DNA of 64,000 nt from Moniliella sp. 'wahieum' (Eukaryota > Basidiomycota > Moniliellomycetes > Moniliellales > Moniliellaceae). This document shows, in pieces, positions 1-64,000 of this stretch. The stretch is from the NCBI GenBank assembly GCA_003971905.1, contig RSEE01000009.1, positions 868,001 to 932,000 on the forward strand, in the 5' to 3' direction. The notes beneath the pieces are model-generated. The model saw nothing but the letters and a program-made list of their open reading frames with translations, searched no databases and was not told the origin of the DNA. Numbering within the stretch: position 1 is the stretch's first letter; every line of letters starts with the position of its first letter. The position numbers were made by a program, and so were the translations under genes.

Positions 1-480
1 CACTGCTGAAGCCTGCCGGGGGAGCGCTCAGCGCTGACTGATCGGAGCAGGGCCAGGCACGTCGCGGCACAGATCGGCGCCCCGCTGGCTACAGTGCGCT
101 GGTGGGAGGGGGTGGCACGCAGGGCGCCAGTGGAGTGTGGGCGTGGGCGGCGGCGGCTGCGTGGCACACGCCGTGCCGGCGCGCGGCATGCAGCTCCCGT
201 GGGACCAGTACCTGACATGCGCTGGGCGAGCGTTTGGCTGGGCAGCACCGCGCCACGGGGGCAGTGTGGAGCGGCAGCGGGACGCAAAGCTTCTGGTGCC
301 CAGAGGCTGCAGCCGCTGGCCACCGCCTCTGCAGTCTGCAGTGCGCCGCCGGCGCGCACCACCCGACGGGCAGCGGTACTCAGTACTCCGTCCTCTCTCG
401 ACTTGACTCAGTCCAGCTCCTCCACGCGCCCCCCGCCCCCACCCGCCGCTGCCCCCACACGCCCTTGCGCCCCCCCGCCA

Positions 481-2427
481 TGCCCCCGCCCCCCGCCCCC
501 GCCCCCTCGCCCCCTCCCCTCGCCCACCCCCAGGCGCCGCAGCCTCCTCGCCAACATCGTCCCCTCCGCCCACCGCCCCCACCCCGCCCCCTCGCCCGCG
601 CCCGACGCCACCTCCTCCACGCCCTCGGCCCCCCACAGCCCCCACTCCCTCAACCCCTTCAGGTCCGCCCCAAGCTGCCCCTCGACCCCGCTCCCCTCGC
701 CCCGCTGCCCCTGCCTCCACCGCCTCTGCCTCCACCGACGCGCTCCCCCCGATGAGTACCCCGCCGAGGCGCACACCCCCCACCGTCGGCGCTACACCGA
801 CACGCGCCAGATCGACCAGCTGGCCAGCGAGCTGGCCGCCGAGCAGTCCTGGGAGGCCCAGAACCTCCAGCGCCGCATGCTTTCCCCCGGCGCCTACGCC
901 TCGCCCCCGGGTGCCTCCCCGCCGCAAGCCAGAGCAGCCTGCATCTCGCCATCCCTTCGCCCTCCTCCCTGCCTCGCCCGGGCTCCTCCCGTCTGTCCCC
1001 GCTAGCACCCTACCACGCGTCTCCCCAGGCCGTCTTTACGCGCCCCCTCGGCTCTCCCGAAACACGCAGCTTGGACGCCCTCTCCTACCGAAGTGGCAGC
1101 TCTATCCCCCGCACCACCCGCTCTTCCCCTGCCCGCACGGGGTACGGAATGAGCCCCGACTTGATGGCCGGCCTCAGTGATGGGCCCTATCCCTCCCTTG
1201 GGCGGCGCTTGCCCCTCGACCCCATCTTCCCGGACGGCCTCGAGTTTGGTCTGCCAGTGGTACAGGAGAACGAGCCACAGGGCAAGGGCAAGGGCAAAGC
1301 CCGCACCAGCTCGGTCGGCCAATCCTCCCCGCTCCGTCCGAACGAATCGCGTCGCTCCTCGACCGACACGCGACATATTCGGCGGGCAGTGATGAGCATG
1401 TCGCTCCATGACCCCGTTCAAGAAGCGGCAGTGGCTGTGCCGCCCAAAAAATCCGGCTGGTCTTCCCCGTTTGGTGGGTCTCGCTCCGCCTCCCGCGCCG
1501 GCTCGCGGGCCGGCTCGCGTGCAGGAACGCCTTCGGCGAGCCAGGCCAATTTGCGCGACACACTGTCCATGTCGCCTGCTGCGTCGTCAGCCTCCGTTGC
1601 CGGGACCTGGTCTACCACGCTGCCCAATCGGTCCACCACCTCGGTTGCGACGTCTGGCCGACGGCGTGGGTCGTTATTTGGTCTGCGGAGGCATAAGGAT
1701 CAACCCTCGCCACTTCCCTCGCCCGTCCCCTCCAAGCCACCCTCACCTCAAGAGACGACCAAGGCGCCTTCCACAGGTCCGGCCTCGGCACCCCCCAGTG
1801 CCACTTTGTCCGGCTCAGCAGCCAATCGGCCGTCCCGCAAATGTTCTGCGCCAACGCAGCCGCCTACGCAAGCTGCGTCCCATGGTGGAGACTCGGCCAC
1901 CCTCGCCCTGATGATCCCTCCAGCCCGCCACCAACGGAGACCAAGAAGGGCCTCCGTGTGCCCAAGCTCGCCGCTGTGCTCTCTCCGCCCAGCAAGTCAC
2001 CCAGCAAGTCGCCCGTCCCGGAAGCCCAAGGCACACCCTCTGCCCCCGTTGCCCCCCGCTTGCCCCCGACAGGTGCGCAAGGCTCCAAAGTGCCCATGCC
2101 AGCGTCCTCGCCAGCCTTACCAAGTCCCACGCCTACTCCTAAGCGTGCTCCTCAGCATGCTCAGTTATCCCCGCCGCGCAGCCAGCCCCCTGCTGCTGCT
2201 TCGGGCCGCGATGCTCCACGAGGCCGGACCCATTCAACACCCAACCCAGTTTCGGGCACCAAGACGCCCGAACCCCCCCGCAGCCCCAAGGGGTCCACCA
2301 AACCGCCCCCTGCCCCGGCTTCCCAGGGGGGTTGAGTAAGTTGTTCAAGCGCTTTGGCCGCTCGTCCCATTCCCATTCTCAACCCAAAACTAAACCGGCC
2401 GGCGGGGTGCAAGTAGGAGGCCTTTAA
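481..2427 (+). CDS. Serine/proline-rich low-complexity protein, function unknown
   Basis: I do not recognise this gene. The reading passes through all three plus frames. A proline-rich N-terminal part runs to about 750. A more ordinary segment follows with RRRYTDTRQIDQLASELAAE near 800-850. A Ser/Arg/Thr-rich middle (about 1035-1900) has repeats such as SRAGSRAGSRAG near 1490-1520. A Pro/Ser/Lys tail (1860-2335) is followed, after one more frame change in a G run near 2328, by LSKLFKRFGRSSHSHS and a stop at 2425-2427. The composition is like disordered fungal scaffold or cytoskeleton-associated proteins, but no domain is visible. The start is uncertain: an ATG at 481 opens one of two competing proline-rich frames. 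Coding is supported by sustained codon-like structure and consistent low-complexity composition across the frame changes. Confidence 0.55.
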
Positions 2428-3576
2428 ACCACGTATACACCTGCTCTGGTGATAACCCCTACCTCACACACTGCTCCCCCACCCTGCTCTCCCTATCCGC
2501 TCATTCCGACTGCCCCATGCGAAAGCTCACTTGGCTTTGCTTGATATACTTCCCCTTCGTTTCCCCGCTGCCGTTCCCGCTCGCTTCAATGGACAAACTG
2601 GTCTTGTGTTCCCTCCCCTATTCGCGTCAGAGTCCGAGTCTGATTTGCGCCCGTCGTGGTCCCCCCCAGGACACGCCCCGGACCGCTGACTGTAGGATGG
2701 GTCGATCACAAGGTGCTATTGGTTGGGGCGGAGGGAGAGGTTAATACCAGGCTAGGCGAGTGCTTGTAATTGGGTAGCCTTCTCTCCACCGTTCCAACAG
2801 TGGCTACGACGTTCATGTAGGGGAAGAGAAGGCACAAAAAAGTAGGTGCAAAAAGACGTATACAAGGGTGCTAGGGCCGGGGGGGGGGCAAGCCAACGAT
2901 TCTATAGCAACCTCGGGACGATCTCACTGCTACGTCGCTATCTCGTGCTCCACCGCTGTACTCGTTCTAATCCGCCGGTTGGGAGAAACGTGGAATCAAA
3001 AGAGAGAGAACAGAGGGGAAGAAGAGAAGCGGAGACCAACCAATTGGCACCATGTACTGCATCTGACCGATAGGTTTCGCATCAACATCGCTCCACTGGG
3101 AGGCCGTCGAACGAATCAAAAGAGCGTATTGGGACAGTACACAAAGGGGGAAAGGGGTCATAGCCCTAATGAGCGTGGGGACGAAACAACAGAAGTTTAA
3201 CCAGCATGTCTCATTGGACCGATTGGAACCAGCGACTGATCCGACGGGCCATGTGGGCTGCTGAATCTAATGAAAGCAACGGAGCGTGAGGGGAAGGAGG
3301 GAGGCCTGTGCGTCTCGTGAAGATAGGGAGAGAGCGAGTGCGAGTGCGTCGGTGCGCTGCCCCACCGTCACTCGATCCTCCCAATCAGGCACGGTGAGCA
3401 GGCACGCCGGGTCCCTGGCCAAGGGGAAAGAACAGACGTCCGTGCTGACCCGTCGTTGGCGAGGACGCCTGCGGTAGAAGAGGAGCGGATGGGAAGGTCG
3501 GGTGGGGTTACATTTTCGGCACCTTCAACGGCGGCAACTGCCAAACGCGAAATCTGCGACTCGGTCGGATCGTTAC
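2428..3576. other. Intergenic region, convergent 3' ends
   Basis: This lies between the plus-strand Ser/Pro-rich gene and the minus-strand RhoGEF, so it should hold both 3' ends. Only short, unconvincing ORFs are present. The minus strand from about 3500 down to 3200 keeps a Ser/Arg/Pro-rich reading that could be a further C-terminal piece of the RhoGEF. I see no RNA gene or mobile element. Confidence 0.4.
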
Positions 3577-6500
3577 TTACATCCTCCTTGCCAAGGTTGG
3601 CAGAGCCGTGCGTTCAACAACCGTAGTTGCATAGGGAAGGGTATGGTCCGCCCCCCCTATTTCAACTGCGCCCCGTATCGAGCCTTGCCTGGAATTCGGA
3701 TCCAGGGCAGGTGGCATGAGAAGCGTGCTTCTAACCCGAGGACCGCACGTAGCCAAAACGTCGGTCAACGACGTTGAAAATGAAGAGGAACGTTGGGGCG
3801 CAAGAGTGAGGGCAGATCCCGTACATGAAGGACCCGGTGGGCTCCAACCATCGCTATCGCACGGCTCCATCACCCTTTCGGGCAGCCTCATGACTCCCGT
3901 TGCGCGTCTAGGTCTCAAAGAGGACCGCCGAGCTGGCTTGTTTGCCACGAGTGCAGGGTCTAAACCATCACGAGACTCGTCGTCTCTTCTTTTGGCGCGC
4001 TGAAATGATAGTGAAGTCCCCTCACATTCCCGCGCGCCCAAAAACGATGACACAACAGGAAATGGCACCTCTGTTCGATGCTGAGAGCGAGGGGGTGAGA
4101 TGGCTGCGATGGAAACCCGTCGTACCGTGTGAGGAAGGCAAGGGGTACGATGGGCGGGGATGGAATAGGTACCACAGTTTCGGCGTTCAGGTCCTTCGTG
4201 GCTTTCTGTATATTGGGCTCTTGCTTGGTCCTCACAGCCCCTGTTGAGTCATGGTCGCCGTCGCGAAGGCCCTGTTGGCCAGCACTGCTTTCTTTGGGGG
4301 AGGGAGCAACAATGTCAGAATTGGATCGAAGCATACTTGGTTTTGCTACGCCTTGAACAGGGACGGTTGCGTTTGCAGGAGCAAAGGGAAGAAGGGAAGG
4401 CGTCGACGCAGCTGTGGTAAGGGGCACAGTTACTGCTTGCCTTTGCCTTGGTTATAAAGCGTGATAAGGGTCTGTTGAAGGGCAGCGAGACGAGGGGTGT
4501 AAGCGAGGTTTTCTTCTTACTACTACTCATCTGGTCGTCGGGGAACCGCGGTGTCATCGTGACCGAGCCAGCGTGCATGTCTGCGCGTGCGGCAGTCGCG
4601 TCAGTGATGATCCTAGCCTGGCGCAGCGCTTCGACAGCACGCTTCCCGTTGGGAAACGTGGTTCCGTGTGCACGCTCGATCATGTTGGCCAGCATGAGTG
4701 AGTACTGCACCACACGCTGATGCGGTCGCGCCAAGTAGTCGTCCAACCGCAACTTTTTGCGTCGGCTTAGCGCCATCATGCTGTCTGCCTGTGATGGAGA
4801 GGTGGCCAAAGTTGGAGAGCAGGTTGGATCAAAGGAGTCCCTTGTTGCTGACGATGTCGGGCAAGGCGAGGGATCTTGGCTGGTAGAGGTGAATGAGGGC
4901 ACAGGGGAAGAAAGGGGGGGCACCGGGCATCTTTCTTCAGTTGTGGATTCACAGCTAAACTCCAACGATGAGAGCGGTCGGTTGGCGAGGGGCAATCGGT
5001 CCTTGATTATCAATTGCGGCAAGCGCAGGAAGGAGCGCGGCCGTCCCACTGTCCGCTTTCGGTTGGGCAAGAAGGCGAGAATGTCAGAAGTGACCGAGCC
5101 GCGCTTAGAACTGCCAAATATGGGTTCCTCGGAGGCGGCGGTAGCATTGAATAGAGCGCCCACAGTATTGGGGGGGGGATTGGACCATCGCAAAGGCATC
5201 GTGCTCTTTCGGTGTTTGGCCCGGCCGATACAAGCAGCAAAATCATGCTGGTTTCCCTGACGACCGGACTCATCCGCTTCTTCTGTATCCCCACCCTCCA
5301 CCCCCGAAGAAGATGAAGCAAACGAAGATAAGTTGATACCAGTGAAAGTTGATGCAGCAACCACTGCTCGAGCGCACTGCCGCTCGTACCCCCACCACAA
5401 GTTTGGATCCCGTTCCCTTTCCACCTTGATAATGGACACAAGTGCCGGTTTGTACTGGCAAAATACGTCGTACACCGTCAAGTGGGGGCACTGAAGAGAA
5501 GTGGCAATCAACGTCAGTATTATTTCTTGCGGGTGCTGTTTTGTTGGCGTAATGCAGGTAGTAGAGATAAAAGAAACATACCAAAATGTCCGCAAAAAGA
5601 GAGGCAATGTCCACAGCAGCGGCTTCCAACTGAGCCATTACGGATGAACCGTGGGCGATTGAACCCCTTTTTTGTGTCGTAGCAATGTCTTCTCGTTGGA
5701 AGGAGGACGAAAATACTGGCGTAGAGGCCATTGAGGATGACCGGGACGATAAGGGGCCGTCATAATGTTCTTCACATTGGACGCCAAACGAAAATGAGGG
5801 TGAGCTCGGGGGGCATGTGAACGGGGGATGAAGCCGACCAGGGACGACGGGACGTCCAACCGCTCAAGAACTGTATCCAGTCGATGGAAATGCCACAGGT
5901 CATGCAGGTGCCTCGCAGCCGTCTTGTGGGTAATGAGCAGGTCTTCCAGTGCCCATTGAACCATATCCAACACGCGATGGTTCTCATTGGTTAGCCTGGA
6001 ATCGATTCTCTCGGTCATAGTTTCAGCGTTACTGGCAAGACTGCTGTCGACAGGCCAATTGGCATGCACCTTGCTGCTGATGGAGGTAGAGGGAAGGAAC
6101 TCGCCCGAGTTGCAGTTCTTGTCCACCGACTCGCCCTTCGAAGAGTCCAACACCTTGTCCATCTCATTTGTTGGAGCTCCAAGGCCCCCCTCGCTCCATT
6201 TGAATGGGTTATTCGGGACAGAGAGTCCAAATCTTAGAAAGGATGAAGGAGATGGAACATATTCTTCTGGGCTGGGAGTGGGAACCGAAAGCGACGTAAT
6301 GCCGAGGTTGGGATATGAAGTTTGAGTGGTGTTGGAAGTGAACAAAGTCTGATTAGCCAGACCCGGAAGGTAGATATGACCCAAAGCAATCAAGTCCCCC
6401 ACATATGTATGCTCCGTTTCGACCAACTCCCGAATCTGATACCATAGGTTAAGTGCCGCTGCCCGCGATTCATCATCTAGATGAAGTGGTGTAAACAATG

Positions 6501-7318
6501 GTTCGTCTTGGATGCAGCTGTTGGGATTCATGATTTGCCCCTGTTGTGAGCCGTGTGGATCTCGCGGGGAGGGATGCGATATGCTAGATACCTCGGGTAA
6601 GGCATCATGTTGGGAAGGTGACCGAGGTTCTAATGAGGAGGGTGGCAGCGGTGTTTTCTCGTCCAACCATTGCGTGCCAATGTTGGCTGATGGCAGCATC
6701 ATAGTCGGGGCAGCTTTTTGCACGCGAGACGGAACAGAATGTGCCAATGTGGAGTCAAGACTTTTACCAGCAGTTGATCCACTTGGACTAATGGACGCCG
6801 TGCTAGGGGACAACGGTGAGGGAGTGGTATTCGACGAAGCGACCTCATCTTGGAGGGTTATCGCGGCCAAGGAAGGACAGCGGGTAAAACAGAGAGGAGC
6901 GCAAGTAGGGATGAGAGACTTCGATGCTTGGTCACAAAGTGTCCTCCGCAAACCATTCCCAGCGGTCTCATCTTCCTGCACTGATTGAGAAGACCCCTTT
7001 CTTGGCTCATACAGGTCACCTGGCTCGTACTGTGAAATTGAAGGGGACGCTTCAGGTATGTTGGCTATTTTTTTGTCCCGGAGCTGGTCAGAAGAGTTGG
7101 GTCGGCTTGTTGTCTCCTGGCTGCCATCAAGTGAGGTGTGGCAGGTGATGCTGGAGCTGGGACTAGTGAAAGTGGAATGGGATGAGGAGGAGCAGGTGCT
7201 AGCCTTCGAAGCGGACCTGTTTGCAGGGCACGACGGAGGCATGGCCTTGGTGATTACGGTTGGGATGGGCACGGGCAAAAGCATGGGCGCTTCAGGCCCC
7301 GGGATGGCCCCCTCCATA
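3577..7318 (-). CDS. Rho guanine-nucleotide exchange factor (DH domain)
   Basis: This is a probable GDP-GTP exchange factor for a Rho/Cdc42-type GTPase, acting in polarity or wall signalling. The first Met of the likely protein (MEGAIPGPEAP) is at about 7318; a Met further upstream at 7560 is possible. About 280 residues of Ser/Pro/Thr-rich sequence precede the DH domain. DH helix 1 reads LWYQIRELVETEHTYVGDLI near 6450-6390, and the CR3 helix reads LDDYLARPHQRVVQYSLML near 4735-4670, the usual most conserved part. Between them are two long Ser-rich insertions, unusual for a DH domain of about 200 residues. An intron of 91 nt (5491-5581) has clean GT-AG ends and joins LFADIL to CPHLTVYDVFCQYKPAL. 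Frame changes near 5700 and 4330 are needed. The C-terminal 250 residues to 3577 are low complexity, and I see no clear PH domain. Confidence 0.78.
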
Positions 7319-7745
7319 GTAGGCGAGGAGGGTAAAAGGTGGACAACAGCCACAAGCCGAACGGAGGGGCGGTGGTGGGGGCGATGGGATACGGGTAGCA
7401 AGATTGGCCAAAAAGAAAGCAGGAAAGAAGGCTGCGGAAGAATGGAGAACGGAGGTAGAGAGAAAGCCGAGGCAGGTGCAATATGACACACTGGGCTTCT
7501 GCCCTCTCCCACAAGCGCTCTATATATATGATGCGCTCTCTGTGTGTGGCTTGGCAACATTGTAGTAGACTCCTAGTTTCACCGGCTGCGGTCTTTCGGC
7601 TCTGTGGGCGGTGGCGGTATGGGGCCTGAGGCTTGTGAAGATGCCTGAACAAGGGCGTTTGGGGGTGCTGGCCAAGGAAGGGGAGGTTGCCCTCTACCGA
7701 GGATGCCTGGGGCCTTTTACCTTATTGTCCAAATATATGGCTTCT
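7319..7745. promoter_or_regulatory. RhoGEF upstream region
   Basis: About 430 bp separate the RhoGEF start from the 3' end of the next minus-strand gene. A TATATATA stretch lies near 7521-7528, about 200 bp upstream of the chosen start. I see no other defined element. Confidence 0.3.
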
Positions 7746-9138
7746 CTACTTTTGTGCTCCGCGCGCCGATCGGGGAGACATCGGCCACGTGGACCATGGA
7801 AGGGGACAGGGAAGGAATCGTTTGGCCATGCGTGGACGGATAGGGGATGCGTGCAGCAGCATCAGGGCTGAGGTTGCCACAGACCAGAGTTTGGTCACAC
7901 GGATCGAGGCGAGAAAGAGGAGGATTTGTTTCATGATGGATTGAATGTGTTCCGGGGGCAAGCGACGGCCTTGGAGGTGACACTTGAGAAAGTAGTCCAC
8001 AGGGCTGGCTTGGCGATGAAACGCAATGCACAGTCGGGTGCGCTTGTAGAGAAACACGTGGCGCACGCGCGTCCGCCCAATCACGTCATCCGCATTCATG
8101 GCGCCGACTGCACGTAGGCTCCTGGCGTGACGCAACGTCTCGGTGCGCCCGGCCTTGTCGGAGCCACTGATACTGCTCACCACTTGTTGGTTGGTGACCA
8201 TGATACGGCCTCCCCGTACTTGGTCTTGCCTCAGATTTTCGTAACCACCATGCAGCGGTAAGCCAGAATACTGTCGCGCATAGCCATGCTTGCGGCACCA
8301 AGAACTTGCGTGTCACCAATGCGGGCGAGATGTCCAACTCCACTGCATCCTCGTCATGTTCTTTTTTCGCCGAGCGAAGGGGCTGCACGTGCACATGGTC
8401 AAAAGGTTAGCGTACGCTACAGTGGTTTAATGGCACTGATGGGGATGGATCCTTACCTTGGCATTTTGAACGGGAGGAGGGATTGAATCTTGAACGAGAG
8501 GAGGAGTTGCATCTTGAACGGTGGGAGGAGGGGTCCGGGACGCCTTAGAATTCTGAGCGACCATTGTGGGCGCTGGGGAGGTGCTGTCACTGGGAATCGA
8601 GCATGGTTCAACTCTCGTCCTCATCCTCACCCTGGTGGGTGCGGTTGCGCTGCACGCCGGATCAGCTGGCGGTTTCTTGCTGATACAGTAGAGAGGGGAG
8701 CGGGCCCAGCTCAGGAGAAGGGCGGCGAAGGGCCGGTGCTGATGGAAGACGAGACGAACAACTCGACGAGAGCTGAAGACACTGTCGCCGTCGATGACGA
8801 GGTGGCAGCCTTTGCCGTGCAGGAGGGAGGAAATGCGTCGGCCCAGCTGCTGGCATAATGATGCTTGTTTCTACTTTGGGAGCATCGTCAAGGCTGTCGG
8901 GAGGGTTACATAACAGCTGGCCCAGCGGGTCGTTGTTTACATCCTTCCAGATTCGTAGATGGTCATGTAGGTTTTTGGGCACCACACTCCCTTCGGCGTC
9001 CGGTGCGGCAGCAGTTTCGTCAATAGATAGCTTGAGCGTCGGTTGCAGCGAGGCCCGGGCGGACCCATGCAGAGAAGCAGACAAGGCAGCAGGGAGGCGA
9101 GCAGCAGCAAATGAGGCGCGCAGGGTGGGCGCACCCAA
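7746..9138 (-). CDS. Unrecognised protein with mitochondrial-like N terminus
   Basis: I do not recognise this gene. It begins MGAPTLRASFAAARLPAALS at 9138. The first 35 residues are rich in Arg, Ala and Ser with no acidic residue, as in mitochondrial presequences. The next part, LHDHLRIWKDVNNDPLGQLL then CNPPDSLDD (about 8970-8880), reads as folded protein. Later pieces in shifted frames include VELDISPALVTRKFLVPQAW (about 8345-8285) and RVRHVFLYKRTRLCIAFHRQ (about 8065-8005). A Pro/Thr-rich segment with three related PPPVQD-like repeats sits at 8560-8460. Several frameshifts or introns must be assumed, and the 3' boundary near 7746 is approximate. A mitochondrial RNA-handling protein is one guess, but no diagnostic motif supports it. 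Confidence 0.45.
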
Positions 9139-9402
9139 CGCACGTCACACGCGGAGCAGCGGAAAAAGGACGATCAACCCGAAGAGTTGAGTGAGATAAC
9201 ACGGTGAGAGGAGAAAGAAGCATGGTTGTTCGTTGCCACCGAGGAGAGAAGCAGAGCCACAGGAGGGTAAATACATATCTTCAGCTGATGATGATGCATG
9301 ATGCTATTGCGAGTTTGAGGGGGGGTCGACAGCCAGAATCGATCATTCAATATGCTCAACCGTTCCCAAGGGCAGAAGATGGCGCCAACCTGACTGGCCT
9401 GA

Positions 9403-9708
9403 CTACTGCCACGCCTCGCCATTTTCAGCCACATCCGTTCTCGGCAGCGGCGGGATGTTGAACGGCGCGGACGATGCTAATGGGTTACCAGACGGGCTAT
9501 TCGATGGACTACGCAGGAGGTTAATGGGGTGCAAGTTGAATGCAGTACTACAAATGCTGGGTAGGGAGAGGGAGGGAAACAGAGGACAATGTGAGGGGAA
9601 GTGTGGACGTGCGTGCGTGGGTAAAGCGGTTGAAGCGAGAGCTGCGAAGATGACTAGTAGGGAACAAGGTCCGGGGTGAGCCGACATGGGTGATGAGACG
9701 TGGGACAC
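9403..9708 (-). CDS. Possible small secreted Pro/Ser-rich protein
   Basis: This is an uninterrupted 101-codon frame. The second Met starts MSAHPGPCSLLVIFAALAST, a short N-region followed by a hydrophobic core and an Ala/Thr cleavage-like site, as in a signal peptide. The rest is rich in Pro and Ser and has only one further Cys. There is no recognisable domain. It sits in the 740-bp gap between SAM synthetase and the 7.7-9.1 kb gene. It could equally be a chance frame; there is no support beyond the signal-peptide-like start. Confidence 0.25.
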   Translation of the reverse strand: MSHVSSPMSAHPGPCSLLVIFAALASTALPTHARPHFPSHCPLFPSLSLPSICSTAFNLHPINLLRSPSNSPSGNPLASSAPFNIPPLPRTDVAENGEAWQ

Positions 9709-9880
9709 GCAGGTGCAGAACTGTCGTTGAGACGGGCATCGAGCGGGAGGGTAGAGTGAAGAGGAGAGACTGGGTGGCAGAATGGTTGGATTGTGCCCAC
9801 TCAGGGACTTGGAGAAGCACCTGAGTTTTCATCCAGGGAAGAGGGGTCGAAGTACAACCGGCCTGTCAGCAGATCCTACC

Positions 9881-11140
9881 TTAAAATTCGAGCTTCTTGG
9901 GCTGCTCCCAGGTGAACTCAGGCCGGCCAAAGTGACCGTAGGCTGCCGTGGAGCGGTAGATGGGCTTTTGGAGCTCCAAGTGATGCACAATCACACCCGG
10001 CTTGAGGTTGAAGTTCTTGCGCACAATGTCGACCAGCTCCGCGTCGGTTTGGACGAGGTGCCATACGAATCGACACAACACCGAGAGTGGCTCGGCCACG
10101 CCAATCGCGTACGACAACTGCACAAGAGCGCGCCGCGCCAGGCCAGCTGCGACCAACGACTTGGCCACCCAACGAGCGGTGTAGGCTGCCGAACGGTCCA
10201 CCTTGGAAAAGTCCTTGCCCGAGAACGCACCGCCGCCGTGCGCGCCCCATCCACCGTACGTATCGACAATGATCTTGCGCCCAGTCAGACCCGCGTCGCC
10301 CTGGGGCCCACCAATCACAAAGCGGCCAGAGGGCTGGATGTGGTAAATGGTGTGCTCGTCAATCAGCTTGGTGGGGATGACCTCCTTGATGACCTTCTCA
10401 AGAAGTTCGGAGCGAAGGTGCTCGGTGGTGATGTCATCGGAATGTTGGGTGGAGACGACGACCGTGTCGACGCGGATGGGCACCAGGGCACCACCATCCT
10501 TCTTGTACTCCACCGTGACCTGGGTCTTAGTGTCCGGACGGAGCCAAGGCAGGGATCCCGTCTTGCGAGCCACCGTCAAGGCACGGTTCAGCTTGTGAGC
10601 AAGGGTGAGAGTAAGCGGCATGAGCTCGGGCGTCTCGTCGGTGGCGTATCCAAACATGATTCCCTGGTCACGCACCATGGTCCTCGAGGGAGCCGTGGTC
10701 AAGGCCCTGAGCAATGTCAGGACTCTGCTGCTCGATCGCAACAAGTACGTTGCACGTCTTGTAGTCAAATCCCTTGGCACTGTCGTCGTAGCCAATCTCC
10801 TTGATCGTGTCACGAATGACCTTCTGGTAGTCAATCACCGCCTTGGTGGTGATCTCACCAAAGACCATCACCATGCCCGTCTTGGTCGCCGTCTCACAAG
10901 CCACCTTGGAGTTGGGGTCCTGGGCCAGGCAGGCATCGAGAATAGCATCCGACACTTGGTCGCAGATCTTGTCAGGGTGACCCTCACCGACAGACTCGCT
11001 GACGAAGCAACGCAAACGCAGGCTCAGAAGGTCAGCACGATACGCCAGAGAAGCAATAGAGGGACGGGTACGCACGAGGTGAAGAGGAAGTGACCCTCGG
11101 GCAGCTGGTGGTTGTGGAAGGAAACACCGGTGGCGGCCAT
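9881..11140 (-). CDS. SAM1: S-adenosylmethionine synthetase
   Basis: This cytosolic enzyme makes S-adenosylmethionine from methionine and ATP for all cellular methylation. Exon 1 (11140-11076) encodes [21 protein letters not shown] 77-nt intron (10999-11075, GT-AG) splits the Ser codon of [20 protein letters not shown]. That segment carries the substrate-binding GHPDK motif. The central [18 protein letters not shown] and the glycine-rich [15 protein letters not shown] are family hallmarks, and the C terminus ends WEQPKKLEF. Total length is close to the normal 390-400 residues. One frameshift near 10670 falls inside the conserved GAGDQG hexapeptide: the sequence reads GSLEDHGA, then DQGIMFGY in another frame. 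I take it as a sequence error because all flanking motifs are intact. Confidence 0.95.
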
Positions 11141-12036
11141 AGCGGGAGGGGGGTGGGGACGAGTGGGGTAGAAGAAGAGGTGGTGGTGGGAAAAAGAAGC
11201 ATTCGACTTCCGGGTGAGGGCGTTACCGCGTTCCGGGGGTTGACCGGACGCGTGACGGGTGACACTCGTCGGCTCCTGGAACATTTTTCGCCCACGTGCA
11301 CCAAAGTTTCAAATCACCTGGAAGCACTGCCCCAGTGGCTGGGGGATGAAGGTGGGGCTTACCGCTCTCTCGCCGATCTCGTTTATCGATTTCAACGATC
11401 GTTCACCGTTCTCACAGCCCTGACGGCATGGTACCAGTCACGAAGTCACTAGCTAGACACTTCAGGTTTGAAGCTTCAAGCTCTCAAGCTTCAAGCTGCT
11501 TCCGCTGGGGGTCGGTCATGCACGTGTGCTGACCATCGACGAACTCAGAACTCAGTATACTAAGTCGTGGCGGTCCCGGCCAGCCGCGGCCACCCGTTCA
11601 GCTCAGCCCGTGTTACCTGCTGTGGTTTGGAGGAGAAACGGGAGATCATGTCGGTCTGGGCAGAGAACAGCGCCAGTAGCTGGATCGTGTAAGGGGCATA
11701 TAGACAGTGATGTTGATGAGGTCCCATCCTGCTGCTCACCAAGTGGCAGACGAGGCCGATGAGGAGGATCCAGACTGAGACGCTAACGGAGGGGGGCGTG
11801 GCGACACCCGTGCGTCTACTATAGGATCAGAGTCACAAACGTGGAAAGGGTGTGTGGGGCATAATGCATAATGCCTATTGTTGGGATAATTGCGACACTG
11901 GGGACGGAAGTGCTTAAGTATCCATGGGCACACATCCGTCTCTCATTCTTTGTTAAAGAGGCAACATGGGAGGGAACGCACCGGAAGAAGCATGACGATA
12001 AGCGCCGGAGACGATGATGCAATAAAGTAGAGCAAG
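11141..12036. promoter_or_regulatory. SAM synthetase upstream region with AAGCTT-centred repeats
   Basis: About 900 bp lie upstream of the SAM synthetase start. A cluster at 11468-11496 alternates AAGCTT and CTTCAAGC words, the same dispersed motif found in most other intergenic stretches here. I recognised no gene or RNA. Confidence 0.4.
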
Positions 12037-12836
12037 TCAGACGAAGGAAGCAACAGCAATGATAACTGTACATCTCACAGCTTCGCATATATAGAAGACC
12101 ATGGTAATACTGCAGGTCCAGGTGAGAATGGCTGGGGGACCACCAGTCCTGACGCCTAAGCAGTTATCTCTGGGGAGGGTACTGGGAACTAAGAAGAGAA
12201 ACCGTTCAATGACATGAAACGAATCAAGAAGTACGCATCCTGGGGTAGTACGGGGCTTGCTCAACAATCTGAGACCTAGATGAATCCAAGGCATATAATA
12301 AGAGGTCAGCGCCGCGCTATAAAGGGGGGTCTTCAGTGGATTCCATAGCAGTTTGAGTGCACTTCCAATCGTAGGGAAGAGGTCATGACCAAAGATGGCG
12401 AAGGCAAGGTGACAGCCTTGTGGAAGGCACAGTTCTAGGAAGTAGTAGAGCAAAGGAGACTGCGCCCTTCTGAGATGGTCTATCAATGGGCCAATACGGT
12501 GCGAATTCGCTGAGCCCGCTGGGAAAGCCACCTGTTGAACTGGAACGGTTCGCACTTCCCGAAATGATTGCAGGATCTGAATAGAGAGACTAGTGAACAC
12601 AAGGGATATAAACGCCGGCAGTTAGATATTGCAACTAGTGACACTCTCCCAGCGAGAATTGGTTCGAACAAGAGCTCGGATACATCATACACAACGCATG
12701 ATGAGGCGAAGAGAACGGTCCACAATGCGGACTCCCCGAGGCAAAAGAGAAATTGTCCTCCCTTGCTGTCGCCAGGAATAAAGGGAGACAGTTGACGATC
12801 TGGAATAATGGGCATATAGGGACCCGATCCAAGCAA
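12037..12836 (-). CDS. Hypothetical hydrophobic protein, possibly frameshifted or relic
   Basis: Two overlapping minus frames (12483-12836 and 12037-12600) together give about 260 residues. The region lacks the short palindromic repeats of the DNA around it. The second frame reads SPLLYYFLELCLPQGCHLAF and LLWNPLKTPLYSAALTSYYM, rich in Leu, Tyr and Trp, suggesting membrane segments. I recognise no family. It may be a real gene with one frameshift, a decayed gene, or chance. Codon structure is weaker than in the neighbouring conserved genes. Confidence 0.25.
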
Positions 12837-13169
12837 CCCGCACCCTCCGTAGCTCTTTAGAAAAGCAGGAGTATCAGTCGAACATAGTACGGTACAATAG
12901 AATATATACAGTTGCGTCTGCGCCTTATTTCAAACGGCGGATGGGGATCATGCATGTATCGATTATCCTTCTGCCCACACGACCAAGCCTATTTCCGCAT
13001 TCCAGCAGCGTGGGCTCCAGAGAAGTGAGCGTTAGAGACAAGCAGGAGGGGCTCAGTGCGTTCATTAAATCGTGCTATCTAGCCCACACCAATTCACACC
13101 AGTCGTCCCCGAGAGGACTCGTTTTACGTGCACAACTTAGACAGATGCGCTGAGGAAGATGGCGCTCGG
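12837..13169. other. Intergenic, nothing recognised
   Basis: This is a short gap at the 3' side of the SCP2 gene. It should contain that gene's 3' untranslated region. No repeat or RNA is evident. Confidence 0.4.
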
Positions 13170-13673
13170 TTAGAGCTTGGCCTTCTGGGCCTTGAGCACA
13201 GTGTCCAGCTTGGTTGCCAGCATAATGTTCTGTCCAGAGAAAAGCGTCAGCATACTCGAGGGCAGAGAAACGGGATGAGGGAAGCAAGTACGTACACCCT
13301 TGACCTTCAACTTGCCGCTCATGAATGCTTTCTGGCCATTGACCTGCCGTCCGCCATGTCTACAAAGGCTGAGTGGGTCGAGCAAGCGCACACGCATGGG
13401 TTAGTCATCGCATAAGCATACAACATGGCAGGGGTCCACATACTCTCGTCCGACGTGTTGATCGTCACGTCAGCCTTGCCCTTCGCCTTGCCCTCGTAGG
13501 CCTCGCCGACCTTCTTGAGGTCAATGGTATAGACCAGCTCCTTGGAGCCTTTCTTGATGTGCAGCTCAAAGACGCCATTGGTCTTCTTGATGATGTCCTT
13601 CTTGTCTTTCTCGCTGGCAGTCTTGAGACCTCCTGGATCTGGGTGAAGAGTGCTTGGGCTTGAACTCTGACAT
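13170..13673 (-). CDS. SCP2-family sterol/lipid carrier with PTS1
   Basis: This is a stand-alone SCP2 domain of about 125 residues that binds lipids or acyl-CoA, most likely in peroxisomes. It starts MSEFKP at 13673. The core reads GVFELHIKKGSKELVYTIDL followed by KKVGEAYEGKAKGKADVTIN, the standard SCP2 sheet and loop. Two introns fit: 13369-13443 (75 nt) and 13230-13295 (66 nt), joining FVDMADG, QKAFMSGKLKVKG and NIMLATKLDTVL. The last three residues are AKL, a peroxisomal targeting signal type 1. Single-base frame changes are needed near 13640-13610, where pieces of LFTQIQEGLKTASEKDKK lie in different frames, and near 13350. Small fungal SCP2 proteins usually serve fatty-acid beta-oxidation. 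Confidence 0.9.
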
Positions 13674-15404
13674 GGCGGGCAGCGAACACAAGGATGGAGG
13701 TGTTGAAAGTAGACCGAGCCGCAGTCGAGGGCCGGTGTGTGGCCCGTCAGCATTTTTTCAATGTTAACCTTCCCCGACGATTCTCGATTTGAGCTTCAAG
13801 CTTTCAAGCTCTCGGTCATTTCCAGCAGCGATCAATCGCCGCAGAAGGGGCGTCAGCGCATCAGTAACTCTGTGAAGCGGCCCAGAGCAGTCCGAGGCTT
13901 GTGGGGCCGTGGGGGCTGAGCACACCCAGGACAAGCACCCCATGGCGGCAGTGTCCCGCAGCCGCGCGCGATTCACTGCCGCAACAGCGCTTGGAGTTAC
14001 GGCCTTACCGGTTACCGGTTACCCGTTACCGTTACCGGCGTTACCTTGCGTTACTGGGTTAGCGGTTACCATTATTGCCAACGCGCAAATGTCGCGCCTC
14101 CAGTTGACTGAGTACTAGCTAGCTACTGGTTGACTCGCTCTGCCTATCGGTGCAAGCCCCTGCACGTCTCGGCAGAGCCCCATGGTATCATCACCGGTCA
14201 CTGGTCACCGGCCCAGCGCAAGTTCATAGGGAAAACTGTCTGAATATTTCAGGACGAATGGCGGTGGGAAAACGTACGCCGCGCCACTCACCGGTGAGAA
14301 CGCAGCGCTTATACGCCTCCGCTGAGCCTCGCCCTATCAAGAGGCAAATTTCTGTTAGGGGAGCTTACCGCCCAAGGCCGGCCTACTATAGTGCAACTAA
14401 AGAGCCATTATTCGAGGAGTAGAGCTACAGGCAGTAGCAGCTGACAACAAGACGGAGGGTTCGAGGATGGGAGTAGGTCACAGTCGTACGTATCATTGTA
14501 GGACACAAAATGAATAGACAACGAAAGTGGCCACAAAAGGGGTGGGAGGCAATAGAGTAAAGCCAACAAGAACGTCGAACATCTCCCAAACTCTGTCCAT
14601 CAGCCGCAAAACTCCAAGCAGGCATACCCTAGAGCCCTATTTGAACACAAAATGGTATTGGTGCTACTATCCGAGAGCTTCGGTCCGACAACACTTCTGC
14701 CACCCACGTAATATCTGCCCGAGAAGCATATGGTCGAGAGGGAAGGGCAACGCAGACTACTCTTATACTATATCGACTCGGATCATCGAGATCATCTTAG
14801 TTTCCACTTCATATTTTGGTGATTGCCATTACAATGAAAAAGCGGGCGGCATGATGCAACTGTGCATGCCTTTGACAGGTTCATTGCACCATACTTTGAG
14901 GACATTTTTTGTCAAGCCAGCCACGGAAACAGCAGGGACAGAAAGAGGCAGCATGGAGGAAGAGACAACATCGAATTTCTCTTCGTGGGGTTGAAGCGCC
15001 CAGAGATGAAGAACATGAAGCGAAACCCGCGGGTACGCTCTCTTCTTCTGTATACTACAATAGTATCTGCAGAGAACAGGAGCCGCAAAAGGGAGGTGGG
15101 GGGATGGTATAGTGTTTGATCTCGGGCATATATATGCGAATATGGGCGGTTATTGACGGAGAAGAGAGGAGAAAATATAGCGGTTCATATAGTGTGATGT
15201 GTGCAGGGCACAAGCACCGCAGTAGGTGCATCGCAGGTGCGCATATAAAGAGAGATTGTTCGTGTGGAAAGCCGAAAAATGTGGATGAGGGAGATAGGGG
15301 GAAAAACAAACGTCGACAGCCAAGACGTCCCCAGTTTCCTAGGCCACTCTTGCTCACCCTCGCTGCTCCATGATAGTACTGAAGGAGAAACAGGTGGCAG
15401 TGTA
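13674..15404. other. Intergenic region with TTACCGG reiteration
   Basis: This lies upstream of SCP2 and downstream of the zinc-finger gene. An AAGCTT cluster lies at 13789-13812 and a degenerate TTACCGG/GTTACC array at 13997-14070. Near 14186-14210, related ACCGGTCAC words recur. From 14400 to 15400 the DNA is unique and closer to 50% GC, with only unconvincing ORFs. Confidence 0.45.
13997..14070. repeat. Degenerate GTTACCGG tandem array
   Basis: About eight overlapping copies of GTTACC or TTACCGG occur with slippage-like variation in spacing. The AccGGT hexamer at its core recurs in other intergenic sites of the window. Confidence 0.75.
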
Positions 15405-17614
15405 TCATGGCTTGGGGTTGAAGGTAGGGTGAGTACGGGTGACCATTTGGAGCTGCTGTTCGGACAGGCCCTCGCGGGTATGCAGCTTGCGAATGTGCCG
15501 ATGCGCATCGTTTTTCCGGCTGAAGGCCTCGTTGCACAACGGACACTTGAATGGTCGTGGGCGGTTGGGATTGTGCACGTCCAAGTGTTGACGTAGATTA
15601 GATTTGCGCTCAAACCCGCGCCCGCATGTGGGACACACCCACGGCCTGCCGTATGGATTGGCACGTTCCCCCACCGAAAATGAACCCGTTGACCGAGCGC
15701 GGCAGATAGGTGGGGAGGGCACAAGAGAGGGGTCGGGTTGGCCAAGCGTTTCCATGCTACTCCGCCTCCGGATCAGATGCTCAACCACCTCGTACGAATT
15801 GGGAGGGTAGTGGAAGTACACGCCACCTCCCATCGATCCATCTTGCAAGCCATTGTCCAACTCGCGTCCTGCATTCAGGGCGGACGTAAAGCCAGACACC
15901 CCGTCTTCCCACTTGTTCACCCGGCCCAGGCCAAGAGAGGAAGAACAGGTGGGCACCGACAAGTTTCCTTGTTCTTCCAAGGGCGAGTGGCCTCTTCCAG
16001 TGTGTTGCTGCTCATGAGTGGGAGAGATAAGACCGGTATATGCGACGCGCATGGAGCGGGGTGTGCGGTGGGAAGCAGAGATGTAGAAGGATGGTGATCC
16101 AACAACAGCGCAGGCGCCCTGGGGTTGCCATCGAGTCCGCAACATAGACCGGTGCGGGCATGCCAGTTGGATCAGACCCGATCTGACCCGAAGAGGGTCC
16201 CGCGTCGGAGGAGAGGGCACCCAGAGTAGTGGGCGAAAGCAAGTCCCCCAAGTCGTAGGTGCTAAGCGGGGACGTGGAAGTGGGTGCCAAAGCGGGCCGA
16301 AAGATATCTGATTCGCCCCAGTATCTTCATTGTGCCCGAGGGAGATTGGGCGCAATGGAGTGCTCGGACGATCCATGCGGAAATCCACTTGATCCATAGT
16401 GCCAGTAACGCTTGGCTCTCCATAGGCCGAAATATGATGCTCCAACTGGCCCACTACCGGGGGTAGATGCAGCTGCACAGAGGAGGTATCTAAAGAGCTT
16501 GGGCTTCGGTCGGGTATGGTTGATGAAGGAGGCGGGGGGAGGGGTGGGAGGCTGGATACAAGCGACGTGTTGGGCCGGTCCATTCGATGAGGGGAGGAGA
16601 AAAGGTGGTTCATGCGCAAGGAAACAGACGATGAAGCTTGAAGATCAGATGCGGGAGCGGGAGATTCGTCGTGGTGGGGCACAGCGGTAACGTGCTGGAA
16701 GTTGTAAGGCGGCCAGCCGGTCGTCATACGAACAGTTGGTGGCGTCTGCAGCGGGTTGCGGTACTGGTCATCGGCATGGCGGGCCAGGCGCGGACCGACA
16801 TGGAGAGTCGTCGAGGGAGTAACACGTGCGCCAAAGATGGCAGAAGGAGTAGAAATGGGGAAAAAATTTGGTTCTTGGCTGGGGGCGGCACAGACTGCTC
16901 CCGAGGCGAATAGCGTGCTTTGTTGAGACGGACTCGGAAGGTCCTCCGACTGAGCAATAGACAGGAAGGATGAAGAGGAGGAGGAAGTCGTAGTGAGAGC
17001 TCCCAAGCTGGCCAACTCGACCCCACCGTCAATCGGCCCCGGTTGAGAAGTGATGGGCGTAGGAGGAGTGGCAATGGCGCTGGCCAACAGCAAGTCGACT
17101 AGGAGGTTGTCTTCCTCTACCCCGGGGAACATTTGCTCCGGCATGAATTGTAGGGGCGGCGAAATGGAGATGCGAGGCCTGGAAGGAGGCGAATGATGAT
17201 GAAAAGGGCGGGGAAGCGCCAGCAACTGGAGCAGCAGCAACAGTCGTAGTAGTAGAAGAAGACGTGTTGTACATGGTGGTGTTGGCGGGAGAAGGGGCCA
17301 GGCGAGGCCCAGGAATAGGGGCCGATGGGCAAGGGGTAAGAGGGGTGTAGGCCGTTGGCGGATGTTCGGCCGTTGGCTGCGGCTGATTGTGTGGTCACGT
17401 CCGAGAAGTGTGTGTCGGGGTGAGAGAGAGAAGGGGGGCTGGATATTATTTGAGGTGGCAGCCCCCCTCCACCAGGGCAGCCCGACGTAGCAATAGCTGG
17501 GCTGGCAAGCGGCCCTGGCTGGATGACTGGCTGGAAGCTGAGAAGCGTGTCGCGGAGGCACACCAGCTCTCGTATCAGCCACATCTTCTGATCCCTGTGA
17601 TCCATCGCATCCAT
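15405..17614 (-). CDS. C2H2 zinc-finger transcription factor
   Basis: This is a nuclear DNA-binding regulator of about 730 residues. The chosen start is MDAMDHRDQKMWLIRELVCL at 17614; a longer frame reaches 17771. Two C2H2 fingers lie at the extreme C terminus: CPTCGRGFERKSNLRQHLDVH (C-x2-C-x12-H-x3-H) and, after the linker NPNRPRPFK, CPLCNEAFSRKNDAHRHIRKLH in C-x2-C-x12-H-x4-H spacing, at about 15640-15480. The rest is Ser/Pro/Thr-rich and probably disordered. Frame changes near 17250, 17150 and 16290-16150 are needed for a natural reading (for example LGDLLSPTTLGALSSDAG lies out of the main frame). I cannot name its target. The 8-kb desert lies directly upstream. Confidence 0.85.
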
Positions 17615-18402
17615 GTGCTGTCTCTCCAGTCCTGATGCCGGATACCTTCGACCTCATCGTACACAGCCCTACGCAGTGTCTGCCCTCTGGCGCCCCGGTA
17701 ACAGGAACGGGAACGGGGGCGCAATGTAGAAAGCCCAGATGCAGTATGGGAGAACGAGGGAGCGCATACATACAGACATGTTCTTGGACACTTGGATCTT
17801 AGAGCTTTCTGGGAGGGTCCCTTGGGCGTTTTGCAGTGGTCAGACAGAGCTGCTCAGGGCCCACTGTCGGAAGTGCTTGTCCTCTGGTGCCGCGGGGCGT
17901 CAGTGTCGCCAGTCCGTAGCATGCTGCATGCGTCACCGTCCAACTGGCTCCACCTGATGCCTGAAGCCTAGTGTCTATTCTGCGTTGTATTCTGTGCTGT
18001 GCCTGGCTGTCTACGACAAGTGACTCGATGCCCACGAATCACTGGTTCACCGTTTCACCGGCCACCAGGGTAATAGGCATTACATACTCGGCGTAAAGGA
18101 AGCGCCGGCGCCGTCACATGTCACACACTATGTCATCGGCCATCCGGCACAAGATCTGACATGTGAGACAACACCCCAGAGACTGTGGGGCCTACCCCGG
18201 CCCACCGCCTGGTCGCCCTCAGCCGGGTTCAGCGCACGTTCAGCTCTCTCTGAACATCCGAGGCGGTAGAGAGGCTGACCATTGCCCACACTGGCACGTT
18301 GAGAATACACTCGCAGTACATACTTCTTGCACGCCTGGATTTCGCAAGAAAGACCCGCGTGTCCAGCGCGAGCGTAACTAGAAGACCCCTTTCTAGGTCC
18401 CT

Positions 18403-18465
18403 TGAAGCTTCAAGCTTCAAGCTTCATCGTTGGATGCGTGGAACGTGAAGCTTGAAGCTTGAGTA
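18403..18465. repeat. AAGCTT/GAAGC repeat cluster
   Basis: Tandem CTTCAAG words run into an inverted set of GAAGCTT words about 30 bp later, so the cluster can fold as an imperfect hairpin. It is the densest of about ten occurrences of this motif in the window. Confidence 0.8.
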
Positions 18466-20859
18466 CTGAAAAACTGAGTGCGAATCCCAGCGCGATCTGA
18501 GACTTCTGATGTGGGATTGAGCTTGGGCTCGGGGGTTATCGAGTTATCGATTATCGACCGGTTAGCCGAGCACCTGTGATCGATGATCAGCGTCTCGGAG
18601 TGTGAATATGCATGCACAGAAGCCGAGCGGCTGCCCCTACTCATAGGCCTGCTGTCATGATCATCATGTCCATATGCGATAGTCCTCGGAGGGTGAGAGG
18701 AAGGCGCCTGAATGGGTTGACGCGTGACGGTAACATCTGTGACATTCATATGTGGGTTGTTGTTTTGGGAGTGCCCGCCAGCGTTGTTTGTGTACCGAAC
18801 AAACCGCATCTCTGGATACAAAGACATCGTACATACTCCCCCGTACTCGATCATGGTTACGCAATGCGCAATACCAGAGATGCGTTATCATATTCTGCAC
18901 AATCAAACGCCTCCATTCCCTCTATGCAAAGCAGCTCTTTTTGGTCCACACACCCTCTCTCTAGCAGCGGCCCTATCCCCTATGGCGTGGACGTCGAGCC
19001 GAAGCTGTGGACGGCAAGCAAGTAGCCTTTACTATGCCAAGCGTATTGGAAACGAGATGTCTCAAGCGGGCAGAAGCAATATTCGAGTCTCTACGTCATA
19101 ACAAAAAAGACGCCACCTATTAGGTTTGGCCGCCAAAAGGCTCTTCAAATTTCAAATGCGATACACCATGGGAGTCACAAGGGCTGTGTTTTTGAAATGT
19201 AGAACATCTTCGCTGGCTGCATAGCCTTTTGCCATTGGACAATTACCACGACGACAAACTCCGGCCTACTCCGGCTCCCCCCCACACACTCGACGTCATG
19301 ACGTCGTTAGTACTCCGCATCCCCGAACGATTCGCGGTGTTTTGGTGTCGTTGCTCGGGTCTCGGCGAATGACTCGATGACGCAGATTGCGCTTGGCGAG
19401 CCCGCCCCGCAGCGCCACACGCACACCCACAACACCCACCCACACACCTTTTCTTTTTTCGGCCCCCCGTATTCAGAGCAAAAGAGTATAGGCAGCAACC
19501 CTGTTTGGATGCACAATAACTCGCTACAGTTGATGCTGCAGCAGCCTCGGCCAAGAACAGTCGATCGCCATGGTTTTAGGTATCGAGTCATTGCAACCCA
19601 TACGTTCAGAGGCATGTTGCTGTGATTGAGACAATGTCCCCCCGCCTCGCTAGTTTGTGGAGATTGAAGCAAATTGACTTGAGCAAGTGCATTACAGCCT
19701 ACCCTCACAGGCCCATGGGAAGAAAGAGGACTGAAATGTCGGAATACTGATAACATAACCAAAACCTGTTCACGAGGCCCAAACCTCGATCGGTTCTTGT
19801 GGAGACTCAAAAAGCTGATGATGTATATATAGCCTTCCAAACCCACCCCGCGGATACTAGAGTTGTAATAGGTACTCCTCTCCTCCACACTTTTTGCAGT
19901 TTCTACTTCTCTTTTTCCCGCCACCAATTGTCCTTCCGTTCCACATTCTCACTTGATATGGCTTCCTCACATTGGCCCTGGAGGGATGCTTACGTCTGTA
20001 CTCTAGCCCTTTTTCGGTCTTTCTTTCCTCTTCGAACCCCAGCCATTGTTTGAGACGAGTGCGAGAGTGCATTAGCACTGCACTAGAGAGAGTTCTTTTT
20101 CATGTCAGAGGATTGTTGCTCGTGCGTTTGGCCAAGGTCTCTTCAGTCCCTCATCAGGTCTGGGAGCTCCTGTTTTCTCGCTTATCTTCACTGTTCGATA
20201 GTGACAATGTCCCGATGTGGCGAATGGCACGGAGGGGTGGGGGGCACACAAGTTAATAGTTAGGACCACAGCCTTAGCCTCGCGTGGTTTTGTTTTGTTG
20301 ATGACGTCGACATGGCCAATACATTTCCCCTTTCACAGCATATGCTTTTACTCGTCACGCTTATCCCGTTACCATTGCAGGATCTCGCTGCATCATAGTT
20401 TTGGACTTTGGTAGAAGAAACCAGCCGGACTAGATATCTGTGTGTGCTGTGGTGACGCCATTGACCTCTATCTGCTCTCTTCAGTGGGGGTGAGAGGCCG
20501 GCCGCGATGAGGATTTTTGTTCGCTATTTACAATAGTAAACGACGTTGAACGTTCAGTTGAACACCTGTACTCTGCCCGTTTCTACACTCCCGGCGGCGT
20601 ATCCAGCGCGCCCCCCTGAGTCTAAGCAGGTCTAAGTTCTGAAAAGCTTCAACTCGCAGGTTCGGCAAAACGCAACACTTGTCGACATGTGACGTAGCCA
20701 CTATAGTAGTGACCTGTAGCGAGTGACACTGAGTACTGAGTATACAGCCAATGGTTGTGCTGTGCACTCACACTACTGCTACTAAGTACCAAGTACTTCC
20801 TGAGTGCTGTGGCCAAGAGTGCTCCGCAGGCTCAGCCTGAGCCGCTGACTTGGACAGCT

Positions 20860-20935
20860 GACATGTGATGCATGTGATGCATGTGACATGTGACATGCGG
20901 CTTGATGCATGATGCATGATCGGTGATCCATGACA
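20860..20935. repeat. ATGCAT / CATGTGACATG repeat block
   Basis: Overlapping copies of TGATGCATG and CATGTGACATG follow each other with small spacing changes. Both words are palindromic or nearly so. Confidence 0.75.
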
Positions 20936-22716
20936 CTGACGGATTGGCAAGGTGTCAGCTGCATGTCAGCAGTCAGTAACCGTGACTAGTGACTTGTGGT
21001 ACATAGTGGCATGTCACATGCGACGTGCAGCATATGCGTATGACATGAATGACAGGATGGATGATCGATGATGCCTGATGCATGACGATCGATGACATCG
21101 AAGACATGTGACATCAATGACGTGATGACATGTGCCATGCGACATGCGACATCTGCAAGCTGTCGGCGCTCAGGCGCTCAGGGCGCTCAGTTTCGGCGCC
21201 GCGCTCAGCACGCTCAGCACTCCGTTGCCCCTCCGACCGGAGACAGAGCACGTCGGAATCGAGAAAAAGCAGCAAGTATGTATATGACAGGTGTCGAATG
21301 TCGTCTACGTCATGCATCATGCACATCCATCGTGCCATGTATGTACACAAAGTGGGTGTTCAAACGTTCCACTACGTTCACGTACGTTACACGTAACTGC
21401 AGCCCAGAATTGATGCAGCAGGATGCTGGATGTGGAGCATGATGTTTTTTCTCTCACACCAACAAATAATAAGAGGCAGCCCCAAACTATTGCGCAACAA
21501 AAAAGCCATCGCACCTCGCTAATGCTGATGCACTGATGGTCTTCACCACACCCGGCGGCGGAGAGACGTACACACACAGGGCTTAACAATACTTGGTACG
21601 TAGTGCGCTTGTTACTCTCCGCGTGGGCTTGCGCGACCCCCATCCGAGCCCCTGCGCCTCAGATCGCTCAGTCACTCAGGGGCCTCTTTCTTCCAAGGTC
21701 TCCTTGGTTTCATATGGCCTGTGGCCTCCATCCTGAGGTCACCGGTCAGGCCTGAGGGCCTGAGGGCCTGACGCGTTACGCGCCATGCCTAATGTATCAC
21801 GTATCACGCGCCACATATCACGCCCCTTCCTTGCGGCGTGTGTGGTAGCATCAGCGCAAAAAAGCTCTTCAAAAGCTTCATCGACCATCACTCTCTCCTT
21901 CATTAATGTTGATTCGCTCTGGACCTGACTGATATATTTTGACAGTGCCAGGTGGCATGATTTGTCAGAAACTGCAGCTGAGGTCAGGAAAAACGCCCCA
22001 ATTTTATGTAGTGGTATATATAGGCGAACCCTTAAATGTTGTACAGCATCATGTGATTATGGGAATCCAGTAGGATAATCCGACCACTGTCTATTCTGAT
22101 ATACTATAGTTATTGGCTCTAGAATTAGGCGTATATTGTATGGATCTTGCCCGCGTAGGCCCTCATTTTAACTTTGGAGACCTGCTGCATTCTCTTCTGC
22201 TCTGCGTCCAGATCAATCTTTTGTTGCATAATGTATATACTTGACTGTGGTGCACTTTATTAACAACGCACAACAAGCAGTCGGAAAAGGTCCCACATAC
22301 TGCTGCATACACCCCGCGAGGGGCTATACCGAAAACTCAAGGGCATTATATCCTGAGGGCTTGGGCTCCGGATCATCGATCCCGATCAAGTCTGAGATTC
22401 TCAGCCGAGCCCGGTCTGCCGGGCCAGGCCCCAGGCCTTAGTAATTAGTACTGAGACTCAGTACAATACTCAGTCTTAAAGTTTAAGGCCTTAGGCCTTA
22501 TAGAGCCTCTCAGCCCCTCAGGCTGGGCGTCAGGCTGAGGACTCCGCCTCCATGCGACACAGCTGAGATGTGAAATGAGTTTCAGAATAGATCTATTCCA
22601 TAAATGAGTCGATACCGAGGTGGCTTTCTTGGCTTTTGAGATTTGAGAATACTACAGGTACGTACTTGAAGCTTGAAGCTTAATAAAGCTCGGATGTACG
22701 CTCCTAATATAAGCGC

Positions 22717-22770
22717 TGACTAGTGACTAGTGACTATAGTGACTATAGTGACTATAGTGACTATAGTGAC
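22717..22770. repeat. TGACTAG x2 then TGACTATAG x4 tandem array
   Basis: The 54-bp block is two 7-bp units, four exact 9-bp units and a final TGAC. The 9-bp unit looks like the 7-bp unit with a TA duplicated, which suggests stepwise growth by slippage. Confidence 0.95.
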
Positions 22771-25515
22771 TGGCTTGACTGCGCTGAGCGCTCAGGCTGA
22801 GCGCTGACTTAGTGAAGCTAGTGACTTCGTATTTTGTTGACATGGATGTTGACTAGCGTGGATAGTGGCTAGTGTGTACTGACTAGGACATGACGCATGA
22901 ACGTCATGAACGTTGAACTCAACCGCTGGGAGTACAAACAGGCCATACTGAAAATACACATGCGAAGACTTAACGGGGGGGGGGACCGTGTCACCGAGTG
23001 ACTAAGCTCGCTCCGATTTCCAATTCTGCATCCTGTGTCTCTCGCTCTTCTCTCCCTTTTGCTTCTGTTCTGCCTGATGCCTTCTGTTTCCTCCCACGAA
23101 CGATCTTGCCTTCCCCCCCCCCTCTGACAGGACCTTGGTCTCCCTCGTTAGTCCCGACTGTTACAGACCCTACACGTGTGGCACACACGTCTTCATTCCT
23201 CACACCTTCATCCCACAATGAGTCGCCATATGTTTTCCTTGTTTGAACGTTATTTTGCTTGTGAAAATCCTTCTCTCCGTTTCCTCAATTTAACATCAAC
23301 CCAATATTCCATGGGAACTAACGGATGCATCGCCAGCAGCTCAGGTATCTCCCTGACTCTCATATGGAATCGAAAAGCTTCCAAAAAGCTGCCGATCACT
23401 GGAGAGGAGCGCGAAGCTACAGCCTGTGACATGTGAATGTGAAGCTTGAAGCATAGGGGTGGTACCGGGTACTCACATGTACCCTGCATCCCTGAACTTT
23501 CTGCGAGACATCTTGTTCTTGCTCGATCTGAAGAAAACTAGTACACATCTCCTGAGAGGGGGAGCACTAACATGCTTCAGAACCACGCACCATGCACCGT
23601 GCCTACTCATGCTGTCCTGATGGATTGTGGGCGCGGGAACGAAAGCTTTCACAGTGAACGAACGCCCAGCGCTCACGCGCTCACGACAGATGTTCCAAGA
23701 AGTACGTTCAGAGAGGCGCCGAGAAAAGGAATGGTTTCCTACTGACGCGTGACGCGCCTCCTATCTGAGATCTGAGACGTCAAAGAGAAAAGAGTATGTT
23801 ATATTAATAGGGGAGTAAACGTTAAGCACTCCAGCTAAAGACTAAGCGCAGGCACTCCGTTACAATGCAAGAGCACAGTTGTTCAATGTGGCGCAACCTT
23901 TGCCGCTTTGGCAGTTTAAATATTAAGCAGTTCTTGGCGCGTGAGACAAACGTGAGACAAGCGAGACCCTGTGGGTCCCTTCCATCCGTGCCCAAGGAAC
24001 CCGATCGGAATAGGATCGGTTGCACGCCACTCCACCCCTCCCTTCCATTTACTCGGCCGTGTGGGGGACCCGACACGATGCATTATCCCGTGCATGATTT
24101 ACCGAGACGCGTGACGCGTGAAATTTGGTGGCGGGGAAGGGAAAAGAAGAAAGCCAAGTTCACAGTCGGGGCTAAAGCGAGGGTGACCAGAGTGGATACT
24201 ATGGGCCAAGGGGTGCAGCAATCCTTCGGGGAAGAAGCAAGCGCAAAGCGGAAGAAACAGAGGGAAAGAATGAGAAGCTCGCCGAACGAAAAGACTGCAA
24301 ATGGGAGTAAGATCAGCCGAACATGACACTGATGAGGCCTGGGGTCTATTGCCTACAATCGAGATGTGAACCTCACGCATCACGTCTCAACGATCTATCA
24401 CCCTCCTCAACGAATGTGAGACTAACCTTTTAAAATACTTTTCGCGCTTGACAACAAACCGAACGGAGGAGATCCATCTCTGTTCCCAGTGTGGTGAACG
24501 AGTCAACACGTAGAGTAACAAATGTAGGAACGAGAGAGTATAGCTTTTTTGGGAGAGAGAGAGGGTGTCTCCCCTCGCACCGTCCCTTTTGGTCTCGTCT
24601 CAAGCTCGCCTCGAGATGCGGATGTTCGTTCTCTCACGTGTTTCGATCTCGGGCGCGATGCTCTTCTGAATCCTATGACATGTGACCGTGACCCTACTGT
24701 GACAAGGCTGGGACCCTGAGGCTCCTGAGGTGTGAGGGACCTGAGGCCCTGAGACCTGATCATCGATCAGAGGGCCTTAGCAGCCTTATTTAGAGCATGC
24801 TTCACTGAACCTAGTTAGAATGTACCGTCCAGAATTGAGTGCGGCGGGCTGCGGTATACCCGATACAGCCGGTACTATATATCGTCCATCCCAATACTTG
24901 TATCATATCATGATCGATGATTCGATGACAGGAACAAACGATCCGTGACCGGCGTGACCGCGTATTCAGACCCCGAGACCGATTGAGCCGGGACCAGCGC
25001 AATGTATGTACCACTCGTATAGGTATCCCCTTCTGTATGCATCTCCGGCGAAAGTATCGCATCCGCCACAATACATTTGTTACATGTTATCCATGTTATT
25101 CACCGTGCACCGCTGGCCGCTTTGTACACACATGGTACAGCCATGCTTGATACATGATGCAAGACACGGCGCGAGGTCGGTGTGAGCCGCAGGCTGTCTA
25201 TCGATTCTTGAAGGAGATCCACATCATGCTCATGCATCATGCATCTCTCGTAGGCGTCTCCCAACGACTCTCCTCCCGCGTAGCTTGGCAAAGGTTGGCT
25301 GAGTGCCACAAAGTCATCCATCTCTTTGCAATCGGAATTACGGTTGAGACCGAGCGATAGTGCCCAATTCGCACCATTCCATACGAAGGGCGTCTGATAC
25401 CTGATCCGCGCCGACATAGTGGGGCATATAGTATGCACGGTGCATTACAAACTGCGTAGTGACAGAGGTTCCAGAAGCATCTCCTACCGGTATTGTGAGG
25501 AATTGGTAGCCATAC

Positions 25516-28500
25516 TTAGAGGACGCCCAGAGGATCAGAGTTGGCTTTGGAGCGGGAGGAGAAAGTAGGGTGGTGGTCATCAGCCAAGGGAGGCAGTACA
25601 GCCTCTTGGTCTCCCCAAGAACTCGACGAGTGGGACGCAACCATTTGTGTCGGAGCCGTCGAGCCGGGTGAAGCCGATGCAAGGGGATTTCTACTGGCGC
25701 TCGTTGCAGTAGACTCAAGGGCGCCATCACCCTTGCTTGATGACCAAGAGGCACCCAGGGGATCATCTGCGAGAGGCCGGTCGAGAGGGTGAACAGGAGG
25801 AGGGTGCAAGGAAAGCGAGGGGGCCTGGGGATTCGACGAGTTTCCCAAGGGGTGCATTGGTGAGTAGGGCGCAGCAGGTGCTTGCTTTTGCGATCCCATC
25901 GATGAGGTAGAAGCAGTCATCTGGAGGGGGGACGAGGCTGACACGGAGAGGCGCTTGAAGCTGGTGCCTAATGGGTCATTCGGTACCTCCGCCCACGCGT
26001 TTGCTTCCCACGAGGAGACGCTGTCATCAAGCTGACGGGGAGCCGAAGAGGAGGGAACGGGTGCGGACACGTTGGGAGCAGCCTCCAAATGACTTGACGA
26101 CGTATCCCACGGATTCGCTTCCTCACTATCGCCAACTTGATCCCCAAAGAGCCATCCTTTGCCTGCAGACCACAGAGCACGAACTTGGCGTTTGCCGACC
26201 GCTGCAGGGTCCCAGATTGGGTCATCCGAAGAAGAGGAGGGAACAGCCAGAGGTCCTGTGTCGTTGTCGTGACGCCTTTCAGAAAGGGTAGGGGCTCGAT
26301 TGGCGACTTTATGAACGCCAGTCTTGACCTTAGGCTGGTACGGGCGATATGCCAGTCCAGCATAGTCATCACGGCCAGATGAGCCAGTAAGAGAGATAGC
26401 CTCTTCCCATCGATCGGTGGAGGCAGTGATTTACCCTGCGCCACAGCTTCAAGCCTCTGCTCGAGCCTCTTGCGCCGTGCATCCCGTTGGGCAGCCACTT
26501 GAACCTGTGCAGCACGTTCCATATCGATAAATGCGTTCAAGTCTTGATCTGAGCGCCGGAACAGGGGGCCACAGTCGTACATCCTTGCCGTTGGGCATAA
26601 GCACACTCGCGTCCGTCCGCCTTTGGGTGGCCTCCAATTCGGGGTCGTACTTGGAGTTCCTAAAAACCTTCTTGGTTGCGGGTGATAGTAGTTCCCCCCA
26701 CACGCTTGTGAGCGCAGGGAATCGGCGGCGGAACTGGATTCGTTCGGCTTCCGTATTGAGAGAGGAAACTGCCTGTCGTGCACTCATGAAGGGCACATTG
26801 CAACTCAACCAGCCAACCCGTCTCAAACTCGAAGCGGGAGGGGAATTGGCGATGGATCTGATAGACACAGTCAAGGAACTGATGAAAGACAGGTGAAATC
26901 TCCTTGAGATGGGTTACCGACTCTTGGTCCTGAGGTCCCCGCAGATTGGCCGCAACCGACTTTGTGAATCCCACAAGGCCGAGGCAGCATTGGCGGGCTC
27001 GAATCCTCCGTTCCGAGAGTCGGTGTCCGACTCGGACTCGGGAGAGGCTTGGTATTTGTCGTCGAAAAAGCTCGTGTGCGAAAGGTGGCCAGTCCGGTGA
27101 AGAAATCGATGACCAAAAGACGCAAAGTCCTTTTCGATCAGAACCGCAAAGCCCTGGAATGTGCGATAAAAGGGATCCAAGCAGACCTGGGCCACTGCTG
27201 AGAGCTGAGAGGTGCGATCCCATCCATCAGAGCAGTGAATCAAAACGTGAGCACGATCCACATGGACTGAACGCACGATCTTGCTTGCACCTCAAGGAGG
27301 GTGATGATATGTCGTAACCAGCCCGACCGCTTAACCTGATTCGGGTCGAGATTGGGCAGGGTGTCTTGCCCCTCAGCACCGAAGCCTGGGGCAACGTCAG
27401 CGTCGGTTAAAGCCTCGGTAATAGCCTTTAGGGAGTCCCGCATGACGTGAATATTGTCAATCCCAAGGAATACCTTGGTACCACCCGGATAGTAGTCCAT
27501 CGTTTCACTCCCCGCACCCTTAGCATGATTGGCATACGCGTTGGTTTGGGCCGCGCATCGATAATCACATTGTTGGCCTTAGCGCCATACATGGGTTGGT
27601 TGCCCAATATGGTGGGCGCTTCCGACGAATCGATCGTATCAAACGCGCCCAACGAAGAGTTTGCTATTTTCCCACCTTCCTCATTCGACCCCGAGCCTGG
27701 AGCATGAGTGGGAAGACCACCAGAAAAGAGGTGGGAAGTAAAGATGGCGTCGACTAACTTCTCGTCCTGAACGCTGCGGCTGTATCGTAGTCCCACCAAA
27801 GGCTGAGATGAGCGAGTGATGCTGCCCAAATGAGCCCAGTGGAGGTAGGTCAAGGCGGGCAGACGAGACTTGGATCGGAATTTGGCCCATGTTGAAGTGT
27901 CGCGTCATTATCGCCGAAGGAACAACCAGGAAAGAGGGATAAGTGGAGCAAAACTAGACCAAGGTATGTCAGGAGGCATGCCGAGAAAGGCTGTGGAGGA
28001 TAAAGAAGAAAGGAGTAAACGTACAGTATGGTGGGAATTGGCGTAGTTACGCCCAGGCCTGGGTGCGAGACCACACCCGACGCTCAAACGCCCTCTTTGC
28101 ATCGTACACGTTCCAGCCCGATTCGCTCAACTCGCCATCGAGGGAAGCGTCTTGGGTGGCCACCGAGAGACTACGCGGGTGGAACGCAGCCAGCTGGTCG
28201 ACGCTCTGAAGCACAGTGTGGGTCCGAAGGAATTCGAACACTGCCTGGCTTGTCTGCTCGTCGGCAACGTACAGAGTGAGCGACTCGAAATTCTTGAGTT
28301 GCACCCAGACAGGGAAGGCCCGATAGGAGGGGAAATGCATCGCGGCCTGAGCCCTACCGACGGGGACGCTCGCAAGGCGGCTGACATGTCCAATAAGATG
28401 GAATGAAAGGGCAATGGTGACCGGGGCGGGCAGAAAAGAGCTGCGGCGTGGCTGTTGGCCTGGCTGGGGCTGGGCTCGCTGGCGTTGGCGATGGGCGCGG

Positions 28501-28610
28501 GATGGACGGAGGGGCGGGCGTGAGGGCCAGAATGGCGGAGTGTGTGGTCAGGTGAGCGCGGCGGCGTTGTAAGCGTGCCTGCGCTGCACCACAATGCCGG
28601 GGACGTCCAT
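25516..28610 (-). CDS. YMR1: Myotubularin-family phosphoinositide 3-phosphatase
   Basis: This enzyme removes the 3-phosphate from PI3P and PI(3,5)P2 on endosomal and vacuolar membranes. The start at 28610 (MDVPGIVVQRRHAYN) leads, after a frameshift, into HLTTHSAIL, the first GRAM strand. MHFPSYRAFPVWVQLKNFES and YVADEQTSQAVFEF follow at 28340-28210. The catalytic domain has SRLPALTYLHW, RSSQPLVGLRYSRSVQDEKL, a reading of ANNVIIDARP, KVFLGIDNIHVMRDSL, and the active-site loop HCSDGWDRTSQL near 27238-27205. An intron occurs near 28025-27930. Several frameshifts occur between 27500 and 26100. The C-terminal 190 residues (26088-25516) are Ser/Pro-rich with four xxPLG repeats. The family and catalytic residues are certain; exon borders are not. 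Confidence 0.92.
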
Positions 28611-29336
28611 GGCAAGGCGGAGGGGGGGCGGCGGAGCGGAGAGGCATCAGCACCAGCGGCGACCGGCAGACAGCCGAGCCCAGCCCGCACCAGCGCAACC
28701 GCAACCGCATCCGCACCCACGGCCGCATACCCAACCACAACCACAGCCACAACCCTGACACTGTCCTTGCGCCCCTCGGCTTGAACATTTCCATCCTGCA
28801 GATCGATTGCGTCGCTTCCATCGATGATCACCCATGACATGTGTCGGCCCGTCCAACCCCCTCTTCTGCGCCCTCTCCACACACCACAACAATAAGGAAC
28901 GCCTTGCTGGGCTACGGCCCTTTTGGACCCTTTTGACTTCCCTTTTCGCTCCCTACGCTGCGCTCTGAAATTTGCCCAGCTTCATATTGCCCTGGACTAC
29001 CTCCATCCACGAAAAGAAGAGGCCTGAATACTCGCATCTTTGCCACCAAAAGACAGGCTCCTTTCTCTCGGGTACCGACAATAGCTTAACATCGACCACT
29101 GCGGGGGCGAGAGACCTGGCTCTCTCTAAACTGTCCAACCAAGCCGCTTAGCCAGAAGAAGTATCCCGGCGGAATGCGAACATCCTCTGTTCCGCATCTC
29201 GGCCCCACACCCTCCCACGCCCCCTTGCTTGTCTTTCTAGTTCCGTTTTTGCTTCATCCTTCATCCATCATCTTACTCCTGTGCACGGATTCCTATCAAG
29301 ATGTAGCGTTGCTGTTGTACACGAAATCCCATTCCC
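28611..29336. promoter_or_regulatory. Myotubularin upstream region / DHS 3' region
   Basis: The first 250 bp upstream of the myotubularin start are GC-rich, with a reiterated GCAACCGCAACCGCA-like stretch near 28690-28750. The remainder is ordinary unique sequence. No gene is supported. Confidence 0.35.
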
Positions 29337-30483
29337 TCACTGGGTACCAACCTTGGCGAATGTAGCAGCCACCAAAAGCGGGAACGCGAGTGTGGCATCG
29401 CACGAAACCTTGATGCTCACGCCTCCGCGCTCGGCCGATTTGATCTTGCCCCACGAGATGGCCTCGTCTGGCCGAGCGCGATCAGACCCGTCAAATTCTT
29501 GGCCCGTGTTGATGTAAACGGCATAGTCGGCACCATTGCGGAAGAGCATGGCATTGGCAATTTGGTGCTTGCACACACCGCCACCGAGGATAATGATGCC
29601 TGCCTTGGGCGATTGAACCGACAAATCGTTGAGCCGACGAATGTCGCGAACCAAGTCAACAACCAGGGGCGCAACGACTTGTACGAATGGAAGTAAACAT
29701 ATCCCCCAGGCTGCCGTCGGTCAGTGCAGGGCAAAGATTGGCACACCGTTCTTGGCGGCCCAGTAGAGGATGGATGATTCATCATTGATCTCACGGCCCA
29801 GGCGCTCGCACACCTTGCTAGGTGTCCAGACCATCAAGTCCCCCTCATCCTCCTCATGGGGTTTCTTGCCGCTCGACCCAGGAAGACGCTGTTCCGACGC
29901 CATTTTTTCAAGAATAGGCATGATCCAATCCTCGAAAGCAGTGTAGTTATCGTTGGGAACGACCAGGTTGCCAATGCGGTTCATGCCCTTCTTGCGCAAC
30001 TCGCCACCGTCGAGGTTGAACTTGGCAACATAGGTCGGTGCAAGACATTTGATCAAGTCTTCCTCAACGCCACCGGCCGTGGTTACCAGGACGTCGACAT
30101 GCCTGTGCTGGACGAGATAGCGAATGACTTCCCTTACACCCGAGGAAACGAGGTTGGACGTGTAGCCTAGGAAAATCTTGCACTTGGTTGCCTTGCGACG
30201 AGAATCCCGTTGCTCGCTGTCTCCTCACGGGCCTCCATGTCTGCTGCAATCTCTTCGGGCGACGCAGGTTCGTCCGACTGACGCCAGGTGAGCATTGAGT
30301 TGACAACATCGATGGCGTGACCAAGCTCGGTAGCCTGGAAGCCTGTGGTTCCTAGTGCGCCCAGCAGATCGTCGAGAGTAACCTTGCCCCGGCCAAAGTC
30401 GAGCCCCTTGACTGGGGAGTGTCCTCCGGGACGCTGACAGATTCTGCAAACACGGCAGCTTGAGCGGACTCGGGGGCGGACAT
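29337..30483 (-). CDS. DYS1: Deoxyhypusine synthase
   Basis: This NAD-dependent enzyme transfers the aminobutyl group of spermidine to one lysine of eIF5A, the first step of hypusine formation. The start [14 protein letters not shown] is at 30483. Recognisable segments in order are [112 protein letters not shown] and [13 protein letters not shown], which holds the catalytic lysine. Frame changes near 30410, 30200, 29727, 29705 and 29660 interrupt these blocks; three fall within 80 bp. Length matches the family at about 370 residues. It is divergent from glucosidase II beta, with 455 bp between starts. Confidence 0.94.
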
Positions 30484-30938
30484 GCCGGCACGGGAAACAG
30501 AAGAAGGTGGTGGTGGGGGGGGGGGGGGGCGGGCAGACGCTGGCAAAAAAAAATCACCCCATTGCGGCGCTGGCTGGGCGCGAGACAGGCAGAGCGCAGA
30601 GCGCAAACGACGATGAAGTTGAATGTTCAACCTGCGAGAAGAAACGAGTGGACAGCCGATGAGACTGCTGTGTGATGTGCGACGTGTGATACGCGATGCG
30701 TGGTGTTGCAGGTGATGGGTGCATTGATGGATGAAATTGAAATCAACTGGTCTGTGCGGCTGTGCTACGGCGTGCTATTGCCTGCGACGGCCTGCGACGA
30801 ATCACGGCTGGCGGCTGACGTGGCGCCCCGGCCACAAACCAGATGGACATCGCCGGCCGCCGCTTTTTCCTCACCACCTCCAGGCACTTCCTGGCCCCGC
30901 TCCCCCTGCTCCCCGCCGCGCCTGAGGTCTGCTTCGAG
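30484..30938. promoter_or_regulatory. Shared divergent promoter, DHS and glucosidase II beta
   Basis: The 455 bp between two head-to-head starts must hold both promoters. A run of 15 G (30515-30529; C on the DHS sense strand) lies 32 nt upstream of the DHS ATG. Near 30675-30710 are reiterated GTGTGATG/GCGATGCG words. There is no clear TATA box. Confidence 0.55.
30515..30529. repeat. 15-base G homopolymer
   Basis: It lies just upstream of the deoxyhypusine synthase ATG and reads as C15 on that gene's sense strand. It is the longest homopolymer I noticed in the window. Confidence 0.95.
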
Positions 30939-32722
30939 ATGCGCGCCAACACCGCCCTTCTTGCTGCCACGCTTGCAACTCTGGCCACGGCGCGCGACGT
31001 GACCGCCTCGGGCGCGGTGCCGCGCGGCGTGGCCCCTTCCGATGCCGCTCGCTACGAACCTCTGGACGAGACAGTTGCTGGCGCGCCAGGCTGGCGCTCT
31101 CTTTCTTCGGGCGAACTTATCCCCTTTGCGGCTGTCAATGACGACTACTGCGACTGTGCCGATGGGTCGGACGAGCCGGGCACAGCTGCCTGTGCTGGTA
31201 GCCACTTCTACTGTGCCAACGAGGGCCACACCCCCGCCTACATCCCTTCCTCCCGCGTTGGGGATGGTCTTTGCGAGCCAACTTGCTGCGACGGATCGGA
31301 CGAGGCTTTGAACCCGCTGGATGATGGTAGCACGAGATGCCCGAACACGTGTGCCGAGGTGGGCCGCAAAGCTCGTCTGGCCCAAGCTCAACGCGATGCC
31401 CTCCGCCGCTCGGGCGCCAAGATTCGAGCCGGGTACATTGCCAAGGCGACCAAGGCACTGGCCAACGAGAAGGCCAAAGTGAGCCGATTGACGCTTGAGA
31501 TTGGCCTGGCTCAAGAGAAGGTAGCCGCGCTGAAAGAGGCGTATGAGGCGGCGTCGGCCCGTCTAAAGGCTGACACGGCGGCCAAGAAGGAACTGCCGGC
31601 GTACAAGGCGCTTGTGGCGGCTCAGTACCAGCTGGCGGCTGACGAGGCAGTCAGGAAGGAGCTCCTGGACGAGTTGGAATACCTCACTGAGCTGCTCGAT
31701 GGTTTGGCGGGCGGGTACAACCCCAACTACCAAGATATGGCAGTCAAGGGGGCCGTGATGGAGTACCGCTCCTGGAAGGCTGCGCAAGACCCTTCTGACG
31801 AGGAGACCGAGGGTAACGCTGAACACGCCGACACGGGAGGCAGCGTAAACATTGCTCAGGAGCCGCCTGTGCGGATGGAGCAGCTGCGGAACCTGGTTGC
31901 TCACCCTCCCCTGGTGGGCAAGGAAAGCGGCGCCTCGGTGCCAAATGATGAGCCCATCCCATCCTCCAACGAGACGTTTGAGCTGCTTAGTCAGAACCCA
32001 TTGGACATCGTCGACACACCTGGATCGTCCCGTCACTCCAAGAGTGGGCTTCTGTTCCGCATCCATGAGTACCTTCCTGACAGTGTGGTGCCTTACTTTG
32101 AGGCCACCGTCGACACCCTTCTCGATCTCCTGGTCAAGGCCAATGTGGTCAGCCGGACGAGAGGAAGGTTCGGGAGAGCGCGACGAAGCTCGGAAGGAGC
32201 GCATTGCCCTGGAAGAGGCTGAAGCACACCTTCGCAAACTCGAAGGCGAACTCAATGATGCCCACATGGCTTCGCAGCTTGAGCCCGCGGTGTGGGGTCC
32301 CGAGGGGGAGTGGAAGGCCCTGGATGGGACCTGCGTCGAGTGGAAATCAGACTCGGGAGAGTATGTGTACGAGATTTGCTTTGGCCCGGGCGCGCAAGCC
32401 CTGCAAAAGCCGCAGCGGGGTGGAGCTGAAGTCTCGCTGGGCAGGTTTGACAAGTTCAACGTCCACAACCCCACTGATTTGAGCCCCGAAGAGGACCCAG
32501 CGCACTTCTTTGCCTCGGCGCTCTACAACAATGGACAGCGCTGCTGGAACGGGCCGGACCGTTCGGCCGTAGTGATGCTCGTGCGGGACGGAGAACGCGC
32601 TGACCAACGTGTTTGAGGCGGAGAAGTGCATCTACAACATGGCCGTCACGACGCCAGCGGTGTGCTACCCTCCGGAGGGTCAGAAGAAGACGCCGGTGGC
32701 GGGCGGACACCCCGACCTGTAA
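30939..32722 (+). CDS. GTB1: Glucosidase II beta subunit (PRKCSH-like)
   Basis: This is the ER-lumen regulatory subunit of glucosidase II, which trims glucose from N-glycans and feeds calnexin quality control. The signal peptide MRANTALLAATLATLATARD fits a start at 30939; an upstream in-frame Met at 30843 is less likely. Two Cys-rich LDLa-like repeats follow: DDYCDCADGSDEPGTAAC and VGDGLCEPTCCDGSDE. A coiled coil rich in Ala/Lys/Glu spans about 31360-31700. The C-terminal MRH lectin domain includes EWKALDGTCVEWKSDSGEYV, YEICFGPGAQALQKP and CGTENALTNVFEAEKCIYNM. Frameshifts occur near 32155 and 32578. The protein ends HPDL, in the place of the usual HDEL-type retrieval signal. Confidence 0.93.
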
Positions 32723-33123
32723 CTTTTTTTTCTCATCCGCAGTGCTCTGCGCAACGAAGCCACAATCCAGTCAGGCCGTGGCGCTGGAGCCCAGATATGT
32801 AGAGAGTGACAAGGGTATGCGTAGAAGCAGAGTGGATGCAAGGTTGGAGCTTATGTATGCTTCTCTCTGCCGGACGTGCTCCGCTTGTGACGTGCGACTG
32901 GAGGTGCCTTTCTAGACATAAGATCTAAAGGATCGTCAACGCGTCAACCTTGACAGTCTACGGTCACCACGTCCCACTACTCTACCCGTCTCTACGTGAC
33001 TCTAGGGGCAACCCATCTGTTTGAAAATTGATCGATCGGTCACGGTAGAGCATGCAATACAACCTTCCATTTTGCAACAGGAAGACGAGGGGAAACATGA
33101 CAGGCAGCCCGGTCGGGCCAATT
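32723..33123. other. Intergenic, convergent 3' ends
   Basis: The glucosidase II beta and eIF3l genes converge on this 400-bp stretch, which should contain both terminators. Nothing else is recognised. Confidence 0.4.
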
Positions 33124-34915
33124 TTAGGCATCCGTCGTGGCTGCAATCCGGGCCCCCCACGCGCCGCGAGGCCTGAAAGCAGGCTTCTTGGCGGGGGCAG
33201 CCGCAGCGGCAGGCTCCTCAGCATTCTCCTCCTTTGTCTTGGGGGGCGCAATGGGCAGGGGCATGTTGCGCAAGTGTTGGGTCGAGTCCGCCATGCGCGT
33301 GCCGTTGCGCAAGAACCAGTCTCCGTACCGCCGCCCGGCGCGGTGCTCCGCCACATGGACCGTGTCGCCGTCGAGAACAAAGTCGAGGTCGGATGTGTTG
33401 ATCACCGTGCCCTCCAGCAGGTTGCCTGCTTGCCACTTGAATTGCCGTGTCGCCGCCTTGGCCACCATCATGCGCTCAATCACCTCTTCTTCATCGGTGT
33501 CGCAGAAGTCGGCGAGTTTGTCGATACCAAGCGACTTGTAAAGCTTGACAAAGCTCCGCACCGTTCCGTTCGAGAGTTGAGGGATAATGTCCGCCATGAA
33601 AAGCTGAGTTGATGCTGCACCGGGTCAGAAAGCTGGGCGTCATCCCACACCGCATCGCCTCCGGGTCATCGTACGCTGGGCCCGAGGTGGCAATGAATTT
33701 GGGCGCCGCGTAAAGGAACAGCTCCTCAAATGCCGAGGACTGGGCCTTGTGCATCCTGGCCAGCTGCTCGCCGTATTTGTCCTTGAGTGCTGACTGCAGG
33801 CCCTCGTCCAGACGAGTAGGGCAAAGAACGATGCTGATGGCCAACAACGCGTACATCCGGTCCGCCGTCTTGGTCAGCTGATCGTGTTGGTACGAACGGG
33901 TGAAGGACTTGAGACGCTGCATGAACGTGAGGATGCTAGTGAAGGAACGAATCGCGTCAGGGTAGCGACCGAGCATCAGGTAGGCAAAGCCGACATAGTA
34001 GTAGGTAGACACATGGCACGCCGTCACACGAGTCATCAGCGCATTCTTCTTGCCCAACTCAATGTGGTCAAGGTTTGAGAGCAAGGGTGTAGTCACCCAG
34101 GACATGCACGCGCAGCAAACCAATCAAGCTGAAGAAGCCCAAGGTCTTGTAGAGCTGCGTGCTGCCATACTCACCCGCCACCTCGTCCGGGTCCTCTCCA
34201 GCGCGGTGGCGGCGAGCTGCTGGACAATGTTGGCCTTCTGGATCAACGAGTATAGGACATTGAGCACCGAGTAGCTGCTCCACACCCCACCTTCACGGAG
34301 AAGCTCAAGATCCTCCTCGTTTTTACTGGAGAGCTTGTTGCGCCATTGGCTGAAGCTCTGGTACTGGTAGATAAACTCGTCGATAATGTCCCAGAGCCAC
34401 TGCGAGGGCAAGTTGATGGGCACGGGGCCGTGCTCATTGTTGAGAACGTAGTTGAAGAAGTCGCAGTAGTTGTCGTACGAGCTAAAACGGTCTTCCCCGG
34501 TCGGTTGCAGACGCGAGTAGACGTGGCGGTACCAAAGTTCCTTGTAGAGGATGAGGAATACCTGGTCATTCTCCACCAGCGGGGCGATCACCTCGGCATC
34601 GGGCCACTCGGATTTGGCATAGTGCTTGGCGGTCAAGCTGTTCCAGCCCCCTCGTACGCAGAGCTGATCTCGGGGAGAGAGTTGTTCTTGACAGCGGTGT
34701 AGAAGCCAATGAGGTACTTCTTGACAGGCGACGGCACCTGCTGCAGGGCAGCAGTCTGCTGGGCAGCCGCAGCCTTCTGGGCTTCGGCGACCAGGGCGGT
34801 GCGCGGCGTCGTCGGCAAAAGCATCGCCGGCAGCGGCATAGTCGACGCCGAGGTCGACCTCTCCTTCCAGGAGCTCCTCGTCTTCGACGTCTTGGGTGTA
34901 GTACGGGGCGGACAT
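33124..34915 (-). CDS. EIF3L: Translation initiation factor eIF3 subunit l
   Basis: This is a PCI-domain subunit of eIF3, which organises 43S pre-initiation complexes. The start [20 protein letters not shown] is at 34915. Diagnostic segments in order are [40 protein letters not shown] across a frame change, [70 protein letters not shown] and, near the end, [19 protein letters not shown] of the PCI winged helix. The C-terminal tail is Ala/Pro/Lys-rich and ends at 33124. Frame changes lie near 34825, 34640, 34165, 34080 and 33620. Predicted length is about 570 residues, normal for the family. It is head-to-head with the MAP kinase. Confidence 0.94.
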
Positions 34916-35558
34916 GGTGGTGGGGGTCGAGTCGATGTCCGAGCGAGCAGGCGAAGAGCGAGGGCGGCAGGGGAGGAGCAGCGAAACAGCCGCCGTGCGC
35001 CCGGATTTTTTTCCCCTCTGCTGCCCGCCGGCCACACTGCCCGCATGCGGCGGCGGCGCGTGGGCATGCTTCGGGGGCGGAATGGCCGACGACGCCCGGC
35101 GGAACAGGCGGCGTGGCCGAGCAGCGGGCGCATCGGGCAGGCTGCCCAAAGTGAAAGTTGTAGTCAGCGTGTGCACGGCGCGTGGTGTGTGATGTGCACG
35201 GTGTGATGTTGGGTGGCAGAAGGCGGGCGGCTGGTGGTGACCGGTGACGGTGACCGGTGAGGGTGCCAGTGAAGCTAGTGAAGCTAGTGACGGGTGGCAG
35301 GCACGGGAGGCGGGGCACGGGGGCGCTGTGCTCCACCTGAGGCGGCGCGGCGGCTCCCCGAGCAGGTGGGAAGGCGTGGCGGGCGCTGGCTGCCGTGCGG
35401 CGCCGTGGCACACGCGAGCGACACAGACCCTTCGCCCGCCTGGGCCACAGTCTGTCCCCAGCGGCGCGCAAGCTGGATTCGGTCGATTCAGGATTGCCGT
35501 TGCGATTGATACGCCGCCCCCGCTCCTCTGCCCTACCACCCGCTCCTCCTCCGCTGCC
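34916..35558. promoter_or_regulatory. Shared divergent promoter, eIF3l and MAPK, with GTGACCGGTGAC repeats
   Basis: This is 643 bp between head-to-head starts. A block at 35236-35290 repeats GTGACCGGTGA twice and GTGAAGCTAGTGA-like words twice, about 270-320 bp upstream of the MAPK ATG. The rest is very GC-rich. Confidence 0.6.
35236..35290. repeat. GTGACCGGTGA and GAAGCTAGT direct repeats
   Basis: There are two copies of GTGACCGGTGA, then two copies of AGTGAAGCT and a third partial. The AgeI-type palindrome ACCGGT is the centre of the first unit. It lies inside the divergent eIF3l-MAPK promoter. Confidence 0.85.
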
Positions 35559-36934
<1,376 letters not shown>

Positions 36935-37449
36935 AGCCTTATGGCGCTGCCTCTGACCAAGTCCATCTACATCCCCTCCTTACCTCCGGCCAGTATGTTG
37001 GTCCAGATGATTGGCTTATCCCCGTGTTCTTTGCTGTATCTCCGTTCTTTTTCACTCTTCCATACACTCTCCCTTTCTCGCCTTTCGTCCTTGGGCATGG
37101 TGTGTACTGAGTCTGATGAACCCGCAACATTTTTTTGATAACAACTGGTGCCAATGGCCCCACTACGTTCCTCCTTCGTCTGGACCCGTTTCCCCGTCAT
37201 CTGTCACTAGCCTCGTCTCTCTTGTCTACCAGCCAGCTATGCCTTCAATCTGCATCACCTAATGCTGATTTGGAAGTACCCTGTGTCCCAACAACAGAGG
37301 GGATAACAACGCATTCCCCTTCCTGGCTCTCCCTCCTCCCCCCTTTTCATGTGAACTGTAGCATATTTGGAGGAGCAATCAGGAGAGGCATGGGTATTGT
37401 CGTATATGGAGGCAAGAGAAGCACGATGCCGTGAACGCATGAATACAAG
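36935..37449. other. Intergenic, convergent 3' ends
   Basis: The MAPK and Stealth genes end here. The sequence is pyrimidine-rich on the plus strand. No gene is recognised. Confidence 0.4.
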
Positions 37450-39082
37450 TCATGCAGGACTACAACTCAAACGGGACTTGGCCGTCCCATACAGCTCTTG
37501 GTATAGCGCCCGCAGCTCATCCGACGCCTGCTTTGCCTTGGGTCCTTGCCCCATCTCATCGTTTATGGCAAGGAACTTGACCCATGAGCGATGCGATAGC
37601 GAATGTTGAGGCGAACCGACGCATTATCCTTGGCGAAGATGTCCACCGATGCAGCAATATGGTCTGTGTCGTCATTGACTGAGGCGCCACGGCAAAGGTC
37701 AAGGGCGACTTTTGATGGCCCAGAGGGCGAGTTCCATGCATCAAGCTCCCCTCGAGCGCTGTGTAGGCATGCACCAGTAGTGGTGTGATCACGTCCTCGT
37801 AATGCCGAAAGCGGTGCGAGAGGGTGGTGTTGATCTCGGCCGCAAACCTGCGTGTTGTGCCGAGCAAGGCGGTACGGGAATATACAAGGGTGCGTGGCGT
37901 ACAAAGCGAGGTGGAAAGGCAAGTTGCTGGCAGTACCATAGGCACGTTGAATCGCATCCAGCGTGTTGTAGGTACTAAACCGCCAAAGTGTTGGGCAGGA
38001 ACAAGTTCATGGTAGTTGGGTGGCTTGCGAATCTCTTTCGATTCCAGGTATTGCAACACGCCCCGCCCCGATCCACGTCCACGGTAGCCGTCCTGGATCC
38101 AGACGTCGTGGGGAAACATCGTCGCCCCCTCCCAAGGTGAAAAAGTCACTGGGGTGCAAGGGTGAAGGGAAGGTGTAGTCATCGTTGCAGTGGATAATCC
38201 ACTCGCTGTCCGGCAAATGGCTGCCGCGAGGGGGAGGGGGAAGCCGATGCAGGAAGGCTTCAATGACGTTGGAGCTAAAGGTAGGCTGAGCTGCCGGGGG
38301 AGCAAAACGTCTTGGTCCACCCACTCGATCCGCCCAAGAAGATCGGGGTGGCCGGTTTGCGCGGCAGGCGACGCATGGGGTACTGCTTGTCCCTTGGCGT
38401 TGAAGGGAGGGTGGGCGAGGCGGACAAAAGAAGGTGGCGAGGGGGACACGATCACAATTCGTCCCGTGTGCCAAGGCAAATGCATGGCTAACGTGCGCAA
38501 ACTGAACAGCAGATCATCATTGTCCCGATCCCGGTCGCCGCCAACGGCGACGCGCCCGCCATACTGTTCCCGCAATTGACGGTTGTCAGGGTCGCTGCCG
38601 TTGATCCATGTATAGACAATGGTCGCGTTGCGCGCCCACTCCCATTCGGGCTCGAGCGCTGCGGATGGCGCGACTGACGCCAGCCCCGCCTGGGGGTCCG
38701 GCCCGCCCATCTGCTGGTGTGATGAGGCGAACGAAGGGAGGGCAGCCTTTGCGGTGGACACGGAAGGGAAAAGGTAAGAGGAAAGGGAAGTGCGAGAGCG
38801 GAGAGGATCAGATTGGAGGTGGAGTGCCGACCGGATCGGTGCGGTGGTTGCAGCCATTACAAGGACCACCAGCACGGCGGCGACAATCACGGCAGTACAA
38901 GCGCGCGAGGTGCGGCGGGACGGATACGCAGCGCCAGGTCCATTGGATCGTCTGTGGCGAGGGGGGAAGGGGCGGATACCAAAAGGGGAGCGTGGCCGAG
39001 CACCCATTCCCATAGTCGGTGAGGCGCTGAGCAGTCCTGGTTTCACGCGTCTTCCGGAAGCGGTGGCCGTGGTGGTGAGCAA
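37450..39082 (-). CDS. Stealth-family sugar-phosphate transferase, type II membrane
   Basis: This is a Golgi-type hexose- or xylose-phosphate transferase. The best-known fungal relative is the Cryptococcus xylosylphosphotransferase Xpt1. A basic N terminus is followed by one membrane segment, ACTAVIVAAVLVVLVMAATT (about 38900-38840). Stealth CR1 is ATIVYTWINGSDPDNRQLRE (38625-38565). CR2 begins DRDNDDLLFSLRTLAMHLPW and GRIVIVSP, then in a shifted frame FSSNVIEAFLHRLPPPPRG, EWIIHCNDDYTF and HPSDFFTLGG, matching the family's NDDxx and SDFFT motifs. CR3-CR4 follow as RFRHYEDVITPLLVHAY and, in another frame, WVKFLAINDEMGQGPKAKQA. Frame changes lie near 38300, 38130, 37985 and 37570; the stop at 37450 assumes the last one. 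The substrate is inferred from the family only. Confidence 0.86.
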
Positions 39083-40563
39083 GAAGATGTGCGTTTGTTC
39101 TGAACCACCCTAGGGCTGTGTGTGGGTAGGCTTGGCCACTGCAGGGGTTGAATGTGCCTTGATCCGGCGCGACTGCCACGGTGAAGCTTGAAGACGAGAA
39201 GGCCCGAAAAGCTGATGCACTGAGGGTGTGCCAGCCGGCACACATCGTTTCATCACCCCCATCCCACCGCAGTCTCGCCTGGGTCCGCTCGAGTCTGATG
39301 CCGTCTTGCTCCGCTGCTTACGCGGGCCACAGGCACCTGCGAAATCATATCACACAGCCGGCAGCCTGCCGAACAAGGCCGGTGTTGGCAATGGTATCAA
39401 CGTCAACACAGCGTCAAGGTTCAAAGCGTTTAACGTGAACACATCGAACATGATTCTACTCCGCCGAGCAGGGCGTAATGCGCGTAATGGGAGGTGGAGC
39501 CTGGTGGAGCACACAGGAGTGAGAAGCTGCATCCCACCACTGCCACCAACATGTCCCAATCTCATTTTCTTTTACCTCGGGTTCAACGTATTCAAAACGT
39601 TCAGATGTCGTCAGAAGAGTATATAGCCACAGAGTGTGGAAACTAGAAGCCGATTGCTGGCCTCGATGGTCACCGTGTTCGTTGGGCCTGACTATGTCAT
39701 GGAAGTTGATCACAGACTTAATAATCACAACTTGCTCGAGGTTGTCCACATGTATATGTAAGCTAGTTAAACGTTAACCGTTAACAAGGCGCTCTAAGAT
39801 CTAAGCGCTATAATTATGGTACGAAACAGGAAGAGAGTCGGCGTATTAGCGCAGAGCGTAGCGGTACTACCACACAATACCTGACTAACTGACGGCAAAA
39901 CGTGATGCATGATTGCCCCAACAGAGTGGGAACGAGCGAGAGGCTTCTGACCACGAACGCAAAGGTGAACGAAATCTCCAGAGGAAGAGTATGTCGCCTG
40001 GTGTCGCTCGTGACGCGTGACGTCGAAACGCGTGAAGCTTGAAGAGAAGAAAACCAGAAGGAGAGGGAGAAGCGACAACAGAGAAGAGCACACAAATTGT
40101 GACCGTGTGTGATGGATCGAAACGGCGCACGATCGCGAGGACAACGCAATACTAGCGTAGTGCCGACGCATCATGGATGATCTAGATGATCGATGAGGCG
40201 ACCTGAGGAAGAGTCTGAGTATACTATAGTGCACAATCACTAATCATCGATATATCGATCATCTCCAAGTTAATTAAGTCACAGCAGTACGAGCTCCACA
40301 GTGTCAGAGCGAACCACGGTTCACTTGTGCGGATGCAGACGCAGATATCAGAAGGTGAAAACAGACGGATGATCAATGAAGAGAAGAAAAGGTGGAACCC
40401 ATTGGACAGGGAACGGATTCCGGGCGAAAGCCCGGACCCGTGCCGTCCACAAAAGCCCGGTACGAGTGTGAGAGATAGTGATACTTCGAAATACTACACA
40501 GCGTTACCTGATGTTACAGTCATGCAAGTCATGATACACAGCCTTTTACTGACAGTACTGACC

Positions 40564-40577
40564 GGTGACCGGTCACC
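40564..40577. repeat. Perfect 14-bp palindrome GGTGACCGGTCACC
   Basis: This is a perfect inverted repeat with no spacer. Its half-site GGTGACC also occurs in the eIF3l-MAPK promoter repeats, and related words lie at 14186-14210 and 21739-21752. Confidence 0.95.
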
Positions 40578-43500
40578 TCTCTCTCATATCAAAACCATGT
40601 CAGTCCCATTAATAGACTAATGGGGAAAGGTTTCACTTCTAATAGTACTAGAGACTAATAGCACAGTAGGACTGTCACATGTCAGACCTCAGGACCTCAG
40701 GGGCAACTAATCCTCCATTTGCTGTTGCGGATAATACTATCATCCGCGAAAACAGGTGTGGATGTGCCGGAGCACCGCCGACGCTGAGTCACGTTTTGGT
40801 CGATTGACAAAGAGTGACTATAGAAGCTTTGATGACCTCCCCCGCAACAGGCAACCGTCGTCGATATAGTCACTCTGCAGTCATATATGGAAAAAAATCT
40901 TCTACTACCATACGAGGAGACCACCGGGCCTACGGCCCGGTCAGCTGGGGCCCGTAGCCAGCGTTCCCCCTTCGCCACCTTAGCCACCGTTCCCCCCTTC
41001 GCCACCGTAGTTATAATATCACCGATACGCGCTGGCTGCGGGTGGCTGGGAACGTGGCACCGGTCGGCACGTGCCTATGACGTAAAAGATGCACGGCGGA
41101 TACTTTTGCGTATGACATAGAGTGTCCCAGCCTTAAGCTCTGTCAATGGAATGCACACAACAGAGATGGCAGGAGGCAAAGAAATCCACCAACAACCCTA
41201 CTGCCCCCCGACCTGAACCCTACTGCTCCCCACCTGCACGTGACGGGGGGGGGCTGCGCCAACCATCGGCATATGACAGAGTCGCGTCGACGCGTCCCTC
41301 CACTCCCTTAAAATGCCCCTGCCCGTGCTCACCGCCGGTGCCCCATTGCCGCACCAACGACCACACGGCACACGGTGCCCCTTCAATCCACGCCCACGGT
41401 TGTGCCCCTACTGCCGTCGAGGGCTCGATCCATGTAACGTGAATTACGACGACCCTGTCGCAGGCGGGCCCTGCCAGGTGGGTCACTCAGGTTGGGGGGT
41501 ACAATCCCTTAGGTGAAGGACGACTCACGGTAGTTTCGGGCTTGGGCTACTTGGTGGATCCGAGCGAGGGGGAGAAGCCTTGGACGTGAAGCCGAGGCGG
41601 CTGCGCGCGTGGCAAGGCGTATACGCCGGCTGAAGGGTAGTAACGTGTCTGAAGCCTCCGGGGCTGAGACGGGTAGATGCAGTGGAGCGGACAGACACTG
41701 CCAGGGCTGAGGCAGGGCAGTGGCTGTGAAAGGAACCCACGCGACATGCTATGGTACGGGGAACCGACGCGGCTGAAGGAAAAGGCTCGCGCGATTGGGC
41801 ACATGGAAAAGCGTGGAGGACGAGTTGGATGATGAAAGATGATGCAGCTAAGTGGAGACGAGATGTTGCCTGTATTACTGAATCAGTTGGCTGGAAACAT
41901 GCAGGAGTTGGACAAGAAAGGTGGGAAACGACGAGAATGGAAGGTGGGATAAAGGATCCCCACTAATCGATGATGCTGACTGTTGGTTGGCCCCTTTTTG
42001 GTACCCCCTTCTGTCTAAGCCCCATCGCACTGGCATAGATGTTGACAGAGCGAATTAGACGAAGTTATAGAGTGCGACTTGGGAGCGTTCGCGATCCTAT
42101 GGATCAGCTGCAAAGCAGCCTTCAGACAAGGCGTGAAGGCAAAGTGGTGAGCCACAAGTCTTCAAGCAACAGCTGAATTGAAGGGAAGGAACAGGAGAGA
42201 GAGAAGGGAGATGAAGCGAGCAGGGCGTACGCGCCCTGCGAGCGGAATCTTCCGCCCGGCTAAGTGAGCGTCACCGATCCACGAGGGCCGTGCAGGGGAA
42301 ACCAGCACTGCCCTCCAATAGAAGCAAGCGAAGGCTGCGAAGGCACTAAGAGTGTCATCCGATAGCACTTCCTCGTATTATATGTTGGGGGGCAGGAAAG
42401 GTGTTAGACTTCCACGTGGGCAGTCCCATCAATAACTGCATCAATGCCTATACAACCGATCGGATGGTCTATACGGCGAAGTGTTGTTCATCATGCCGAA
42501 AGGATTCGTCAAACAGTTCACAAAAACAAAAGGGAGAAGACACGCTGATTTGACTTGTTGGGCCGGGGCTCTCATCATATGCAGTATTCTCGAGTCCCCG
42601 TGTTCCGTGTGCCCGTACTATGCCCATATGCCCAAAAAGAGGAAGCCAAGTTCAAGTTGCCCTGAGGAGGAACAATGTGCGAAAAGGGAAACATTATATG
42701 AACCGACCACATAGGAGGATGCTGACTGCAGGGGGAGAAGAGTGTAAAGAACTTTGATGTGACCCTGTGAAAAGGCTCTCGCGCATCGTGTGGTATTATA
42801 TATACTACACGAGAGATGTCAAGTATGTCCCACGCCTTGCCGAGACCACCGAGTTCTGATGAGGACCTTGTTGCAGTGTTCTCGTCGATGAAGAGCTCAA
42901 ACGGACGATGATTGGTCTTACAGTCACTTTTGCTTAAGATTTTGAAGAAGGGGTTGCGTATGGCAAAAGAGGGCAGCATGAGAAAAAGACAAGCAGACAC
43001 TATCGGCTTGTTATCCCAAAAAAAGAAGAGCCTTACGATGACCAGTGGAAGTTGCTGCACAGTCGTCACCACCACAAGCAAGTGCCGCCACCTCAGGTGA
43101 TAATGAGGGCCACTAAAGTTGGCGTGTGTACTCGAGGGAAAGGGATATGCTCCATGGATTTTGTTGTGAGAGATGTAACGGTCACTGCGCAGTCCTCAAC
43201 AGCAGAGACGCAGACAACTCGCCCACACGCGACAGGTGAACTTCAGACGGTGTAGTCCTGAGGAGTGGCAACTCGCTAAGAGTCAGGTCCTTTTGGCCGT
43301 GAGGTGCGGTAACTGGGGCCATAACCGAGACGGGACAATGTAAGGATCGGTGTTCATTATACTACTAGTATGGACACATCCTGCTGTAAGCGAGAAACTC
43401 AACGATATCGCTGTAAGCGACGTGGGCTCAAAAGCCTAAGAAAATGGGAGGAGATGAGATGGCGCTATTTCAAGAGAAGAGAGCCCGACACAAGGCAGCC

Positions 43501-44993
43501 GAAGGGGCAAAATCACCCACAAGGTGTATCGGAGCGTTTGAATAGAAGTCGCATGGCGACTTGACAAAACGGAGCCCGTCACCTAATGACGGGGAGGATA
43601 TCCTTAGGTGAGCCGCGCTTGTTGGTGCGAACGTGTTGGGACTTTGGAGCCCCATAACAAAGGTATATTACAGCGATAAACGGCGAAGATACAAAAAAGA
43701 TGTACCTGTGTGAAGAAACCCCCACGAAGTGACAGGAGTTCCATCCCTACAGCGAGCGTGGCGTAAGGCATGATCTAAAACCAGACGTGCTTGCGATTAT
43801 AGTAACCAGTAATCGATATTCCACAGTGCGTGCGTCAGTGGGCCGCAAACGGGACGTCAGAATCCGTGCCAGAAAAGTGGAGCATGCGTCTGGATAGCGA
43901 CATCCGTGCGCTCTGACTGCTGAGCTATCTCAGCGTTATGAGACCTGAAGTCCTGATGGTCCTCGACGGTGTTGCAATAACTGCATGGCGGTGGTAGTGG
44001 TCTAAGCAGCAATGCCTACAGAGAAACAACAAGCAGCTAGTCACCACCAGGGTGGCTACTAGGCTACGGAACAAGGAAAACAGAAGACAGAAAACAATGG
44101 AGTTTCTATTCTTATATTACGCCTGAGGAGGAACAGAAGGGACGTTGGCCAAAACACACGAGCTACCCGCGGTGGCTAAACACCGTGCGCTCGTCGTAGC
44201 CTAGCAGACTCCCTACATGATAGAGCAGTATAACCCTCGGTACTCGCCCCCTGCGGGGCCTCCCAGCGAGTGACAACACGCCTGCGATGTTCTTGCGCTT
44301 AGGACGCCTGAGAGAGGGGGAAGCTCTGATGATCGATGACTGTGATGACACGGTATAGATAGGCAAGTAGCGGGGCAGGGTATAGTTTAGGTAGAGTGTG
44401 AAATACCACATGGATCGCGAGTGTCTCGGCAATAAACTTTGTGGATTGTCTGAGATATCTGTTGAGACGTTATGGGGTCTTCCGTGGATACTGTCGTATT
44501 ATTAGTTGATGGAGCCGAACTGGATTCGCGCGCATGATAATTTATATTCGCCCCATAGCAAGACGTAATACCACAGTCATATGCTGTATTGCATCAACAA
44601 CATGCCCGCGGCCCGAGCCACACAGTGGCAACTGCGATTGCTGCTAGGGACACCTCCATGCTCATAGCGTCACCTCCATTTCGCATTCATAGTTTGCGTA
44701 ACTTAAAACGGGAAGAGAAAGAAACGCTGCCTATATCTCAGGATTGCTCTTATCTATGAGCGTACGTAGGCATTGCTCTATTACCAACAACAGGAATCCA
44801 CTTGCTCTTTACTAACGAGTTGGGGCTTAATATGAAGCTTTTAAGTGACCCTATATAGTGATCGAGAGATCAAGTTGGCAACTAGAGAAGAGACTCTTAT
44901 AGCATGTGTTGGCTATCTGATACACATTTTGTTCTGCCGAACACACTTCGGGTGGCAAGCGAGATTGTTATCGCGACATCGATGAAGAGAGTA

Positions 44994-45000
44994 ACTGAGT

Positions 45001-45032
<32 letters not shown>
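44994..45032. repeat. ACTGAGC tandem array (7 bp x 5)
   Basis: The array is one variant unit ACTGAGT, four exact ACTGAGC units and a terminal ACTG. A TAGTGAG/GACTAGTGAC cluster follows at 45040-45085. Confidence 0.95.
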
Positions 45033-46064
45033 TATTTGAGTAGTGAGCTGTAGTAGTGACTCTAGCGACTAGTGACTAGTGAGGCATGATGATGCCGAAG
45101 AGACTTGAAGCTTTTGGAGCTTGAAGCTATTGAAGAAGACTGAAAACAGTTTTATGAGAGGCTCAACGTTTAAAGTGGTTGACATGTTGACACCTACGCC
45201 ATCAACCCCCGACGGACATTCATTTGCATTCTGCGATGCGAGGCCGAAGAAGAGATTTTCGATGGGCCTTATTTCCATCTCCTAAAAACATAGGTGAGCG
45301 TGAAAAGCATATGGCCACAGGTGGTTGGAGTGTATTTTATAACAAGATTCAATATTCAACGTATACATTTTGAGCACCTTCGTTGGTCTCACAGTCTCAA
45401 CAGTAACTCAATACAGGATTCATATTCACATGTGACAGTATGCTCTCTGTTCTCTCTTTGATCCAGCGTTCAACATGACGTGCTCGCACTTTGCTGCAAT
45501 GACTAGTATCTAACTCTATTCAAAACAAAACAAAACGTCCGCAGAAACTCACTGAGTACATCTACATCATGCATCAATAGTCACTAGAGCTAGTCACTAG
45601 TCACTTTCGGGCTAAAGCATGTTTGCATTTTTGATGCATGTCAGTTGGCGGCGGAACCACATGGGCCCGATGCAGTCGTCTGGTGGGAGACGGGCGGGGG
45701 GGGGAACATGAGATCTGAGACCTGAGACCTGGGATATGAGAACTCTCGGACTAGCCCGTAGCAGGGTACCACCAGATTTGCTTTATCGATACGCGTCCTC
45801 TCCCTCAGAGATGCAGATGGCTTGTTGAAACGTCTCGTCTTCATGATACGGAAGACATCCCGTTTGTTCAACGTTGTTCAGGCCCGCCTTAGGCCTCATG
45901 GCCTCAGCAGAAATAAAGCAGCAGAGTCGTTGGATCATTAATCATTGATAGAAGTGGTTTCTGGACTGGTGGTTATCGGTACCGAGAGATTATCGAGTAT
46001 CTAAAAGATTCCAAGAACCATGTCAACAATTAAATTAGGCGTGAGATCGATGTGAGAGAGATAG

Positions 46065-46195
46065 CATGGGGACATGAGGACATGGGGCATGGGGACATGG
46101 GGCATGGGGGCATGGCGACATGGACACATGGAGACGTGGGGACATGGGGACAGGTGACCCGGTGACATGGAGACATGGAGACGGGGACAGGGTGT
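46065..46195. repeat. GGGGACAT minisatellite
   Basis: About fifteen 7-9 bp units of the form GGGGACAT, GGGGCAT or GGAGACAT run for 130 bp with strong G/C strand asymmetry. An open minus frame across it (His/Pro/Met/Ser-rich) is a by-product of the repeat. Confidence 0.9.
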
Positions 46196-46573
46196 GATGG
46201 TGGTTTCACGGTTACCGGTTAGCCACTGCCGTGACGCGTGACGCGTGAATATCAATCTTCGTCCGACAAGTCACGCGGTCACCCGGTCACGCGTCGACGG
46301 CCCCATATGTCACATGTCACATCCGCCGATGCGCCCATGTCCCATCCTTCACATGTGATGCATGTGACTAGGAACTCACGCGGACACACGAGGTCTACAG
46401 GTCCCATGCATCACAGGGGTTACCGGTTAACGTTTAAAATTTAACGTTTAACGGGCAAGCCACGTCTGTGAAGCAAGCATATGCTCTCCAGAAATCCACA
46501 TACTCTCGAGGCTTTTTGTCCCACGCGTCTGTCCCCAGGGCCTGAGCAGTGCCTGAGCGCGCCCAGGCCTGTG

Positions 46574-46683
46574 CCTTGGGCCTCAGGCCCCTCAGGCAGC
46601 CGCGGTGCTGAGGCTCTGAGGGTCCTTGGGCCTTAGGCCCCTCCGGCAGCCGCGGTGCTGAGGCGCTGAGGGTCCTTGGGCCT
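46574..46683. repeat. 50-bp direct repeat, 2.2 copies
   Basis: Units at 46574-46623 and 46624-46673 differ at three positions; a 10-bp partial third copy follows. Each unit contains CCGCGG and several CTGAG words. Low divergence points to a recent duplication. Confidence 0.93.
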
Positions 46684-48489
46684 GGCCATCGAATCAGGGT
46701 CAGCTTCAGGGGGGCTGCAAATGTACGTAACGCGCAAGCACTAAGCTCTAAGCGCTAAGCGCTAAATACAGTAATGCGGCAAGCCGGCCTGCCCCGGAGT
46801 GCCGCTGTGTGCCTTCTTAGTGCCGTCCTGTGCCGCCTTGCCGCCTCAGGGCTGCCTCCGTGCCGCAACAGCCGCAACGCCGGCGCCCGGCCGGCGCCGC
46901 AACCAGTCTTGGCATTTGCCTCATTTGATTTCGCCCTGTCTCGCCTCCGATCAGACGGAGGCTTTAGTGCGCATCAGTCCGAGGCTCCAGTCCAGAGTCC
47001 AGTGGCGCTGTCCGCGTTTAGCGCTTCGCCTGCAGCATGAATCATGTGCACATGCGCCTGCGCCACAATCTACCCTGCTTCAAGCTTCAATGGAGCAACT
47101 GCCGAAAACTGATAGCGCCTATAGGAGCAGAGAGGCGCCAAGTTTGAGCGGCTGAGCCTCGAGATATCTTTAGAGCTTGAGAGCGTGAGCGCGCGAGCGT
47201 TCTGGCTGCACGGACTGCTTCCATGTGCTCTGCTAGTGCGTGCAAAGGTGGACGTTGAACGTTTGAGCTTGAATCGCCCTGCCGGGGCGGATGCCGATGA
47301 TCGAGGACTGGGACCGCATGAATAATCGAGGATGTCAAGGTCTGAGACCTATTTGCGTCTCGGAAAGCCGGTGCGCTTGGCAAACCCGCAGCGGAGCGAC
47401 CATCATGCATCGTACACACCAACCATCGATCATCTCGATCATCAGGCGGGCGGCGGGGGTGTTGCCATCATGTCATGCTCATGTGTGTGATTGCATGATG
47501 TTCGAGGATTAATGCGCGCATTAATGAGGCATCTTCCGCCGGTCAAATGCGCTATCGAGAGCGGGGACGGACGCACAACGAGAGCGGCAAGTGAGCGTCA
47601 GTTCACACTCAAGATGAACGAACGGAGGGGTGCTAAGTAACTAACTCAGTACAGAGTGAGTACGCAGTACAGAGTGTACTGATGTACTGTGTAGTCTCAC
47701 GACCGAGCGCGCGCTGAGCCAGCCTAAGCTTTTCACCAACCAGCCAAGTGTGGCGTTTCGTGGAAAAAACGAGGGCTTCGTCCGTTTATCAAGCTTCAAG
47801 CTAAGCGTCACTAGCGTCACCACGATGGAATGACGATTATCGATCATTGGTCAACTACTGACTGGCTAGTCACTAGTCACTGTCACCTGCAGCACTGCTA
47901 CCGCTGCTGTGTGAGGTGGATTAGGCGTTGGCCTGCGTTCAATTGCTGGGGGGAGGGAGATTCAGAATAAGAGGTGCTGCGGATAGATGCTCTGCCCCTT
48001 GCGAGACACTCGTATGGCGGCTGTTCGCAGTGCGCAAGCACTTGGTACCCTCAGTAATACTCAGCTGAGCGCCCTGTGGCTCCGCTCCGAGGCTCAGACC
48101 CAGTCTTGTGCCTTTCCGACAATGTGTGTAGGATACGACCCCCTGATAGTGTACGTACACCTCACCTCGCCAAACACCTTATCCCACCCACTATGCACTG
48201 TGCCACTGCAAAGGAGAAGAAGGACGCAGTGCGGCGTTCGAGTCTTGTGCCGCACACACAGCGCGCCCAGTATCAGAGACATCCAGTTTCTATAGTGCTA
48301 GTTCAGCGTAGGCATCGGCTTAAAGATGCCGCCACTCCCTCGTCCGCCACGGAGGTTCGTCTTTCGTCCCCGCCTCGCTCAACGCACACTCCCTTCTCTG
48401 TCCTTTCACCTCCTGGACCTTCCTCATCCTCATCGCTGCGCGCTCCCAATCCCACAGTGCGCACAATCCAACCAGTGTTGTTGGTCTAG

Positions 48490-48564
48490 GTGAGCAGACT
48501 GCGCTCAGGAGTGCCTTGGAGCTCCCCTGTGTACTAACACCCTCATGCTCTTCATCCTTTCTAG
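48490..48564 (+). other. Probable 5' UTR intron of the GH16-AT3 gene
   Basis: The donor GTGAGC is at 48490 and the acceptor CTAG ends at 48564, directly before the ATG at 48565. A branch-like ACTAAC lies at about 48534. The exon upstream is Ser/Pro-rich if translated but has no in-frame link I can support, so an untranslated leader is more likely. Confidence 0.5.
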
Positions 48565-51500
48565 ATGCAGGTCTGGTCTGCCTTGTTCTTGGCGGGCGCC
48601 GCGGTGGCTACCCTGCCGGGTGTCCGCGCGCAATGCGCTTGTGGTTACCAAGACCCAACCACTCTTGCCTCTTCACCGATGCCGTCATCACGTACTTCAA
48701 CGAGACTGGAGCCGCCGACCAAGTCGTCTTTGTACCCGAAAAGTCGGCTGACCGGTACGGGCGGGACAGCGCCGGATACGCTGGCACGGGTCAGCAGCCC
48801 TGGATCAACAGTCAGCGCACGAATGAATGGGAAGACGATTTCTCAGCTACCTGGCGCAGCGCCGTCTCGTACAACAACACCTTTCTCATCGCCAACGAGA
48901 GTATGGGCATGATGGTTGCAGCTGCCGACATCAAAAACCGAATCGTTTATGGAAGTCAGTTCCAGACCCGTCGCCGTGACATTCTGTACGGATCCTTCCG
49001 GACTATGGTCTTGCCCCCTACCGACGCCAATGCTGGAACCGAGTTCGACATTGAGCTCGCGTACAACGAATCGTCCGTGGTTCAAACATCCTTTTTCAGT
49101 AACGACAATGCGACTGATGCCACGGTCGCCATGGGCTTCTCCTCCAAATCCAACGGTCTCAACCCCGTGTTTGTCAACCAGTCCAATATCAGTCCAGGCC
49201 AGGGAAAACGATGTTTGGCACGAATACCGATGGACTGGCTCCCCACTGTACTGAGCTGGAGCAACGACGGCACCAATGCGAGTCTCACTTCGATGGCCAA
49301 GCCTAAGAAGAAGGGAACCCAACTTCCTGTTCTTCCGGCTCCATTCAGTTTCAAGCACTGGTCCAACGGTTCTCCTACCGGATCCCACGGACCTCCCAAG
49401 CACACTCCCCTCTTGCTCAAATCCGCTACGCTCGTCTCTTCTTCAACTCGTCGCTCGCCACGCGTTCCTCGCAGTTTGATGAACAGTGCGCCGCTGCTGG
49501 TGGTGCCCAGGTGTGCTCGACGGAAGACTGGACCTTGCGCGGCTCGACCGAGCTGGACCTAGCCATGACTGTGAACCAACCCTTACCCCACAAACATTAC
49601 CACGCTCGTCCGTACGCTTGGATTGGGTTTACAGTCTCAATCGGAATCTTTACTGCCCTCTTTGTCCATGCGTTTGTTCGCCGTGTGATCACCTCCCGCA
49701 TCAAGCGCCGTGCCTTCTATGACGACTACAACCACAAACAAGAAGAGCTCCAGGCGGAACAGGCTTCCCAAACGGTTACGTCGTCGCCTGCCTCACCTAA
49801 CCCTCCCTCCAACAGTTTCCGCAAGAGTGACTACACCGACGTGGAACTGGCGACCGAGATGGCAGATCAGAAGGTATTTGACGAGGCGATGGCGACGTGG
49901 GACAACCCTGAGTTCTTGGCTGATCACCTGGATCAAGTCGATGACGACGATTCGGACATTGACGAAAAAGAAGAGGCGCTCGTTGAAGATCCGTTCTACC
50001 AGCACAACACTGATGCCAGTTCGCAGATCAGTTTGTCCCAAAGCCTCAAGTCAGGCTACCGCCTGCCCTCGGTTCATTATGTCCCTGGCACACCCCACAC
50101 CACTCGTCCTGCGTCCCTCTACAGCAACCCACCGATTGGCCGCTCGCATTCGCAGTGGAATTTCGACACCGACCGGACGAGGTACCGACAGGCGCGCTGA
50201 CCCCCAATTTGGGTCGTCACACCCCTATGTTGTCTTTCAATTCGCCTGCCATGACAACTAGCGACTCCTTGGGCATACTTCAACGTGCGGATCAACCTTC
50301 TACGTCGGGTGACCAAGGTTCCTCGGTGTACGAGCCATCAATTGTTTCAGGAGAGGATGGGTTGGGTGCACCGCCCGCAATGCCGCCTATGGTCACGTTG
50401 CACCCTCATCACAAATGCTTCTGGAGGATGGATCGGCGATGCCGGTACACTGGGTGAACCTATTGCTGAATGGAAGCCAGCGGCGCCGACGGACCAAAGT
50501 GAGGCGCAAGGCACGCTGGCCAAGCCGGCAGGGGCTGGGGCCGATAAAAAGGCGGACAAGGAAGATGAGGCGAAGGAGACGTTTTGGGAGAGCATCAAGT
50601 ACAAGATCTTTGTCCACAGGGCGAGGGGACGGGCAACGCGTCGGGGGCCGCCCGGGTCGAGAGTACTGGACGGTCTTCGGGGTTTGCTTGCTTGCTCGTC
50701 TCGTTGCACCACTGGACACTGATTTTCGAATATTCGTTCACAACGGCAGGCGTCACGTCGCACTATGGCTTTGACAAATGGATCTACCGCATCTTGGGCC
50801 CCATTATCTGCAATGGTGGTCTGAATGTCGGCATCTTTTTCGTTCTGCCGCCGTGTGATCGCGAACCGGTACTTGGTGCGTGGGAACCTGCAAGACCTGG
50901 CCCAGCAAATCTTTACGCGTGTCCCTCGTCTGGCTACGACCATCACAGCTGCCTTGCTCATCAACTACTTCCTCATTGAATCGGTACGTCTTCTGGATCG
51001 CTCTCTCTTTCCTCCACTAGTGGTGTGATGCTGACAGTTCCTCGTTTTCGCTTTTCAGGGTGCATTTTACTGGGTCTCTCGTCTACCTTCGCGGAGTACA
51101 GCGTCTGGTCATACTACCATGACTACTCCTCGGTGGGCGAGTTTATCGATTCATACCTCACGCTCTGGTTTATGCAACCACCTACCATCCCCCCTCACGC
51201 GGCACTATGCCACCGGCATTCTCTGGACTGTTCCCGTCATCGTTCAGTCGTCCTGGACAGTTTACATTTGCGCCCTGATCGCCGGGAGATCAAGAAACCA
51301 TGGAAGCGGTATGGATTCTACCTGGCTTGCTTGACGTTAGAATGGTGGTCGAACCGGTACGATTACTTCTTCATTGGTGGCCTGATGATTGCCGACTTGG
51401 ACAACCGTCTCAAATACCGCCAACTGTCGGCCAAGGAATAAGATTTTCAGAAAGTTCACGTCACCCTTGAACCCTTTGCTTGGATCCTCTTCTTCCTGGG

Positions 51501-51975
51501 TGCGGTCATTACCTGGCTGACCCAGAATGGCACGTTTGACGCCCCGGGGTGAGTTTTGGGATCAAGGCCAACTTCCAGCGGGCAGCCCGAACAAGTGGAC
51601 CGACACCCCTCTGCAGTACTACCTCCCCGCCATTCAGACTGCATCTGGGTTTTTCTCCTTCTTCCTCCTTTGCGACTTGAGCAAACTTTGTCCGCACCGT
51701 CTTTACGCTGCGCGTCTGGACCATCTTTGGTCGCAACGCGTTTTCGCTCTATTGCTTCACGGGACAGTCTTCTGGAGTGGGGTGCGGTCTCGACGTTGAA
51801 GATGCTCAGAGCCGCTTCCAGTACTGGGCTGCCATGATCATCAACTTCTTCTTGTGCTACGCGGTTCTTTTCGTCGCGTGTGAGCTCTTACACGTACCTT
51901 GACCGCTGGGGCATCATGGTCGCTCGCGCATGCTGGCGTGCTGCTTCCGGTGGTCTGGGACGTCGCATTCGTTAA
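48565..51975 (+). CDS. GH16 glucanase-like domain fused to acyltransferase-3 membrane domain
   Basis: This is a predicted wall-facing membrane protein of about 1,100 residues. The signal peptide MQVWSALFLAGAAVATLPG starts at 48565. The GH16 fold includes NHSCLFTDAVITYFNE, RRDILYGSFRTMVLPP, the catalytic ExDxE motif GTEFDIEL (49041-49055 holds EFDIE) and a WHEYRWDWLP reading near 49230. YAWIGFTVSIGIFTALFVHA (about 49612-49671) is a membrane segment. A 300-residue Asp/Ser/Pro linker follows. The acyltransferase-3 hallmark VLDGLRGL and LLVSLHHWTLIFEY lies at 50660-50735, followed by several hydrophobic helices, WSNRYDYFFIGGLMIADLDN near 51345-51405, and a tail ending GLGRRIR at 51975. A 75-nt intron (50984-51058) is clean. 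At least eight frame changes are needed, but the domains stay in linear order on one strand. Confidence 0.82.
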
Positions 51976-54135
51976 CCACCTGTGTGTACTGGGTTACTTT
52001 TGTCATCTCGTTTCCTCTGTGTCTCTCTCTTTCTGTCTTAATTTCTTCTCTTTTTGCTTTTAAACGGGGTCTATTGCCCACTAGCTTGCAACAGTTTATA
52101 TCTCCTTAGTCTACAGTTTCTCTCTCCTTGTTGTCGTGCCTTACTACTGCGCGCTCCGCAGGAGGCCCCGATCCTCTCCGGCTTTTGCGTTCGGCGGTAT
52201 CGATATAAGGACTGCTGTATATAGCACACTTCTTTGTCTCCTTTTTCCTATCCCCTTCTTTCTTCTTCAAGTGCATAACGAAAAGATCTGACGTGTCTAT
52301 ATGAATCATGATCTGCATCGTGGCTACGCTTTTGGGGACGACAAAAGAAACTGAGCTCTCGTCGGCAATTGAAAAGATGCTATTACGCTTCTGGTCAAGA
52401 ATGATGATGGAGAGAAATCACAAATGTACTGTATGCGCGGTATAGGTCCTCGTTCTCCTGGCGTCCCAAGGCGTCGCGCGGGCGCGAGTACGTTCGTGTA
52501 CCATCCTTTGGTACGCCAACATCGCCTCCCGCATTCCCGAGCCCCGCAGAGTGTGGCCGTCACCTCCATTCCTGATCTCCGAATGGTCTAGGTTCCATCA
52601 GTCGATCGGTTCGTCGTCTCAGTACACATTGCCATGATCCTCCCAAGCCCCGTCTCTACCTCCGCCACCGTCGGCTCGTTGTAGGTGTGTGGAGCGCACT
52701 AGCTGGAGGATTGGCTCTTGCACCGCCTCATGCAATGCACCAGTCTTGGACGGTGCGGAGGTGTAAGCCAAAATATGCTCGAGCGAGGACATATGACATC
52801 ACGACACCCCACTTGCACACAACATTCTGTGTGTGGAACGACAAAGTGTACCGAGCTGAAGACTATTCTAAACCTTCTTGTCGGCGAGTATGAGGTATTG
52901 TGCTGGTGGGATAGTATTGAGGAAAGCCAAGTGCAGTTGAACGCATTAGTAAAAATTGCTGTGCTCATACTGTATGGATGCGTTATTTGTCCTCATCACA
53001 TATAACGAAGTTGTATAGGAGAAGAGAGGAGATCATCGGACATGCATGCCCACATGGTGGCGGGCAGGTGCTAGATAACCGCCCAGTATGGTGAGTTGTG
53101 TACACTATTACTACAACATGCAAGTGATACTTACACCACGCCTCTCTCGTCGGGAACCACACTAATATATATGCAAAAAACGGTAAGCTTCTGTGTAGTG
53201 TTGTGTGTGTGTGGCTGCAGTGTATATAAAGATCATGCAGTATATATAAAGATCATCAGAGCCTGCTATTATCTCCATGTAATAAGATTCAGGGAAAAAA
53301 ACGGCCGTGCCACTACTGTCCAACAGTTAGGTCAGCATCGCGTAAACCACCGGGCATGCAGACACCAAGTTCAAACAGCATGTTGCGAATGAATAGAGCA
53401 TCTCGAAGGCCATCTCCCATGGCTAGGTATTCAGATGCTGTGTTGCTCACACCTTGATTTTGGGACTTGGAGCCCCAAGATACAGGCACACCGAAAACAA
53501 AAACAACATGGCCCGAAACGGAGTGGGAGTTGCTCTTGTAATAAATAGGAGGACGGACAAAAAAGGTAAGTCTAACGCTATGGATGTGTTTTTGGCTTTG
53601 ATAGACCGTGAGATGAGACATCCCATGATGATACTCCCGTTGCACTACTGATTATGTCGAAGAGGGCGTGTTGTTCGCGGGATGCAAGGCAAGACGAAGA
53701 CGGTGTGGGGGCTGATATATGTTCCGCAGCGACTATATAAATGAACTGTGGGTGTGGTGGGTGTGTGGTCACCGGCCAAGACTCTTCTCTCTATCATCGA
53801 GATGTGTATTAGCCTAAGAAGGCTACCTTTGCGTCTCCTGTGTCCTGCGTCGGGGGAGAGTAGCGGGTGGAGGCGCAGATGCGGGGAACTGGCTATATGC
53901 AAAGCTACCCTTTTAGTAGTATAAGTCGCGCTGAGGACATCAATCATGGGTTATTGTCGCGGAGAACGGAGTTTTGCCAACACAATCGTGTGTGCTTTCC
54001 TCCGCGGCAGGGGCACACAGCGGCGTGCAGCCACTCGCAGGGCACTCAGGAGGCGGAACGCTAACACAAAAGCATATTCTAATGGGCGCCCCCGCCACAC
54101 AGTATTAATGGTATACGTCAGCCCCCGTTTCTATT
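51976..54135. other. Intergenic, mostly unique AT-richer DNA
   Basis: About 2.2 kb follow the GH16-AT3 stop. The first 150 bp are T-rich, as expected of a 3' region. Short frames only. A 20-bp direct repeat lies at 53217-53256. Confidence 0.45.
53217..53256. repeat. 20-bp direct repeat with TATATAAA
   Basis: There are two adjacent copies of GCAGTNTATATAAAGATCAT differing at one base. Each contains a TATATAAA box-like sequence, but no gene start follows within 800 bp on the plus strand. Confidence 0.9.
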
Positions 54136-57100
54136 ATGGATCGCCCTCCCTCCCCTCCTCACTCCATTCGCAATACTGTCCCCACCTCCACCAACATCGA
54201 AACCCCGTTGAATGGGTACCCTGACTGATATTGCCCTTCTTCCGTCTCCCCTCTTCGGCCACCCAGCCGCCACCTATACTCAACTTGGGTCGGGGCGCCC
54301 CTGCATTCGTGGATGCCGACGTGAACACCAATTTTAACGCCGCTGATAGTCAGTCTCCTCCGGCCCGTTCTTCCCGTATACACAACCACCACAGTAGTAT
54401 GCCAGAACTACGCCACTGGTTTTCGCACACCAGCTCCCGCGCCCGCAGTCCTTTGCCGCTTGTTTCCGGCACCCGGCCCCACTCAATCGCATTGTTCTCA
54501 ACGACGGCAAAGAAGAGTTGCCCCTGGACGAGGAGGGTGCGATACCACATTCTCCAAGCCTGGCACCTTCACACTATTCTTCGGTTGTTAACGGCATTTC
54601 CCCTCCAATAAATGGGCAACATCTTCTTCGCCGCTCATTCATCCGCGTCGCTCCCATCAAGACAGTCAAGACCAGCTGCACTTTGACATGGACGATCCAT
54701 CCGTATCCCATCACTCGCGCCTTTCTCAGATTCTCGGCAATCGGGCTTCCAAGTCTTTGTTCCATCACCACCAGCGCAACGATTCCAATATGAACGATGA
54801 CATTCCCGAACCCCATCCAAACAAGGTTGCCGCAGCCTCAGATTCGGTCCTCAGGGTGCAGAATGATCTGCACTTGTCCCGGCCTTGCTCAACTGAAGAA
54901 CATGTAGGTCGGGGTGGTAAAAACGCGGGTGAACGAAGAGACGAAGAGTCTGGACTCTCTCCGCTCCCATCTGAGTTTGGAGTCCTCCGCCAATGGGCCA
55001 ACGCTGGCAGCGGACTGCTGGATCGTATCCGCTCCCACCACTCCCACAGCAGAAGCGTTGTTGTCTCTACCAATAATACCCCGGCTACTGTGAATGATGA
55101 CGAGTCCGTGGCCACCAAGAGGCGGGTGCCCTTCTTTCCGCCAAAGTCAAAACTTCGCGTGGGAAGAGTAGCGCAACCCCCCAATGCATGATTTATCGCT
55201 TTCGCCTCTTCCAGGCCCTAAAGGCACACCACCCGGCTCAATCGTGTTGAAAACAGCAGGCCAAGACCCAGCCATTCCGGTATTCAACTCTTAACAGAAG
55301 TTACATCCCCTACCCTCGTCCTACGAGTGGCACCATCTCCGGCCGACGGGCTAGCAGCGGGCTGGATACTTTGACTGGGGCGAACGCGGAAGACACGAGC
55401 AATACGGGTCTTCTATCGCCAAGGGAACCCACCATGTCGGAGTTGATCAAGGCCGCGGTTCCCTCAGGGGCGCCAAGCTCAACTGAAGGATTGCCCTTGG
55501 GAAACCGCACACCCAAGTCCAACTGGCTTCTTCGTACCCATCCAGTCCGCCCCCCTTCAGTCCAGATGGGACTTTTCAGTGTAGTGCAGATATGGAGCCC
55601 AACATGCTTCCCCGTCCAGTTGCTGATACATTTTCTCCCGGGACCTCCTACGAGGTTCAGGAAACGCTTAATCCAAATAAGGTCTTGAGCAGCCTCAAGG
55701 AAGAGCCGGATTCCCTTAAAGTTCCTCGAATGGCCATTCCGCCCTTGGAGGCTTTTCCGAGCCATTGGTGCATCCTCTTCCTCGGTCTGTTGCCACTGGA
55801 CGATCTAGCAATATCTTCTCAACCAGGGCAAGCTGAATTTGAGAAGACGATGAATTCGGCAAATTTGGCGCAGAGGACCCCAGAGGTTCGTAGCAAGATC
55901 CTCCCCCCGACTTCGTCGCTTGGCTGCAGAGCGTTCTCAAGTGCCGTTCCCGCATTCATCGCCTTCCAAACATGTAAGTGAGCAGGGAACAAAAGAAACG
56001 GGAAACAATTCAAAAGAAAAGATCTCGCTTCCGTTGCCAGAGGCACACACTCTAGAACCTCATCTGCGCTCCTCACACTCTCTCAATTCGCACTTCTCTT
56101 CATTGTCCCCACCCTCACTCCTCACAGCACAAGCAAGCCAACCAATCTGCATTTCAAACGGCTATCTTATCCCAAGAAGGAGCCGAGAATTTCCAATGGC
56201 AGCATAACCGACAGAAACAGCTCGATGGTGGAAACGGAGCTGGTTCCCAGTTCCATTCTCAATCCGGTCCTCTGTCGCACATCTCATCGCTCCGCAGGAC
56301 AAGCTACCAACTGGACCGCGTGGTACTAACCATTCAGACACTTCGGATATAATCACGTCTCCTCGCTTGCCCGGTGACTCGTCGAGAACCAATAAATCAG
56401 CTGCTTCATCCGGCTCGGACAAGAATCCGTTGGGATCACTTGCCAACACACCCTCATTCTCGAATCTCAAGAGGTCGATGGGTCGTCATTGGCATTGGTA
56501 CGTCTCTCTGCTCTTGCTTATTTCATGGTGCGCTGGCATGCTGATTATGAATCACCTCTTCTTTGTACGAACACATTTTGATGGATCTTGGGTGCATTGT
56601 CGTCTAGACCTTAGTCGGGACCCGATTGGCCGGGGACAATACGGTGAGGTGTACGTAGCGTTGGAGACCCGAACAGGCCAAACGCTGGCAGTAAAGATGA
56701 TCCCGTTCAAGGGAGGATCCGGAGGAGGCCCACACGCTCTTCAAGGAAGTGGATATGCTCAAACGTTTGAGTCATCCGAGCGTAGTGCGGTACTATGGCG
56801 CCGTTAAGTCCAGCACTGCCTGTACATCGTGACCGAGTATGTCGAGAATGGTTCGCTCCTCAAAACGCTCCGTTCTTTGGGCAGTTCCCAGGAGCCACTC
56901 GTCGCGGCCTACATTCAAGATCCTTGATGGTCTGTGTTACCTTCATGAAGCGGGGGTAATCCATTGCGACCTGAAGGCAGCCAACATTTTGACCACCAAG
57001 TCGGGGAACATTAGATCACCGATTTTGGTGTCTCCCGATGGTCGGTCAATTCACCTTCTCATGCCAATGATGTCATTGGAACCCCTTATTGGATGGCGCC

Positions 57101-58115
57101 CGAGATCGTTCGCTTCAAGGAGCGTCGAAAGCAAGCGACATTTGGTCGCTGGGGTGTCTGGTGATTGAACTGTTGACCGGCCATCCACCTTATGCAAAGC
57201 TCAACGCGATGGGAGTGTATAAGATCGTAATCGACCCCCATCCTCCCTTGCCCCTGACATAACGGAGGACCTGAACGAGTTCTTGCTGTCCTGCTTTGCC
57301 AAGCTGCCCACCCAGAGACCTACCGCCAGAGACCTGTTGAGCCATCGTTGGTTGAATCAGGTATGGACCAACGACCCATCTCTCGCCCAAAATTCGCTGC
57401 CCGCCTTGCACCGCATCTCAGCTGAAGCGCGCCGCTTGTCGCAAGTGTTGACCCCTGGACCCACAGCTACCCCACCCACCGCGGACTCTACACCTTCATT
57501 ACGGCCGCCGTCATCCCTCTCAGATCTCGGCAGGGGTCGTGATTCTGTAACGTCATCGGCTCATGTCCGTCTGAGGCCGAGCAACCCTCGCCTGCGCAGA
57601 CTTTCGGAGGCGTCGACAGGTGGATCTGCTCCGTTACTTCAACACACATTTATCCGCTCCGTCTTCAGTCAAGCGTTGGAGTGCAGCGTTTGTTTGGAGG
57701 CGATTATCCCCATGTCGGATGCATTGCTATGCAGTGCCAAATGTGGACTTGTGTGCCATCGACGTTGTCTTGCCCAGGCTCCACTGCCTTGCGTACCATT
57801 GCGTCTTTGCGTCAGCATGACACTTCTTATACGCCTCCACTGGACGCCTCGAACAACACCTCATCGTTGGTGGAGCCGGATCGCGACTTTGCTCCTGCTT
57901 AAGTCATCTCTCGTCGTCACTCCTGGAAGAAGAGCTATGGCTTCTCCACCTCAGCGAGGCTGCCACACCCAACCCGTCCGTATTCCGCAGATGGCCCTCT
58001 CACCCTCCCATCCCATTCGTCTTCATCTTTTCCAAACTGCATCTTCGTGGGCAGCGAAAGCACAAATTGCGCAAATGGGCTAGCACCCGTACAACTCATA
58101 AGGATGCGTCCGTGA
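54136..58115 (+). CDS. Cdc7/SIN-type protein kinase with C-terminal C1 domain
   Basis: This STE-group kinase is related to fission-yeast Cdc7 and budding-yeast Cdc15, which drive septation and mitotic exit. The ATG at 54136 opens [20 protein letters not shown]; about 750 Ser/Pro-rich residues follow. A 117-nt intron (56498-56614) joins to [20 protein letters not shown]. The kinase domain continues with [43 protein letters not shown], a DFGVS reading near 57025, [34 protein letters not shown] and [25 protein letters not shown] is typical of the Cdc7 group. After a Ser-rich linker comes a C1-type zinc domain: CSVCLEAI, then [20 protein letters not shown] (57680-57780). The stop at 58113-58115 assumes a final frame change near 57900. 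More than ten frameshifts lie in the span. Confidence 0.85.
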
Positions 58116-59910
58116 CATTTACCCCCTCCCACACGCTTTCTCTGATTCACCCAATCATCGCCTCCATCATGGCGTCTCTTCTCCCCATACAGGAATGGGG
58201 ACGCAGCAGGTTGGTGTGCATCGAGTCAGCAGCCCACAACTTGGACAGCGCCCCACCATCGCCACATCCACTTTCCCCGCAAGATGCTCAGCAAGGTGGA
58301 GGATCCATCAAGCACGCAGACAGAAGAACTTGATGCAAGCCACTGCCTCATCATGTAATTCCTCTTTGTACGCGCGCCCATGCGATCTTCATATCTGCGC
58401 TGCCCAGGCCCTGTTCGTTTTTTTTCTGCATCACTCCTTTTGCCCCTCCCCATCCAATGAACCATCCCTCTTGCGCTCTGGACGTTTTTAGCTATACTTC
58501 CGTCCCCCTTTTGCCTGACAAAGATGTGCATTGTGCTCACTCAGACCCTTATTTTGGGCCGTCTATCCCCTTTTGGCATATTTGCTTCTTCCCATTCAAC
58601 AACTCCCCATTTTGGCGCTGGCATCTCTTTATTGGCTGTACCCACACCTCCGTTTGCCCATTCTAGCACTCTACGTTTCCTGCAATGCGCTTTTACTGTG
58701 GTTGTCTATGATACTCCACTTCCTTTCCTATGACTGTGCATGTGAGAAAAGACAATTGATGGTCGAAGGTGCCGAAGATGGTGCGCGTCGAGAGTGATGT
58801 TTCTATCTTCAGGTCTTTTTATCTTCACAGGCCTCAGTTTGGCACGCAATGGTCCCCCTCAAAGGCCTTTTGGGCTCATATAAACGGTGGATTGTCACAT
58901 GTCCATGTCATTGACGATCTTCGACGAATCACATGCATAACGGGAAGCTTTGATGGTCCCCATGCCATCTGGGAAGGCGTTGCGAAGATCCCCAACGGCA
59001 GGCCGAATGAATTAATGAGACGGGAAGGCGACCCTAACACACAGGCGCACTGGAGGCCCTCCTGCTGCCTCTCGCCAGTCCCCGCCGCCTGTGCCCACCC
59101 GTGTCGGTCGGCGTCCTGGTTGGTGCCTGTGTGCCTGCTGTGTGCCTGCAGGCCGGCGTGCCTGCTTCCCCCTGTCCCCGATCCGACAAGGGGCCGAAGC
59201 GGCGATCGGGGTCCAGCGTGGGGCAGCGCACAGAAGCCGGCATGGGGGCGGTGTGTCGGTGCTGACGCGCTCCGGCGCTAGGGTTGGGGGGTCTCCTGCG
59301 CTTGGGCGCGCCTGTGCGCGCCGACGCCCACCCGCCGCCCCGACGGGAACTGAATCGGGCGGTTCTAGTGCTGCGAGTCCTGTGCGTACGACAGCCGGCC
59401 GCGCACTGGCACGGGGCTGTGACGCGGACCTGGCGAGACATGGCGCTGCCGTCCAGTGCCGCGTGCGAGCGGCGGCGGCGGAGCGGGGGCCGCTGGGAGG
59501 CAGTGGGAGGCAGGGGAGGCAGTGGGGAGCAGCGGGGAGCAGGGGGGAGAGCACTGGGGAGCACTGGGGAGCAGGGGGAGCAGTGGGGAACCGCTGGGAG
59601 GCAGCTGGGCAGCAGTTGGGACGCAGCGCTTGAGGAGCAGCCGCGGGCACGCCGGCCCACAGGTGGAGCAGGACAAATCATCCAGCCACTGCCGCTGTGC
59701 CTGCAGCCCCCGCTCGGGGCAGGCTGGGATCCGATCCGACTGACTGCGGGTTTTTTGGCGCGCCGCCTCCATCCCACCACACCCACGCCCGCCATCACCA
59801 TCGCCACCACCCCGGCCCTCCACCCCCACCCCCACCCTACACAGCCCCCCACTCCCAGCGCTGCGTCTTTTCTGCGTCGACAAGCACATCTGCGTCCGTG
59901 TGCCGCCGCC
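58116..59910. other. Intergenic with GGGGAGCA minisatellite
   Basis: The first kilobase is T/C-rich unique sequence with no convincing gene. From 59040 on it is over 65% GC and contains a GGGGAGCA-type array at 59491-59625. Long frames on both strands here are composition artefacts. Confidence 0.45.
59491..59625. repeat. GGGGAGCA / GGGAGGCA minisatellite
   Basis: About fourteen units of 8-10 bp built on GTGGGGAGCA or GCTGGGAGGCA form a G-rich plus strand 290-420 bp upstream of the next gene's ATG. Confidence 0.85.
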
Positions 59911-62900
59911 ATGTCGTTCGTGCCCGCCCCCTCGGCTGCCCAACCACCCGGCCCAGGCTCCAGCAACCCCGCCATGGCCCAGCCCCAGCCGCTTCCCGTC
60001 GACGTACCTGCTCATTGGCTCGGCCCCAATGCACCTACCGCCGTGGCTCTGGCTCAGGCTCAGATGCAAGCCCAAGCACACGCGCACGCCCAGGCACAAG
60101 CCCAGGCCCAGCCCAGGCTCAGGCTCAGCTCAGGCCCAGGCTCAGGCTCAGCGCTCAGGCTCAGACTCAGGCCAGGCTCAGGCTGGCCCTTCTCACCAAA
60201 TTCCAGGCCCTCCTCTTGATGCTTCTGTGGCATCATCACCTTGGGAAGCTGCTTCTCGCGCCGCTGGACTAATGACTGCCGTCCAATCTGACCTTGGTAC
60301 CCTGGCCAACCAAATGGCCACCGCACGCACTGCTCAGGGAACACTCTCTGGCCTTGACGTGGCCGCCATGGAGGCTGCCGTACGGAAGCTCATTGACGCC
60401 ATCAACCAGAGCGCCCATCAGTTTAGCTCCCTTCGTCTCGATGCTGGCCCGGCCCCGGCTGCCGCATCTACTTGCGATTGGATCAGCCCAGCCTTTGGCG
60501 CTAGACGCCTCCTCGGCCCATCAGCTCTCGGCCTTGTGGGGCCCGCGAGCCCCGTCACAGTCGCAACAGCCACCTGTTCCTCCACCCCTGCCCCACATGT
60601 CCAACTCAGGCGTAACCACCGACTCGTATGCTAGCTCGCCCAGTCTGTTGCCCGACTCACCTTCCGGCAGTGCAATCAACTCTTCGTCCGCTGTTCACAG
60701 TAGGTCAGGGAGTGTCGGCATGGTACCTGCCCTTCGGCGGGCGCAATGATGGCATCCATGACGTTGGCTGACAAGCCGCATTCACGCGCATCGGCCGCTG
60801 GTACCTCTACCAACCACCTTCCCCACCTCGGCAGCAACCCTGCTGGGTTCGCCTCTCCTCCTCCTCCGCCGCCGCACTCCCAACACCAGTTTCCTCAGAT
60901 TACTGCGCAACAGCCCCAACTTCGCGGCCAGCCGCCTTTCGATGCCTCTTCTGGAGGGCAGCCACCCCCGGCAGGTTCGCCCGGCCGCGATCCAGCCCCA
61001 TTTGCCTCACCTGTATCCCGTTCCCAGGTCCCGAACCAGTTCAGTAATAACCTGCACCTCCCCCCCCCATATAACCGCCTTGTCCAACTCGCTCAACTCC
61101 GGCTCGCTCCGGAGCCAATCAGCCTCAATCCTCCCTCCTTTCAATCACCCTTTGGCCGCATCCAATCGTCGATTAGCTCGGGCCAAGGTGAAGTGGCTCC
61201 TCCTATGCCATCATTAGCCGAAGCATCTGCACAGGGCAACAATCTGCCTGCAGATGCTACTCCAGTACCAACTGCAACGCTAGCTGCGAACCCGGTTGTC
61301 GGGGGCCCTTCTGCTCTACAAGGGTCCTCAGCGGGTATAGCTAGCTTGCATCCTAATTTGGCCGCCTGGCTCAACCAACCCTCGACTTCCTCTGACCAAG
61401 CGCAAAGCTCCCACCTCGTGCGAGATGCCCAGCCTGCACAGTCAACATCCCTTCCCCTATAAGACCACCCCCTCCCGATCAAACTGCTTGCACACACGCC
61501 TCGGTGCTCCAACCGGGCCCCTCGGTCTACAATGCCCCAATTATTGCCCCCAACTCAGGTCCCTACCCCTCTGCCGGCCCCAATGGAGAGCCTATTCCGT
61601 TTGCCCCAGGTTTTTGGCATGTCGACTATGCCTCCCTTCCCAGGGCGCCGGAGCCACAAGTCAGCATCAGTTCCCCAGCTTGACTCTGAGCTAGTGACAG
61701 AGATTGCTCCGAGTGACAAGCGCTATCGGAATCGCAAACTTTTGGTTCGTCCAGACTTCTGCTTCCCCTTCGTTCTGTTTCTTGTACTAACGCCTTGACT
61801 GGTTCAGCGTGACTTGCGGGAGTACCTCTATCGCTTCCTCAACACGACCGAGTTCCGCCTCCTCACCGACACGCACGATGTAGTGGAATGGGTCGAGCAT
61901 CCCAACGCCGATCCGGCCGCGCTCGCTAATCTGCCAGGGGGCGGAGGGGCTTTGGCAAATCGGCGTTGTCCCCGAGCAGCGACTATTTCACATTGACTTT
62001 CAAAGCAAAGATTACTACCGCACCAACTCAGCGCTGATGAACGAGCTCATTCGGGTTGGACATGCATTGACTCGCGTTCAACCCTTCGAGTATGGTGTGG
62101 CTGCTGGGGTGCTCCAGCCGAGTCATGTGGAGGACGTGGCAAAGGACCTCATGGACAGTGCCCGCTCTGGGTTTCGACAAGGCGTACGCTCCCAGCCTTC
62201 GCAACCAATGGACGAAACTGAAGAGCAGAAGGCACTCGTCAGCGTGCAATGGAACGGGCTAAAGCCAAGCAGCGGGACCGGGAACGCGGTGCGACTCGTC
62301 TGCGCAAGCCCATTCCGCGTCAGTTGCTCATACCTGGTGCCTACAGTGACGATGCAGCCAGCGATGATGATTTGCATGGCCTGTCAGTGGAATCATGGCG
62401 CGCCGAACGACAGCGCAAGCTCGCCCATCTCGACATACCCGAAGATGGATCGTCGCCCTCTTCCTCGGGTGGGAAGGACGACGGGCCAAGAAAGCTCTCT
62501 CCAAGGGAGTTGAGGCGGTCACACCTCGTTGGCGCAATCCAGCACTTACTCGGGCCTATGTGGCCGCGGACTTCCAGGCGCTGCGTACGCCTGGGTCCAG
62601 TACACGGCGGCGCAAAAGCGCCCCGGGTGGAGCCGATCCTGACCAAGCCGATGCCACGTTAGCCGGGCCCAGGCGATGGCGAAGAGATCGTCCATTGGAC
62701 ATAGACATTCCCCATTCGCTTCGCGGTCGGCGCTTACCGGCGGCTCTGTTTGACTCTGGCTGGTTAGCCCAACATCGGGAAGAGCTTTACAATGCGCCCT
62801 ATTACATCTCAGTAGACGATGACCCCGTACCTGGGTGGTCAGAAGGGGCCTACGGCGTATCCGAATCCGACGGCTCCTGTGCTGACTCTCCAGCCAAGGG

Positions 62901-63887
62901 GCCCCCCTGGCTCGGCGGTCAAGGGAAAGGGCGCAGTGCGTCCACTTCATTCTCCACCGCTAGCTCCGCTAGGTCAGTCGAGCCTTCACCTTCGCTTTCT
63001 CCCGGCAAGCAAGAGTTTCTGCACAACCGCCCTAACCGTGGGTCCATCTCTGGCTTCCACAAAGCTCGTCCCCGCATCGTCATTGATGAAAAGAATACCG
63101 AATGGGCGGTTGAGGATGACGATGAAGACGAGGGAGATGAGGTGGACGACTGGTGCCTACGCTGGAGCGACGACGGTCGTCTAAACGCCAACGTACCTCC
63201 GTTTCTCAGTCCCGTCCCTGCCTATCGCATGGAGTTCCCCCGCCTATGGCCCCATTGCCGCCCCCACCGTTGAAGAAGGCGCAGCACAGCGCATCGGCTG
63301 TGCTTCAATCTACGACCCAGTCCCCTCCTTTGGCCTCCGCCCCAGAGCAGACACCGGTCTTCTGGACGGTGCGTGTCTTTACCCGCACAGGAGGGCGATG
63401 CTGGCTCCACGACGAGTGTTTCGGCAGATATCAAGGTGGAAAAGCCTGGCACGCCGTCAGGCGGATGGCTGGATTGGGGGACTGGTCCCGCGAATTCCAC
63501 TTACCCCTTGGGGATTTACTGCCGATGGAGCTTTCTTCAGGATTGGGATTAGGTACTCCGATGGAAATCGTGCCCCAAACCCCAGGAACGGTGGCCCGAT
63601 TGATGTCCAATCTGGGGTCCGGCCTTCTCACACCCCAGTCTGGGTGCGTCAGCAGTCCCGGATGATGCAAGAGTGAGCACTGGCGCCAGCACCAAACCGA
63701 AACAACTTTGGCTGTGCGGGTACGACGTCAGTGAGCCCACCCAGTCCCTACTACCTCGGAAAGGCGATCGAAGAGCCCGGGCAACACCGAAGCGCAGTAT
63801 CACCATCAACTTCAGGCGCACCACCAGCAAATTGTTCACCGTCTCTCCCAAGCGAGCCCATCGCTTACTTCGCCCAGTACCGAGTAA
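59911..63887 (+). CDS. Large unrecognised protein with one ordered core
   Basis: I do not recognise this gene. The start MSFVPAPSAAQPPGPGSSNP is at 59911. Residues 50-90 are AQAQAHAHAQAQ-type repeats, now frame-broken. Next comes SPWEAASRAAGLMTAVQSDL and MATARTAQGTLSGLDVAAME, a helical stretch, then 450 Pro/Ser/Gln-rich residues. The ordered core spans an intron near 61740-61807: SELVTEIAPSDKRYRNRKLL, RDLREYLYRFLNTTEFRLLT, DVVEWVEHPNADPAALANL and, in other frames, YYRTNSALMNELIRVGHALT and EYGVAAGVLQPSHVEDVAKD. Later parts include a basic RAKAKQRDRERGATRLRKPI, an acidic WAVEDDDEDEGDEVDDWCLR, and a Gln/His-rich end near 63887. It resembles a fungal-specific regulator or scaffold, but that is inference from composition only. 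Confidence 0.6.
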
Positions 63888-64000
63888 TGGGTTGTACTAG
63901 TACTTTGGTACCTTGCGACCTCATCCCTCTCTGTAACTTTCACGATATTTCCCCTTTGCGCGCGCGCGGCCTCTATCCCCCACCGCCTCTCATGATACCG

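What the first reader, a model, noticed from the sequence alone, without database searches (positions are those of the whole stretch)
48565..51975. GH16 glucanase-like enzyme fused to an acyltransferase-3 membrane enzyme
On one strand and in linear order the sequence shows a signal peptide, a GH16 fold with the catalytic EFDIE motif, a membrane segment, a long acidic linker, and a multi-helix domain opening with LDGLRGL and LHH, the hallmark of acyltransferase family 3. Such transferases acylate polysaccharides in bacteria. Joining one to a glucan-cutting or transglycosylating domain suggests a single protein that remodels and O-acylates a wall or capsule glycan. I know of no characterised fungal protein of this design, but I cannot search for one.
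Basis: partly seen in the sequence, partly recalled or inferred. Interest (0 to 1): 0.78.

Follow-up and report, generated by a model that had tools for sequence, protein, structure and literature searches.

The report
Fungal glucan-binding membrane acyltransferase fusion family
This fungal gene, one of a family of about eight, joins a secreted sugar-binding or sugar-cutting domain to a membrane enzyme of a kind that moves acyl groups across membranes, so it may add acyl groups to the fungus's own wall or secreted sugars.

Summary
The architecture is real. The window copy is broken by many frame shifts, but 11 homologous loci (8 groups, three of them allelic pairs) all carry GH16-like then AT3-like sequence, same strand and order. 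In copy C1 one unmended frame runs from the end of GH16 through membrane helix and linker into AT3; codon-phase constraint keeps one phase in 10 of 10 windows there. The AT3 motifs RXXR (11 of 11 loci) and R-X10-H (9 of 11 in one frame) are kept.

One point of the interpretation changes: the glucanase motif ExDxE is complete in only 2 of 8 groups (this gene's included); the others read NLDVE, DLDIE or EFDIA, yet the domain stays under purifying selection. Best reading: a membrane O-acyltransferase with an extracytosolic GH16-derived glycan-holding module, possibly still catalytic in two groups. Acceptor, donor and topology are inferred.

Seven paper searches aimed at such a fusion found none in six; the seventh listed six papers that I did not open. 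Fungal proteomes could not be searched.

The parts
48490..48564 (+). putative 5' UTR intron (GTGAGC...TTTCTAG) ending directly at the ATG
   Evidence: sequence; same in the C18 copy; not tested by transcripts
48565..48630 (+). signal peptide MQVWSALFLAGAAVATLPGVRA, followed by QCACGYQDP
   Evidence: a Met, a hydrophobic stretch and C-x-C-G in one raw frame in 8 of 11 loci (C5 and C33 none, C4 only an unconvincing match)
48631..49440 (+). GH16-like domain; frame changes at about 48664 and twice near 49210
   Evidence: PF00722 14.4 bits on the window piece; 27.7-29.9 bits on the C18 copy
49041..49055 (+). EFDIE, aligned with the catalytic ExDxE columns of GH16
   Evidence: C18 copy: PF00722 position 72 for the first Glu in two fragments, the same position as in the EIDIE of a bacterial lichenase
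49622..49678 (+). single membrane helix IGFTVSIGIFTALFVHAFV followed by basic residues
   Evidence: hydropathy 2.03 in the C18 copy; position
49679..50640 (+). acidic, presumably cytosolic linker
   Evidence: open across changing frames and constrained as coding; 1178-1310 nt from HWSNG to LDGLRG in the 10 of 11 loci where both were found
50641..51972 (+). AT3 (acyltransferase family 3) domain with several membrane helices, split by an intron
   Evidence: tblastn and Pfam through paralogues
50666..50712 (+). LDGLRG...LHH, AT3 R-X10-H motif (a frame shift lies inside it in this copy)
   Evidence: in one frame in 9 of 11 loci (not in C9, the window copy, nor in C4)
50918..50929 (+). RVPR, AT3 RXXR motif
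   Evidence: 11 of 11 loci
50984..51058 (+). 75-nt intron GTACGT...TTTTCAG inside AT3
   Evidence: GTACGT or GTATGT at the same place in 11 of 11 loci by eye; a strict pattern caught 4 of 11
51973..51975 (+). stop codon after GGLGRRIR

Best explanation
One fungal gene encodes a membrane protein with an extracytosolic N-terminal GH16-derived domain, one membrane helix, a roughly 320-residue acidic cytosolic linker and a multi-helix AT3 transferase. The AT3 part takes an acyl group (most likely acetyl) from cytosolic acyl-CoA and passes it across the membrane to a glycan. The GH16 part holds that glycan, probably a beta-glucan-like polymer of the fungus's own wall or secreted matrix, near the transfer site; in two of about eight genes (this one and C5/C27) it may also cut or re-join the chain. 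Shown here: one gene with the two domains in order, AT3 motifs kept, purifying selection on GH16, linker and AT3 pieces, loss of a GH16 catalytic residue in most paralogues. Inferred: topology, donor, acceptor, cellular site and function.
For: A GH16 piece and a piece holding helix, linker and first half of AT3 both match the same 11 loci, AT3 half included in each; the second half of AT3 also matches in 11 of 11. C1 frame 3434-5263 is open for 610 aa; from about 3764 it is the coding frame and runs through helix, linker and half of AT3. C1 versus C4 mismatches favour one codon position in 20 of 21 windows (p<0.05 by shuffling), with the same phase leading in all 10 windows starting 3754 to 5104 (one of them, 4054, not significant). 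The C18 copy is open from within GH16 through the helix into the linker for 482 aa. Of 52 non-allelic pairs, 9 align over 3.2-3.5 kb as one alignment reaching from near the ATG to the stop. R-X10-H in one frame in 9 of 11 loci, RXXR in 11 of 11; both are reported essential in AT3 proteins (passages of PMC9833829). NLDVE, DLDIE or EFDIA stands for ExDxE in 6 of 8 groups, yet C1/C4 GH16 dN/dS is about 0.12. The DWLP and HWSNG region aligns with Crf1 (PDB 6ibu, E 0.0003).
Against: No transcript, structure (predictor switched off) or substrate data. AT3 of the C18 copy is just under the Pfam cut-off; the second-half AT3 pieces scanned score 19.8 bits (C1) or nothing (C18). C1's GH16 region gets no Pfam hit at E up to 1, and the genome-wide PF00722 search lists no clade B locus, nor C9 or C12, so their GH16 label rests on homology to C18, C27 and C5. 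NCBIfam gives nothing over a cut-off. C9 versus C5 shows a preferred codon phase in only 15 of 22 windows. The glycan-holding role is an inference. The assembly is rich in indels, and the C12 Ala rests on one codon of one copy.
Confidence: 0.6

Rival explanations
1. One reading: a bifunctional enzyme that cuts or transglycosylates a glucan and O-acylates it.
For: EFDIE in the window gene, its C18 copy and C5/C27; in the C18 copy it maps onto the GH16 catalytic columns; similarity to Crf1 in the second half of the domain.
Against: Complete ExDxE in only 2 of 8 groups; the spacing from YGSF to EFDIE (18 residues) is about 12 shorter than the 30 profile positions between these points in canonical GH16, so a strand near the cleft may be missing.
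Confidence: 0.25
2. The AT3 part acylates a lipid, a sterol or a small metabolite, and the GH16 part only anchors the protein to the wall.
For: AT3 proteins act on many acceptors (recalled); there is no acceptor evidence here.
Against: Linkage with a glycan-type domain in all 11 loci.
Confidence: 0.12
3. Two neighbouring genes, or a broken relic, read as one by an indel-rich assembly.
For: The window copy changes frame many times.
Against: Unmended frame across the junction in C1, coding-phase constraint across it, homology between groups as one block in 9 pairs; frame changes lie at different places in different copies.
Confidence: 0.03

Closest known systems
Bacterial AT3-SGNH O-acetyltransferases (OafB, OatA)
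   Same: AT3 membrane core with R-X10-H and RXXR, fused to a soluble extracytosolic domain that deals with the glycan (PMC9833829, passages only)
   Different: The soluble domain there is a C-terminal SGNH domain; here it is an N-terminal GH16-like domain beyond one extra helix and a long acidic linker
Eukaryotic NRF-AT3 proteins (Drop dead, nose fluoxetine resistance proteins)
   Same: Eukaryotic AT3 with an N-terminal fused domain (PMC12423673, passages only)
   Different: NRF domain instead of GH16; the named examples are animal proteins
Crf1 (PDB 6ibu), a fungal Crh-type GH16 enzyme (fungal origin and Crh type recalled)
   Same: GH16, with similar second-half sequence
   Different: No AT3 and a complete catalytic motif (both recalled)
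CASD1 and GWT1/PIG-W (TmAT superfamily)
   Same: Related membrane fold that transfers acyl groups to sugars across a membrane (PMC12423673, abstract and passages)
   Different: No GH16 domain; different sequence families (recalled)

Membership tests
AT3, PF01757 | profile score over curated cut-off (31 bits) | tested here: met
   C1 32.1-33.3, C27 31.9; C18 copy of this gene 28.5-29.0, just under; window pieces none
AT3, PF01757 | R-X10-H in helix 1 | tested here: met
   in one frame in 9 of 11 loci; interrupted by a frame shift in the window copy; not found in one frame in C4
AT3, PF01757 | RXXR on helix 3 | tested here: met
   TRVPRL in 11 of 11 loci
AT3, PF01757 | ten membrane helices | tested here: inconclusive
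   hydropathy on raw pieces of four copies finds several strong helices, but not the first one and none in one C27 piece; no full count possible without mending
GH16, PF00722 | profile score over curated cut-off (22 bits) | tested here: met
   C18 copy 27.7-29.9, C27 27.5-28.0, C5 23.9; window pieces 13.8 and 14.4; C1 none; clade B, C9 and C12 not listed genome-wide
GH16, PF00722 | ExDxE catalytic motif | tested here: inconclusive
   met in C9, C18, C5, C27 (4 of 11 loci, 2 of 8 groups); not met in C12, C1, C4, C33, C44, C74; C32 garbled by indels
AT3-SGNH (OafB type) | C-terminal SGNH domain | tested here: not met
   AT3 homology runs to the stop after GGLGRRIR; no SGNH hit in the Pfam scans of the pieces
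Glycan O-acyltransferase | transfer activity | not testable with these tools
   needs biochemistry

The most novel reading that the evidence does not exclude
A fungal family in which a former wall-glucanase domain, mostly stripped of its catalytic residues, has become the glycan-holding arm of a transmembrane acyltransferase, giving the fungus a dedicated, multi-copy machine that O-acylates beta-glucan at its surface.
Probability: 0.35. Interest if true: 0.72.

Novelty: new variant of a known kind. Interest (0 to 1): 0.52.

Why it matters
AT3 enzymes acylate glycans in many organisms, and a fused domain can decide which glycan is reached. A fungal GH16-AT3 fusion kept in about eight genes, with the AT3 motifs intact and the glucanase motif incomplete in most, points to an enzyme class for O-acylating fungal glycans that could alter wall properties, recognition and digestion. 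It gives a direct candidate for testing whether fungal beta-glucans are acylated in vivo.

Tried and rejected
Relatives in bacteria, archaea or viruses: two genome-contig scans and three viral-contig scans gave 58, 120, 69, 47 and 5 pattern matches and no confirmed relative. These collections are not fungal, so this says nothing about rarity among fungi.

Solved AT3 relatives by sequence with the C1 AT3 half: none up to E 10. A profile of three GH16 pieces reached only Crf1 (E 0.024) and a chance nanobody.

EFDIE as a coincidence in a neighbouring strand: a weak alignment with plant EG16 places it in the strand before the catalytic one. Two profile fragments put its first Glu on the catalytic column, so I kept the catalytic reading; the short spacing leaves doubt.

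Two-gene and relic readings: rejected for the reasons given under rivals. In one search (pieces of 40 aa or more, matches of 60 or more, printed for 11 of 55 locus pairs) rows with dN/dS near or above 1 come largely from copies read in a wrong frame and were not used; several rows had saturated dS; dS is high throughout, so ratios are rough.

Full report
What is there. The window lies on contig C9 of an unnamed 69.5 Mb, 223-contig genome. Introns and neighbouring genes (PAF67, PRKCSH-like, a protein kinase, SAM synthetase) fit a eukaryote, and a fungus is the natural reading; the species was not identified. From 48565 to 51975 the + strand carries, in order, a signal peptide, a GH16-like domain with EFDIE, one membrane helix, an acidic linker and a multi-helix region with LDGLRG and LHH. 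The copy is broken by many frame shifts.

Why it is one gene. A search with the GH16 piece (26 candidates scored, 23 matches) and one with a C1 piece of helix, linker and first AT3 half (33 scored, 42 matches) hit the same 11 loci and no other: C9, C18, C27, C5, C1, C4, C12, C74, C33, C44, C32; the tool warns that only best candidates are scored. The AT3 half is covered in each, and the second AT3 half matches in 11 of 11. Three pairs share long flanks (C9/C18, C5/C27, C32/C44, 91.5-94.9% identity); with C1, C4, C12, C33 and C74 that makes 8 groups. Of the other 52 pairs, 9 align over the gene as one alignment; the rest align in part, often without the linker, and three only over AT3. Outside the gene no similarity between groups was seen except one 166-nt stretch in C1/C33.

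Frames and constraint. In C1 a stop-free frame spans the whole interval from HWSNG to LDGLRG; it is the coding frame from about 3764 on, with one frame change just before. In the C18 copy one frame spans most of GH16, the helix and the first part of the linker. Codon-phase tests: C1 versus C4, 20 of 21 windows have a preferred phase at p<0.05, and the same phase leads in the 10 windows from 3754 to 5104; C9 versus C5, 15 of 22 windows do, the 7 failures being the first window, two in the linker, two at and after the intron and two near the 3' end, where the window copy changes frame often. In-frame pieces give dN/dS of 0.07-0.14 for GH16 within clades (0.31 for C1/C18, between clades), 0.08-0.24 for linker pieces and 0.03-0.12 for the best-aligned AT3 pieces; other AT3 rows, across frame changes or the intron, are 0.16-0.32 or more (in-frame rows chosen by me). 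An intron beginning GTACGT or GTATGT sits at the same place in AT3 in 11 of 11 loci.

What the AT3 part is. PF01757 exceeds its cut-off at C1 and C27 and is just under it at C18; second-half pieces score 19.8 bits or nothing. Both motifs described as essential (passages of PMC9833829) are present: R-X10-H in one frame in 9 of 11 loci, RXXR in 11 of 11. In this genome all 3 PF01757 matches (12 candidates scored) are at loci of this family.

What the GH16 part is. The C18, C27 and C5 copies exceed the PF00722 cut-off; the genome also has stronger, separate GH16 genes on C8, C23 and C2. The first Glu of EFDIE falls on profile position 72, where that of the lichenase EIDIE falls. Across groups the motif is EFDIE (C9/C18, C5/C27), EFDIA (C12), NLDVE (C1, C4, C33, C44; C32 garbled) and DLDIE (C74). 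In GH16 the first Glu is the nucleophile and the last the acid/base (recalled), so 6 of 8 groups should not hydrolyse by the usual route, though the domain is conserved. 'Clade A' here means C9/C18, C5/C27 and C12, 'clade B' the rest; the split rests on motif and sequence likeness, no tree was built.

How it most likely works. Signal peptide and single helix put the GH16 domain outside the cytosol and the linker inside; a passage of PMC9833829 speaks of AT3 termini in the cytoplasm. AT3 would load acyl-CoA from the cytosol and deliver the acyl group outside, to a glycan held by the GH16 domain. This parallels the SGNH domain of OafB in role but not in fold or position. Topology, donor and acceptor are inferred.

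Novelty. Seven paper searches aimed at such a fusion: six returned no paper; one search listed six papers on fungal genomics, transcriptomics or biology, of which I saw the listing and abstract starts only. Three others served context (listings only, apart from passages of PMC9833829 and PMC12423673). The library is open-access only. PMC9833829 says that other AT3 fusions exist in Eukarya according to Pfam architectures (passage), so this combination may already be listed there. I rate it a new variant of a known kind.

Noticed in passing
window 41421-42376: Dispersed repeat: a search with window 40001-43000 gave 95 matching pieces (40 of 1120 candidates scored), the block at these coordinates mostly 82-91% identical between copies.
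   Followed up: no
window 37559-39109 (-): Stealth-type gene (CR3 26 bits, over its cut-off; CR1 25.6, just under), about 9.5 kb from the fusion gene; such proteins are glycan phosphotransferases (recalled).
   Followed up: partly
window 30819-32219 (+): Glucosidase II beta subunit-like (PRKCSH-like) gene, 148.9 bits.
   Followed up: no
window 34127-36170: PAF67 gene on - and a protein-kinase gene on + whose open frames overlap, though the matched domains do not.
   Followed up: no
whole genome G000: Three family locus pairs share long flanks at 91.5-94.9% identity, as in an assembly that holds two haplotypes.
   Followed up: partly
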